Source: Mycoemilia scoparia (taxonomy: Eukaryota > Kickxellomycota > Kickxellomycetes > Kickxellales > Kickxellaceae). Taken from it: a stretch of 64,000 nt of DNA. Positions 1 through 64,000 of this stretch are shown here, piece after piece. The position numbers were made by a program, and so were the translations under genes. The stretch's first letter is position 1. Each line of letters begins with the position of its first letter. Under the pieces are notes generated by a model, which saw only the letters and a list, made by a program, of their open reading frames with translations, ran no database searches and had not been told where the DNA came from. The DNA lies in NCBI GenBank assembly GCA_027575805.1, contig JANBPU010000009.1:1-64000 (forward strand), read 5' to 3'.

Positions 1-11
1 TTTAAAATAGT

Positions 12-69
12 AAACCCATAATAATATTACCAAATTTTGACCAAAATTTGGTAATATTATTATGGGTTT
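12..69. repeat. Perfect 27-bp inverted repeat with 4-nt loop
   Basis: Positions 12-38 are the exact reverse complement of 43-69, separated by GACC at 39-42. The arms are AT-rich and begin AAACCCATAATAATATTACC. This could be a pair of abutting terminal inverted repeats from a lost DNA transposon or a small foldback element. The rest of 70-340 is AT-rich with no gene I can support. Confidence 0.85.
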
Positions 70-344
70 GAAACAGCAGACCTATACTAAATTTGCTCCA
101 AAGGCATTATACTCATTTTTAAGCCCAGGGTTTATACATGTATTTAAAAAAGTATATAAGAAGTCAAGGGCTAATATGAGAGCTATTAACTATGGTATAA
201 ATCTACATATGCTTGCATTTATTGGTACTTTGGTAAGTCTACATAATTATACATATATATATTAATTTATCTATTATTTCTAATATTTTAATTATTTATA
301 TATAGCTTTATACTGCCTTGAAAAAAGAAAGGCTTGATTCAAGG

Positions 345-484
345 TGTTATGACAAAACAGGAATAACAATGATATAGGTTATTAAGGGTTGAAAAGCTGC
401 TGTTTTTTTAAAAGGAATAAATATTATAGTAACTACTAAATAATATTTATTACTAAAATTATGGGTATAATTTTCAGCATGACA
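345..484 (-). mobile_element. Solo LTR of the Ty3/gypsy element
   Basis: This 140-bp stretch starts TGTTA and ends TGACA and aligns end to end with the two 142-bp LTRs of the complete element at 18469-23654, with scattered substitutions. It is flanked by the 5-bp direct repeat CAAGG at 340-344 and 485-489, the target duplication. No internal element sequence remains, so this is a solo LTR left by LTR-LTR recombination. Its divergence makes it older than the full copy. It is shown on the minus strand because the complete copy's genes read that way. Confidence 0.9.
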
Positions 485-489
485 CAAGG

Positions 490-1210
490 GGAATAAGAAT
501 AATGACAATATATAGTAAGTTATTACATTTGGCCAATAGAATTCCTACTGATGATATTCTTAAAATAGAGAATGATACAGGCCTTTTTGCAGATAAAATA
601 TCTGAGCCTATTATATTGCCTTTAAACTTTATCATTGAATATCATTATAGTATTATTTTAAAATCACTTGATATTATGTTAGTATCATTTTTAATAAAGA
701 TAATATCTAGATATGATCAGCCCTTTTTTGAAAGTATTTGAGAATGGGTAGACAGTATTGTAATATTATCATTATAATATCATGATACTAAAATAGTACC
801 AAGTCATGCATATGATACTAAAATTATTATATTGAAAATGTTTGTATGATATACCAAGATACAGCCCAATATATCATGATAGTAATCAACAAAAGTTCTC
901 ATGTAGTTAATATATAGTTATAAATAGTTATTTATTGAAATAAGTCAAGACTTATTTTCTTTGCTTTAGTATTTAGGTATATAAAGACTTATATCACCTC
1001 TTCAGTATATTGTAGTATCTTACTTATATCTTGTCAGATAATCTAAAATATATTGGCAAAGTCATTATGCATAACATTGTTATACTTTTCTATACTAGTA
1101 TATTTAGTATATTATCCCATAATAGGTACAATTTGCTATTATAATATTAAGTAATGCAATAGTTTATATTATATAATTTTTATCTAAGCCATATAAACAA
1201 AAGTAGCACC
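490..1210. other. AT-rich region, no supported gene
   Basis: Very AT-rich sequence with short open frames but no codon pattern or domain I recognise. The minus-strand text just left of 1215 contains a fragment resembling the catalytic region of Tc1-like transposases, so part of it probably belongs to the decayed element at 1215-1673. Confidence 0.4.
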
Positions 1211-1214
1211 TGTC

Positions 1215-1673
1215 TATAAACATCACTGTCTTTTATAAATGGCTCGACTATATTCTAGCTCGTCTACACCATGCAAGCCTCTTTGCCTTATTTTTCTGCT
1301 TAACACAATGCTTCTTGTTTGGGCATCTGCCATGATATCCTAAGCCATGGATATAGTTACAAACAGTCTGTGGTATAACACTGATTTCATATTCAGTGAG
1401 CAACACTTTAGCAACTGTAGAGGCTCATACAAATTGGTCATGCTCAACCATTGTTCAAATCTTGTTTACCATTCTTAAATTAAGCTTTGGCTTGCATCCT
1501 CTTCCACCCCTATTTTGGAAGGTATTATATAGTTCCTTTTTCTTTTTGATATTATTAACAATGGTCCTAGAAATGCCTAAATACTCCTTGATCATTTTGG
1601 GGTGCTTATTTTGTTTTTTGAGTCTATAAGCATTCTCCCTTTCTGTAGCAGTCTATTCTCTTTTCTTGGCCAT
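1215..1673 (-). pseudogene. Decayed Tc1/mariner-type transposase (N-terminal half)
   Basis: Read on the minus strand from an ATG at 1673, the frame gives a helix-turn-helix transposase N-terminus with several in-frame stops. Recognisable pieces are MIKEYLGISRTIVNNIKKKK, then a basic linker with GRGCKPKLN, then a second HTH-like part (TVAKVLLTEYEISVIPQTV) and the WC-RRAR-like run before the first catalytic Asp expected in the family. Stops interrupt it after KKRE, after RMVNKI and after DQFV, so it cannot encode transposase. The plus-strand ORF at 1396-1629 is only its shadow. Superfamily assignment is fairly sure; the exact family is not. Confidence 0.65.
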
Positions 1674-1689
1674 TTTAGATGACAGACCA

Positions 1690-2160
1690 GGGTCGTCCGG
1701 GACGAGCCTCAACTGTTCTGGAAAAGTTGTTGCTGAAAGACTTTCGTCCTGAATGGTTAAGAATCGTTCAGAACGGTAAAGGAGGGAAAAGCACAAGGGT
1801 GCGTGAATAGCAGAATAAAATATCGTTCAGGATGAATCCAAACGGGGATAGGGAATATGAATAAAGATTGTCAAATAGAAATCGTCCGGAATGACAATGG
1901 ACGGTAAAGAATGATTTTATATGGAAAACAATAGGGTTTAACTATAACTCTTCAAATCCTTTCAACCACAACTTTATTTTTAAATAAATAAAAGTATGAT
2001 TTTATAAAAGGTAATGAAGATAGTGAAACTCTTCATTGAACTAAGTAAACTAATAAAAAGGAAATGACATTATGATTTCATAGCGGGATACCGATTGATC
2101 CTGAATCACGCTGATTAACTGAAAGTTAATCTGAATGGTTCTGGATCGTCCAGAACAAGT
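1690..2160. repeat. Cluster of a recurring TCGTYCNGRAYG motif
   Basis: At least six copies of a short near-palindromic motif occur in less than 0.5 kb: 1693-1705, 1744-1755, 1764-1775, 1823-1835, 1882-1894 and 2147-2156. The first (TCGTCCGGGACGA) and third (core CGTTCAGAACG) are almost perfect dyads. The segment is visibly richer in GC than its flanks and no protein frame spans it. It may be a terminal or subterminal region of a transposon with transposase-binding repeats; that is inference. Confidence 0.5.
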
Positions 2161-2535
2161 TTGATTCATTCAAACTCGATTGTAGCGAACCATGTAGGCC
2201 ACGGCCTAACATTAGAAAATAGTAAATAGATGAATAATGGTAAATAATAGTAAGCAATGACAAATATAATTTATTATAATAGCTTATATATATCTATTAC
2301 TTTATTTTTATGGCCTTTGTGGTAATACTTTATATAATTTTTTATGTGATTATAGTAATCTTAAAGGTTTAGTATAATATTCTAAAAGCCTAAAAAGAAT
2401 AAGAGAGTTTTATAAGACTAGGGTTTATTATAAGTAAATAATAAATTATAAAAAGAATCTATAAAAATTAATGATAGAGTAAATAATTTAAGATATTTAT
2501 ATTAATATAATTATGGGAAAGTTATATATGATATT
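2161..2535. other. AT-rich intergenic, no feature seen
   Basis: AT-rich sequence with stop codons in all frames; nothing recognisable. Confidence 0.4.
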
Positions 2536-3030
2536 ATCATATAGGAGATAATTTTCGAAGGGTGAAAGTTTACTAGTAAAACTGGAATTCATTTAGCTGT
2601 GATTGTGCCTATAATCACTTTTTTTTTTGTTAGCATAGGGGAAACCCATCATGGGCGAACCAGTAGCTACTCTGGAACAGTGTGAGACTCCTACTCACTA
2701 AAACCCCTCGCCCTTGCTGGAGCCCACTAGCTAAGTGGGGTTAACAGCTGCCATACCCATTTGGGCTTCGGCTCCTTGGTACCCACTAAATTTGATTATA
2801 TTGCGTGGAATTGCACCCTGCTATATGGCACCTATACTAGTTTAACCACCTGTTAAAGTGGGGCCTATAATCACTGATCACCAAAATTCACCCTTCAAAA
2901 ATTATTGCCCATATGGGTAGCTATTTTTGAAGGGTGACCCATTTTCTAATAGACTGTGATCACTCATTTGGCTGTGATTGCCCCTATAATTGTTGGCCAT
3001 CAAAAGGTACTCTTCAAAAATTATGATCCA
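2535..3030. repeat. MITE family A, two abutting copies, one split by a retroposon
   Basis: Copy 1 (about 2535-2916, interrupted by the insert at 2620-2862) and copy 2 (about 2905-3030) share their junction GCCCATATGGG. Each copy has ends of the form CATATGG...TTTTTGAAGGGTGA, inverted at the other end as TCACCCTTCAAAAATTATGATCCATATG. A conserved core reads TTTGGCTGTGATTGCCCCTA. There is no ORF. This small non-autonomous inverted-repeat element recurs at least 15 times in the window. Confidence 0.8.
2620..2862 (-). mobile_element. Poly(A) retroposon (SINE or 5'-truncated LINE) inside a MITE
   Basis: A 243-bp insert interrupts a family-A MITE. The 13-bp direct repeat GCCTATAATCACT flanks it (2607-2619 and 2863-2875), and the plus-strand left end is a run of T (2620-2628), which is a poly(A) tail on the minus strand. 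Long variable target duplication plus A-tail is the mark of target-primed reverse transcription. The minus-strand text contains TTAGCTAGTGGGC and TGGTTCGCCC, vaguely like pol III A and B boxes, but their spacing is not tRNA-like. A 5'-truncated LINE tail is equally possible. Confidence 0.75.
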
Positions 3031-3177
3031 TATTTTCTTTATTTATATCAAGGATTTATTATGGCATTTATAATACATGGCCAAAATCATTGCACATTTG
3101 AAAAATACAGGTCTCATGAATTGACGTTTTTGAGCACATACCATCACTTACACTCATAGGCTTTTACTGTATATGGC

Positions 3178-3329
3178 AGAGTGGTCTCCTCTAAAAGGGT
3201 ACTAGGATATTCCCCTAGGTGCTGGCCAATCATCACTGAGACTCTAGCTAAAATGTATAGACTATGGGCCGATTTGCAGGGAATGTATGAGGGTACCAGT
3301 ATGTTCCCTTTTGGTGGAGAATTACTTGT
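3178..3329 (+). repeat. Repeat family B copy
   Basis: A copy of a roughly 150-bp repeat: a left end related to TCTCCTTTGAAGGTGTACC, a middle with GGGCCGATTTGCAGGGAATG, and a right end related to CCCTTTTGATGGAGAACTTG. Ends are imperfect inverted repeats. It abuts a family-A MITE at 3330, as several other copies do. Confidence 0.65.
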
Positions 3330-3429
3330 CATATGGGTGGTTTTTTTTGAAGGGTGCCGACCATTTGGCTGTGATTGCCCCTATAATCGCTAAACAACAA
3401 AAGGTACCCTTCAAAAATTATGATCCATA
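3330..3429 (+). repeat. MITE family A copy, shortened
   Basis: Starts CATATGGGTGGTTTTTTTTG and ends CCTTCAAAAATTATGATCC, with the conserved core TTTGGCTGTGATTGCCCC. It lacks part of the left interior compared with 2905-3030. Confidence 0.7.
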
Positions 3430-4020
3430 AAGTATATTTTGCTTTATCACATGCGTTTATTGGCACATTTTCCAGTCAATGCATTTGAAGCCTCCTTATC
3501 AATATAATACATGTTGGGCTTTTGTAATATACAGCTAATTGGTAATTGGAAAAGAAATTGTTTGAATTTGGGAAGGGGTTATAAATTTGACACCTGCATT
3601 TCCTTGCCAACGACAAAAAAGGAAGCCAGTGTTGCAGACACACATATAGGCATGTGTGTGAAGGATAGAATAATGTGCCAGGGCTTGATACTACCAAGCT
3701 ATTACTACTACGTCACACGCTAGCAAAAAAACAATGGTTGGATTCAGTGTATGTATGCTTGAAACCAAGTGCTTGTGTGTCCATGATAGATTCTTCTAGG
3801 CTCTTACATTAGTGATCAGCTAGGCCTGTTAGTGGTTAGACAGAGCCTTGATCAGGCATGTGCTTACTAACTGTTCAATCAGCACCAATAGTTCGCCATT
3901 TTTACTGTCCACTGGACGGAGCGGTGATTTTCAAGTTTACTAGCAGAAGCAGCTTCATGCGCAGGGGCACCAGAGGCGGGCCATTAATACTCCGCATTAA
4001 AAGGACTCAAGCCATGATTA
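3430..4020. other. Upstream region of catalase, no gene seen
   Basis: Intergenic sequence with short ORFs on both strands that show no recognisable product. Its right part becomes less AT-rich and merges with the catalase promoter. Confidence 0.4.
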
Positions 4021-4040
4021 TTTCCTAGGACACGAATATC

Positions 4041-4081
4041 CCTTATAAGGGGGAGTGCCCCATCTTCCCTCCTTGCCCCCT
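4041..4081 (+). promoter_or_regulatory. Catalase core promoter: CArG/TATA-like box and STRE-like motifs
   Basis: CCTTATAAGG at 4041-4050 is a perfect CArG-box dyad that also contains TATAA, about 90 nt before the catalase ATG. It overlaps AGGGGG (4048-4053), and CCCCCT lies at 4076-4081; AGGGG/CCCCT is the fungal stress-response-element core. Stress control of a catalase would fit, but binding is inferred from sequence only. Confidence 0.35.
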
Positions 4082-4136
4082 TTAACTTCTCTTTTTCCTC
4101 ACACAACTTTTGACTGCCTTGTCTTAATTTATCGTC

Positions 4137-5716
4137 ATGCACCCTTCAGACGCCCCCAAAGTTCAAAGCCGTGGTACTTTGACCACCAGCAATGGTAACC
4201 CCGTTGACCACAACCAAACCTCCCAGTCCGCTGGAGAGGCCGGCCCACTGTACGTATCGAAGGACAGCGTATCTGTATGGACTTAGCATTTTATATATCT
4301 TTACAGCACCTTGCTAAATATTTCACGTGCTTTTTTATATATAGCCTCCTCCAGGACTTCCACCTCATTGACAAACTTGCCCACTTTGACCGTGAGAGAA
4401 TCCCAGAGCGTGTTGTCCACGCCAAGGGTGCTGGTGCCCATGGTTACTTTGAAGTTACCCACGACCTTTCTCACCTCACCTGCGCCAAATTCTTGAGCAA
4501 GGTTGGCAAGCGCACTCCTGTATTCACCCGCTTCTCCACTGTCGGTGGTGAGATGGGTTCCGCTGATACTGCTCGCGATCCCCGCGGTTTCGCTGTCAAG
4601 TTCTACACTGAGGAAGGTAACTGGGACATGGTTGGAAACAACACACCCATCTTCTTCATCAGAGACCCATCCAAGTTCCCAGACTTTATCCACACTCAAA
4701 AGCGCAACCCACAGACCCACTTGCGCGATCCCGACATGTTCTGGGACTTCCTTTCCCTTGTTCCCGAGTCCATTCACCAGGTCACCATCTTGTTCTCAGA
4801 CCGCGGTACCCCTGATGGTTACCGCCACATGCACGGCTACTCTAGCCACACCTTGACCCTTGTCTCTGAGGACGGATCTTACCGCTATGTCAAGTGGCAC
4901 TTCCGCACTGACCAGGGTGTCAAGAACTTCACTGCCGAAGAGGCCGACAAGATTGCCGGTGTCGACCCCGACTACGCCACCTCCGATCTCTTCAAGGCCA
5001 TTGAGCGTGGAGAATATCCCTCATGGTCCGTCTATGTCCAGATCATCGAGCCCGAGCAGGCCCTTCGCTACCGCTTCAACCCCTTCGATGTCACCAAGAC
5101 CTTGTCCCAGAAGGACTTCCCTCTCCACCCCGTTGGAAAGATGGTCCTCAACCGCAACCCAGAGAACTACTTTGCTGAGGTCGAGCAGGCTGCCTTCTCC
5201 CCATCCCACATGGTCCCAGGTATTGCCCCATCTCCCGACCGCATGCTTCAGGGTCGTCTCTTCTCTTACCCTGACACCCACCGCCACCGTCTCGGCCCCA
5301 ACTACACTCAGATCCCAGTCAACCGCGCCATCAACGCCAAGACTGTCAACCACCAGAGAGACGGTTCCATGGCTGTCAACGGAAACGGTGGCTCTGCCCC
5401 CAACTACGAGCCCAACAGCGTCGGTGGCCCATACCAGACCAACATCCCTGCCCACACCCACACCAACCTCACTCTCCGTGGCCAGGTTGGCAGGCACACC
5501 TACGAGCTCTCTGACCTCGACTTTGTTCAGGCTGGCGATCTTTACCGACTCATGGACAAGGATGCCAAGTCTCGCCTCATCAGCAACATTGTCGGCCACT
5601 TGAAGAACGCCAAGCCTTTCATCCAGAAGCGTCAGGTTGCTCACTTCAAGCGTGCTGATGCTGAGTACGGTCGCCGTGTTGAAGAGGGACTCCGTGCTGC
5701 CGGTTCCAAGATCTAA
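4137..5716 (+). CDS. Catalase (monofunctional haem catalase)
   Basis: Breaks hydrogen peroxide into water and oxygen. Two exons, 4137-4249 and 4345-5716, joined across a GTACGT...ATAG intron, give 494 residues, the size of small-subunit clade catalases. The spliced start restores [20 protein letters not shown]; an ATG at 4277 lies inside the intron and is not the start. Visible family residues are the distal His63 in [14 protein letters not shown], Asn136 in [12 protein letters not shown], and the proximal haem ligand Tyr346 in [14 protein letters not shown]. The C-terminus is SKI, a PTS1-like tripeptide that suggests peroxisomal import, though SKL is the canonical form. Codon use is strongly biased (C-ending codons), unlike most neighbours, consistent with high expression. 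Upstream CArG and STRE-like motifs suggest stress induction. Confidence 0.97.
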
Positions 5717-6009
5717 AGCGTTTTTTAACAACCAACCTTTGCAGTCTTTTTATGGTTTGATCTCACATGTGACTAAAAAATATTTGGCAGTGGGTATTAC
5801 TAGGTTCTCATGTGGGGATATGACCGCCGCATTGTTTATACTATAGTATGTTTTTACACCATTTTCATTGAGATTTATAAGACTCTGATTTCAGTTTGAT
5901 AACTTTTTATGCAACATTATAATAAACGCACTGTCATTTTCTCAGTATAGTAGTATTATTACAACTGTGCTTTCCATGCAAATACATTAACATGCATGCC
6001 TTTGCGCTA
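5717..6009. other. 3' flank of catalase
   Basis: AT-rich sequence with AATAAA-like text (ATAATAAACG near 5921); no gene seen. Confidence 0.4.
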
Positions 6010-6359
6010 TTATTTGGCATTTGGGTCATTATTTTTGAAGGACTAAGTTTTACTAGTAGGCCAGTTTCAACTTGCATACTGGCTAGCTTATATTATCATC
6101 GATAGTATTAATTTGGCCCTTCAAAAATAATCACCCATATGGGTAGTTATCTTTGAAGGATGGCCATTTGCTAATCAATTGTAATTTCCCCTATAATCAG
6201 TTGTCACCAAAAGTCACCCTTCGAAAATATTGATCCATATGGGTGATTATTTTTGAAGGGTGAAAGTTCACTAGTAAAACTGGACATTCACTTGGCTGTG
6301 ATTTAGCCTATAATCACTGGTCACCAAAATTTACCCTTCAAAGATTATGATCCATATGG
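6010..6359. repeat. Array of three head-to-tail MITE family A copies
   Basis: Three copies (about 6010-6145, 6134-6246, 6236-6359) overlap at CATATGGG junctions. The first is a variant with the interior CTAGTAGGCCAGTTTCAACT, which recurs at 28434-28580. The third has the ACTAGTAAAACTGGACATTC interior and the TTTGGCTGTGAT-like core. All keep TTTTTGAAGG-type ends inverted on the right. Confidence 0.75.
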
Positions 6360-6507
6360 CAAGTTCTGCATCAAAAGGAAACAAATTAGTACCCTCATGC
6401 ATTCCCTGCAAGTTGGCCCATAACCCATACATTTCTGTTAGAGCCTGACAGATTATTGGCTATTATCCAGGGTATTCTTCTGGTACACCTTCGAAGGAGA
6501 TCCTGCC
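6360..6507 (-). repeat. Repeat family B copy, inverted
   Basis: Reverse-orientation copy: AAGTTCTGCATCAAAAGG at the left, GCATTCCCTGCAAGTTGGCC in the middle, and GGTACACCTTCGAAGGAGAT at the right. It sits exactly between two family-A MITEs that meet it at CATATGG. Confidence 0.7.
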
Positions 6508-6790
6508 ATATGGGTAATAATTTTTGAAGGGTGCCTTTTAGTGGTGAATGCGTATAGGGGCAACTACAACGAAATGAATTTCCAGTTTTACTAGTAAACA
6601 TTGAACCTTCAAAAATAATCTCATAGAATTGCAAATATACATAAGCCTTCTTCGAGTTTATTAGAAAATATGGGCAATGATTTTTGAAGGGTAAGTTTTG
6701 GCGGTCAATGATTACAGGGGTAATCATAGCCAGATGGATGTCCAGTTTTACTAGTAAAATTTCACCTTTCAAAAATTATCTCCCATATGC
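6505..6790 (-). repeat. Two further MITE family A copies
   Basis: Copies at about 6505-6625 and 6668-6790, both reverse-oriented (interior TCCAGTTTTACTAGTAAA on the plus strand). Each starts near ATATGGG and ends CTTTCAAAAATTATCTCCC or a close variant. Confidence 0.7.
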
Positions 6791-7759
6791 TGGCAAAAAT
6801 GTGGGATTTTAGCTGAAAGGCTGCGGTCATTATTTAAGAAGCCTAAAAACAGCCACTTTCAAATTCATGGTCATAAGGGGCACAATGTTTATTTATGGGC
6901 TAGTCTCTCATAGAGGGAGCTTTTGCACTATGGCAATGTGTCTCGCATTCGGTTGAAAACTTGCTATGTGTGACATACAGCCTATCTTATCGCCATCATC
7001 TGAGCTGCAGCTTATCTCAAAAGCGATGATCCAGCACTTTCTTGTGGAACCAAGTTCGGTAGCCCGCCAGTTGGTTTAGGAAACCTAACCCCATAGGCCC
7101 ACATAAGGTTTTTGTGATGAATAAAGCCCATAGCTATGAGTAGAGCCCGATGGAAAATCGTGCTATAGATACATCTTCGGGCTTGCAAAAAGGCAGCGAA
7201 TAAATGTTGGGGAGAATGGTCTGTATAATACAGGCTGGCTGTATATGCGATTAAACCTATGCTTGTATGCAGGCATAAGTTATGCTAGGTCTGCCCAATA
7301 GGCTGAAGGCGTGTGCTAAAGCAACAGGACTTTCCGAGTCTGTCAGTAGCGGTGATGCGAAAAGAGCATACCAACAAGCCAAGTGTGACCTCCACTCAAT
7401 ACAGATCACGCCGCAGGGTTCCTTCCGCCAGCTCCAATGGTCGAAAAACTAGGCAGGTTACCAGCGATTATAAAATGCAATGGTTTTCTGCCAAAACTCA
7501 TCATGGTCAGCATAGCTTTTTCCTCAATTGTTTAGTTATCTGTACAAGCTTGCAATATCTTGGTTCCTTCTTATTTTTTGCCAAAGATAATTCCCGATTA
7601 ATTATAGAGTAGGAATCCTTGAGTAGTCAAGACAACCATTCCAAGCCTCGTATATTCTCTCGCCTTTGATCCGTTTCTGCTTCTACAAGAGACCCGGACA
7701 CCAGATAGTACCTATACCGATCCAACAATCAAATACACTGTTTTCTGAAGAAAGCTATA
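6791..7759. other. Upstream region of the NIS synthetase with two GATAAG sites
   Basis: Nearly 1 kb without a supported gene; the frame at 7313-7612 has no recognisable product. CTTATC (GATAAG on the other strand) occurs at 6986-6991 and 7011-7016. Fungal siderophore genes are commonly repressed by GATA-type iron regulators that bind (A)GATAA cores, so the sites are worth noting, but such hexamers also occur by chance. Confidence 0.3.
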
Positions 7760-9969
7760 ATGGCAAATACCAGCCTTATCCGAGACATCTTCCACCCAGC
7801 TCCCGTTAGATTCGAGGCCAAAAAGGATGTCATTCAAACGAAAAGCAGCCTCAAGTGGAGTCCAGACTATGATGTTCTTGCCAGGCATGCCACAATGTCA
7901 CGGCTGTTATCTTGCATAATCAACGAAGGGCTTGTGACTGCATGGCTGCCTTGCAGCTTTCCGGATACCAAAACCAATTTTGGCAATGATGATTTAATGG
8001 TAGTCACGCCCCTGGACGCCAAAATTGTCAGCTCTAACAGCTTGTGGAAGGAGGGCCATATAATTTGTCAGCTAGAGCATATGCCCATTGTTTCCAATGC
8101 TGAAGAGCAACCAAAGGATTTAAAAAAGGCGACCTTTGTTGATCCTGGTGACCTCAGGATCCTTGTAAGAAGGATCGTGGCCGATGAAAATGTAAGTGGG
8201 ACTATGTAGATACTATTGAAGGAAATAGTCTCCTTCTCCCAATAATACACCAATTTTTGATAGGCTATATGATACTTGATACCTTGACTGACGTATCCTT
8301 ATCTATTCTATCGCTTGCGTTATATTTCAACAATAGGGCATTCTGGGCGTAAAAAGGATTGATGATCCCACTCAGGTCATGAGGGTTGTCGCAGAGTGGA
8401 ACTCGTATGAAGATGACCTGATTAGAAATATTTGCAAAGAATTGCAAAGCTCGATAGAGCATCAGAGGGCTGCCTATGCTTCGTGGCCGGAAGTACGCAA
8501 CCTAAGGACCGCCAGTTCCTTGGATTGGGAGCAAAGTATCGTTGAAGGTCATGCCACACACCCAGTAAGTTTTTAGTATCGATCTCCCTGCATTTGTGTA
8601 TTACGGTATATCAGTTGGCTCTGTAATGGCTCTGCATAGACCTACTAATGGGATTCCTTTTTATACCTTGGAATGTAATGTATAGATGCATAAAGCTCGC
8701 TACTCGGAGCCTCCCATGAAACCAGTTGAGCCTGGGACCGACATGTACAACATCGATCTGAAATTCATTGCTGTTCAGCGATCTGAGATGGTTATTAGTG
8801 GGGAGCTTGAAAAGCTTCTTGCGCCACTTTACGCTGCTGCAAAACGTATTACAGGCAGGCCAGGTGTACATAACACAGGTGGGGATCATGACAATGACTT
8901 GAGTAGATCTATTACTGACTCCATAGATCCGAGCAAAGAGGTCATTATTCCAGTTCATCCCATGCACCTGCCAAGTGTACTTGGACGCTTTGAAAATGTC
9001 CGCGTACTCCCCTACACATCCCCTTCACGGGCACAGGCTTCACTAAGAACACTGTCTCCAGAAGCACTCAAAGAATCCGGCGTGTGCATTAAAACGCCTC
9101 TAGCCATCAAAATTTCATCAGCCCTCCGAACAGTCACGCCATGGTCCACACATGTCGGCCCCAATATTACCGCACTTAAGCCAGACTTATATTCTGGTCT
9201 GGACAACAGTGATGCTCTAGTCATTGCCGGAGAGCCTGCCAGTGCTACGTCACATAACCCAGACTTTGACATTGCCAAGCATTTGTCTATAATTGTTCGA
9301 GAGGATGCAGAAGCACTGGTCAGGGATCGAAATGAAAAGACGATTATTTGTGCGGCACTTACCGAAAAGGGCAAAGATGGAATTCCCATGGTTGTGCGTG
9401 AGTGGAAGCTTGATACTCTGGAGAAGAGAGTCAAATTCCTCAAAGCCTATGTAGAAAAGCTCTTTGACGCCCACATCCCTTTGGTCACTAAGCTGGGATT
9501 TGCACTTGAAGCACACCCACAGAACACATTGCTTCGCATTGATGCTGATACGCTGGAGATAAAAGGGTTTGTGGCACGAGACTTTGGTGGAATCAAGGTG
9601 CATAGGCCCACATTCGCTTCTGTCACTGGAAAGGAAATTTCGATGTTGCCCGACTCCTGTACCGAGGCGTACACTATGTCCGAGGTGTACAAGCTTGCCT
9701 ATCACACCCTGATCCAGTGCCAGCTCCACCGTCTCATTAGGGCCCTTGACCTCCATTACAGCGGAAAGGGCTGGGAGATTGTGCGTAATGCCGTGAAGAG
9801 GCGCATTCCTGAAACTGACCCGCTGTTCAAGGCATGGGCGCAGCCTGAGTTTGATCTCAAGTGCTTCATAACCATGAAGGTTGACGGCCTATACAGAGAT
9901 TACATATACAGAAAAGTCCCAAACATTCTGCTGTATCGCGGTGAGGGCAGAGACATGGGTGAGCTATAA
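7760..9969 (+). CDS. NIS siderophore synthetase, IucA/IucC family
   Basis: Joins a polycarboxylate such as citrate to an amine or alcohol through an adenylate intermediate, the route to hydroxycarboxylate siderophores. Exons 7760-8191, 8337-8564 and 8686-9969 give 647 residues, typical of the family. Exon 2 ends in GHATHP and exon 3 opens with MHKAR, so splicing recreates the diagnostic VEGHATHPMHKAR motif (residues 213-225). Later parts fit the family fold: IPVHPMH, the TPLAIKISSALRTVTP stretch, FALEAHPQNTLLRID and the VARDFGGIKVHR loop. The closest role by analogy is rhizoferrin synthetase of Mucoromycota; substrate is not readable from sequence. No transporter or modifying gene lies beside it. 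The family is mainly bacterial, so bacterial origin is plausible, though the gene now has introns at sensible phases. Confidence 0.93.
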
Positions 9970-10687
9970 GAGGTTGGCATGTGTGGCTTATTGTGGCGGC
10001 CTCTCTTTACCTAGTGTCAAATCTGACTTTGACATTGTTTTCTTTCTTATTGCTACACTTGGGCCAACAGGTGGCCAATGCACAGTCTTGCCAAGTGATT
10101 TCTTTCATATAATTGTAGTAATAATAATAACTGATATAATAGCCTTCTCTGGGTCATTTGATGCCTTTATAGATGTGTTTCTATAGCCTTTTCGGAAAGC
10201 CCCTGGGCAGTTTTTGATTCTTTGATTCATGCCCCCAGTTCCTTTGGCTGTACCCCAGGCCGTTTGAAAAGACGGGGAGTAGTAGCATGTGTATGTATAT
10301 GATGTGACTGAGTTTGGTGGCTGCCATGCCACAAAGATGAGCTGCGGCTAGCACCCCCAGTTGGTGAGAACTTTCTTGGAACATTCACATCATGTACCGA
10401 ATCGAAAGTTAGGAGAAATGAGGCTGGGCCCATCAACCAATGTGAGCAAGTAAAGAGGCTCCCCAAACAATTATATTATTTGCGCCCAGTGTATATTTTG
10501 GCTGTGGCCAACATCTGTTATTAATTATGAATACGCCATTGCAGAGCAAGCAAACAAGCAAGCACTCGCCATGTCACAAAGGATGTATCGCACCCCCTAT
10601 GGGAATGCATTTTACCTAGTCTTCAAGGCTTTTTCCATTCTTTGTAAATTGATGAATCAGTCCTATAGTTGAGTTAGTAAAGCAATT
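9970..10687. other. Intergenic region, no gene seen
   Basis: Short overlapping ORFs on the minus strand (10105-10466) show no domain or coding character. Nothing else is recognisable. Confidence 0.4.
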
Positions 10688-10925
10688 GGTAGGTTCTCCA
10701 TCAAAAGTATATCAAACAGTACCTGATGACTAAGCATTTTATTACTCCTATGGAGGTAGCTATATGCCACATACACTAAAAATTGTGTTTACCAAACTAG
10801 CTAATGTAGTATACCAAATAATGCCTTTATACATTCCAGCAAATTTGGCCCATAAGCCCTATATTTAAAGCTGGTATTGAGGAGGTTGTTCTGGTGCACT
10901 TTTAGATGATACTATACTCTTTAAT
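10688..10925 (-). repeat. Degenerate repeat family B copy
   Basis: Reverse-orientation, diverged copy: GGTTCTCCATCAAAAGTATA at the left, ACATTCCAGCAAATTTGGCC in the middle and GTTCTGGTGCACTTTTAGA at the right. It carries an extra stretch in the middle relative to other copies. Confidence 0.5.
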
Positions 10926-11496
10926 CTGTTCTATACTCTATGCTGACTCGCAACCCCTTTTGCGTTCATGTGCTGCACAAAAGGCAAGGAGAGGCGAGGC
11001 ATGATGCAAAGAGCGACAAGCAAATAATCTAAAACCACAGCAATGCGCCAGGCAGCAACAAAGCAGTATTCGGGTGGGTAGGCTGATGCACATCAGATCT
11101 AATGGAAGATTCAATTCGACAGGCTTCTTTAGGATCCAATAGATGGACACTACCCCAGCACATGCACCAAAGAAGGCTTTGATGCCTATTCTGTGTGCTA
11201 CGTCTGATTAAATAGGAATGACAAAGTGCTGTATTTCCACATTCGTTTTCCTTTTTTATTTCTTAGAAAGAATCAGTATATCCACACACACATCTATTCT
11301 GTGAATTTGTTGATACTATTCTTGCTTTTCCTTCAAGAGTTGTGAGTCACTTTGCCTCTCTTCAAGCATATATAGTCCGGCTCTGACGCTCGTTTGCACT
11401 TCTTTGTTTAACATACACACACAAGCATCAGTTGGCTCTACACTTCTCTTCTCAATACGTTAACTATCTTATATCTTTCAACTCTCAGCAATCACC
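10926..11496 (+). promoter_or_regulatory. Upstream region of the SPX fusion gene, TATA box at 11369
   Basis: TATATA at 11369-11374 lies about 125 nt upstream of the ATG, followed by CT-rich stretches typical of fungal transcription starts. No other motif stands out. Confidence 0.35.
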
Positions 11497-13566
11497 ATGA
11501 AGTTTCAGCAGCAGCTAGCGCTCAAGGCCGTTCCCAAATACAGGGACCACTACTTGGACTACAAGGAGCTCAAAAGCACCCTCTATGACACGCAGAGGAA
11601 AATCGATGGTAAGTAAGCTGTATGCCATGGCCCTGGTTCTTGGCAAAACACCGCTCCGTCCCATTTTCTCCATAAAAGGATACGCTGCTGCCAGGGTTAC
11701 ATATATACATACGCTCTCTATTTAATATGTACGTAATAGGCCTCGGCGACTCTCAGGAAAACGGCAAGCAGGCCGATGAGCTGGTCAATGATCTCGTATA
11801 CGCTCGCATTTTCTCTGAGCTTGACAAGGTCAACAAGTTTTATATTGACAAGGTCGATTCCTGTTTGCAGGAATACAATGCGCTTAGCAGTTCGGTAAGA
11901 ATGGTTTTTGTTTGAAGCCAATGGCTGTGCACAAGTATTGGCTTGCAATTGTATGATTATGTGTGCTAGATATTGTCATCATCAGCATTAACAAAGCCGA
12001 AGATTTAACGCTGTAGTGGAATTCCGATATGAGTGAAGACGAGGCCACCAAATGGTATGTGTCAATGCCCAATATGCTCTGGAGAACTGCCAGAATAATC
12101 TCTCTCGACCACATCTTTAACTAAATGCAATATGCGTCATAACATGTAGGAAAAAGTCTTTCAAAGCTCTCTTGACTGAGCTGGAATTGCTCAATGGTAA
12201 GTCGTTGAAAACAATGCTCAGCGTGTATTTAATATATATTTTGCCACACTGCACCTAACAATGGGGGCGTGCCAGATTCTAATTATCCTCATTTCATGGA
12301 ATTGCTACTTTAGATTTCTTCCAGCTCAACGTCACTGGGTGCCACAAGATCCTCAAGAAGGCCAGCAAAGTCCTGGACAAGGATGTTCGTGCCCAGCTGT
12401 GGCCGAAGATCGCAAAGTATCCATTCATCAAGTCCGAAAAGAGCGACCAGCTGATGAATGAAGCATACTCTCTCTGGAGAAAGAAGGCTCCTCTGCTTGA
12501 AGACAGCGATAACGAAAAAAAGAACATGACTCCCCCCAAGAAGAGAAGACCATCGCTCGTTACCCATACGCCATTCGAAACAAAGACAGTTTCCTATTTA
12601 GACCATACCACATTCCCGCAGGGCGAGATCTCGCGAGTGTGGGTGACTCTGGCTGACAATGGAATGGGACTCCCTGTCAAGGTGCCGGTCATGATTGCAA
12701 AGGGCGCGTTTCCTGGACCAGTTGTTGGTATCACTGCAGCGCTCCATGGCAACGAAGTCAATGGTATCCCATTGATCCACCAGCTGTTTGAGGACCTAGA
12801 TCCCAAGCAGCTCCACGGAACTGTCATTGCAGTGCCGGTGGCAAATGCCCCAGGGTTCATGAATTCCCAGCGCGGCTATGTTGATGGAACAGATCTGAAC
12901 CGTATGATGCCCGGAAAACCCAACGGTTCATCGCCCCAGGTATATGCCTACAACCTGCTTAACCGCATCGTAAAGAACTTTGAGTATTTGATTGATCTCC
13001 ACACAGCTTCGAGGGGTAGAGCCAACTCTCTGTATGTGCGTGCCAACATGCTGGACTCCAGAACAAGACGCATGGCCAGGCTCCAGAACCCCCAGATCAT
13101 CGTTCACAACACCAGTCCTGATGGTTCTCTCCGCGGCGCTGCCATGGAGTGCAGGATCCCGGCCATTACTCTTGAGATCGGCGACCCATCACGGTTCCAA
13201 AAGAGATTCGTCCGCAATGCATTGCTTGGTGTCACCAACATCCTCTCGCATCTGCAAATGATTCCAGTCGAAACTGAGCGTCCAGAGTATGACCCAGTAG
13301 TGTGCACGAGGAGCTACTGGATCTTTGCCAGATCAGGTGGAATCCTGTCTGTCCTTCCCGAAGTGAACACCTGGGTCCGCGAGGGCGAGCCCATTGCCTA
13401 CATCCACAGCGTATTTGGCGAACTCGTCGAGACATACTATGCCCCTGATGATGGAATAGTTGTTGGAAAGCATGTGGACCCGGTATGCCAGAGCGGAAAT
13501 CGTATACTTCATTTGGGTGTTGTGGAAGATCAATATTTGCAGCATACAGATGACGGACACCTTTAA
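11497..13566 (+). CDS. SPX domain fused to aspartoacylase/succinylglutamate desuccinylase-like domain
   Basis: Five exons (11497-11608, 11740-11894, 12017-12054, 12150-12196, 12314-13566) give 534 residues. Residues 1 to about 150 form an SPX domain: the MKF start with YRDHYLDYKELK, then LDKVNKFYIDKVD, then the basic helix HKILKKASKVLDK (Lys129, 132, 133) that binds inositol pyrophosphates in the family. Residues about 185-534 form an AstE/AspA zinc amidohydrolase: HGNEVNG (His262, Glu265), LIDLHTAS (His347) and TLEIGDPSRF (Glu405, likely catalytic), plus a C-terminal beta segment. All metal and catalytic residues are present, so an active N-acyl amino-acid hydrolase is likely; its substrate is unknown. 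SPX would let phosphate status control it (inference). All exon joins keep frame, so the fusion is not an artefact of ORF calling. Confidence 0.92.
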
Positions 13567-13971
13567 AAATGGCAACAGCGACAAAAGCCTGGACAGACGG
13601 TGTGCGGCATACACATTTCTATATATTTATCTTGTTATTAGTAGTGCATGTAGTGTTTGAATAGTCATGATTCAGCTCTTATACGTCTTTTAATTTGCCC
13701 AACTATTGAAGGGCAAAGTCCAAAAATCATTGTTAGTATATAATAAATGGTAGTTTTGCAACATAGTAGGCAAGCAGTAATACATCTTGTTTAATATGAT
13801 GAGTAGTAGCATACTCTGTGGCAAGCAACTAGAAAAACTGTAGTAGTTTGGGAGTGTGTTCAAAAGACAACCAGTTAACCCATAAAATCAATCGAAATCT
13901 CTCACAATACAAGTGGCACAAAACCATGGAAATAGATTTCAAAGCAAACATTCATCTTGCACGTTTGTATC
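13567..13971. other. Intergenic region, no feature seen
   Basis: 3' flank of the SPX fusion and 5' flank of the RNase H2B gene. AT-rich; no repeat or RNA gene recognised. Confidence 0.4.
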
Positions 13972-15609
13972 ATGGCTAATGCATCAAGCGCCATAGTGAT
14001 TCTTCCTGATAATGGCACAGAGGGTAAGCACAAAATAGCTGGCGACGTTGTAATCTGGGCGCAATCATTTTATACAAGAATTGGTCTATGATATTAACTT
14101 TGGTGAGTCGTTCAAAATGTAGGGCTTGTTCACTATGAGGCATTGACACTTCCACATCCACGTACAGGTATATATATGTCATATCCGTGAGGTCTTTCAT
14201 TTTGAAAATTATATTTCACCAGAGTTCGCAGTAACCATGAATGCATTGACTTTTAGGCGAGTCATCGTCATTCTACCTTGATAGCCGCAATTCAAAGATG
14301 TTCGAAGCAAGCGATGCCGATCATTATGGATCAAGGTCATGGATAGCACACAACAAAATATACAAAGGTAGATCGCAGAGCTTTATAGGATTTTGTAATT
14401 GGAAAAATATATATTCACAGCATGCCTGAACATCACAATAGACGGATCTTTCACGATGTTTACCCAGATCGACCCTACCTTTTTGTTGGTTCCGATCTTA
14501 CAGTCATGCTGCCGCTGCTTTAAGGTTAGTCTGGATTACTCCAAAACAATTGTCATCCATAGCAATATTTGCTTGCGTGTATTTTACATACCTGCCTGTG
14601 TATTATCTGCATTTGGTTAGAATGGGAACGATTCGAATGGGCGTTATATTCAAGTCGACTCTCTCCCATTCGATGCCGGATTTGACAGCAATTTGCATGT
14701 TGCATCACTTGAAAGCCTCGTTCGGCAAGGAACTTTGCTGGACTGTGCTCTAAAAAACATTTGTGACGTTCAAGGTACATAAAAGACTACCATGAATAAA
14801 TTTGTTGTTCTATACAGCTCCCCCTGGTATGTGTGCTTATCACCAAAGTTGCATTTTCTTTATAGAACAAGGGTCATATACCAAGGTAGTAAAGTTTGAC
14901 AAAGCAAGAACGTTACAATGGCTGAAAAACAAGGTACTTTTGCATTTAAATTGGTGAACTATTTGTATTCTCTGGTATTTTATATGCTTACAACGAGTAC
15001 TCTGGTATGATTTATAATGAATAGGTCGCTATAGCTGCCATCAACTATGAAAAAACTCCAGCATTGATGGAAATGACCAAGAGAATCGAATCATTTAAAC
15101 CAATACCCCAAGAATTGAAGCAAAGTAGGTACTACAAGCAACGAATTCCTAATGAAACCCTAGCATAGAAAACTCACCCTTACGTGCAATGTATAATTTT
15201 AGGCATCCACGAATACCAGATTGTCCTTCTGATCAGTGAATATCTTCCACAAAGCTGGGTGGACACATTGATGAAGGAATATGATGATTTCAAGGCCGTG
15301 AAAGAATTGGAGACAGAGTTGGAGGCCACGACACATGCATCATTCAGCACACCTACTGACTACTTTAATATACCAAAACAGTCGACTGCAAATCCCAAGA
15401 AAAAGACAGCAGTAAGTTTCTGTTAGGTTTATACAGATTACTTTATTCAACTGGTCCATTATCAAACATGTGTACATGTACTTTATTTTTTATCTGCATC
15501 TTGTCACTAGAGCGTCAAAGACCCAAAGTCTGGCCCAAAAAAGATATCAGCTAAAGATATGGCTAAAACAAGAACGTTGACCAGCTTCTTTGCAAAGTCA
15601 TCCAAGTAA
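13972..15609 (+). CDS. Ribonuclease H2 subunit B
   Basis: Non-catalytic subunit of RNase H2, which removes ribonucleotides from DNA and RNA-DNA hybrids in the nucleus. Nine exons: 13972-14023, 14123-14167, 14257-14367, 14442-14524, 14621-14774, 14866-14933, 15025-15124, 15203-15411, 15511-15609, for 306 residues. Hallmarks are TLPHPRTG near the start, DGSFTMFTQIDPTFLLVPIL in the triple-barrel region, TKVVKFDKARTLQWLKNKV in the wHTH region and HEYQIVLLISEYLPQSW. The last exon ends MAKTRTLTSFFAKSSK, a PIP-box-like PCNA-binding tail in the same place as in the human protein. Every join preserves frame and family order. It is one of the most intron-dense genes here. Confidence 0.92.
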
Positions 15610-16259
15610 ATAGGATTTAGACATTATATGAATTATTATATCATGATGAAATAAAGTTCTGATAATTTTTGAACAAAATAAAAAGTTCAAAGAATAATAT
15701 TAAAGTGCTGCCATAATACTACTATATGTATTAATTTGGCTTTAATTGATTAAAAAGTGATGGAGAAAATTGTATTTAAAAATCATAAATTTTTGTTTGT
15801 GCTCCAATTTTTATATAAAACCAGCATGATCACTAAATGCAATTTATGAGCCATGATCTTTATATTATGGAAACTCTACAAGAAACCAATGGTTGTCTAC
15901 CAAAATATAGTTATAGTATTAGGTGATGGTGCTCCATCAAATGCAACTGTTTACAGATGTATTAAGAAGTTCAAGGCTGGAGAAATTGAGTTTGAAGATA
16001 CTATCTAATCTGGTAGACCAAGCCTATCGATTACAGATGTTAATATTGATCATATTTGTGAACTAGTAGAGCAAGACCCTTATGTACCAACTCATATCTT
16101 AGCTGAAGTATGTGGGTGCTCAAGGACAAAAATTAACAATATAATAAAAAGTGAGTTGGGCTATGAGTGCCTTTATGCTCAATGTGGATACATATTTATT
16201 AGAAATATAATCTTAGGAGTTTAAGATAAACTAATAAAATATACTAACAAAAGGATCAC

Positions 16260-17618
16260 AGCAGTATTCTGAACTATGTGGTCAACTACTAATAGTCAAC
16301 CAAGAAAAGTAAAAACTTTACTACCCTGAGAAGAACAAAGAGACATAAGAACGGTAAACCAGGGACTAAGCAAGGGAGGTAGAGAGTGAGGACAGAGAAG
16401 AGTCGTTATGGTGTGTGGCTGGATCTTGGGGAGTTATCATCCCTGGTGCTAGGTGGATCTGGTGGTATTGGTAGGAGGATCCTTGGAACAATAGATTGCC
16501 TAATAGTTGGATCCTTAACGATTGAAGCAGCATACTTGATAACAAGGTTATTGTGGACGGTAATTAGCTTAGAGAGGGACCACGAACCGGAACCGTAAGC
16601 ATATTCGTTTCTGCTCATCCAAATAGCATGTATCAGAGACGAGGAGCTGAGTTGCCAAAGCTTATGGAGAGCTGAGGCAGTGGGAGAGTCAGATGCTGGG
16701 AGTGCGGACCACCTGAGAAGAGGAGCAATCCTCCAGAAGGTTGAGTTCGTTGGAGAGATAGTGCTGAGTTGGGGAGTTTTGGCCTTGGGGAAGTCATTAG
16801 ACTTAATGGCCTTCCTGACCTCTTGAAGACAGATTGGGTAGCTAGCCCTGATCAGGGTTGACCATGTCGAGAGCAGTATTGATCTGAATTCTTGGTTGAG
16901 AGGGCAATGATTGAGCAAGTGATCTGCAGATTGGTGATCACTACAAAGACAAGAAGAGGATAGAGAGAGGGTTGGTGGAATTTTCCCATGGAGCATCCTG
17001 AAAAGCGAGGCCCTGGCTTGTGGGTGGACATTGAGTGCATGGCACTGGGACCATACTGATTTTGTCGGATTTGATCTGGAGAGTTGAGGTAGGAGCTGGA
17101 CTGTAGGAGGCTTTGGAAGAGTGTCTATTCCCGTAAAGAATTTTCTTATCGAAGTTGAGGACGGCCAGTCTGTAAAAGCCAAGGTCTTGGAGCCAGTAGT
17201 GGGGGAGTTGTCCTCAAAGAAGAGGGAGAGACCATTGGAGCAAGGTGGGTTAAAAGAGAGGTGTAGAGTTCTCTCCGTGTAGCTGGGAATAAGAGTAGAT
17301 TTGAGGGTTGTAAGCTTGTCAGCCCAGATTTTGAATAGAGGTCTGTAGTTAGGGCCCCTTACTTTGGGTTTCATGCAGGCTAGTATCATTGCAGCTAGCT
17401 TATCGGAATTTCCTAGAATAAGAGGTGGAATCGTGTCCTGGTGATGCAGGAGGGCTTTCTCTAGGTTGATCCAATCCTGTTTGCCAATCTCTAGGTCTGG
17501 ATACCCAATCAGGGGAATGTGGTAGTTTGAGCTAGTGAGATGAGGAGTTGTGAGCCTGAGTTTGAGCTTGCCTGCCTTTATACTCACTGGGTACCTTATG
17601 CCCTTAGCAATCAGCATC
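16260..17618 (-). mobile_element. 5'-truncated non-LTR retrotransposon (LINE), 3' end of ORF2
   Basis: A 403-codon minus-strand frame at 16406-17617 encodes the C-terminus of a LINE polyprotein after the reverse transcriptase. It includes a zf-RVT-like region: KSVWSQCHALNVHPQARASL then LFRMLHGKIPPTLSLSSSCL with Cys/His spacing CLC-X3-H-X4-DHLLNHC. No RT catalytic motif remains, so the copy is 5'-truncated, as is usual for LINEs. It lies inside the mariner remnant. I could not define a clean target duplication, so the outer borders are approximate. The frame is intact, suggesting a younger insertion than the host mariner. Confidence 0.75.
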
Positions 17619-17828
17619 TAAAAACATGGATAAAATTTTGCCAATTTTTCCTTCAAAAATTCAGGAATATCAATTCTACACTTACATATGATATAATTCC
17701 ATGTGATGAGACCCATGTATATCTTTATGCTCCCAGAACTAGCACTGCATCCAAATATTGGAAGTTAAAAGATGATAATCATATCATGATCTTGAAACAA
17801 AAAGCTCAAAAATAAAGTATATGGCTAC

Positions 17829-18035
17829 TGTTGGGATTTAACGAAGGATCTCCAGAAGGGGTTCTGTGAGACTAGTATTTATTTGTGATAAAATAATAAT
17901 AAAAGAAAAATCCACAGAAACAATAAACTAGGTAAAACTGTTGTAAAACAATATTTAGAAATACCTATGAGGTACTTATGGGTTGTTAATATATATATTT
18001 ATGTGTATTCCTAAGAATGTGATAATAATATCACA
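17829..18035. mobile_element. Solo LTR, 207 bp, second LTR family
   Basis: Begins TGTTGGGATT and ends AATATCACA (TG...CA) and is flanked by the direct repeat GCTAC at 17824-17828 and 18036-18040. Removing it rejoins the mariner frame ATG GCT ACT ATG TTC, giving the family's MATxFF motif, which confirms the borders. The TGTTGGRAT start is common in copia LTRs, but without an internal region the superfamily is a guess. A diverged relative lies at 24953-25160. Confidence 0.85.
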
Positions 18036-18468
18036 GCTACTATGTTCTTTTCCAAGTCTGGATTCTTCTATTGTAATATTGCACCTAAAGGCCAGACAAT
18101 AAATTCAGACTAATACATTGAAAAATGTCTAAGGCCCATGCTAAAAAAATGGCATACTAGCCATAAAACTAAAAAAAGGAGATCAACCCAGATACGTCCA
18201 GCTCTACCATGACAATGCAAGACTATACATCTCAAAGGCTACTCAGGAATATAAGAAAAAAATAGAATTTAATAGATTCAAGCACTTCCATACTCACTAG
18301 ATCTTGCTCCCTTTTACTTCTGGCTCTTTCCAATGGTAAAGAAACAACTAGCAAAGGAGGAATTTACCAATATTGCTCTAGTGAAAGCAAGGTTTTGATC
18401 ATTGTTTCATGATTCATGTCTTCTAAAGGATATATAATATAATTTATATATAATATACCCATAATTAC

Positions 18469-18610
18469 TGTTATACCGAAACAGGGATAATAATGAATAT
18501 AAATTATTAAGGGTTCAAAAAGCTACTGTTTATTTAAAAAGGGATAAATATTATGGTAACTACTAAGTAATATTTATCATAAAATTATGGGTATAATTTT
18601 TAGCGTGACA
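18469..18610 (-). repeat. 3' LTR of the Ty3/gypsy element
   Basis: 142 bp, TGTTATACC...GCGTGACA on the plus strand. It differs from the other LTR at two bases (GAATAT against GAAAAT, and GCTACT against GCTGCT). It holds the last codons and the TAA of pol at 18600-18602. Confidence 0.95.
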
Positions 18611-21600
18611 CTCTCCCCAACTTAGGATTCTTGTCATGCTGTACTTGGTTAAACTTATCTATGAGTTTTTGTGCATTTTCCATATTTCCTTCTGGTTCCC
18701 ACGTATTTTCGGTCTCATCATACCCTTTCCATTTTACGAGGTATTCACGTGGCTTCCCTTTCTTCTTCCTTGTATTCATGATCTTTTCGACAGTCCATTC
18801 TACGTTCCCTTCTACTAGTTCTGGGGGTGGGTGGAATTCCTCTTGAGGAATTTGTTCTGAACGATGATATCTCTTTAGGTATTCGACATTTATTACTGGG
18901 TTGATTCGCAGCATTGGAGGTAGCTTGATCTTATATGCATTAGGTCCTTTCCTTTCTAGTACTTCATATGGGCCATGCCATTTATCCATTAACGCTTGTT
19001 TGGTATTTGTCTTCACATGTTTAGGTAAGTTCAGTTCTGTCGCTATGACTACTTCATCCCCTGGTTCCAGTACTAGTGGTACTTTATGCTTATCATGATT
19101 TCGCCTGCTATTCTCTTGAGCTGTTTCGATGTTTTCCTTTGCTGCCTCTAGCATATTACCCAGATTTCGTAAGTATTGATTGGCAGTTGGGTTATTTACA
19201 TCTATGCTATTAATGGGGAATTTAGGCTTGAATCTATAATTTAACTCATAAGGGGTAAACTTCGTCGAGGAGTTCTTCTGGCTATTGAATGCTATTTCGA
19301 CCTTTGTTAGGTCCTTATCCCATTTGTCTGTTCCTTTACAGCTTGTTCTGAGCATGGTTTCTAGTTGTTTATTTGCATTCTTGCTCTGGCCATCTGTCTG
19401 TGGGTGGTTCGTTGTGCTCATCTTTAATGTAATCCCTAGGCCTTCTGCTATTGACTTCCAGAATTTTGATGTAAACTTGGGGTCACGATCAGAGACTATT
19501 GAATCTGGTAATCCATGTAGCTTTACAACATTATCCAGTATCAACTCGGTCGTCTCTGCTATTGTGGCTGTATCACGGGTAGGGATGAAATGTGCCATTT
19601 TCGAGAGTCGATCTACTACTGTTAAGATGGCATTGTGGCCTTTCTTTGTCTTTGGTAGTCCTGTCACGAAGTCCATTGCTATTGATTCCCATGGTCTCTC
19701 TGGTATTTCTAGGGGCTGTAGTTTGCCCTTCTTCCTAGTATCACCATGTTTTACTTTTTGGCATATATCGCAACATTTTACCCATTCCAATACATCTGTG
19801 TACATTCCCGGCCAATACCATGAGTTCTTTAGTTTGTCGTAAGTCTGTCCTTCTCCCCCATGAGCAGACACACCTGATGTGTGTGCTTCATACAATAGCG
19901 ACTTATGGAGTTTGGCAGAGCCTACACATCGGCGTCCTTTCTTGTACAGAATTCCATTATAGATGGAGTATTTCTTCAAGACAGGTTCAGCGGATTTAGC
20001 AGCTGGGTCTGTTCCACTGAGCATTCCAAAAATACGTTTGAGGGTGACATCCCCTTCATAGCTGTCTGTCACTGGACCAAGGTCAACTTCCCATGTTGAT
20101 ATAGTAGTTGTATTAATAGATATATTTGTTGAGCCAAACCCATTGCTCCCACGGGCTGTTGCTTGTAATTCATTTACCAATACAGGGACTGGTTTATCGA
20201 TCTTGTTCACTACCAGTTGGGCAATACGATCACCTGCTTCAATCTTATAAGGTAAGTTTCCATTGTTACAAAGGAGTACGGCAATTTCTCCAGTATATCC
20301 ATGGTCGACGACTCCCCCAATGGGGAAGATACCTTTTGCTGCTAGGCTACTACGGCCTTCGATCTTTAGGTAAGTACCTTGTGGGGCTTGTGCTGCTATG
20401 CCTAAAGCTATCTTTGTAGTTGATTTGGGTTGGAGGATTACTGTATTCGGGGAAGTAACATCATACCCTGCGTCATCATCATGTGCTGATGAAGGTAAGG
20501 TGGCTGTAGGGTGAAGTAAAACTATATTCAATCTCATCTCATCCATGGGGCTCATGTTAGTGGTGTATAGGGAGAGATTGTCAAATTTACTTCCCAAGTC
20601 CTCGATTTCTGTCATTGGTCCATATATTGGTAGTTCTTCTGGGGTTTCCTTGGGTTGTTCTTCTATGTGTGTTTTACCAAGATAAGGGAGACTACTATTG
20701 ATATCTGTATTTATCTCCCATGGCGGTCGTGATAAAATATCCGCAGCAATATTATCGGTGCCCTTTTTATACTTTACGGTAGTGTCATATCTGCTTAGAA
20801 GTTCAATCCACCTAGCCTTTCTACCAGATATGTCTGGCTGTGAGAATATGTGTTCCAATGCCTTATGGTCTGTCATGATATCAACATCATGGTTTATCCA
20901 GTGTTCCCACTCTTTTAGGCATGATACTAAGGCTAGCAGCTCTTGTTCATAAACACTATATCGTTGTTCTGCAGGGGAAAACTTTTTCGAGTAATACGCA
21001 AGGGGGTGCCAATCATTGTCATTTGCTAGTTGGTATAGCACTCCTCCCATTGCTATGCCAGATGCATCTGTTTCGAGTCTTTTCGGGGCCCTGGGATCAA
21101 AGGTTACAAGTACCGGTGTTGAACAGAGGGCTTTCTTCAGTAACTCAAATGAGTTTTGAGCTTCCTCTGACCATATGAACTTGGTGTCTTTCTTTAGCAA
21201 TTCTGTCAGAGGTATCAAAATAGTTGCAAAGTCTTTAACGAACCGTCGGTAGTACCCTGTTAATCCTAGGAATGCACGGACATCCGTCACTGTCTTAGAA
21301 ACTCTCCATTCAGTTATGGCAGCAATCTTGGATGGGTCAGTACTAATACCTTTGTCTGACAAGATGTGACCAAGGAACTCAATGCGGGAGCGGAATAACC
21401 TGCATTTTTCTGGTTTCGCGTACAGTGCATTCTTCTCCAGCCGTTTCAAGACTTCTTCCAATAAGCGGGTATGTTCTTCTTTATCTTTTGAATATATCAG
21501 GATATCATCTAGGTATGCTACTACACCTTTGTCCAATAGATCTGATAGGGCATCCTGAATTGTTCTTTGGAAGGTTGCTGGTGCATTACATAATCCAAAG

Positions 21601-22805
21601 GGGACTACTGTATATTCGAATGAACCATATCTTGTCCTGAATGCTGTCTTTGGGATATCTTCTTCAGCCACACGTACTTGGTGGTATGCTTGTCGTAGGT
21701 CTATTATTGAGAATACCTTTGCGCCATGTGTGATTGATATAAGGTCATCTATCAGTGGTAGTGGGTATTGGTCACGAACTGTTTTTGCATTCAGTGCTCG
21801 ATAATCTACACAAAGTCTCATTGTGCCATCTTTCTTCCCTACAAATAGTACTGGTGCTCCCCATGGTGACTTTGACTTCCGAATATAACCAGCATCTAGT
21901 AATGACTTTAGTTGTTTTTCTAGTTCTTGCAGTTTCTCGGGGTTCAAACGGTATGGTGTTTTGGCTATTGGTCTAGTTCCTGGGAGGAGCTCAATCCTGT
22001 GGTCAACTTCTCTATGCAGTGGTAGCCCTGGGGGTGGTTCTCCAAAAACTACCTTATACTTGTCAAGTAACCTTATAGTTGTTTCAGATATGTCCTTTGT
22101 ATCTATGGTTTCTTCTATCAATGCTCCAATTGTATTTATACTCAAGTATGGGGTTCTCATATCTATGACACCAATTATATCGGCCTCATCATTCTCTACT
22201 AGGTCGATGAATTCTTCTGAATCGATAAGGTTTAGGTCTGAGATAAGCGTGTCTTCTATCTTCGTTATACTGTTATTCTCACATTGTAATTTGAGTCTGC
22301 GGGAGCCCATCGTTAGTTCAACTTGTGATTCTTGGGTATGGAGTATCACATTGTGTCGTCGCATCCAGGGGAGGCCAAGAATTGCATTTGCGGCAATCGG
22401 TGCTACATAGAAAACAATCTTCATTCGATATCCTTGTGCTAGTGTTGTCACTATCGTTGTCTTGTAAGTTGTCCGTCCTAACTCTCTACCTTTCACATCT
22501 ACTATCTTTCGTTTGCATGATAGGGGCTCTAGTGGTAGGTTTAGTTGTTTTGCTGTTCTTTCATTAATAAAGTTCCCGTCTGCCCCAGTATCAATCATTG
22601 TCTTGAGTATAACATTGTTCACTTCGAGGTTGAGCCACATCTTCCCAATCAGGCAATAAGTGTTATTTGAGTTTATTGAATCGATCTTTAAACAGCTAAC
22701 ACTTTTAGGAGAGTAGGTATGCCTGTCTTCTACTCTCCTTAGTCTTTTCCCGAAGACTTGCCACATTCCCTCATATGATGGTCTGGCTTTCCGCAAAGTA
22801 AGCAT
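18600..22805 (-). CDS. Pol polyprotein: PR-RT-RNaseH-dUTPase-IN-chromodomain
   Basis: A 1,401-codon frame, probably made as Gag-Pol by -1 frameshifting at 22745-22751 rather than from its own ATG. Domains in order: aspartic protease (MIDTGADGNFI), reverse transcriptase (ALNAKTVRDQYPLP and the catalytic YLDDILIYS), RNase H (ETDASGIAMGGVLYQL and MTDHKALEHIF), dUTPase (about 20120-20545), integrase with an HHCC zinc finger (CDICQ) and catalytic MDFVTGLP, SDRDPKFTS and a Glu in NKQLE, and a C-terminal chromodomain (EYLVKWKGYDETENTWEP). The dUTPase keeps all five motifs: AGYDVTS, EGRSSLAAKGIF, GVVDHGYTGEI with its Asp, GDRIAQLVV and RGSNGFGST. Chromodomains steer chromoviruses to marked chromatin. 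dUTPases in LTR elements are rare; a basidiomycete Metaviridae example is known to me. Confidence 0.95.
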   Translation of the reverse strand: MLTLRKARPSYEGMWQVFGKRLRRVEDRHTYSPKSVSCLKIDSINSNNTYCLIGKMWLNLEVNNVILKTMIDTGADGNFINERTAKQLNLPLEPLSCKRKIVDVKGRELGRTTYKTTIVTTLAQGYRMKIVFYVAPIAANAILGLPWMRRHNVILHTQESQVELTMGSRRLKLQCENNSITKIEDTLISDLNLIDSEEFIDLVENDEADIIGVIDMRTPYLSINTIGALIEETIDTKDISETTIRLLDKYKVVFGEPPPGLPLHREVDHRIELLPGTRPIAKTPYRLNPEKLQELEKQLKSLLDAGYIRKSKSPWGAPVLFVGKKDGTMRLCVDYRALNAKTVRDQYPLPLIDDLISITHGAKVFSIIDLRQAYHQVRVAEEDIPKTAFRTRYGSFEYTVVPFGLCNAPATFQRTIQDALSDLLDKGVVAYLDDILIYSKDKEEHTRLLEEVLKRLEKNALYAKPEKCRLFRSRIEFLGHILSDKGISTDPSKIAAITEWRVSKTVTDVRAFLGLTGYYRRFVKDFATILIPLTELLKKDTKFIWSEEAQNSFELLKKALCSTPVLVTFDPRAPKRLETDASGIAMGGVLYQLANDNDWHPLAYYSKKFSPAEQRYSVYEQELLALVSCLKEWEHWINHDVDIMTDHKALEHIFSQPDISGRKARWIELLSRYDTTVKYKKGTDNIAADILSRPPWEINTDINSSLPYLGKTHIEEQPKETPEELPIYGPMTEIEDLGSKFDNLSLYTTNMSPMDEMRLNIVLLHPTATLPSSAHDDDAGYDVTSPNTVILQPKSTTKIALGIAAQAPQGTYLKIEGRSSLAAKGIFPIGGVVDHGYTGEIAVLLCNNGNLPYKIEAGDRIAQLVVNKIDKPVPVLVNELQATARGSNGFGSTNISINTTTISTWEVDLGPVTDSYEGDVTLKRIFGMLSGTDPAAKSAEPVLKKYSIYNGILYKKGRRCVGSAKLHKSLLYEAHTSGVSAHGGEGQTYDKLKNSWYWPGMYTDVLEWVKCCDICQKVKHGDTRKKGKLQPLEIPERPWESIAMDFVTGLPKTKKGHNAILTVVDRLSKMAHFIPTRDTATIAETTELILDNVVKLHGLPDSIVSDRDPKFTSKFWKSIAEGLGITLKMSTTNHPQTDGQSKNANKQLETMLRTSCKGTDKWDKDLTKVEIAFNSQKNSSTKFTPYELNYRFKPKFPINSIDVNNPTANQYLRNLGNMLEAAKENIETAQENSRRNHDKHKVPLVLEPGDEVVIATELNLPKHVKTNTKQALMDKWHGPYEVLERKGPNAYKIKLPPMLRINPVINVEYLKRYHRSEQIPQEEFHPPPELVEGNVEWTVEKIMNTRKKKGKPREYLVKWKGYDETENTWEPEGNMENAQKLIDKFNQVQHDKNPKLGRVSR
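18611..18618 (-). other. Polypurine tract
   Basis: Minus strand GGGGAGAG lies directly against the 3' LTR, the expected place for plus-strand DNA priming. It is part of the pol coding frame. Confidence 0.75.
22707..22751 (-). promoter_or_regulatory. Programmed -1 frameshift signal between gag and pol
   Basis: On the minus strand the heptamer GGGAAAA (22751 to 22745) is phased G GGA AAA in the gag frame, the canonical X XXY YYZ pattern. After a 5-nt spacer (GACTA) comes a perfect 10-bp stem, AGGAGAGTAG (22739-22730) pairing with CTACTCTCCT (22716-22707), around a 13-nt loop. Slippage before the gag stop gives SSGK then RLRRVED of pol. Heptamer, spacer and stem all match functional retroviral-type signals. 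Confidence 0.88.
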
Positions 22806-23482
22806 GTATTTGCTCTAAAACGTTCATCAAATTCAGTCTTTGACACTCCTCTTCTTTCTAGCTTTGTTTTCAGCTGTAAGAGGTAATCGTTGGGTCTACG
22901 TTTACTTTTAGCTCCTTTCTGCTCGTTCTCGAATCCGAATCCAAGAGCATCTACTTCCATGGGTAGCCCTCCCCTGCTATTGGAGTGGGCATTTATACGA
23001 GCAGCTACTACATCCATACATCTGGTGATTTCCACTGCAGGCCCAAGGCTCAGGACAGGTGGCATACGGGTAGCGTACAGACCCACAAGAACAGCATTAT
23101 CTTTGATGCCAATACTTTTGGCCAACTGCATAAACTCCGCATTAAACTCATCGATGCTGACATGGGTACTAAGTTCAATTAGCTTGATCGTTCGTTGTAC
23201 TTTCGTGCTAATACTGCCACGGTAGTTCAGAAGGTAGTCCTTGAATCCCTGCCAAGTACATGGGCGGTTAGTCTCGTCCACAGATCGCCACGAGGACCAA
23301 GTACTTAGGATTGAAACATCAACATAATTCAGTGCTGCCTTGGGTTCAACACCATTGATCGACGCCAAGGTTTCGGCACCCTTGACCCACTCAAAGGCTG
23401 CTTGGTCAGAGGCCTTTGCCGTGAGTTGAGTGACCTTAAAGAGGGGGCCATTACCGCTAATAATGTTATCGCTGGTCGACAT
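22739..23482 (-). CDS. Gag protein of the Ty3/gypsy element
   Basis: 247 residues from an ATG at 23482. The middle resembles Ty3-type capsid (WQGFKDYLLNYRGS, IKLIELSTHVSIDEFNAEFM). The C-terminus carries one CCHC zinc knuckle, CLLCGKPDHHMREC, which fits C-X2-C-X4-H-X4-C. The frame ends at TAA 22739-22741, immediately after the slippery heptamer, and overlaps the pol frame, which is in -1 relative to it. Confidence 0.92.
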   Translation of the reverse strand: MSTSDNIISGNGPLFKVTQLTAKASDQAAFEWVKGAETLASINGVEPKAALNYVDVSILSTWSSWRSVDETNRPCTWQGFKDYLLNYRGSISTKVQRTIKLIELSTHVSIDEFNAEFMQLAKSIGIKDNAVLVGLYATRMPPVLSLGPAVEITRCMDVVAARINAHSNSRGGLPMEVDALGFGFENEQKGAKSKRRPNDYLLQLKTKLERRGVSKTEFDERFRANTCLLCGKPDHHMRECGKSSGKD

Positions 23483-23490
23483 TACAAGAT

Positions 23491-23510
23491 GAGGATCGAA
23501 ATTGCTACCA
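23491..23510 (-). other. Primer-binding region, initiator tRNA-Met-like
   Basis: Two bases inside the 5' LTR, the minus strand reads TGGTAGC (plus strand GCTACCA, 23504-23510), complementary to the 3' end of initiator tRNA-Met. Directly beside it the plus strand reads GGATCGAAA (23493-23501), like the T-arm of eukaryotic initiator tRNA with its hallmark AUCG. A two-part primer match is inferred; only the 7-nt 3'-end match is firm. Confidence 0.6.
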
Positions 23511-23512
23511 AT

Positions 23513-23654
23513 TGTTATACCGAAACAGGGATAATAATGAAAATAAATTATTAAGGGTTCAAAAAGCTGCTGTTTATTTAAAAAGGGATAAATATTATGG
23601 TAACTACTAAGTAATATTTATCATAAAATTATGGGTATAATTTTTAGCGTGACA
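23513..23654 (-). repeat. 5' LTR of the Ty3/gypsy element
   Basis: 142 bp, TGTTATACC...GCGTGACA on the plus strand, followed by the ATTAC duplication at 23655-23659. Confidence 0.95.
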
Positions 23655-23745
23655 ATTACCCTATTTTCTAATTTTGGTAACAATGGCTTACTTTTATTAT
23701 TTTAATATAAGGATCCTTAAAGGCTTGCCTATTATATTTATTATT

Positions 23746-24428
23746 TTACATTTTACATATGAAATGCTTAGTCATCTTCATATTATTAGGATCTATATAT
23801 ACAACAGCAAAAGAAAGTACAGATATATTTTTCTTGCTATAAAAGTCATGGTTAGTTTCATTATATACAATTGGTATTTTAATATTTTGTTTATAATCTG
23901 CAATTATGATACATTTATTTCTACTTAGTTGTCTTTCACAATTTAGATAGGCCTTCTTCTGGTTTGCTACACCCTCTCTGTGGATCCTGCAGGCTTCTAA
24001 TTTTCCCTGGTACTCTACCTGTCTTAGATCAGCTAATGGAACATCTATTAGAAGATCTACCAATTGGTCTTCTCTGGTACAAATAGTACACAAGTCAGTC
24101 CTCTTGGTCCCCTTTTTAAAATTCTTAGGACAATACCTATAAAAAGTACTTTGTGACATCTTTACACCAGGGTTATTCTCAATAAAACTAGCATATAACA
24201 TTTTTTTAGTTTTATTAAGATAATAAATCATTTCACCATTAGATGTTGTATTACTACTTAGCTCTGAATTATCAACAAGATGCTCTTTAAGCTTTTCTTT
24301 GATACCAATAGATATTGATCTTCTGGATTCTGGAACATGCCTAGTATAACCATCAAATCTAATATTATTGTTACCTACTTTATTCTGGGCATTGATATAT
24401 TGATCATGATATATGACTCTGACTTTTT
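23746..24428 (-). pseudogene. Unknown transposon-like protein, copy 1
   Basis: A minus-strand frame open from about 24428 to 23746; the first ATG is at 24231, but clear similarity to the neighbouring copy starts upstream (GYTRHVPESRRSIS). It contains STFYRYCPKNFKKGTKRTDL followed by Cys pairs (CTIC), a His/Cys-containing helical stretch, and CIIIADYKQNIKIP...HDFYSKKNISVLSFAVVYID, which could be part of a DDE-type nuclease core. I do not recognise the family with certainty. The Ty3 element inserted just beyond its 3' end. The lack of an upstream ATG and the neighbouring broken copy suggest a dead transposon gene. Confidence 0.5.
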
Positions 24429-24444
24429 ATATAATGTTTTTACT

Positions 24445-24950
24445 TTAGATACAAACTGAGTACATATTGGTCTTCTTGACTAGAGGCTTGAAGTTCTTGG
24501 GGCAGTATTTGTAAAAGGTACTAAGGGCAACCTTATACTCTGGATGTTCTGCCACCATCTTCTCATATATTGCCTTCTTGGTGCACTGGAGATGGTATAT
24601 TGGGGAACCATCACTAGTTTGTAAGCAGCTGGACTGGGAGCTAGCCTTGAGGTACTGGACAATAAGTGCCTTCTTGGCTTCTGACACACTCTGTCTAGAT
24701 GGAGGAGTGGTCCTTTTATAAGGGGCTAGAGAGAAATTACTCTCTTTAGCCTTTTCCTTTGCCAAACTTAACTACTTCTTTGAAAACTGGAATTGGTACT
24801 CTTGTTTTAAGATAGACATACCAACAAACAGGGCAGCAATGGCAAGGAGAGCAGACTTTTGACTAGATGAGGCACTTTGGTGGGCTAGAGAGAGGTTTTT
24901 AAGCATACCTTTAAGTACCCTTTGCAGCTCTGACACAAATAATGGTCTGA
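24445..24950 (-). pseudogene. Unknown transposon-like protein, copy 2, with in-frame stop
   Basis: Paralogue of copy 1: TTPPSRQSVSEAKKALIVQY and STFYKYCPKNFKPLVKKT align with its N-terminal half, then the frame stops at 24445 with MYSVCI. Upstream the frame continues past an in-frame TAG at 24772-24774 into LQRVLKGMLKNLSLAHQSAS and ALLAIAALFVGMSIL. It lacks the C-terminal half seen in copy 1. The two lie head to tail, 17 bp apart, which suggests a rearranged or twice-inserted transposon. Confidence 0.5.
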
Positions 24951-24952
24951 TA

Positions 24953-25160
24953 TGATTATAGATTTTTTTAAGGAACTCTAAAATGATAAGAATTTAATGA
25001 GACTAATATTTTATTAGATAAAAGTTATAGTAAAAGTAAAATCTACAGAAATAATAAATTAGGTAAAACTATTGTAAAGATAATAATTAAAAATTAGAAA
25101 AATATACTTATGGGTTAAAATTAAAAGTTATACTAGTAAAAATGTGATGATACTATTACA
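24953..25160. mobile_element. Diverged solo LTR related to 17829-18035
   Basis: TGAGACTAATATTTTATTAG, then TAAATTAGGTAAAACTATTG and ACTTATGGGTTA align in order with the intact solo LTR, ending AATGTGATGATACTATTACA. Borders are uncertain and no target duplication was found. Confidence 0.5.
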
Positions 25161-25418
25161 ATGTCATCTTTCAGCAAGCTTTCAGTACCCAAAGACTGCC
25201 AAAAGATTACCAGTGAAAACTACATTTTTACCTATATAACTCTTTTCTTAAGTCTATATATATATTATTATTATCATTGTCTATGCTTTTATAATTTTGA
25301 TTTAGTTTTTACAAGTTATTGGCTACTATTTTTTTTACTTGTTTGTATATATACTTGTATTGTAATTTTTGATTACAAGTTTTGTAGGTCTTTTAAGTTT
25401 AAAAATATAAAATAAAGC
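25161..25418. other. AT-rich low-complexity region
   Basis: Extremely AT-rich with TATATATTATTATTATCATT runs. The frame across it is hydrophobic only because of T-rich codons. Confidence 0.4.
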
Positions 25419-25535
25419 CATATGGGTAGTTGTTTTTGAAGTATGACTATTTGTTAGTAAATGGTGATTACCCATTTGGCTGCAATTATCCCTTTAATTG
25501 TTGGTCACCAAAAGGTACCCTTCAAAAATTATAAT
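25419..25535 (+). repeat. MITE family A copy
   Basis: GCCATATGGGTAGTTGTTTTTG at the left, the CCCATTTGGCTGCAATTATCC core, CCTTCAAAAATTATAATACAG at the right. Confidence 0.7.
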
Positions 25536-25929
25536 ACAGATAGGTTTACATCAAAATAACTCTATACATTTAGATAATAGAAGGATTGAAAATACAATTT
25601 TATTGACATGACTTTCAGCTGATTATTGTTTAGAGTTTACTGGAAATCAGCTTCAGGGGCCAATCTCAGGCAGGGAATAATGAAGAACAATAGGATGTTT
25701 AACAGAGTCACTTTCAACCCAAAATCCTGTGATTGTGAGTGGGTGAGTGTTTTTGTATTCGGTTCGGACAACCATTATTTGTATGGACTCATTGTCCGGT
25801 CTCCGTCACAAGATTACCTGTCTTCTGCTTCTCCTTTTTGATTATTTAATACTACTACGCTATTTGACCATTATTGTTGCGGCAGCTCATAAATACATAC
25901 AGAAAAGACATTTTATTAAGAAGGTCACC

Positions 25930-27907
25930 ATGCTCAGCAAGTACCAGCAGTTTCTGCTCAACAATGCAGCCCAAATTAGCTCAATAGAAGGTGCCATTCG
26001 TGCCCTTACTTATGTGCTACCAGGTAATTATTATTTCAAAGTCCTTTCAGTTGCCATAATGCGCCAAATTCCACCAAGTTTGCTTATAACTAAGCATCAT
26101 ATAACACGCTGCCATAATATCTGTAGGTCGATTTTCCGATGCCGAAATAGCCTCTGAAGGAAGTAAGTAGCTTTTCTACATTTCCCTTTATAGACTACAA
26201 TGATATATTTTTATTATTTTATTACAACTATATCTAACTTATCAAAAACATATACGCAAATATAGTATATACAGTTCTTAGCTTCCTTAGTCTCTATCAT
26301 GACAGGATCCTGGCAAAGGCGGCCCATGCAGGGCTTTTGGTTAAAAATGGAAAAGAGGTACTTGTTTCCCAAGAAACGCCATTTAATCGCTACCAGTTGA
26401 CATTCTGGAACTCTTCAAAAACATACCGCTGCATTGCCCTAATCCTCTGCAGCTCACAGTTCACGGAGAAACTAGTAGAGATGCTTGTCAAAAAGAAGTG
26501 GGGCGAAAAGAGGAAGTGGCAGATTGTTTCGTGGATCGAAATCATAAAGTAAGTTCAAATAATATTTAGTATGTGTTGTACGTCGTAATCGTCCGGACTT
26601 TCTAATAATGCCGTGGGTAAAACTTTCTAGGGCAGCATGCCGGCTGGTCCTTTTGAAGACAACCCGAGATCGCATGGTCCTAGGATCTATGTACCCTGAA
26701 AGGATCGTAGACCCAGCAACGCTAGATTCGTCCAGTGCAAAGACATCAGGAAACATTAATGGATTTGTTAAGCCTACATCTTGGAAAGGCAAGCGTAGTG
26801 GAAATGTCTTTGAAAGTGTTGAGACCATAATGTCCAAGTCTGAAAGGCAGAGTGGTGGGATCTCGGGAATCATATCTTTCAAGGCTAGTCCTCCAGAGGC
26901 TGTTATCCCTGGACACAGACTGGTAAGGCCATTAAAGCTCCTTGGGTTGACTGGCGAACTTCTTTACATTCTACGGCCAGTGGCATACGGTAAGACATCT
27001 CTATTAGTAGAAAACGCTGGTGCCTAATGATCTTTGGGAGTGCATATACCAAAAATGATCGCAATTTTGTTCCACTTATAGTGCTAGCGCTTAGACACCT
27101 TGGGGCTCGCAGCTGGACCCCATGGGCTATTTCACTTGTGATGGAGATAGCCAGTTATCAAATAGTTCGCTCTCACTTAAGCTGCTCTGAAGACAGTCCA
27201 AAAGTGCGGTCTGTTGAGTGCGATGAGCTTTCTAGGAGAAAGTGGCTATTCTTGTATTACTTCTTCCGGTCACCGTTCTTTGAAAAATACACAGAGTAAG
27301 TGTCAGGATCTCCTTTGAAGGTGTACCAGAATGATACCCTGGATTATAGCCAATAATCTGTCAGACTCCAGCCAAAGTGTATGGGTTATGGGCTGATTTG
27401 CGGGGAATATATGAGGGTACCAACCTGTTTCCTTTTGATGGAGAACTTGTTAAGTATTATATGCTTGCTCATATGGTAAAAATTCACAAGGCTTTGGACA
27501 AAATGGGTCCCTGGGAGTTGTGCATGGAATGGCTCATAGCTGGGCCAAAATCTGAGGATCCATTTCTGCCTACAATACGCTTGATCCCAAGTGAAATCTT
27601 TCCATATTCTAGTTCACTTATCTATATTACACATGACTCACATCTGCCTGTTGGCTTGATTTTTGCTTTGCAGAACTAGGCTCGATAAGTTTGCAAGCTG
27701 GTGCGAAAAGAAGCCTCTATTCAGTCTTGTCGGAGGAATTATCCAAGACTACCAGCCTTTATGGAAAGATGTATACTTTTACAGTGAGTTACCTAATCTC
27801 ATCTCATTTCCACATATCTATGGATGTATGTATTTAGCCTGTCCAATTTATTCAATAATGTGTGCTTTAATTGACCTTTGTAGCATCGGCCTCGTAATTC
27901 GTATAAA
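25930..27907 (+). CDS. PEX16: Peroxisomal membrane biogenesis protein Pex16
   Basis: Integral peroxisomal membrane protein; in animals and plants it recruits Pex3 and membrane cargo. Seven exons (25930-26023, 26127-26166, 26282-26548, 26631-26989, 27082-27295, 27674-27783, 27894-27907) give 365 residues. The match runs the whole length: IEGAIRALTYVLPGRFSDAE at the start, ASEGSNFLSLYHDRILAKAA after exon 2, RPLKLLGLTGELLYILRPVAY, WLFLYYFFRSPFFEKYT, GGIIQDYQPLWKDVYFYTSAS at the end. Exon 2 uses the GTAGCT donor at 26167, because the closer GTAAGT donor would break frame. The last exon codes only for the end of TSAS. Intron 5 (378 nt) is enlarged by a repeat family B copy. Confidence 0.93.
27303..27452 (+). 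repeat. Repeat family B copy inside PEX16 intron 5
   Basis: Near-complete copy: ATCTCCTTTGAAGGTGTACC, AGCCAATAATCTGTCAGACT, GGCTGATTTGCGGGGAATAT, CCTTTTGATGGAGAACTTG. It starts a few bases after the intron donor, and the splice sites are intact. Confidence 0.75.
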
Positions 27908-28049
27908 TGCCATAGTGATAGGTTATCTGTGTGGTTGTACTGTAACTTTAGCCCCCCTCATATTTTTGCAATACTCTGTTTAAAGTTTTTGGCCAACAAG
28001 CTTTATTATATTAACAACAATACTGATTTATATGACGCAAAAATCTTTG

Positions 28050-28405
28050 TAGATGGCAGAATCTCCTTTAAAAGTGTACCAAAATAATCACCCCCATACC
28101 AGCCTAAAATGTATGGCTTATGGTAACAATTTGCCAGAGTGTATAGAAGTGCTATTTGGTATACTATTAATGGAGAAACTGCCATATGGATCATGATTTT
28201 TGAAGGATATCTTTTATGGCCAACGACTATAGGGACAGCAATCACAGCCAAATGTCAGAATCTCCTTTGGAGGTGTACCAGAATAGCGCCCTGGATAATA
28301 GCCAATAATCTGTCAGGCTCCAGCCAAAGTGTATGTGTTATGGGCCAATTTGCGGGGAATGTATGAGCACGCTTGTCTGTTCCCTTTTGATAGAGAGCTG
28401 GCCAA
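28050..28405 (+). repeat. Two repeat family B copies around a truncated MITE A
   Basis: About 28050-28184 is a family B copy (GCAGAATCTCCTTTAAAAGT...AATGGAGAAACTGCC). About 28184-28250 is the left part of a MITE A in reverse sense (CCATATGGATCATGATTTTT...CAATCACAGCCAAATG). About 28250-28405 is a second, better-kept family B copy. The MITE is cut where the second copy begins. Confidence 0.65.
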
Positions 28406-28433
28406 ATGTGTGACTAGCGCTTCAAAAATAACT

Positions 28434-28580
28434 ACCCGTATGGAACATTATTTTTGAAGGGCTAATTTTTACTAGTAGGCCAGCTTCATCATGCATATTG
28501 GCCAACTTATACTATCGTTGATAAATGCATTGTCATGTATAGATTCTGCCTTTAAGCCCTTCAAAAATTGTCATTAATAT
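28434..28580 (+). repeat. MITE family A copy, variant interior
   Basis: Ends of family A (GTATGGAACATTATTTTTG, CCCTTCAAAAATTGTCATTA) with the alternative interior TACTAGTAGGCCAGCTTCAT, the same variant as at about 6010-6145. Confidence 0.65.
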
Positions 28581-28908
28581 CACCTCAATGACTTTTATGG
28601 GTAGATAGGCGGTCAGTCAGCATTACTTCACCTGCAGTCCAGCCCAGCCCAGCCATTTAAATCATCAGATACATGATATAAAAGCAATTCTATTGACAGA
28701 AGTCCTTAATTGTTTGTATTATAATAAAACTCCCAAAGCTGAAGGGTCATATGATGTAAGCTATCCTTTCATCAAAATTATTTTATTCGAATAAGCAAGA
28801 AAACAGGCAGACACACAACTTGGTTTGTTCGTTTCTCTTCTCTATCTACCTCTCTACTATTTTTATATATTATTTAATAGTAAAGATAGCCCGCCTTTTC
28901 AGAGCAAA
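28581..28908 (+). promoter_or_regulatory. Calcineurin upstream region
   Basis: About 330 bp with an AGCCCAGCCCAGCC run near 28640 and a pyrimidine-rich tract (TTCGTTTCTCTTCTCTATC) before the start. No specific site can be assigned. Confidence 0.3.
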
Positions 28909-31109
28909 ATGAATGAGGGTACACCGCCAGCTGCGACAACATTGCAACAAAACAATGTCGACGACGAATCTCTTACAAAGGAACGCATACAAAAAGGTAC
29001 AGTATGCTATATATACTGAATCTGTAGCCTTGAGTGTCAAGTGATAATATGTGGTGGTGTATATATACAACTCGGTTGGCTAAATTCCCTCTAACTAGTA
29101 TAACATTCAAACAACGGATATATCTCTGTGGCCGACAATAGATGTACCAGCACCAGTAAAGGATGTTCCAACAAACGAGCAGGTGTTCATTAATGGAGAC
29201 GTTTCGCGTCCAAATTGTGCGTTCCTAAAAACCTTCTTTTTTAATGAGGGCCGCTTGACAGAGGAGCAGGCCCTGCTAATAATCAACAAGGCTGCGTCAT
29301 TGCTTGAGAAGGAAGACACACTTCTCAACTTGCCTGCGCCAATAACAGGTAAGTAGAGCGATTCAATATAAAATGACACACTTTACCTTGCCAACCACAC
29401 TATACTTTTGTGTGCTCCATCTGGTTGAAGTTGATGAGCAAGAGCCCCGTTGACATGCATCTCTGTTTGCTTCTTAAAGTGTGTGGCGATATCCATGGCC
29501 AATATTACGACCTTATGAAGCTTCTCGAAGTCGGCGGTGACCCGTCATGCACGCGGTACCTATTTTTAGGAGACTATGTTGACAGAGGGTATTTTTCTAT
29601 TGAATGTCTGCTGTACCTGTACGCCCTCAAGATCACATATCCAAACACTTTCTCGATGATACGTGGAAACCACGAATGCCGCCATTTGACCGACTATTTT
29701 ACGTTCAAGCTTGAATGTCAGCACAAGTACTCTGATGCTGTCTACGAGGCATCGCTTCGCTCGTTCTGTTGCCTCCCCCTGGCCGCCATTGTCAACAAGC
29801 AATTCCTGTGCATCCATGGCGGCCTAAGCCCAGAGCTTCAAAGCCTTGATGATCTGAGAAACCTCAACAGATTTTGCGAGCCTCCGACCCATGGGCTCAT
29901 GTGCGATCTTTTGTGGGCCGACCCCGTTGACGACTTTGGGCATGAGAAGAATAAATCCTATTTTACGCACAACTATGCACGAGGTTGCTCATATTTTTAC
30001 AGGTGATTATGTTATCCATTCTATATACACAAAACCATACATGACTTTCTCAACAGCTATTCTAAACAATTGATGGGCTTCCTCGATACTATGTGTAGCT
30101 ATGCTGCGGTTTGCAAGTTTCTCGAAGCTAACGGCCTTTTGAGTTTGATCCGTGCCCACGAGGCTCAAGACAATGGGTAGGTTTGCTCATTTCCTCTCTT
30201 TTGGCGCTATACTATTATCGAATTATTGTTCCAATGGCTTATCTCAAAATGAAAATGAACTATGTTTAGTTATCGGATGTATCGTAAAAATAAAACCACT
30301 GGGTTCCCTGTGGTGATCACTCTATTTTCCGCACCAAACTATCTGGATGTTTATAACAACAAGGCCGCTGTTTTGAAGTACGAAAGCAATGTGATGAACA
30401 TTCGCCAATTCAATTGTTCTCCCCACCCATACTGGCTTCCCAACTTTATGGATGTGTTTACGTGGTCACTGCCATTTGTTGGCGAGAAAGTGACTGATAT
30501 GTTGCTTGCCATTCTTAACATCTGCACTAAAAATGAGCTCAAGGAGGATATCACCTATATTTCTGGTAAGCTTACAGTTATTATACCAAGTATACGATAA
30601 ATTTGTCCATTATCAGGGCAAAATACACTGAACAATCCTTGTTTTTGTTGCCATATGTAGCCGAAGAAGCGGCAAGCGGTTTCATACAAAGAAAGGATGC
30701 AATTCGGGCAAAGATCATGGCCATTGGAAGAATGTCCCGTATTTTCCGGTTATTGCGGTATGTGGTTGTTTTAATGTGAAGATAAAATAGCTATCTATAA
30801 AATCCACAGTTTGCTAATTATCTATTTGTGTGCGCGTGTATTATTTGTAGTAACGAACAAGAGACTATTACTGAGCTCAAAGATCGCGTTGGTGACAAGC
30901 TACCCTATGGTCAATTGGCTGCTGGAGCCACCGGTCTCAGAGAGGCAATCATGACCTTCGATCAGGCCAAGAAGCTTGACAGCAAAAATGAAATGCTTCC
31001 TCCTGTTCCTGGATCCCAGTCAGATTTGGGCACTACGGCTGAGACAAAGGCATCAACATCAGCACTAACAACAGCCGCTGATACTGCAATGGATATTGAA
31101 GAATCTTGA
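28909..31109 (+). CDS. Calcineurin A, catalytic subunit of Ca2+/calmodulin protein phosphatase 2B
   Basis: Ser/Thr phosphatase activated by calmodulin and calcineurin B; it controls Crz1/NFAT-type signalling. Seven exons (28909-29001, 29099-29348, 29480-30002, 30099-30176, 30270-30565, 30661-30757, 30851-31109) give 531 residues. Metallophosphatase motifs are complete: [38 protein letters not shown] and the HGGLSPE loop. [20 protein letters not shown] and [19 protein letters not shown] are calcineurin-specific. The B-binding helix, a calmodulin-binding segment ([19 protein letters not shown]) and the autoinhibitory region ([18 protein letters not shown]) follow. Exon 1 uses the donor at 29002, because the earlier GGTAC donor breaks frame. 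Exon 4 starts at 30099; an upstream AG 42 nt earlier is also in frame. Confidence 0.95.
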
Positions 31110-31209
31110 TTGTGCGCCAAGTACTAATGTATTTCATATTATTTCATCCTTATACACTCATTTAAAATTATAAATACCTTTTTTTGTATACCCCATTTGC
31201 AAAATTATT

Positions 31210-31336
31210 TCTTGATATGGGAGGCTGGTTTTGAGAGTGACCATCAGCTAACAAATGGTGATTGCTCATTTGGCTGTGGTTGTCCCTACAATCGTTGGCC
31301 ACCAAAAGATACCCTTCAAAAATAATGGTCCATATT
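31210..31336 (+). repeat. MITE family A copy
   Basis: Ends TGATATGGGAGGCTGGTTTT and CCCTTCAAAAATAATGGTCC, core TCATTTGGCTGTGGTTGTCC. It lies 100 bp past the calcineurin stop. Confidence 0.7.
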
Positions 31337-31660
31337 TGGGAAATAGGATTTGTAAAAGTGTAAGCCAATATTACCACCAGCCAATTACGCATAAAAAATA
31401 CTTGTTGAATCTTCATTTGCTTCAATAAATTCCTTTTTAATCATCAGAGAAACCTTTGAAACAGTACTACTAATACAGCAGTCTATTACTAGTGAAAAGA
31501 CTGATCTCAATCAGCAGATCAAGATTAGTGGGCGATGATTTTTCTTTTGGTCAATGTGTTTTTCATTAGTGCAAACTATAAAATTCTGCTACTGTTGCTC
31601 TCTAAACTTATAACTTTAAAATTAAACATTTCAAAGTACAATAATAATAGCAATTATAGA

Positions 31661-32368
31661 ATGAGCCGTGGCGGATTCAGTTCTCGAGGTGGTCGTGGAG
31701 GTCGCGGTGGAGGCCGTGGCGGTTTCTCTTCTTTTCAAGGCCCACCAAGCACGGTTTTAGAAATGGGTACTTTCATACATCCTTGTGAGGGGGAAATGGT
31801 TTGCAAATCGACCAACGAGAAGGTTCCATACTTCAATGCACCAATATACCTTGAAAACAAAGCCCAGATAGGAAAGGTAGATGAGATCCTTGGTGCCATC
31901 AACGATGTCCACTTTACTGTTAAGCTACAGGAGGGAGTTCTCGCCACTTCCTTCAAACCAAACGACAAGGTTTTCATTGCTCCAGATAAGTTGCTCCCTC
32001 TTGAGCGTTTCTTGCCTAAGCCAAAGGCCCCAAGCTCTGGTAAAGGTATGTATCCACATATTATTAAATGTCTATTGGCATATTCATGATTTTTACAAGG
32101 AAACATGTTTCTAACAGCCCACCAAAACTTACTAATTGGTATAGTCAAAAAGAGATCTGGTGGTGGCGATCGTGGTGGAAGAGGTGGGTTCCGCGGTGGC
32201 CGTGGTGGTCCCCGTGGTGGTCGTGGAGGAGGAGGCCGTGGTGGCGGCTTTGGCGGCAGAGGTGGATCATTCTCAAGAGGTGGTGGTCGCGGTGGTGGCT
32301 TTGGCGGTGGTCGCGGAGGATCATTCTCCAGGGGAGGAGGCCGGGGTGGAGGCCGCGGGCGTTTCTAA
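31661..32368 (+). CDS. GAR1: H/ACA snoRNP protein Gar1
   Basis: Core protein of H/ACA snoRNPs, which make pseudouridine in rRNA. Exons 31661-32045 and 32145-32368 give 202 residues. The order is that of Gar1: a short N-terminal RGG box ([15 protein letters not shown]), the conserved beta-barrel core ([61 protein letters not shown]), then a long C-terminal RGG domain written entirely in exon 2. The ATG at 31661 is chosen because the frame upstream is low-complexity leader. Confidence 0.95.
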
Positions 32369-32824
32369 TTTCATAAATCAAAAAGCTCTTATTCAAGTTT
32401 TTAATCACATTTATGACAAAGCAAGTTATTGCTTTGAATTTTCCGGTTCTTGTGTAATATTGCCATTAGCCTTGAATCATAAAATAACAGTTTATTTTCT
32501 TTCCCTGTATTGCCCTAAAAAGCAGTGTGATGATGACACGTCCACATTTATTTTCAATACTATTTCAAAAGACATCCTCAAATATTTGAATTATAAAGTG
32601 TAGCACAAGCAACAATGTGATTTATTTTCAGGATGATGGTGATTCAATATGTCGATTTGTGATCATTTTCAAGGCTTTTGTTTGTTTAGCATTCTGGTGG
32701 TGACTGACAGCCCAAAATAACTGTAATGGCAATAACAGTCTACAAAGCACCTTTCCACTTGCCTCCCTTGTATTAATACTGTTATTGCTGTTTTCAATCT
32801 GTGAAGCCTCATTTCAAAGCAATT
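32369..32824. other. Intergenic GAR1 to dynactin, no feature seen
   Basis: AT-rich 3' and 5' flanks; no repeat, RNA gene or frame I can support. Confidence 0.4.
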
Positions 32825-35800
32825 ATGGCCTCAAGGAGAACAACCTTGGGTCCTAGTAGTATAGGCGGCCCGAGTGCTTCCAATTCGCACTTTACAATTG
32901 GGCAAAGGGTCGAAGCACAAGGAGGAACCGGCACTGTCAGATTTACTGGGCTCACAGAATTCGCGCCTGGCCCATGGGTTGGCATTGAGCTTGATATTCC
33001 CGAGGGAAAGAATGATGGGTTTGTTAAAGGAAAGCGCTACTTCAACTGTCAGCCAAACCATGGCATATTTGTAAAGCCACAGCATGTAAGGCCAATGGGA
33101 AGCCGCCCAGGTTCAAGCATGTCAAGTGGCTCGCATGGCATTTCAACCCCCTCACGCTCTTTAAACACTGCTACAGCAACAGCAGGGGGCAGACAGCACC
33201 TGCCAATACCGCCATCCTCAGGGTTAAACGACCGCAGAAAGACTACAATTGGTACTCAGCTTGGAGGCCCAGGCAGCGCCCGAGGAATAGGCACGCCATC
33301 TCGGATAGTGGGGAAAGCGCCTGGGCCAGGATCTCGACGCCTTTCTAATGTTGTTCCTGGTTCTACCAGAGTTCGCTCGGGATCGCAATCCGGAATGAAA
33401 TCGCCGACTCTGGGACGCAGAGACAGCATAGCTAGTGGCACAACAAGCCCAACCATGAGACCTAGCGAGCTTCGACCAAGCTTACACGAGTCGCAGAGCC
33501 TTAGGGCAAGGGCAGGTACTCCAACATCAGATTCTGTTGGTAATTTAGAACGGACAGAAGAATATGATGGTGAAGATGCTGACGGAAGAGGGTCCAAAAC
33601 ACCGACATCTGCTGTTAAAAAGGACTCCGCTCAGCCAGAGATACCATCCACTCCATACAGACCTGCGCTTAGCTTGAACGAGTCTGCTGCCTACGAGAGT
33701 GTAAAGAGCGCTGCACCAATGAGTGATCAAACAGTCTCATTGAAGAGCTACGAAGAGCTTCGCCTTAAGTTCAAGTATTTAGAACAAAAGCGCTCAGAGG
33801 ACAGACAGCGGATACAAGATGCGGATCGCATAAGAAGCGAAGCAGAGCAGGCTCTGCGAATCCGTGAAAAGCTAGCAGCAAAGATTGCAAGTCTGCAGGA
33901 CGAATTGCGAAAAGCAAAGCAGCAGCTTAAAGAGAAGGAGGATGAGAATAATGAACTCGAAAACAAGTATGCGGATACTGTAGAGACTCTGGAAATGCTC
34001 ACAATTGACAAAGAAATGGTTGAAGAAAAGAGCGAGGATATGACACAGGAAATAGCCCGACTAAAGGAGCAATTGGCAGAGGCCACAACTTCCTTGGATG
34101 TCTATAAGTCTGATGCGGATTTAATGCCTGTTAGCTCTGGAGAACCAGGTGCTATGTCATCCATGGACATCTTGCAGATTCAGAAACAAAACGAGCGACT
34201 TAAAGAGGCTTTGGTCAAACTACGGGACTTGACAAGTGACAATGAGGTGCAACTCAACGCCCGAATCAAGGAACTTACTAAGGAGGCAGGCTCAGCTCAG
34301 AGCTTGCAGGACCAAATCTCTCTGCTCAAAGGCAAGCTTGATGCATCTGATAACCAAATCGAAGATCTCAAGCAACGACTCGACGAAGCACTTGGTGCTG
34401 AAGAGATGATTGAGGAGCTATCAGAGCGTAACCTCAACCTTTCTGAACAGATTGAAAAGATGAATGCACAGATTGATGAACTCGAGGCACTTCGTGAAGT
34501 CAATGACGAGATGGAAGAAAATCATATTGAGACAGAGAAGCAATTGCAAACGGAGATAGAGTACAAAGATATTGTCATAAAAGATCAGAGCCAAAAGATA
34601 GAAAGCCTCGAAGAAAGTCTAGCTGATTACCAAAACACCATAGCGCAGTTCCGAGAGCTTGTCTCCAACCTTCAAGCCGATATACAGAAACTGCAACGCA
34701 AGGAAAAGGACCACGAGACCGAGGCTGAGACCCTTAGCTCACAGTCACAGGCCATGATGAGTTTGAACATGCAGCTTCAGGCCAGCGCATTAAAGACCAA
34801 AGCAAAGACGATAGACCTCGAGCTGAGAAAACTTGAGGCATCACAGGCTACTAAACAACTAAAGATCCTAGAACTTTTCACACCATCATTGTTCTTCAAG
34901 ACCGAAAACGATCCGCTTCGTACATTGTTTTTGTTTGAGCGACTGAGCTGCAAGGCCAGGATCATATGTGGCCAATTAGAGCAGGATGAGAGTTCAGATT
35001 CTTCCATTACTGATGACTTCGTCAACTCGGCTGAAGCACGTTATCGCCTTACCGAGCTTCAGGGGCTTTCAGATAAGTTTGCTGCATATCTGTCCACATG
35101 TAGCCCACAAGAGTTTGCCAAACTTGGATTCATTTATCACGACATTACTGGCATAGAGAGGCGTTTGAATGGGCATATTGATCTTTTGCGTGGGGAAGAA
35201 TTCCGACCTGTTGATTGCATAGCTGATGTCGAAAAATCAAGTGCTCACATTGAAACTCTAATCGCATCCTACATTCCCCAGAAAACGACATTTACACAGG
35301 AAGCAACCCTTCGCTCAACTACCGACTGTCTAGCCCACTGTGCCGATGTTGCCATATCCAACTTGGCCTACTCAAGCCAGCTTCTTTCCTTCCCACGAGA
35401 AGAATCTGAAGGTAAGATGTCTCAGGTTCATTAAAAAATGTATTGGCATCAGTGCAACATTTCTAACTTTCAAACTATATGTAACATTGTGGTTTATAGA
35501 GAAAATTTTGTCTCAAGACATAAAGAAAGATATATCAGAAGAGATCACCCCTCGAATCGACATTGCAATTCAGCAATGTAAGGCATACAAGGTTGTGGCG
35601 GTTAAGCTCCTTCGAAAGATCGCTGATCTCAAGAATCAGTCCATGTCTCTTATTCCTTCAGTCATGGAGAAAATTGTCCAGTGTACCACCGTATCCAAAG
35701 CACTCCTCAAATATTCTATTCTGGCAAGAAAGGATACGCAAGACTATATTAGGGAGTGCACTGAAGCGGAGTCTGGTCTGGAAATAAGCCGTCTTCAGGA

Positions 35801-36905
35801 GCTGTTTTCATCGGCAACGGAGGAAGTTTTTGATTCCAAGGATGCCGTGTTACTTGGAACCTTTATCGATAAGATGAAAGAGCTAACCAGCGAGGTTAGC
35901 GGTACACTAGACTCGTTTAGTGACCAAGTGAATGTCGAGAAGTCACCATCCTCTGAGCAACCATGGGCCAAGAGGGCTGAAGACTTTAAAGCCAACCTTG
36001 TTCAAAATACCGAAGTCGAATCTCGAATGGAGTCGCTCAACGAAGAGATCATCAGTCTTGCGCGCGAGCTTAAGCTCAAAGAAAAGGATAACCAAGAAGC
36101 CAATGTCAAGATTGAGATACTTGAAAAGAGAAGCGAAATGCTTGGTAAGCAGAGCAAACAACTAGATGAGCTCCGTGCACAGTTATCCAAAGCCAAGACA
36201 CAGGAGGCCATATTTGAGGAGGCAATCGATAACTTGCAAAGTGAGCTTGAAAATCTTGAGCGCGAGAACAAGCGGCTCAAGCGTTCTGGCGGCCTGGATG
36301 CATTTGGTCAAAGAGAATTTGATGATGACAATGGTAGTGCTAATGTCCCCAGTGGATATGCGGTTTTGCTTCAGAGAAGAATAATGGCACTTCAAGGAGC
36401 TCTGCAATTTACTCGTAAAGAGAATGCCAACCTTCGTGCCCAAATATTTGAACGCAGCAGCAGCAGCATTTCAGCGGCTATGAAGCACCATCTAGAAAGT
36501 GCTGGTATCAACAAAAACACTATTTCTTTTGCGCTTTCGTCGACGACATCTGAGGCACGCAAGCTCATCAAGGAGGCCTATTTGGTGGCTGGAGCACCCA
36601 AGCTCATTCGACTTGGAGACAGCAGTGAATCATCAAATGCAAGTTCAGAAAATAAACCTGAAAACACTGCTAAACCCAGCCAAAAAGCAATGGCATGGGA
36701 ACCATTATCACAAAAGCCTCGGTATGAGTTTTATCGTCAACAAACCTTGGTCCGCTCACTACATAACCGTGTGAGTGAAACTTGCGAGCAAATCCAAAAG
36801 TTGACGATGTTCCCTAGCCTGGTTCGTCTGCAATCATCGATGCATCGATCTGTTACATCAGGACCTGCAGACTCGATAACAAAATCCATCCCTGTTCCTC
36901 TTTAG
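32825..36905 (+). CDS. Dynactin p150-Glued subunit
   Basis: Largest dynactin subunit; links dynein to microtubules. Exons 32825-35411 and 35500-36905 give 1,330 residues, close to animal p150. An N-terminal CAP-Gly domain (about residues 24-95) shows TVRFTGLTEFAPGPWVGIEL and the GKNDG motif used to bind microtubule plus-end tails. A basic Ser/Pro/Gly-rich linker follows (about 96-290), then long coiled coils (about 300-640), the globular dynactin region (TIDLELRKLEASQATKQLKI onward) and a second coiled coil in exon 2 (SLARELKLKEKDNQEANVKI). The start at 32825 is preferred over an in-frame codon at 32801 because CAP-Gly proteins begin with such short Ser-rich leaders. Confidence 0.93.
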
Positions 36906-37077
36906 TAAATTCACGTATCTTTTTAAGAGAGGAGCTTTGAGTGTTTTTAAAGTATTTTATTGTTTTTAGTGAGACAAAGTTATTATAATATTAATCGATT
37001 TATACTATAAACATAAGCACTGTGGAATTAGATGCCCAGCATCATCATAGCCAGTGAACCAACAGGGAAACCTGTAT

Positions 37078-37905
37078 CTAAAAGATAGTTATGACGTTAT
37101 CCTCTTCCTCCTTCTGGGTACTTTCTTTTTCCTTGGTTTCCTCTAGTTTCTGGCCAAAGAAGTTGAGCATATACATTGTAATGCGACCAAAGAAGTCGGT
37201 TCCTTCTTCAAATAACACTTTGATCTCTCTTACTGGGGTTCTGGCTGCCTCATCTGTAGATCTGAAAACGTATTATGAGAAAGATCAAAGTTTGATATTA
37301 GTTTTAATATATCTAAGGTATATTCACCCAATTTAGAAAATTCTATATATGGACGATACTTATTTGGATGCTGTTGTCATCTTGAGGATGAAATAGGTTG
37401 AAGGGAATCCATTCGCTATCCTTTTCCGAACCACTATCAGTGTTTTTTCTTAAAACTTCCATCTTTTTTGCAGCAAAGCCTCCTTGGAATTGACATTTTA
37501 TGGATTCTATGGTAACAAGGTCCTCAAAGATTATCTGGACAAATTGGGATTTGCCCTAGTATCAAAATATATCATGAGTCAGGTAAAAACCAGGCATTAT
37601 TTTAGGGAATAATGAAGAGAAAATGCAGTCTTATGATGATAATAGGCTAAACTGCCAATAATGGGCTGTTTTTTATATGTTTGCATGGACTTACCTCCTC
37701 GGAGTTCCAGCAAGTCTCCTCCTTTCCATCAAAAAGGTGATGTCTACCAAAGCTCACTGTGTCCTTATTTAAAACCGAGCTGACTCTATTATAGACCGTA
37801 TCATGCAATGCTATATTTTAAATCTTGGAATTTCACGTTGAAATCGGCCTACGACAGTGCAAATTTTAGCCAATACCTTGATTTTTGAACGTTTAAAAGA
37901 CTCAT
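37078..37905 (-). CDS. NR2C2AP-like discoidin/F5-8C-type protein, apparent frameshift
   Basis: Small galactose-binding-fold (F5/8 type C) protein; the vertebrate homologue NR2C2AP binds an orphan nuclear receptor, but the conserved role is unknown. Exons on the minus strand: 37905-37877, 37785-37695, 37555-37360 and 37254-37078. They read MSLLNVQKSRVSSVLNKDTV, FGRHHLFDGKEETCWNSEE, TIESIKCQFQGGFAAKKMEV and, in the last exon, REIKVLFEEG followed by TDFFGRITMYMLNFFG. The last two pieces are in different frames: one extra A in the run at 37200-37202 (GGAAACC where GGAACC is expected) shifts the frame. If real, the product ends with an altered tail at a TAA; if a sequence error, the gene is intact. 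It shares a compact divergent promoter with RRP41. Confidence 0.75.
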
Positions 37906-38102
37906 ATTTACGGCTGTGAGTATATAAAATAGATGGGGAGGGAATGAAAATATGTTATTGTGGCCTAGAAATAAATGCTGAAATATTATTTGGAACTTTC
38001 CCCATAACAGAGCATCACAAGCAGCTTTGGCAGATTATTTTTTCATGATCAAAATAATTCCAATAACGATTCAAGTATCTCTATAAAAAATAACTACAAA
38101 GC

Positions 38103-39216
38103 ATGGTAAGCAAGATGTGATGTGTATATATATCAGCGTGGATTATGACTGGGTTGGCTATTTTGGACATCAGCCCAGGATGAAAGTGACCAATGCTTTA
38201 ATAAACTCTTGTTGTGTTATATACTGTTCAGCCTCAGCAAGAACTTTTATCTCCAGAAGGTATGTTCATTATTGATGAAGTTCAGAAAATTGATACATAC
38301 ATCAATCTGGAATTCCTGCTAAATAAACTTTAAATATTTTATAGGTCTCCGTGTGGATGGCCGTAGGCCTAATGAACTTAGAAAGATATCATGCCGTGCA
38401 TCTGTTCTCCGTTCATCTGATGGATCGGCCTACTATGAGCAGGGAAACACAAAGGTTCTTGTTGCAGTTTATGGCCCCCACGAGGTAACTAATACAATCA
38501 TAATGCTGCTTTTAGTGGTTGAAATATCAAGCCTCTTCTTATCCTAACATAATAATATCATGAATTTAGTCCAGGCACAGGTCGCAGGTTCAGTTTGATC
38601 GAGCATTTATAAACGTGGAATTTAATGTTGCTCCATTCAGTACGAATGAGCGTAGGAAAAGATCAAAAAATGACAAGTAAGTTTGTTAAATATTATATTT
38701 TTGCAAATCAAATGGATTGGTGATAGAGCAGTATCTAATGCAATTCTTGTATCTAGGCGACTCTTGGAAATCGCTTCAGCAATCAAACAGACATTCGAGC
38801 CCGTAGTTATAACAACCCTGTTTCCGCGATCCCAGATTGATATTTACCTCCACTTGTTCCAGCATGACGGCGGCACCTTGGAAACATGCATTAATGCTGC
38901 GACGCTTGCACTCATTGATGCTGGAATTCCACTGCACGACTATGTCTGCGCCTGCACCGCTGGTTATATAGAAAATACCCCCATCCTTGACCTAAATCAT
39001 ACTGAAGAAGCATCCCCAGAGACGCCTGATCTGACCATAGCTATACTTCCCCGGACCCAAAAGATCGCTCTTCTCCAGATGGAGTCGAAGCTGCATGTTG
39101 AAAAAGTGGAAGAGATTATAACAGCCGCAATGCACGGCTGCAAGTTTATTCACAAAAAATTGGACGACGCTGTATCCCAAGTCACCAAGGAACTATCCGA
39201 AAAGCTAAACCAATAA
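38103..39216 (+). CDS. RRP41: Exosome core subunit Rrp41/Ski6 (RNase PH-like)
   Basis: Ring subunit of the RNA exosome, in nucleus and cytoplasm; catalytically inert in eukaryotes. Five exons: 38103-38105, 38232-38259, 38345-38484, 38570-38676, 38757-39216, for 245 residues. The first coding exon is just the ATG, followed directly by GTAAGC; splicing gives MPQQELLSPEGLRVDGRRP, exactly where the family begins. Other hallmarks are DGSAYYEQGNTKVLVAVYGP, FSTNERRKR, FPRSQIDIYLHLFQHDGGT and NAATLALIDAGIPLHDYVC. The minus-strand neighbour NR2C2AP starts 197 bp upstream, so the promoter is shared. Confidence 0.93.
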
Positions 39217-39474
39217 AACAGCAACCTTTTTAAATACAATGTCTTCTATGTCTTTTGGTAATACATACACATGTTAAAGCACCCCTCCTACTATGGCAAC
39301 TTCCTATGAAATATTTCTCTACGTCATTCATATGCCTTTGAAAAAGCTTTTCTGCATTGACTTTAGCTCCATTTCCCATAAATTCATACTCCCCAAGGAA
39401 AATAGAAACTTGGTTTGAAAAGGCATGATCATTCAAAGATTCAAAGAACCATTTTATATTTGCTGTATGATTCA

Positions 39475-41797
39475 ATGCTACCTACTCAAAAAGTTCCTGT
39501 GGCCCGTTTTCCAAATCAAAAGTGGCTTTTAAAGAATTTTAGATACATAAATACTGCATGTTTTGAAAATGCTGATATCATATCCAATATAATAAATGTC
39601 ATAAAGCAAAAGGAATCGGTATGGACTCCAAAAGTGGAAGGCATTTCTTTACAAACGAAAAGAGACCATAAGACAAGATGGTACGATATTGACTTAATTC
39701 TTAGCCAGATACCACGCGCTCTTAGAGATAAACGCATCATCCTGAATGGAGTTGTACTGACAATAAAGGATTGGATCCAGCTGCCTGTGCTTCGCCCATG
39801 GTTCAACATCAAGCAGGAGCAGGTCGATAATGATGAAGTAGAAGCAGCAGCAAACGAAGCTCACCCAGATTTAAAATCGATTGCTGATAAATCAAAGAAA
39901 AGCAATTGCAAGCCAAAAAGTCATAAAGAAACTCAGAATAAAAAGGATCGACTCCTCATCAGCTATACTAATTGCGAATTTGACGTCGACAAGCTTAAGG
40001 GCGGAAACTTGCCATTCTTATGCCCACTAAAGGGAAATGCCAACAAAAGTCATCATGAAAAGTCTCCTAGCATTGCACACATCCAGCAACAAATCGACCA
40101 GTGCTCTCAGGTATAGTAGATTAAGTTTCAATATTACGCTCTAACTAAAACATACAGAGATTAACAATGCTTGGGTGCGCTGCAAACCTTTGTTAAAGAC
40201 TGACTCAGGTGATTTAGGCGAAAAGTCTAGAAAAATGTTGAAAACTATTGCTATTGTTGCGAGAGAGATAAGTGGGCCAGATTACCATGTAACCACACGA
40301 CTATTCGGGTAAGTCTAAAGCTTTTAATATGATTTGGCTGTCTTGCTGCTGGTAGCTATTAAGGATGGGGATATTGATAACATATTCAAATATAAATTCT
40401 GCAGATCTGTAGCCAGCGGGCTAGCCACCAAATACAGTGATCTCGACATTAGTTTAGCAATAAAACCCAGACATGCATACGCAATGGAAATTCACCTAGA
40501 TAGTTTTATTGGTGAACTGAAAAGAAAACTAAAAAAATGTATGTATCCCTCATATTACTATTGTTGTTATGAGGAACATCTGCAGTTAAAGATGTTTAAA
40601 CCTTGAATTTTATTATTAGGCGGATGCAGTAAAATATTGGCAATTACCCACGCCCGAGTACCGGTCCTCAAATTTGAACATAGATCACTGTAAGTTACAT
40701 AATACTATACAAGATATTTGGTATATCTATCTATAGCTATCATCAAATACTATTAGGGATTATATTGATGTTTACTGATACACACACACACGTATATATA
40801 TAATCGTAAATCACCTAGTCAAATTAGCGGCGATATTTGCCTTAACTCCGTTCTTGGTGTTTACAAAACTCAACTGACTTCAACTTATGTTGATATTGAC
40901 TGCCGAGTTAAACCATTTTTGATAATACTAAAGAAATGGCAAAAAAGGAGAAATGTTGCTGATGCCTCATTTGGACTACTTAATACTTATACTTTATCAA
41001 TGATGGCATTGGCAAGACTTATAGAGCTGGGTGTAGTTCCACCCATCCAACAAATTTGCTGTCTAAAAAAGTCTCACGAAAGTAGTAGTAAATGTCCGCT
41101 ATTAAAGTCCGCTTATAAGGATAAGAGAGAACCATTGAAAGATGAAAAGGCGTCGTCAACATCAAGAATCTGTCTGAATTGTGGGAAAGAGCTTCAATCT
41201 ATAACAATTGATAAAAGCGAGGTGTACATGTATAATTTGGCTAAACCACAAGCACCAGCAGCTTATGCGGGCAAACTAAATCACTACAATGACAAGAAAG
41301 CTAGCTGGATAAGCTCGACTGGTAATAACGATGATAATAAGATCAACTACTGGGATTCGCCGTGCAAAATGGGAGTCCGTGAACTCTTGATAGACTTTTT
41401 CTACCATTACAGCACCACGTACAAACCTTTCAAAGATGTCATATCCGTGAGGCTGGGCACCACCAATGCATCTCGTAAACACACCACCGCGATGTTTGAT
41501 AGCAACATATTCAAACAAAGAAATGGTGAACCCTTGGCCAATCTGAACCAGCCTCCATTTGTTATTGAGGATCCAATAGAAACCCATATAAATTGTGCCA
41601 ATATCTTATCAGGTGTGGCCTTTGGTTACCGAAGTGAATTTTTTAAGGCCTACACGCATCTGTTGAACAATGACTGGGATGGGTTTATGGAGGAATGGCA
41701 TCTTGGCACAGCAAACTACAAGCACATGGACTGGACTTTTTACTCTATCTTGTGTGAGCTGTCGAGATCAGTCAAAAGGAGTACTTCATCAAAGTAG
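39475..41797 (+). CDS. Cid1/Trf-like non-canonical nucleotidyltransferase (poly(A) polymerase or TUTase)
   Basis: Adds A or U tails to RNA 3' ends. Exons 39475-40110, 40160-40308, 40405-40538, 40620-40689 and 40828-41797 give 652 residues. Splicing exon 2 to 3 builds the helical-turn motif RLFGSVASGLATKYSDLDIS, with the catalytic Asp pair in SDLDI. The third carboxylate is in LGDICLNSVLGVY, and KPFLIILKKWQKRR follows. A PAP-associated region appears as GVRELLIDFFYHYSTTYKPF. The central domain is broken by an insert rich in Ser and Lys with CLNCGKE. The N-terminal 210 residues have no domain I recognise. The frame is open to 39415 without an ATG, so an upstream exon is possible; the start is uncertain. 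Substrate RNA and nucleotide cannot be told from sequence. Confidence 0.85.
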
Positions 41798-42054
41798 AAT
41801 TCTGTGCTCGCTACATTTGTTCATGATATATGAAAGGCATATGATTCTCTAAACGCTGATGTATAATTCAGCAGCTCGACCACTCATATATTATGCTTTT
41901 GTAATTATTGGACCTCGGACAGACTCGTTGATGAGTGATTGCATTTCGGACCTCTATGGCGAGTAGGTCTGACTAAAGCACCTGCCATTGATTTGCTTAG
42001 TAACACGTTTAGTAATTTTTCAAGCACGTTATCACATTATCTTTGTTTAAACAT
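41798..42054. other. Intergenic, no feature seen
   Basis: AT-rich 3' flank of the nucleotidyltransferase gene; no repeat or frame seen. Confidence 0.35.
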
Positions 42055-42176
42055 ATGAGTTATTATTTTTGAAGGGTGACCATTTACTAACAGATGGTGA
42101 TCACTCATTTGGCTATACTTGCCCCTATAATCTTTGGTCACCAAAAGTCACCCTTCGAAAATTATGATCCATATCT
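42055..42176 (+). repeat. MITE family A copy
   Basis: TTATTATTTTTGAAGGGTGA left end, interior CCATTTACTAACAGATGGTG, right end CACCCTTCGAAAATTATGA. One of the best-preserved copies of this subtype. Confidence 0.75.
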
Positions 42177-42468
42177 GGCTTTCATCACTTTTAAATGTAA
42201 TCACTGGCCTGAACATCAATTCAAAACATTTGAGTGTGAATTTGGCAAAGCGATAATAAATGACATAAGACCATCTTTTGGTTTTGGGGAAGAGAGAATC
42301 CTAAAGCATCAGTCTCAGCGGTTATTTTGGAATTATGCAGGACATCCCGTAGAAACATTTGAACTAGCACAAAGATTTTCCATCATGTCGGTTATAGTAA
42401 CCAATGAAAAGCCTGGTTACTATTCCATGATTACAAGTTTACATATTTGGGATCCTGAATGGGGGTAA
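42177..42468 (+). pseudogene. Unidentified coding-like fragment after a MITE
   Basis: About 95 codons open in frame with the MITE and ending TAA near 42468. The text (FGFGEERILKHQSQRLFWNY, ELAQRFSIMSVIVTNEKPGY) has balanced composition and looks like part of a real globular protein, but I do not recognise it and no start or partner exon is evident. It may be a gene fragment left next to the MITE. Confidence 0.3.
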
Positions 42469-43213
42469 TAACTAGCTCGGTTCTTTTTGAAAAGCAAATA
42501 TGACTCAAAAAGAGGATTCGGTCCCGATATCGGTATAACTCACACCAATTTCTAATACTTTTTAAATATTCTCATGTTCGGATTTCCCTTATAATAAGCA
42601 ACAAAATAACGGTGTGCTGGTCCATACTTTCTGAGCCAATTGTACACATTTCACAAGGTCCATCTTTTGTAAAAGATGGCTTGATATTTAACCAGATACG
42701 GGTCTGCACACATACACTGGATCGTGTGGGTGGGCTGGGTTCGATATGTTAACCAATCAATTCTTTGTATTTACTATTCCCTCCTGTCTTGAAAATCTTC
42801 TGTGCCTCTTTGATCCATAACACCAAGTAGGTGACTTGGTATCATACTTGGCGTGTTAGTCAATATAGCAGCAGTGCTAAAAAAGATCTGCCTAAATGTT
42901 TCTCTGAAAGCCTCAATTGTACAAAGGTTCTTGTACCTACGTATTTAAAGCGATGCATGGTACCAAGTTTCATGGATGGTAAAATAAATCGATATTATTT
43001 ATAGTTTTTTTAATTATTCCAGGTATGTTCTGATGCCATACACGGTCTATCAATATTTCACCTATACTTTTTACCACATATAAATTGTACCCAACACTTA
43101 TCTATATTGTTTCTTAATCTGTACTATTATAGGCAAGCATCTACACATATTTTATGTCTATTTAACCCCAATACTTAAATAAGATCTATATTTGATCACA
43201 ATTACTAAGCGAA
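42469..43213. other. Upstream region of the MCT-type transporter
   Basis: 745 bp of AT-rich intergenic sequence without a recognised gene or repeat. Confidence 0.35.
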
Positions 43214-44629
43214 ATGCCAATTCACAGCCTTCCAGAAACACGGACTCAGTCGGTCCATAACTTGAACGAAAATGATTATTACTTAAGTAATACCAAAAAA
43301 GAGGCACTGAACTACAAGGAGAATGAAGCTTTTGACTCACAAGCAAGCAGTCTCCCCGCCGATCCTCAGAACAACAACGTCGATGTCGAAAAAACAGCAG
43401 GCGGTCATGGTGATGCTAGTCAGCCAACACCGCCAGATGGCGGCTACGGGTGGCTAGTTGTTTTCTCTGGTTTTAGTCTACTGATGTTTTCCTTAGGTAT
43501 AACTAATGCTTTTGGTGAGTACCAAAAGGATTACCATATAGAGCTTTTCCCCGATGAGCCCATGTCCAATATCGCATGGATAGGAACTCTACAGTTTGCG
43601 TGTATGAACCTCTTTGGCATTCTTGTTGGAATTCTCTGTGAGCGTATGGATACTCGCTTGGTTACGTTTATTGGTGGTGTTATCATGGCAGTTGCACTTA
43701 TTGCTGCATCGTTTATCAAGGCCATGTGGGGACTTATCTTAACCCAGGGTATGCTTTTCGGGATCGGAGGTTCATTCTGCTTCATCCCCCCTTGCTCGCT
43801 TCCCTCACAATGGTTTACAAAAAGAAGAGGTCTCGCAATTGGGCTGGTTGTTGCTGGTAGTGGTCTGGGCGGGCTTTGGATCACCCCCGCAACCCATGCC
43901 ATGATCAGGAACCTGGGCTTTGACTGGGCACTGCGTATTTCTGGGATTCTCGTTTTTGTAGTATCTAGCTGCGCATCCTGGTTCATGAGGCCCTTCTACC
44001 CACCAAAGAAAAGACAAACAATCATCGACTTTGAGGTTCTCAAGGATATTCGCTTCCTCCTTATATTTGCTTCAGCTGTTTGTGGGTTTTGTGCTTACTA
44101 TTCTCCCTTCTTTTATCTGCCCACGTTTGCTGTGATAAAAGATGGCAAGAGTGAAAGCTTTGGAACAAACCTAATCATGTCCATTAACGCAGCCTCAACC
44201 GTTGGACGTATTGTAACAGGCTTTGTTGCTGATAAAATTGGTCGCATTAATGCCCTCGTCATTTGTACGCTGATGGCAGCTCTGAGCATCCTTATTTTGT
44301 GGCTTCCGTTCCATGTGGCTGGTACCATGATAGCCATGACAATTACTTATGGCTTGTCCTGCGGTGGCTTCGTTAGTCTTCTTCCTGTCATCATGGCCGA
44401 TCTGTTCGGTGTTCATCGTATCTCAAATATTATCGGGTTGCTTTATATTTCATACTTCACTGGTTCGATCATTGGAGCCCCTGCTATGGGTGGTATCATT
44501 GACAATATTGGACATGGCACAAACTTCGTCCCCATGATCGTCTATGCTGGAGTATTCATGCTTTGCAGCGTCATATTACAAGTAGTGCTTCGATTTATTG
44601 TTACCAAAAAGTTCGTTGCTAAAGTTTAA
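43214..44629 (+). CDS. MFS monocarboxylate-transporter-type permease (SLC16-like)
   Basis: Single exon, 471 residues, about 12 membrane segments after an 80-residue polar N-terminus. The MCT-family signature is in helix 1: PPDGGYGWLVVFSGFSLLMF. Other family text: FAGIL-like turn LFGILVGILCERMDTRL, GIGGSFCFIPPCSLPSQWF then KRRGLAIGLVVAGSGLGGLW, and FVADKIGRINALV at the second half repeat. Fungal members are plasma-membrane or organelle carriers for small organic acids or riboflavin; substrate is not readable. It is one of few intronless genes here. Confidence 0.9.
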   Translation: MPIHSLPETRTQSVHNLNENDYYLSNTKKEALNYKENEAFDSQASSLPADPQNNNVDVEKTAGGHGDASQPTPPDGGYGWLVVFSGFSLLMFSLGITNAFGEYQKDYHIELFPDEPMSNIAWIGTLQFACMNLFGILVGILCERMDTRLVTFIGGVIMAVALIAASFIKAMWGLILTQGMLFGIGGSFCFIPPCSLPSQWFTKRRGLAIGLVVAGSGLGGLWITPATHAMIRNLGFDWALRISGILVFVVSSCASWFMRPFYPPKKRQTIIDFEVLKDIRFLLIFASAVCGFCAYYSPFFYLPTFAVIKDGKSESFGTNLIMSINAASTVGRIVTGFVADKIGRINALVICTLMAALSILILWLPFHVAGTMIAMTITYGLSCGGFVSLLPVIMADLFGVHRISNIIGLLYISYFTGSIIGAPAMGGIIDNIGHGTNFVPMIVYAGVFMLCSVILQVVLRFIVTKKFVAKV

Positions 44630-45182
44630 TTAAAATTACCACCGTTCAGATTTGCTATTGACAGATATCTGTTCAGTTCAACAACTGGTTCGCTAGTATA
44701 AACACCCAGATTTACAAAATAATTTTCCTAGTGATATTTACAATAATATATTTGTTGATGAAATAGTTATCTGATTGTAGAAGAGAAGATATAGTGTTAT
44801 TCAATCTTGGAGTCCAAGATCAATGCCTGAAAAATGAACCGGTTATTTGTCAAAAAGCCTATTTAACAACAAAACAACGTGATAAACGTTTATCAATTGT
44901 TTCCAATGTGGAATAGAGAGCCAAAATTGAAGCTAATAGCTTGTTGTTCAGGCGTAGAAATTAATGCGCTACCTCATAGTTTCCACTGCTAACATTAATT
45001 CATCCAATCCAATAGGCAACACTCATGATCTGCCTATTTCAAAAAAAGCTTCAAATCTATAACCAAAACTATTAAACTCCCATAACTACGGTTTGGGTGT
45101 TATCTATAGATTTTGCAAATATGCGCCTACTGATATCAATTTGCTATCAATACATCATCTAACCATTTTTATCGTATTCAAT
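44630..45182. other. Intergenic, ADE2 upstream region
   Basis: AT-rich; no recognised element. An in-frame ATG at 45093 would extend ADE2 by 30 residues but adds nothing conserved. Confidence 0.35.
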
Positions 45183-46805
45183 ATGACATCTAATCTGACC
45201 GTCGGAGTTTTGGGAGGTGGCCAACTCGGTCGTATGTTTATAGAGGCTGCCCACCGTCTTAATGTCAAAGTAGTTGCACTAGATCCAAATGAAAACTCTC
45301 CAGCCAAGCAGATTTCTGGTCTCAAACACATGCACGGATCGTTCAAAGACTCTGAGGCTGTTAAAGAACTTTCTTCACAAGTCGATCTCTTGACTATAGA
45401 GATAGAGCATGTCGACACTGAATCGTTGAAGGTACTCAATGTCCAGCCAACAGCCAAAACTATCGGTATCATCCAAGACAAGCTGGTTCAAAAGGAGCAC
45501 CTGAAAAGTGCCGGCTCGCCAGTCCCAGAGTTTGCTGGGCTTGATTCGATTAAGGATGCAGTAGAGTTTGGCCAGAAGCATGGCTTTCCTTACCTTCTCA
45601 AGTGCCGCATGGGAGCCTACGATGGAAGAGGCAACTATGTGGTGAAGAGCAGAGACCATGTTGAGGAGGCATGGAACGCTTTGGGTGGAAAGCTTTTGTA
45701 CGCCGAGAAGTTCGTGCCCTTTACCAAGGAGCTTGCAATTATGGTCGTTCGTTCAGTTACAGGCGAAATAGCCTCATATCCTGTTGTTGAAACCGTCCAG
45801 AAAGATAACATATGCCACCTTGTCTATGCCCCAGCACAGATCGATGGCGTTGTCGCCCAAAATGCAGCCAAGATCGCAAGAGAGGCCATAAACTCATTTG
45901 ATGGCGCTGGAATATACGGTGTTGAGCTATTTGACACACCAGATGGGATTTTGGTTAATGAGATTGCACCCCGTCCTCACAATTCTGGCCACTATACCAT
46001 TGATGCTTGCCATACCTCGCAGTTTGAGAATCATCTGCGTGCCATCCTTGGGTTGCCACTCGGATCTACTGATATGAAGGTCCCAGCCGCTCTCATGGTG
46101 AACTTGTTAGGCCCGGAGACGTATGAGCTGACAAAGAAATCTTTGGTTATTCCAGGAGCAACTGCTCACCTATATGGAAAGGAAGAAGCAAAGCCTGGCC
46201 GCAAAATGGGTCATATCACAATAGTCGCCGATTCATTTGCCCAGCTCCAAAGCCGTGGAGCTATGCTTGCCGATATCAAGACTATAAAGCCCCGACCACT
46301 TGTTGGCATTATAATGGGCTCAGACTCTGATCTTCCAACTATGAAACCAGCAGCTGTGATTTTGGAAAAGCTCGGAGTCCCATTTGAGCTCACAATCGTT
46401 TCTGCCCATCGCACACCATTACGCTTGGTTGAGTATGCCAAAAGCGCCCACCACCGTGGCTTGAAGGCCATCATTGCTGGTGCAGGTGGTGCGGCCCATC
46501 TTCCTGGAATGGTTGCTGCCATGTCCCCACTTCCTGTCATTGGAGTCCCCGTCAAGGGCAGATGTCTCGATGGAGTCGATTCGCTCTATTCTATTGTGCA
46601 AATGCCGCGTGGTGTTCCAGTAGCAACAGTTGCAATCAACAATTCAGACAATGCGGCACTCCTTGCAACCCGCATCCTTGGCTCTTCTATCCCAACATAC
46701 CTTGATGCCATGTCAAATTACATGGAGGAAATGGAAAAGGAGGTCAATGTCAAGATCGAAAAGATCGAAACACAGGGCTGGAAAGATTACAATACAGGGA
46801 AATAG
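45183..46805 (+). CDS. ADE2: Phosphoribosylaminoimidazole carboxylase (PurK-PurE fusion)
   Basis: Converts AIR to CAIR in purine synthesis. 540 residues, no intron. The N-terminal PurK ATP-grasp part opens with [20 protein letters not shown] and continues with [33 protein letters not shown] and [17 protein letters not shown]. The C-terminal PurE part (from about residue 375) shows [30 protein letters not shown] and [20 protein letters not shown]. This domain order is typical of fungal Ade2. The start at 45183 is chosen because family proteins begin only a few residues before GGGQLGRM. Confidence 0.97.
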
Positions 46806-47137
46806 ATGGTTAAATCTGTTTTGTCGGACTTCATCTGATTTTAATAAAGCTTCATTTACTTGCCAAATTCTCGACCTGATTTATTTATTTACTCATAGTA
46901 TTTTGCTTTTGAAGCAATGATGATTCTTAATGACCCTTGTCTTCATATCAAAAAAAATAATATTCATAAAAACTATATGCTATAGGCCACAATTTTTGAT
47001 AATAAGATATTTAAGTTTCGCATGAAGTTGACTATATAACTTTTAGGTCGGCAAAATTTTGGCGATAATATTTGGTGTATACAGAAGTCTTGTAGGTTAA
47101 AAGAGACAAATGGCTTGGAAAATAAAATAGCGCTAAA
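46806..47137. other. Convergent 3' flanks of ADE2 and ATP11
   Basis: AT-rich; TTTAATAAAGC at about 46840 may serve ADE2 polyadenylation. Nothing else seen. Confidence 0.35.
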
Positions 47138-48583
47138 TTAGTCTAGTCGATTTGCCTCAGCTATGAGTTCATCATAGTTGAATTTTTGGGGATGGAATGT
47201 GAAAGTCTCCAAGATCTGCTTTTTGCGTTCGCCACCGGTCACATAGAACTGTTGCAACTGCAGGGCCAAAAGCTGGGCTTGTTGGCTATCGAGCATTTTA
47301 GGATCCTGGCATATTTCCCCACGCATCAGCACGATGCCTTTCGAATCGATAAAGTCGGTGTAGTGGGTGAGTGTCAGATAGGGAATGGCGGAGGTCTGAT
47401 TGGTATTGTACTGGATCAGAGAAGTAAAGTGGACCTGATGGAACTCGAATTGCATGATATAAAATTCGATGCCTTCGTCTCGAGGAAGGGGGAGTACAAA
47501 CTACGTAAATATACATTGCAAGACGTCAATATCCCTGTTGATTGTGCTTTGCATGTAGAGACGCGCAGCATGTTGCTGGTCTATCATTGCTTACCAATGG
47601 ATGCTTTTTGGACTTCTCAATCAGGTGCCTATAAGTTTCTGCAGGAATTGCAGCGGAGATGAAATTGTCTTTTGTGGCGTGGTACTGATTCCACAAGTTG
47701 CCGAGATCCTCAGCAGTAATATTTTTGTCGATTTTTTCCGTGCATAGGATTTGGTCGAGTGACTGGCCAAAAAAAAAGAGAGTAGTGTTTAGAAAAGTGG
47801 CTTGTTTTAGTAACGCAAAACAAATATATTCCGTGCGAATTGGTAAAATAAGGAAGCCAGCTCCTCTCTTTTCCCACAAAAAAACTTACCTTTACGCTGG
47901 GTGGGAGATTGCTACTTGATCCGGACCGTGCGGCGGCAGCAACTCTCTTTTGTGCCTTTTCTGTGACGGGCCCGGCATTATTTGATGCCTTTGGTTTTGT
48001 GGGGTCGGCGGTTTTATCAGCAGCACCAGAAGATCGGCTCTCTGGCTTTTCAGAGGTCTCATTGCTCTTCTTTGATCTGGCATTCTTCTCTATTTCGTGT
48101 GCCAGCAATTCATCGACTGATTTGAATCCCTTCCTTTATAAGCAGTTCAAATAGAGCCAAATCAGCAAAGCGGGTACAGCATGGCAGGAAATACATGCCA
48201 CTCTGAAGCGATCAGAACCAGATCAGATTGAAATAAAATGTATGTGTCACTTACTCTTTAGCCCTTTGTTCTAGCTTGTTCTTGTACTTTTCACGATAGC
48301 TTGTGGCCAAATTTGACATGTAGCTGGCTATAGATATTTGGTCAGCCATTAGGTTGCTATATGCTCACCTTTTATCTCTTTTGCCTATAATAGCATTGGA
48401 TATGCCTATGCTGCACTTACCGTTTGCCAAACGTGCGGGTCTCTCTCGCCTAAACAGCAGGCTGTCGAGCATGGGCGAAACAACACTTGCCTGGCGTGCG
48501 CCTAGCCGCTGGCCTGTGAGAGCATGGGAAAACAGGCCCCTGCCGTCAGCAATACGGGCAGAATATCTGGCGAGGAAATACAT
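47138..48583 (-). CDS. ATP11: Mitochondrial F1-ATPase assembly factor 1 (Atp11/ATPAF1)
   Basis: Chaperone that binds the F1 beta subunit in the mitochondrial matrix. Exons on the minus strand: 48583-48421, 48327-48255, 48133-47890, 47762-47595, 47500-47138, for 336 residues. Exon 1 is an Arg-rich, acid-poor leader (MYFLARYSARIADGRGLF, then LFRRERPARLAN), a good mitochondrial presequence. Next come SYREKYKNKLEQRAKEKGFK and SVDELLAHEIEKNARSKK, a low-complexity linker, then the conserved core: SKKHPLFVLPLPRDEGIEFY, QFEFHQVHFTSLIQYN, LTLTHYTDFIDSKGIVLMRG. The exon 3 acceptor is the inner AG (TATAAAG), which alone keeps frame. An upstream in-frame ATG at 48610 is possible. Confidence 0.92.
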
Positions 48584-49398
48584 TTCGCAAGTTAAATCTC
48601 GACCACACAAAGCAATTACGCAGACAGAGTCATTCCTCTACGTCAGAATTTTGCTCATACCCCATTGTGTATCAAAAATATCAATAAAGCAACACTTATG
48701 GAACGGCGCTTTTTCTAATCAGTCGTTGGTGCATGTATGGCCAAAAGCCTCACGCACTCAGATCCCACAGATAATGGCTTGCATTATGAGAGCCTGTGGC
48801 GATAGAAAGGCACTGTGAACTCTCCCAGGGCATGGTGAATGGCTATTATTCCCAAAGCCCGGGTCTCAAAATCCTTCTTTAGGCCTGGTCGCCGTACTAT
48901 TGCCTTAAGTGAATTTTGCAAATACTCAGGCAGGATTTTGGCAAAATCTACCAACAATCAGCGACAACAGCAGTCTGCTGGGGCAACACGGACACCCGCA
49001 GTGGTGAAACCCATGAGGAGAAACCTTTGAAACGTGAAGACTAAAAATGCGCAAGAGCCAACTGGTCCAAGTGATCCAGAATCAGCGTGATTTCCCAAAG
49101 AAATTGGCTTAAAGAAACGATTTTCTTCACTGCTGCCCAACCACAGAAAGGCACACAAATGAGCATACATTTTGAGATGTTGGGATAAAACAAGGCCCCA
49201 ACATGCTTTTTCTTCCGCCTTTTGTCTCTTATTCTTGTAGCATTGCATGCCTTATCTGACTTTATAGCTTTCTATCCTTCCTCAAAGCCACGAGCCGCAG
49301 AGTAGCCAGCCCCCGGGACGACCTCTATAATTGCCGCTGCTAATTTAGCATATCAGTCATCCCTCTACTCCGCAATTATAACATCTCCAATATTCGCC
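48584..49398. other. Divergent region between ATP11 and the Pho80-like cyclin
   Basis: 815 bp holding both promoters. Plus- and minus-strand ORFs here show no coding character. No phosphate-type CACGTG site was seen. Confidence 0.35.
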
Positions 49399-50493
49399 AT
49401 GGACAAGTTCGACCTTGGCACCGCGCCCACCAAAGACACAATCAAAAAGGTCGCCTCTTACCTGGAGAAATGCACCGGCTATAACGAAGGGTTCAACGCA
49501 CAAGCGCTTTGCCCCGAGAAACACGTGCAGGAGACGTCTCTAACGCTGTTCCATGCGCGCACCATTCCTACAATACACCTATTTTATTACCTGAGCAGAA
49601 TATTAAAATATTGTCCATGTCAAAATGAGGTTTTTATTAGTCTGGTTATACATTTCCGCAACATCATATCAAAATGCCGCCGAAAAGGCATCGCCTTTAA
49701 TATCGACGCGTATTCGGTGCACAGGCTGATCATTGTTGGAGTCACAGTTGCAAGCAAGTGGTTCTCGGACATGTTCTTTACCAATACGCGGTATGCAAGA
49801 GTTGGCGGCCTCCCTGTCGATGAACTCAACTCGTTGGAGGTTCTCTTCTTGTCCCTCCTCGATTTCAAGATCACAATCCCGATCAGCGAGTTGCAGAGGG
49901 TGGGAGAGGAAATATTTGAAGACAGGCATCCAGATATCTCAATGATCCCTGCCTTCCATATAAGCCCCCAGGGAATATACATCCCGGCATACTACGCCCC
50001 ACCCATGCCACAGACTGCTGTTCTCACCCCACAAAGCGCATTTTTCGAACAAAGGCCTCCCATCTCGGCCCGCGCACGCCGTCTATCCTATCCTGGAACA
50101 ACCAAATTCGGCCATATTACCAATGATCCATACCACCAACCCCAGCTGCAACAGCAGCAACCAGTATGGCCATCATCCCAAAACATCAATACCTTTGCTG
50201 CTCCATTCGCAGGATCAAAACCGCCGTCCGCAACAACCAGCGCTCGCACTCTCCATGATTCGCCATGCGCTACAAACATGAGCCCAAATGTCAAGGACGG
50301 TGCGGGGTTTCCAAAATCAACAGAGAGCAGTGGGCTGGACTCTCCCAACCACCCAGTAACCCCTTGCAATGAGTTTAGTAGCAGCAGCGGCGACTCTACC
50401 CAAAAGCAACACTACAATGGATTCAGCCACCACCAACAGCAGCAACCCCAACCACATTCACAGCAACAGCAACAACCCTTTATTCCGGCCTAA
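49399..50493 (+). CDS. Pho80-like cyclin (Pho85-type CDK partner)
   Basis: Single exon, 364 residues. The cyclin box (about residues 50-190) carries the Pho80 signature: HARTIPTIHLFYYLSRILKY, AYSVHRLIIVGVTVASKWFS and DMFFTNTRYARVGGLPVDEL then NSLEVLFLSLLDFKITI. The C-terminal 170 residues are Pro/Ser/Gln-rich and end in Gln runs (HHQQQQPQPHSQQQQQPF). It is longer than Pho80 itself, more like Pcl6/Pcl7 or filamentous-fungal PREG homologues. Role in phosphate sensing or glycogen control is plausible; the exact CDK partner cannot be told. Confidence 0.88.
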   Translation: MDKFDLGTAPTKDTIKKVASYLEKCTGYNEGFNAQALCPEKHVQETSLTLFHARTIPTIHLFYYLSRILKYCPCQNEVFISLVIHFRNIISKCRRKGIAFNIDAYSVHRLIIVGVTVASKWFSDMFFTNTRYARVGGLPVDELNSLEVLFLSLLDFKITIPISELQRVGEEIFEDRHPDISMIPAFHISPQGIYIPAYYAPPMPQTAVLTPQSAFFEQRPPISARARRLSYPGTTKFGHITNDPYHQPQLQQQQPVWPSSQNINTFAAPFAGSKPPSATTSARTLHDSPCATNMSPNVKDGAGFPKSTESSGLDSPNHPVTPCNEFSSSSGDSTQKQHYNGFSHHQQQQPQPHSQQQQQPFIPA

Positions 50494-51200
50494 ATATATA
50501 AACCTCGACCCTAATAGCAAGAATTTTCTCTCATCTATATAGCGCTTTATCTTCCTTTTCTATTACCCTTACCGCCGACAAGTCTTGCGCTAAATGTGTT
50601 ATACTATAGATATAACCTCTGCACCCTCATTTTACCGTCAAGACCACCGCTTATCTGTACTTAGCCTTTTATTATTTATTTACTCCATTTGCCCTTTCTT
50701 CTTTTCTACTAACTTACATTATATTATATTATATTAATATAAACTATTATTTCTATAGAATAAATTTCCTCAACACTGAAGGCTTTGTCTAATTGATCCA
50801 CAACAAACCACTGGGGCACAGTCACTCATTTTTTCTATAATATTTGGTCGGAAAAGAAAGCAACTTCATGGTTAATTATCTTTTTTCAAATGATTTAAAA
50901 ACTCGTAATCCAAACGTCACTATTTCACATTCTTTGTTATTTTTTTTTCATCACCAGTAACACAAATCGCATCCTTGTCAATTTTCCTAAAATGGTTGCT
51001 ACTACCCCATTAAAGCAACCAAAATATTGGAAATCAGTAAATGTAATAGCTGCCAGTTTAGAGCCCAAACCCATAGTTCTATGGGGTCACTGAAATATCT
51101 GTTTACTTGGGATCGAGATATCTTTGTGCAATATCCAGTTTCCAATTTTTATTCAAAGGCAAAAAATAGTGTATTTAGTTTCGTGGAACAAACTGGTACA
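50494..51200. other. Intergenic; upstream of the nucleoporin
   Basis: AT-rich with TATATTATATTATATTAATA near 50710. An ATG at 50992 opens a 34-codon frame that cannot be spliced in frame to the nucleoporin, so it may be an upstream ORF in the leader. Confidence 0.35.
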
Positions 51201-54200
51201 ATGTTCAGCTCGCTTGCGGTAAACACGCCCAATAACGGGGTTCACCGTAGTTTACCTGACACCGAAAAGAAGGTAAATATAATACAAAACTAACCTGAAG
51301 AATAAATGTTTACCTTAAAGTAGCTATTAAACATCATTGCTGTGTACCTGTGCTTTTCTAGGGTCTTGTATGTCTTAAACTTAATATTGACAAAGTCTTG
51401 GATATCTCAGGCAAAGGATTTGATCCAGACCCAAGGGTTACACCATGCTATGTTCGTCTGCTGGCAATATCCCAGACCTATGGCTTTATGCTTGCCGGAA
51501 CGCCCAGTGGTAAGCATTCAGAGACAAATATTGTGGCTTGATATCATAAAATGGCTTCCACACAATCTAATATGTCCTGCACTGTTACTTGTTTTAGGCC
51601 TTTCATTTATAAAAAGCCATGATGCAGCAGAAGCTGTGATAAATGACAATAATCCCAGCAAGATGGTACCATTTCCACAAAAGATTGAGGTAGATTTGAC
51701 CAAGTGGGGCTCAATCACACACATATCCTTATCTGGAGACAGCACAAAAACATTTATTGCCTTCGCTGGTGGTCTCTTGTTGACCCTTGATACATTTTCT
51801 ATCCCAAAAGTAAGTCACAAACATACATACACATACTGTCGCAAGATATGTGAACACACTTGGTCCTATTTGCATTTGTATTTACATACGGGCTTTGTAG
51901 AATCAGAACCTAACTCCTCTGAAAGAGACCAGGTTTAATGACGAAATCTTTGATGTGCGACCAAACCCAGATGAAGCATCGCCATTAACTGCAGTCCTCT
52001 TCAAGTCAAACAAGGTGTTAATAATAAACAGTCAAACCGGCGAGGAGACGTCTTTCCCAAACAAGGACAAATTCACATCGATAAGCTGGTCCCGGAAAGG
52101 AAAGCAGATTGCATGCGGGACATCTCTTGGGAATATTGTCCAGTTCACTAGTGCAGGTGTCGAAAAGAATAGATATCCTGGTCCACCACCAACGGATGAT
52201 GCCGATCTAACCGAATGCGCAGTTTTATCTCTCGAATGGGTAGACAACATGGTCTTCTTGGCCGTTTACGGAAAGCCCTTAAACCCAGACATCGATATCG
52301 ATGACCAGGAACCTGATGGGTGGGTATATCTGGTCCAAGGAGCAAAAGGTGGTGCTGCCACAGAGTATTGGGCATTCAGCCAAAACCCACTGTTGACGTT
52401 CGGTCTTACTAATCGGTATCCTCAGTACTACTTGCAATATATCAGGGGATGGGGAGAAAGTGCCCCTTCCATGCTGTTTGTCGATCCAGCAAATAGCTGT
52501 GAAGCATATGTTATTGGAAATGGCAAGGCAAGTGACAAGCAGGCTTCTGGGGACCCTGGTGCTTGGGAAACTTGGGCCCTTGAAGAGACAGGCAGCGTGA
52601 CTCATCCTCTTTCCCAGCGCGACAATAGTGGAGCTGATACTGGCCCACTTGGCACTGTTGTTGACTATTCAAGCACAACTCCTGTCAACTCGCTTGATAA
52701 AGAGGAAACTGATACCCCGCACAAGCCAATGCCCATACTGTGGATCCTTAACAGTGACTGTACTCTGTCTCCATATCGTATATGCAATATACCCGAAGCA
52801 GTTAAAGGCGTTCAGTGTCAAGGAATGGTAGATAAAGTTCTTGATATTCCTCAAGGTTCGGATGCAGTTGCAACATTGGCCTCAGCACCAAACAATCAAA
52901 CCTCAAGCTTTTCTAGCTTCACAGCAGCTGCATCGGCCCCGGCTCCAGCGTTTGGCACAACATCATCTCTGGGCTCTGGCAATAGCTTTGGATCTTCATC
53001 AGGAGCCACCTTTGGCTCCACATCTAAGCTAGGCTTTGGTGGTGGTAATAGCACGCCTGCCTTTGGTGCTACCTCAGCCTTAGGCTCTAACACTGCCGCT
53101 TCAACTACAACAACAGGATCCACCTTTGGCTCCGCATCTAAGCTAGGCTTTGGTGGTGGCAATAATACTCCATCATTTGGCTCTACTTCTTCACTTAGCG
53201 CAAGCTCTCCCTTCAGCTCTAGCTCCAAGCCTGCATTTGGATCAACAACTAAATTGGGCACCGAATCTACCTCTGCTGCTACAACAGGAACAGGCAGAGG
53301 TATCTTTGGACAAAATCTTGGTGGGAATGCTACATTTGGGTCTGCACCGAAACTAGAGCAAACCCCAATTAGCAGTAGTACCTTTGGAAGCGCTCTAAGT
53401 ACCCAAGATGCTACTAAAACATCTGAGGCAAAGAGTATATTTGGTTCTAGCTCGACTACAACAAGCTTCCCTACTGAATCTGGCTTCGGAAAAAGCGAAA
53501 AGAAGGAGCCTACCGGATTTGGGTCGAATAAGGGCGCAAGTAAAGAGGAAAGTGTAGCTTCTTTCAAGCTATCTGGGTTTTCTGCTTCTGGAACCAGCGA
53601 TTCTAAACAACCAGCCCAACAACAGCCACAAAAAACCTTCGCCTCTGGATTTGGCTCTATGGGTACAAACATTTTTGAGCAAGTAAGCGCTGGTGAGGGA
53701 TTTTCTCCTAAATCGGCAATTCAGTCACAGACATCTAAAAAACAAGACGCTGAAGCTGATGCAGCCGAAAAGAAAGCTGCTGCTGATCGGGAATATAATG
53801 AAAAGATCAAGAGGATCATACAGGAACAATACAAGAAAACATTTACTACTATTAATGACGAACTTGAGCAATTGATAGATCTGACACAAAGGTCTGGGAT
53901 GGTTATTAATGCCATCAAACATAACTCTTCCAACTCACAGTTCACAAAGGATTTTAAATGGGTCCTTTCTAACTCTGATGTTCCAGCAAACTCTAAGGAC
54001 GCTGCTTTATCTCAAGAGGTGAATATCCAACCAATTTCCCAACTTTCATTCCCAAGCAAAGAGTCTTCGAAGGGACTTACAAGATCTCTGCTTAAGCTTA
54101 TGGACGACCTCTGCTCTATTACAAGGCGCACTGTACAGGAATGCAAAGCCACAGAACCCTGTTTGGAACTCCTAAACACAAGAGCTAAAAAAATGAACAG

Positions 54201-57200
54201 CATGCTGGAAAAGGCAGAGTCTAATATAAACGCTGCATCAACGGATATAGAAATGATCCAGTCCCCTTTTAACCCCTTTGAGCGTCAGCTTGAAGAACTG
54301 AGCTCTGCATACAAATTGGCCACATCTCGAATCGAGGACCTCGAACTTATCCTTGATTCATGGAAGGGTCGGCTCCGTCAAGCCAAAATTGGACAATCCC
54401 GTCTACAAGCACCCTCCTTCGATTCTCTTAACCGGACTATTCGTAACATTACCAACACCCTTTCTAACCACAACAGAAATATTACTCTTTTGAAATTAAA
54501 ACTTGACACGTTAAAAGACAGCTCTAAGCAAAATGATGAGAAAAAGAGCATGGGTGGGTTATCCACTACTTCTGAAGCTCAGGAACAGACAGCCACGTCG
54601 TCACCAAGACGTGATTCACTAAGACACTCATTATTTTTACAAAGAACAGAGCCGTCTACAAGCCTTGAATTGCCTGTCAAGGCCTTTGCAAATATCAGAA
54701 TAAAGGATCTATCGCCATCTATGTCCAGGACCTTGAATAATCGTAGGTTGTCGAATATCTCACATCCAGACAGCAGTATAAATTCTCCAAGCTTGGGGCT
54801 GGTTAAAGATTCAGGATCTCCATTATCGGACAGTGTTGCAACAACGAAGAAGCCAACAGAGTATTTGGAAAAGCTTAATCGCCGTGCAGCTCTCAAGAAA
54901 AAGCTCTGTGTTCCAAGCCGCGTCGTAAATATCACTCGATGTGTAGATGATGTTTCAGACAAGGTATGATTTCGACGACTTCGAATATAAAATTTAGCTA
55001 ACAAAGTGTCTATATCATATGTATTAAATCCCGTTATCTCTATTTTCTAGGTTTTCAGTATTGACTCTATTCGTGAAACCACATCCCTAAAAGACCCTAA
55101 TGCTGAACCGAGCCTTGACATTGACAAACTAAAGATATGTGACCCAAAAACTCCAGAATCCTCGCGAATTTTTCCAAATAGCTCGTCGCTTCTTTACGAA
55201 AAGCACGTATTTTTGACCCCTAGTCTTGATCGAAACCTTTCAAACCTTAATCTTCAACCAAAAACGAGTGAGAGGCGGGAGGAATCAGAATCATCGCCAG
55301 AGACTATACCAGAAAATATTTTACTGAGGAGCGAATCTACTGAGATTGACGAAGAGCCTGTCCATATTTCTTTGGATTCCCAGTTGGATCAGATCATTTC
55401 TGAAGATGCTATATCACCAACCAAGAGCGATTATGTTACCGATATAACTGGTCACAGATCTGGAGCACCCTCTCCCCATTCCTCCGACCAGTATTCATCT
55501 TCAGGCGATGATGACATTGGCGATGACTCAGATTACGAACACATATCTTCAGGGAAGGAAGAAAGTGATAGTTATGACGAAGGCGAATCTGTGTCTGAAG
55601 TCAGTGAGGATTATGACACTGATTCTCAGGAGGAAATAGAAGAGACGGAAGAACAAACTGAAAAGAGTGGAGAGGTCAAGCCATTGTTCGGACAATCGGT
55701 TGCTCCCCAGACCCAAACTTTTGGACAATTTAATACAGAGGGATCATTTGGATCATTCCAGAAGCAACCTCAAACTACTTTTGGATCCTTTAATAGCTTT
55801 GGATCATCGTTTGGTGGTGCTTTTAATAAGTCTGCTTCTGAGCCTCAAGATAATGCTGTTGTCGAATCAAGGTCACTTCATGAGGATAATAGGAGTCTTG
55901 GTGGTTTTTCTGTAGCTGAGAGCGAAAAGGAGGCCAAAAAAGATATTGATACTGAGGAGCCCCATCAGCTGGTGGAGGAAAGCGGATCCCAAACTCTTAA
56001 AGAAAGCACAGACCCGCAGATAGAATCTCCCAAAGAGCCCCAAGATCAACACCCTGCTAATGATGGTGCTGAGGAACAAAAAAGTGATCCTCAACCACTT
56101 GACTCCGTTGAGAAGGTTCCTGAGCCAGTTGAAACAGAGACCGAGGAGAAGCCAGCAGAAGTTGAAGTTGACGATAATAAATCAGAGAAGCCGCATGTTG
56201 AACAAAATAGCGACCCCGTTGAGCCCCTCGAAGATAGCAATGACCCTACATCTTCTAGCTTGAATAAGGAACAGGAAAATGATCAATCTGCTACTGTCGA
56301 AAAAAGTCAATTAACAGAACCGCAACAACCTGAGTCTGACATCAGTCAGACTACTACCCGGCCAGATCCAGAATCTCTCGAGAGCAAAGAAGATCAAGAT
56401 GACCAGGCTGATAATCATCAGGGCAGCGATGAAGATATCAAAGAAGTTGCTTCAGAGCAGCAGCAAAGTGCCATTGACACTAGCCAAGTGACTGAACAAC
56501 AAGATCAAGTATCCGCTGAAAGTAAAAAAGAAGAAGATCAGGTTGCTGAGCAGAAAGATACCCATGAAGATGATAAAGCGGGCCATTCAGAACAACAGGA
56601 GGCTGAGGCTGAGGCTGAAACTAACAAGGTCGAAAATCAGCCTAACACAGAGTCTGTCGAAAGTGAGAATATCGAACAAAAATATGGTGGTCAAGTCGAT
56701 GAAGAAAGTCACTCAGAGCAGCAACAGAATAATACTGAAACTACTCATACCACTAATCAACTAGTTAAGGAACCTACTGAAGATGAAATGGCTGATAATC
56801 AGGCTGTCAAACAGGACAATGTTCATGAAGATGATAAAGTAGATCTTCCTGAACAAAAACAACGCGAGGCTGTTACTGATCAGCCAAGCATAGAATCCAC
56901 TGAAAGCGAGAAAGAAGTTGAGAAAACTGCTAAACAGGACTATAAGGAAGATAACACTGGTGAAGCAAGTCTTTCGGAACAACAGCATCATGAAGTCAGC
57001 CCCAGCCAGATTACTGATCACCCAGATCACGAACCTGTCAAAAGCGAAAAAGATGATAAACACCCAGACGAAAGTCAAGAGACCCAGCCTACAACCCAAG
57101 AAACTGATGGCTTTATTGTCTTGACCAAGAAGGATGACGCTGATTCTGATAATGCATCTGATATTTCTGAGGAGAAGCCAGAAGAGTCGGGCGAAACCTC

Positions 57201-58323
57201 AGGTAGTAAAAACGAGGGATCTGCAGGGTACAGTAGTGGATCTAATGATAATGGTGGTGACTCGTCTGTTATCTCCAAAACTGAAGAGAAACCAGATGAA
57301 GAACAGGAAAAGGAAGTGGATACCCATTCTCCCCTCTCTATCAATCATTTATCTCTAGAACCGATTGAGAACCCAAAGAACGACGATGAAATCAAGGTTG
57401 GGCAAGAACCCAATAAAGAAGAGAGTAGTGATACCAAAACTTTTGACAAAACAAAGGCTGGAGGGTCGGTAGGGAGTCTCGAGATGAGCTTGGGGAATTT
57501 TGGCTTTGCATTACCAACATCTCAGGAATCGAAGTCCATATCCACCCGCATTTATAATGACAATGACTCACTCATGGCTACCGAAATGGAGGATGGCGAG
57601 TCTGATATGTCATCCGCTTCGCCAAGCCCCATCTCGAAGATGAAAAACACTGAGACCACAACAGCAGCAGCTACTAGCAAAAATGGCAAGTCTCACTTGT
57701 TTGCTCCTTCTCAATTATCATTCGGCTGGTCAAAGCCTTCAGATAGTAGCGATAACACTCAAGGAAAGGGCAACCCTCCACCACTCTCTGGCGCGTTTGG
57801 CATCCAGTCATCAGCACAGCAGACAACCGGATTTGGCGCATTTGGTGGTCAGTTAACAACTCCAAAAGTAACAGCGTTTGGTAACCTTGGCACCACTCAA
57901 GCATCTACAGTACCATCTGCCTTTGGAGGAGGCTTTGGCTCACAAGGACAAGCAGCTCCAGCATTTGGTCAATCAAGTTTTGTTGGAAAAGGATTCGGCA
58001 GCTCAGGAGTGGCCTCGTCATCAGCATTACCACCTTCATTTGGATCCCAAATCAACGCTGGAGGTAGCAGTAGCAGCAATACCACCTTTGGCTCTGGCTT
58101 TGCTGCTGCCGCTCAGAATGGCAATGCATTTGGGTCAATTGCACAATCCAGCGATGCCCAGTCAATATTTGGAACTGTCAAGGGTAGCTCTATAAACGCC
58201 TCATCAAATACATTTGGCATCAGAAACAACGATGACAACGCTATGAACAGCGACGACGATGAACCCGCAAATGTACCTCGAAGCAACCTCAAAGTTCCAG
58301 GTCTCGAAGAGGATAGTGATTAA
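51201..58323 (+). CDS. Nup159/Nup214-type FG nucleoporin
   Basis: Cytoplasmic-face nuclear pore protein; the propeller docks the helicase Dbp5 during mRNA export. Exons 51201-51272, 51362-51509, 51598-51809, 51901-54963 and 55051-58323 give about 2,255 residues. Order: N-terminal beta-propeller (about 25-450: VRLLAISQTYGFMLAGTPSG, DVRPNPDEASPLTAVLFKSN, SISWSRKGKQIACGTSLGNI), an FG block (about 478-735: FGSTSKLGFGGGN repeats), coiled coils (about 760-1025), a short FG block (about 1376-1426), a long Glu/Gln/Asp-rich region (about 1430-1900) with degenerate 45-residue repeats, and a last FG block (about 2049-2219). It combines FG repeats on both sides of the coiled coil. The exact start is uncertain: 51201 has the better context, but an in-frame ATG at 51084 exists. 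Confidence 0.88.
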
Positions 58324-58472
58324 GTAGCCAAAACTTCAAACATTTTTATCACATCATAGCAATACCAATATTATACTTTTCAATAACCAATCATAATTGG
58401 TTTCATTCAAGTTGAACAAAAGTTTTTTAAAATTTCTAAAAGCTGGTGTATTAAAGGTAATTATTAGCCAAA

Positions 58473-58596
58473 TATATAGGTCATAATTTTTGAAGAGTAC
58501 ATTTTGGTGACCAATGACTATAGGGGCAACCACAGCCAAATGGATGTCTAGTTTTACTAGTAAACATCCACCCTTCAAAAATTATGATCCATATAG
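58473..58596 (-). repeat. MITE family A copy, reverse sense
   Basis: ATATAGGTCATAATTTTTGAAG left, CAACCACAGCCAAATGGATG core, CACCCTTCAAAAATTATGA right. It lies 150 bp after the nucleoporin stop. Confidence 0.7.
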
Positions 58597-58703
58597 CAAA
58601 TTAGCGATCCTGATTTTGCTCCTTTGACATAATTTCTACATATAAATACATGAAAATGCATGTAAGAATCATTATATCTTTGGAGATCATATTGGGTGTA
58701 TAA

Positions 58704-59851
58704 TTATAACCATGTTCTACCTTTTATGTGGGCTTCCATCATCACTGTGTGAGAATAGTCGTATGCACTCCAACCCCGATGGTTGACCAATCCTGGCTGT
58801 GCCCCTCGCTTTAAGAGTATTGTAACGGTCTATGAGAAAAGCGATTGTTTTATTAGGTGTACCAAAATTTATTTATATATGGCCTTATGTGAAGAGTTGC
58901 GAAAGTCTGCTTACACTAAATTGTCCCCAAGAAGCAGCACTATAAAACATGGAATTTATTCTATTAGTTTTTGGAAATTACAGAATTACAAGTGCATGCG
59001 CAATAGCCGATAAACCTACTGATGCAGTGGTGTATTGCCATCAATATCCCTCTGGTTTACATTTCCGCCGTTATTGAGTATAAACTACCAGCGATGTAGT
59101 GCAATATCTTTGTAAAATATTTCAAATAACCCGCTTGGCCCATGCCATATACATTAATGTATTATATATATTTACATTTATTATTTCGTCGTATCCATTC
59201 TGTGCCGCAAGGTTTATCGGACTCTGTCCATCACGATTTATAAGTGATATCGTCTTTGGATACATTTTGAGATATAAGATGCAAATCTATAAATTTCGAC
59301 ATTATAGTATTAATAACAAAATCGCTTTCATTGTATGAAAAATACAGAAATTGATGTATATAATAATCGATTTTCTTACTTTTGGTTGCTTGTATTGAAG
59401 GGAGAGCAATGGAATTGTGTTTCCAGCCGAATCCTGAATAATAATTGCCATGGTTTAATAACAATGCCATATTACAATATCTCAGCACGCACTTCTGCTA
59501 TATTTACCTGGGATATCCCCATATTTTCATGACCCGCTTCAAGCAGAAACCGGGAAACATCACAATGCCCATATTTCGCAGCAATGACCAATGACGAGCT
59601 ATATGGTGCAAAATTCCATGGTTATCTTTACAATCCTTACAGCCCCATGCTTTAAATATACTACCCATTCATTAATATCATGCAAACTAATAAAAGGTCT
59701 TGACGTACCATCCGTTTTCGTCTGCCTGCAAATTACGGACATCGACTATCTTGCCTCGACTTACCAGCCGCTTTAGTGTTTGTAAATTTCCACTGATTAC
59801 TGCTTCTTTAAACTTAAGTTCTGGTGTAACTTCCTTGAATGCTTTCATCAT
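58704..59851 (-). CDS. Small ankyrin-repeat protein
   Basis: Hidden by seven exons on the minus strand: 59851-59709, 59598-59508, 59433-59380, 59286-59176, 59084-59020, 58939-58915, 58829-58704; 204 residues, all joins in frame. It opens KFKEAVISGNLQTLKRLVSR, then repeats with typical ankyrin text: LVIAAKYGHCDVSRFLLEAG, INRDGQSPINLAAQNGYDEI, NNGGNVNQRDIDGNTPLHHA, ASWGQFSTVTILLKRGAQPG and a closing NHRGWSAYDYSHTVMMEAHI. The overall plan resembles fungal ankyrin proteins such as yeast Avo2 (a TORC2 subunit), but the repeat fold is too common to fix the role. Exons are unusually short, one only 25 nt. Confidence 0.82.
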
Positions 59852-60368
59852 TTATCTAGTCCTGACCTCTCATCCCACAAATTATATTAACAAAGTAACT
59901 CCTAGACCAACGTAAACAGCTGGCTATATTTTCGGTTATCCTTGTCTTGTTTTTATTTTATAATGTTACACCAGTAACAATAGACTATGGGTTAATCGGA
60001 GATGGTAGTAGTTCGGCTATTTGCACATGGCTGAGTGGCATAAAGCTACCTTCCTAGGAGTAAAAAAATGCTTATTAATCGGCCATTTGCACATAGCTGG
60101 CAACATTGCTTTAGAGCATAATAGTTTGGCTATTCCAGCATCCATACCAAACATGGCCACTCTGTGGATATTAGGAAAAGACAATATGTAATTGGAGCTG
60201 TATTTCTAAATGCCAGACTATGTCCATACACTCTAGTGACTAAGGTCTATTTGTTTCAGCCATTTATTATCACATATCGTTATGGTGTTTCTAGCCAAAC
60301 AGCAGCTCACAAAAGCTCTCTTTCTTTTAAAACTGATTCTATAAAATAAAACTCGGAAAACGCAATAA
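59852..60368. other. Intergenic with a short direct repeat
   Basis: Two related 20-mers, CGGCTATTTGCACATGGCTG near 60016 and CGGCCATTTGCACATAGCTG near 60080, lie about 65 bp apart. No gene was recognised. Confidence 0.35.
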
Positions 60369-60477
60369 TATGGGTAATAGTTATTTTTGAGGGGTTAGTC
60401 ACACATATTTGGCTGTGATTGCCCCTATAATTATTGACAGCCACCAAAAGTACTCTTCAAAAAATTTGATCCATATA
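60369..60477 (+). repeat. MITE family A copy, internally shortened
   Basis: TATGGGTAATAGTTATTTTTG left, TTTGGCTGTGATTGCCCCTA core, AAGTACTCTTCAAAAAATTT right. Confidence 0.7.
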
Positions 60478-61260
60478 ACTGGTACTATTTCAGTTGTCTA
60501 GACCAGAATGCGATATTTCAATATCAATATTATCATACACCAGCAGGCACCAAAGGTATTCCCGACCCATCAAATTCAATTGGCTGGCCAGTGACGAGAC
60601 GTGTTTCTCTAAGTCTCCTTGATATATACACACAAAAGTGCCACATGGACATCCACTTGGCAATTGGCAGACTACGCAAAAATCAACGTGGCCAACCTTC
60701 CATTTAATCCTTCTCAAACTAAATGTCTATAGTAAAGATTCTACTATCTTTCTAAAGAACGTCAAAATCCAAGACCAGCCTTTGCTGTAAACAAACAGGA
60801 ACATATGGGCATTGGCCAGCACATTTTTGAAAAGGAGTTCGAGACTTCTGACTCAAATACAGACGAATAGGCTTCATCATAGGGCTAGTCATAGGGCAAT
60901 ATACGATCCTATAAGAGTATTTGTAGACATCTTTGCAAGAAGCAGAGTTCCCCAAAGTCCAAAGGCAATAGTATAAGGACATCGCACATGGGCTAAATTT
61001 AAAATATAGTGATTTGTAATAGCTCAAGTAACTCCAAGGGCATCTACACCCCACCTCATTAATAAATGTAAATTACAAGGCCGGAACTTGGTGTTGATTT
61101 TGCAGAGAGCACAGAAAACTACATACACATCAACAGACTTATTAAGAAACGACTTTGCCACTTCTTTGCCAGATCTCCCAGTTTAAACTCATCCCCTCAT
61201 TTTTCCTTTTTCACAAAAACACATAGCACATACAACGGGTGTAGCCGCAAAAGCACAGCC
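60478..61260. other. Region with two unsupported minus-strand frames; upstream of the secreted protein
   Basis: Minus-strand frames at 60490-60717 and 60752-61054 are Cys-rich with no domain I know, and I could not splice them into one convincing gene. A degenerate or lineage-specific gene cannot be excluded. The right end is the promoter of the secreted protein at 61261. Confidence 0.3.
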
Positions 61261-61587
61261 ATGAAATTAATCAGTTCTCTATTCGCCACTCTTGCTTGTA
61301 CTGCTATATTTGCCAACGCACAGCAGCAGCAGACTGAGACGACGGTCTTGTTTGTTGACAACAACGGGCCCAACCCGGTCATGGGCAACGTCGATGTATG
61401 CAACAGAGATACCCTTGTGATCACCAGCACCATCGATGAGACGGTTTATTTCACCCCCACAGGCCTGAGCACCGGCGTCACTGTTGATGTCACAAGCTTC
61501 TCCCCCATTGTTTCCCCGACTGTCATCACCGTTCCGCTCATTCCAATCCAGCCAACGGATCAGACAACGACTGTTGTCATTGTTTAA
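61261..61587 (+). CDS. Small secreted protein, unknown function
   Basis: 108 residues, single exon. It begins MKLISSLFATLACTAIFANA followed by a Gln run, a clear signal peptide with likely cleavage after ANA. The mature part (about 88 residues) is rich in Thr, Val and Pro, ends TTTVVIV, and has a single Cys (VCNRD). It has no repeat, no GPI-like tail and no family I recognise. Codon bias toward C-ending codons (ATC, ACC, GTC) suggests decent expression. It could be a cell-surface or effector-like protein; that is speculation. Confidence 0.7.
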   Translation: MKLISSLFATLACTAIFANAQQQQTETTVLFVDNNGPNPVMGNVDVCNRDTLVITSTIDETVYFTPTGLSTGVTVDVTSFSPIVSPTVITVPLIPIQPTDQTTTVVIV

Positions 61588-62050
61588 ACAGCACAGATGA
61601 CGACAGGGCCCCTAACGCCCACCTCCCTCGCCTTCACATCGCCTTAGCAATACACTGATGCCATGCAACATTAATTTCCTTTTCTTTTCATTTACACCAA
61701 ATAAACAAGCCTACATATTCAAACCCTCGCACCTGGATGCCAGTTCCTGATATAAAGTGTAAATTTAACATACTGCCAAACAAGAAGTGGGATATTAATT
61801 TGCATCCAAGCAAAGGTATACAAGATCCCTGGCTGTGGTATGAATAAAACATAGAGGGGAGAGAATCCAATAATCGCAAAGACTATCAGCAGATACTTTA
61901 TATACACAGCACTATTTGCTAGTAAGATAATATGTTGTATTATATTCTAAAAGAAGAAAAGGTGTACGAAATAAACAAAAATGATGTGTATTTCGGCTTT
62001 TTGGATACCTGGGCATCTCTCTCTCTCTTTCCGTATATTTTGATGCAAAT
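61588..62050. other. Convergent 3' flanks
   Basis: Lies between the secreted-protein gene and the minus-strand transporter. AATAAAC at about 61700 and AATAAAAC near 61845 could be poly(A) signals. No gene seen. Confidence 0.35.
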
Positions 62051-63324
62051 CTATTTTCTGCTGTCCTGTTGGGCTGCTGCAGAAGAACCATCGGAATCGG
62101 ACTTCATGCTATCCATGGGTATCGATGTCGGGAGAACCTGCTGGCCCTTTGGCTGCTCGCGCTTTTGGACATTCTTTGCATGGGTGTAAACAAGCCCAGC
62201 AGAAAAGCCCAGAAGGACGGCCATGATCCCACCAAGAGAAACCTTGTCGGGAAGCCACATCATCGAGAACATCGCGATGGGCAGTTTGTTGAGGGCACCG
62301 GCCATTGAATATGTTGTGGATGAGGTCTTGCGGATGCACCATGCTGAGCAGTACGAGATGGCAAAGGCCGAGAATCCTGATAGCGCGTTGAGCCAGATGT
62401 ATGATTTGAGCTCGGGAACATTAGCTTCCTCAGTGTAGTGGGAAATAAACTTGGACCAATCATCGACACCCAAGCTCAACACAAGATACATGGGCAAAGT
62501 CAAGAGATTGTTGAAATACACGGTCTCGATATCGCTGAAATTGACACGCTTGATGGTGCGGCGCATGTGGATCACAAACACAGCGGAGGCAAAGCAGTTG
62601 AGGCTCATCCAGATGTATCCGGCCATATTGAAAGTGATGTCGCTCCAGGCTCCAACCAGGGAAGAGAGCACCATCAGGGAAAACGAGGTAAGCATCAGTG
62701 GAGTTACCTGGGCTTGGAACACATAATATTCGCCATAGGCAATGGCAATGATGGTAAGGTTTTTGAATACGGTAAACAGTGGGATGTTGAGGTATTGCAA
62801 GGCCTTTCCACCGGTGTAAAGCATGGCTGCTTGAGAGCATGCAACAGGGAGCCCTAAAATTTATCAGAAGCATTGGGTTGGTTCTAAGATTTCTTAAAGC
62901 TAAAAATACCGCCTTTCCATTTTATCATGGTCAAGCTGTGCTGCTACTGATGGCAGCGGTTACTTACATATCATTACATCTCCCTTATTTAACTTCCGGT
63001 ACTTGATAAAGCTAACAAAGTTCCCACTAGCGACCAAAAGAACTATAGTTCCTAGCGCCTACATTACAAATCGAAGGTGGATAAACACTTGGTATACACT
63101 TTTATGGATATTAACGTGTTGGGCCCGCGCACAAGGGTAGCTGCACCGTCTATGCTGCAAACCAAGCCGAAATAAACCAAACTTACCTGTACTGCCAATA
63201 CCAAGAAAACCATATTGAAATGGAAGCCCGACAAGACATACTTGTTGACCAGGGTCATCATTGTAGATGACACGCAGTATGCAAAAATCGGGATTGCTGT
63301 GTGTAAAATTGTGTTATTATCCAT
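62051..63324 (-). CDS. VRG4: GDP-mannose transporter, Golgi (Vrg4 type)
   Basis: Exchanges GDP-mannose for GMP across the Golgi membrane, feeding mannan and glycolipid synthesis. Exons on the minus strand: 63324-63187, 63058-62968, 62853-62051, for 343 residues with about 10 membrane spans. Family text: FAYCVSSTMMTLVNKYVLSG at the start, MLYTGGKALQYLNIPLFTVF then KNLTIIAIAYGE in the middle, the TVYFNNLLTLPM motif and GALNKLPIAMFSMMWL, which holds the GALNK substrate motif. The C-terminal 45 residues are a polar cytosolic tail with Lys/Gln/Ser. Every join keeps frame. Confidence 0.95.
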
Positions 63325-64000
63325 CGCGTATGTCTAATTTGTATGAAAATTTCTAAATGGCTTGCAGAAGGAGTGTGGTGTGGGTCGACTCCCCGAAAGT
63401 AATTGAGATGTCTAGTAAATGTATGTATATATGTGTGTATGTATAAGGTCGTAAGAATGTGAACGAGAAAAAAGGTAAAGGAGAGAACCAAAAAAAGTTG
63501 AGCAACAGTAAGGAACTGATCAAAAAGGACCAAATAGCCTGCATTTTTTCTTCCTAGTCATAGGTTGTTTATCAAGTATGGATTTACCCCCAATTAAACC
63601 TAACAGCTGCTAATGGCAACAGCACCCTAGGCTCTTGGCACGCATAATTTGTCTATGCTTCGTTCATCTTGTTAAGACAGACAGGGTCGTAGAGACACTA
63701 CTGTTGGGCCTAAATAACCGTGTCCCTGCTTGCCAACCTCAATGTAAGCCTCATATCGACCTTTAACTTGGATCAATAGGCCCGCCGAATATCTGGCCTA
63801 TCAGCTTTCAGAAAATTAGCATGAACCATGATGCTCAGCCATTACAACAAGGTGGGACTTTCTACAGGCTGCACTGTCCTCCCCACTCTTTGAAAAACAT
63901 GGAATCAAATGAGCATTTACTTATCAGCAGCAATAAGCTAAAATCATGTTTCTATTATATCAAGAAAAGCTTTTCACAAAAGTAATGCAAAAAGATACAC
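63325..64000. other. Upstream region of VRG4 to window end
   Basis: The minus-strand leader contains a TGTATGTATATATGTGTGTATG tract near 63420 and pyrimidine-rich stretches. The small frames here are low-complexity. No gene recognised up to the window end. Confidence 0.35.

Follow-up and report, generated by a model that had tools for sequence, protein, structure and literature searches.

The window, by which we mean the whole stretch of 64,000 nucleotides of contig JANBPU010000009.1 of Mycoemilia scoparia that was analysed, carries a Ty3/gypsy chromovirus on its minus strand. Its features are listed below in the direction of transcription.

18469..23654, minus strand: Ty3/gypsy chromovirus, 5186 bp including both LTRs (LTR pair, target site duplication, open reading frames)
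23655..23659, minus strand: target site duplication GTAAT (5 bp), 5' side (sequence)
23513..23654, minus strand: 5' LTR, 142 bp (140 of 142 positions identical to the 3' LTR)
23492..23510, minus strand: two-part primer binding site (by comparison with a tRNA gene that this genome carries on contig C271)
22739..23482, minus strand: gag, 247 aa from the ATG at 23482, stop codon at 22741-22739 (matches NCBI H4219_001033)
22763..22804, minus strand: CCHC zinc knuckle of gag, C-X2-C-X4-H-X4-C (translation)
18600..22814, minus strand: pol, in the -1 frame relative to gag, with its stop inside the 3' LTR (Pfam)
18611..18618, minus strand: polypurine tract GGGGAGAG (sequence ahead of the 3' LTR)
18469..18610, minus strand: 3' LTR, 142 bp (LTR comparison)
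18464..18468, minus strand: target site duplication GTAAT, 3' side (sequence)

The LTRs differ at two positions and are thus 98.6% identical. In pol, Pfam finds a protease, RT, RNase H, dUTPase, integrase, an SH3-like domain and a chromodomain. The order PR-RT-RNase H-IN with a C-terminal chromodomain, together with the LTRs, target site duplication, primer binding site and polypurine tract, identifies the element as a chromovirus. Gag is identical over 247 residues to part of the NCBI Mycoemilia scoparia protein H4219_001033; a protein search with gag returned one protein, this same gag, and a Pfam scan of the 292-aa stop-to-stop gag frame gave no match. Since both frames are open, this copy of the element may be active. 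Window positions 345-484 hold a further LTR-like copy, possibly a solo LTR, which has 86% identity with the LTR of the element.

The primer binding site is built of two segments. The first 10 nt are complementary to the 3' end of tRNA-Met(CAT) plus CCA. The 10 nt that follow, one base of which belongs to the first segment as well, are complementary to the T arm of the same tRNA, which we take to be the initiator from features of its sequence. The arrangement is compact: the acceptor-end complement abuts the T-arm complement, and the 6 nt covering the T stem's 3' strand are left out. Yeast Ty3 likewise possesses a two-part tRNA-iMet primer site, but its segments lie about 4,800 nt apart instead of being adjacent, and the two-part sites of Ty1 and Ty3, as described in PMC5371799, are both arranged differently from that of the window element.

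The dUTPase occupies pol residues 771-896, between RNase H and integrase, and was also found in related copies on contigs C232, C398 and C145 and in a related protein, P0013. The dUTPase-carrying chromoviruses of Postia placenta are fungal Gypsy elements that similarly have this domain within pol. There, however, it sits at either the N or the C terminus, or else between protease and RT (PMC2864245).

The gag-pol junction

Read directly on the minus strand, gag ends with the codons TCG GGA AAA GAC TAA, and the junction is laid out as follows.

22745..22751, minus strand (read 22751-22745): slippery heptamer G_GGA_AAA, in gag phase (direct reading)
22740..22744, minus strand: spacer GACTA, 5 nt (direct reading)
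22707..22739, minus strand: putative stimulatory hairpin, perfect 10-bp stem with a 13-nt loop (folding, neighbour controls)
22739-22730 and 22716-22707, minus strand: hairpin arms AGGAGAGTAG and CTACTCTCCT; loop at 22729-22717

A single codon (GAC) separates the heptamer from the gag stop. The open -1 frame of pol extends from 22814 and shares 73 nt with gag. The coordinates and layout given in the first-pass annotation (heptamer, 5-nt spacer, stem, loop and -1 pol) were thus reproduced. Classical retroviral -1 sites combine an X_XXY_YYZ heptamer with a 3' structure. The junction in the window resembles them in its heptamer, short spacer and strong hairpin but belongs to a kickxellomycete host; an in-phase X_XXY_YYZ, a short spacer followed by a stable 3' structure and an overlapping -1 frame, which are among the attributes of a -1 programmed ribosomal frameshift site, are present.

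At this site gag meets pol in a dUTPase-bearing Ty3/gypsy chromovirus, which very probably uses -1 frameshifting here. From the layout, phase and fold, and from their recurrence described below, we infer the following course of tandem slippage. The majority of ribosomes would complete gag, and a minority would be paused by the hairpin. On these, tRNA-Gly and tRNA-Lys on GGA AAA would slip back by one base and re-pair on GGG AAA, and the slipped ribosomes would go on to read pol in the -1 frame, yielding a Gag-Pol fusion at a minor ratio to Gag.

It appears extremely improbable to us that the frame break stems from decay or an assembly error, with heptamer and hairpin lying here by chance or the hairpin serving some other purpose, for instance RNA packaging. 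The first-pass annotation had called so nearly exact an inverted repeat within coding sequence unlikely by chance, and the controls point to more than coincidence. With a strict heptamer defined as XXXYYYZ, where Y is A or T and the last base is not G, G_GGA_AAA is the only one in phase in the 245 codons of gag, and pol has none in 1402 codons; under a looser rule, pol has four. The 44-nt hairpin folds at -15.5 kcal/mol against a mean of -7.04 (sd 2.31) for shuffled sequences (z -3.66), and none of the 200 shuffles was as good. A 79-nt segment was less extreme, with z at -2.59 and 4 of 200 shuffles as good. Over all positions of the window a 10-bp stem at a spacer of 4-9 occurs at 58 of 127,860, and among the positions neighbouring the junction the stem length alone is equalled at 4 of 877. 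On both strands together, 6 of 382 heptamers (196 plus, 186 minus) are followed by such a stem. In favor of a coincidence are the five other sites, all on the plus strand and in LTR or LTR-like sequence: two in the LTRs of the element and the remaining three, which overlap, in the LTR-like copy at 345-484. Against it stand the near-identity of the LTRs, the two open frames, and the return of the -1 relation and a hairpin in four families that differ in sequence.

Junctions of related copies

A search of the genome with 505 aa of pol gave at least 30 matches, and the junctions of seven copies, falling into four families, were compared. Copies C173 and C5 were assigned to families A and D outside the tree, by 82-84% DNA identity and by 98% identity over 601 bases, respectively. 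For each junction we list the heptamer and how often the 45-nt fold and the stem length are at least equalled at neighbouring positions.

Window (family A): G_GGA_AAA; fold equalled at 4/877, stem length at 4/877
C173 (family A): T_GGA_AAA; fold equalled at 0/959, stem length at 6/959
C232 (family B): G_GAT_TTT; fold equalled at 2/959, stem length at 27/959
C398 (family B): A_GAT_TTT; fold equalled at 0/959, stem length at 22/959
C35 (family C): C_CCA_AAA; fold equalled at 0/959, stem length at 30/959
C343 (family D): C_CCA_AAA; fold equalled at 30/846, stem length at 12/846
C5 (family D): C_CCA_AAA; fold equalled at 0/959, stem length at 2/959

Pol is in the -1 frame of gag in all six junctions with readable frames (window, C232, C398, C35, C343 and C5). 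For the family A junction just one further copy was found in the genome, C173, which is collinear with the window and free of gaps across the junction. A stem of 8-11 bp at a spacer of 4-7 nt is found in 7/7 junctions, one pair in C343 being G-U. The local 45-nt fold is equalled by 0-4 of 877-959 neighbouring positions in six of the seven and by 30 of 846 in C343. Judged on the length of the stem alone, the junctions stand out less, with 2 to 30 neighbouring positions doing as well. The 3' structure is thus retained throughout, while the heptamer and the stem sequence differ between families; the strict XXXYYYZ is present in four junctions (window, C35, C343, C5) and absent from C173, C232 and C398. 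The first-pass annotation had named, as evidence against its reading, copies that keep the overlap and lack the heptamer or the stem. Part of this was indeed encountered, in T_GGA_AAA of C173, which is followed by a stem, and in A_GAT_TTT of C398; the loss of the stem was not, in any of the seven. Taken together, the phase, geometry and folding of the window site and the six other junctions in the same genome support the -1 frameshift that had been proposed.

All six relatives look decayed. The pol matches contain two TGA stops in C35, one TGA each in C343 and C5 and five stops in C173, which with its stops and an insertion is plainly dead. C232 has a long open pol frame of 1011 aa in which Pfam finds no integrase, and C398 has open frames for gag (314 aa) and pol (1149 aa), with a Pfam match to the zinc-binding part of the integrase only and none to its core. 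One apparently intact element is therefore compared with decayed relatives, which blurs the comparison of heptamers.

The insertion in C173 (C173:20164-20307) measures about 144 bp and lies in the zinc-knuckle region; about 8 bp of the query matched on both sides of it, as if duplicated. Near the start of pol, the active site of the protease has INNRS in C232 where C398 has IDNGS, and because of this motif C232 is probably without an active protease.

Two further relatives are outside this comparison: the C145 junction is cut by the end of its contig, and that of P0013 cannot be read since P0013 is a protein sequence. P0013 is identical to the window pol at 748 of 1400 aligned positions and has its dUTPase in the same place. 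A distant copy, C457 (24% identity), was considered and kept out of the count of seven. Its pol is also in the -1 frame of the preceding one, but the heptamer is G_TCT_TTT and no zinc knuckle was detected.

An intron spliced out across the junction would join gag to pol with no need for a slip. Such a model exists for a third family B copy, the NCBI protein P0122 (77% to the gag of C232), in which gag and protease form one protein without the junction residues, as would result from a predicted intron. An exact copy of P0122 was not found in the genome, where the best matches reach 73-78%. A donor-like GTAAGT overlaps the gag stop of C35, and GTRNGW hexamers lie ahead of the stop in C232, C398, C35, C343 and C5, whereas in the window our examination of donors found no GTRNGW in the 200 nt ahead of the gag stop. 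The donor-like positions in the other copies are scattered (-183, -141, -53 and -1), and an intron would not account for a heptamer plus a hairpin. For Tcn1, an intron was wrongly annotated for the same reason, according to PMC10085805. We thus regard splicing as very improbable, and the intron of P0122 as probably invented by the gene model.

Alternatively, pol might have a start of its own, through reinitiation or internal initiation close to where gag stops. Pol-frame ATGs are on offer in the window at -64, -25 and +101 from the gag stop, upstream of the protease motif at +146, and families B (+47) and D (+89) have one as well. Their position, however, is not conserved, and separate initiation would be hard to achieve in family C, where no pol-frame ATG occurs before +179, past the protease active site at +146. 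In the window and in family B the ATG positions would permit it. We give this route hardly any credence and retain the -1 frameshift as the explanation for the junction.

Stem pairing and a possible loop partner

Conserved pairing with compensatory changes in related copies had been proposed as a check on the signal, and such changes were found between families C and D. C35, C343 and C5 align without gaps and share an 8-bp stem (columns 31-38 with 56-63), picked from folds of the same three sequences, in which all eight pairs hold in all three sequences (24/24 cells). Five of the eight pairs changed on both sides, one changed on one side and two are invariant. In slid controls, with the partner moved by 1-3 columns, 33-46% of cells were paired. 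The covariation score was reached by 2 of 500 shuffles and the number of further pair types by 53 of 500. Since two of the sequences are near-identical, the set effectively compares two families once. In family A, C173 and the window agree at all 20 stem bases, whereas 28 of the 180 positions of the region differ (hypergeometric 0.028), which is weak support.

The hairpin loop may have a partner of its own further downstream:

22650..22655, minus strand: speculative pseudoknot partner TGCCTG, complementary to CAGGCA of the loop (22725-22720); one of two 6-bp candidates

TGCCTG lies 51 nt after the stem. In C173, one CAGGCA/TGCCTG pair is changed on both sides with pairing kept. This double change consists of a C-to-T and a G-to-A substitution, the most frequent types in that copy (16 of 28 differences), and family D has a comparable 6-bp pairing in C343 that is broken in C5; for these reasons the pseudoknot is kept as a speculation. 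That the stimulator is a pseudoknot of CAGGCA with TGCCTG, and that within the clade heptamer, stem and any loop partner are exchanged with the geometry kept, the signals turning over as modules, seems to us rather unlikely.

Comparison with known elements

The first-pass annotation had implied that a retroviral-type -1 site would be surprising in a fungal Ty3 element. This surprise finds no support in the literature: Tf1/sushi elements outside the fission yeasts predominantly use -1 frameshifting according to PMC10085805, and the signal in the window is therefore not rare. The same source corrects grasshopper from +1 to -1, and the legend of its Fig. 4 lists, among others, marY1, MAGGY, REAL, grasshopper, MGLR-3, Tcn1, Cgret and skippy. 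In the review PMC5009743, both +1 and -1 are used in fungi with a less skewed balance than in animals, where pol lay in the -1 frame in 28 of 51 elements; GGGAAAA had no match in the 300,000 of its 475,107 characters that were searched. The mechanism is already common in fungal elements of this type, and what is new is this example in Mycoemilia scoparia.

By description, the window element resembles Tf1/sushi (PMC10085805) as a Ty3/gypsy element with a chromodomain and probable -1 frameshifting, and differs in its dUTPase between RNase H and integrase. With yeast Ty3 it shares the placement of gag and pol in different frames, but Ty3 shifts in the +1 direction (PMC5009743).

The RT tree, for which 25 matches, the window and P0013 were entered, has 25 rows, the C5 piece and C457 having been dropped as too short. 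It took in neither C173 nor C415, was rooted at the midpoint and carries a long-branch warning. Families A-D are held in a clade of 7 rows with a support of 89/88, below star level. A separate RT group of 14 rows from the same genome (support 98/97) provided a contrast: in all three members checked by Pfam (C118, C30 and C48b), protease and RT share one frame. In C48b this frame also contains the gag domain PF03732 (7.1e-05, just under the curated cut-off); Pfam detected no gag domain in C118 or C30, and C118 has about 450 residues ahead of its protease. Judged from these three frames, single-frame and -1 elements appear to coexist in the same genome.

The viral contigs and prokaryote assemblies searched yielded no junction DNA of a close relative in another species. 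Four contigs in prokaryote assemblies (L066-L069) encode more distant pols and were not used as close relatives. By eye and from the length of the open frames, L066 seems to have gag and pol in a single frame, as L067 and L069 possibly do too; the sequence of L068 begins within pol.

With the present data, a probable -1 recoding signal is documented for Kickxellomycota retrotransposons. Four related yet different signals in one genome constitute a natural series for studying which components of such a signal are under constraint. As P0122 suggests, gene prediction in such genomes may introduce spurious introns at gag-pol junctions.

Another observation concerned the sequence next to the element. 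On the minus strand of the window at 23749-24700, an open frame (23749-24426) without a Pfam match lies beside a stretch that, by eye, encodes similar words (CPKNF); the two are perhaps related transposon fragments.
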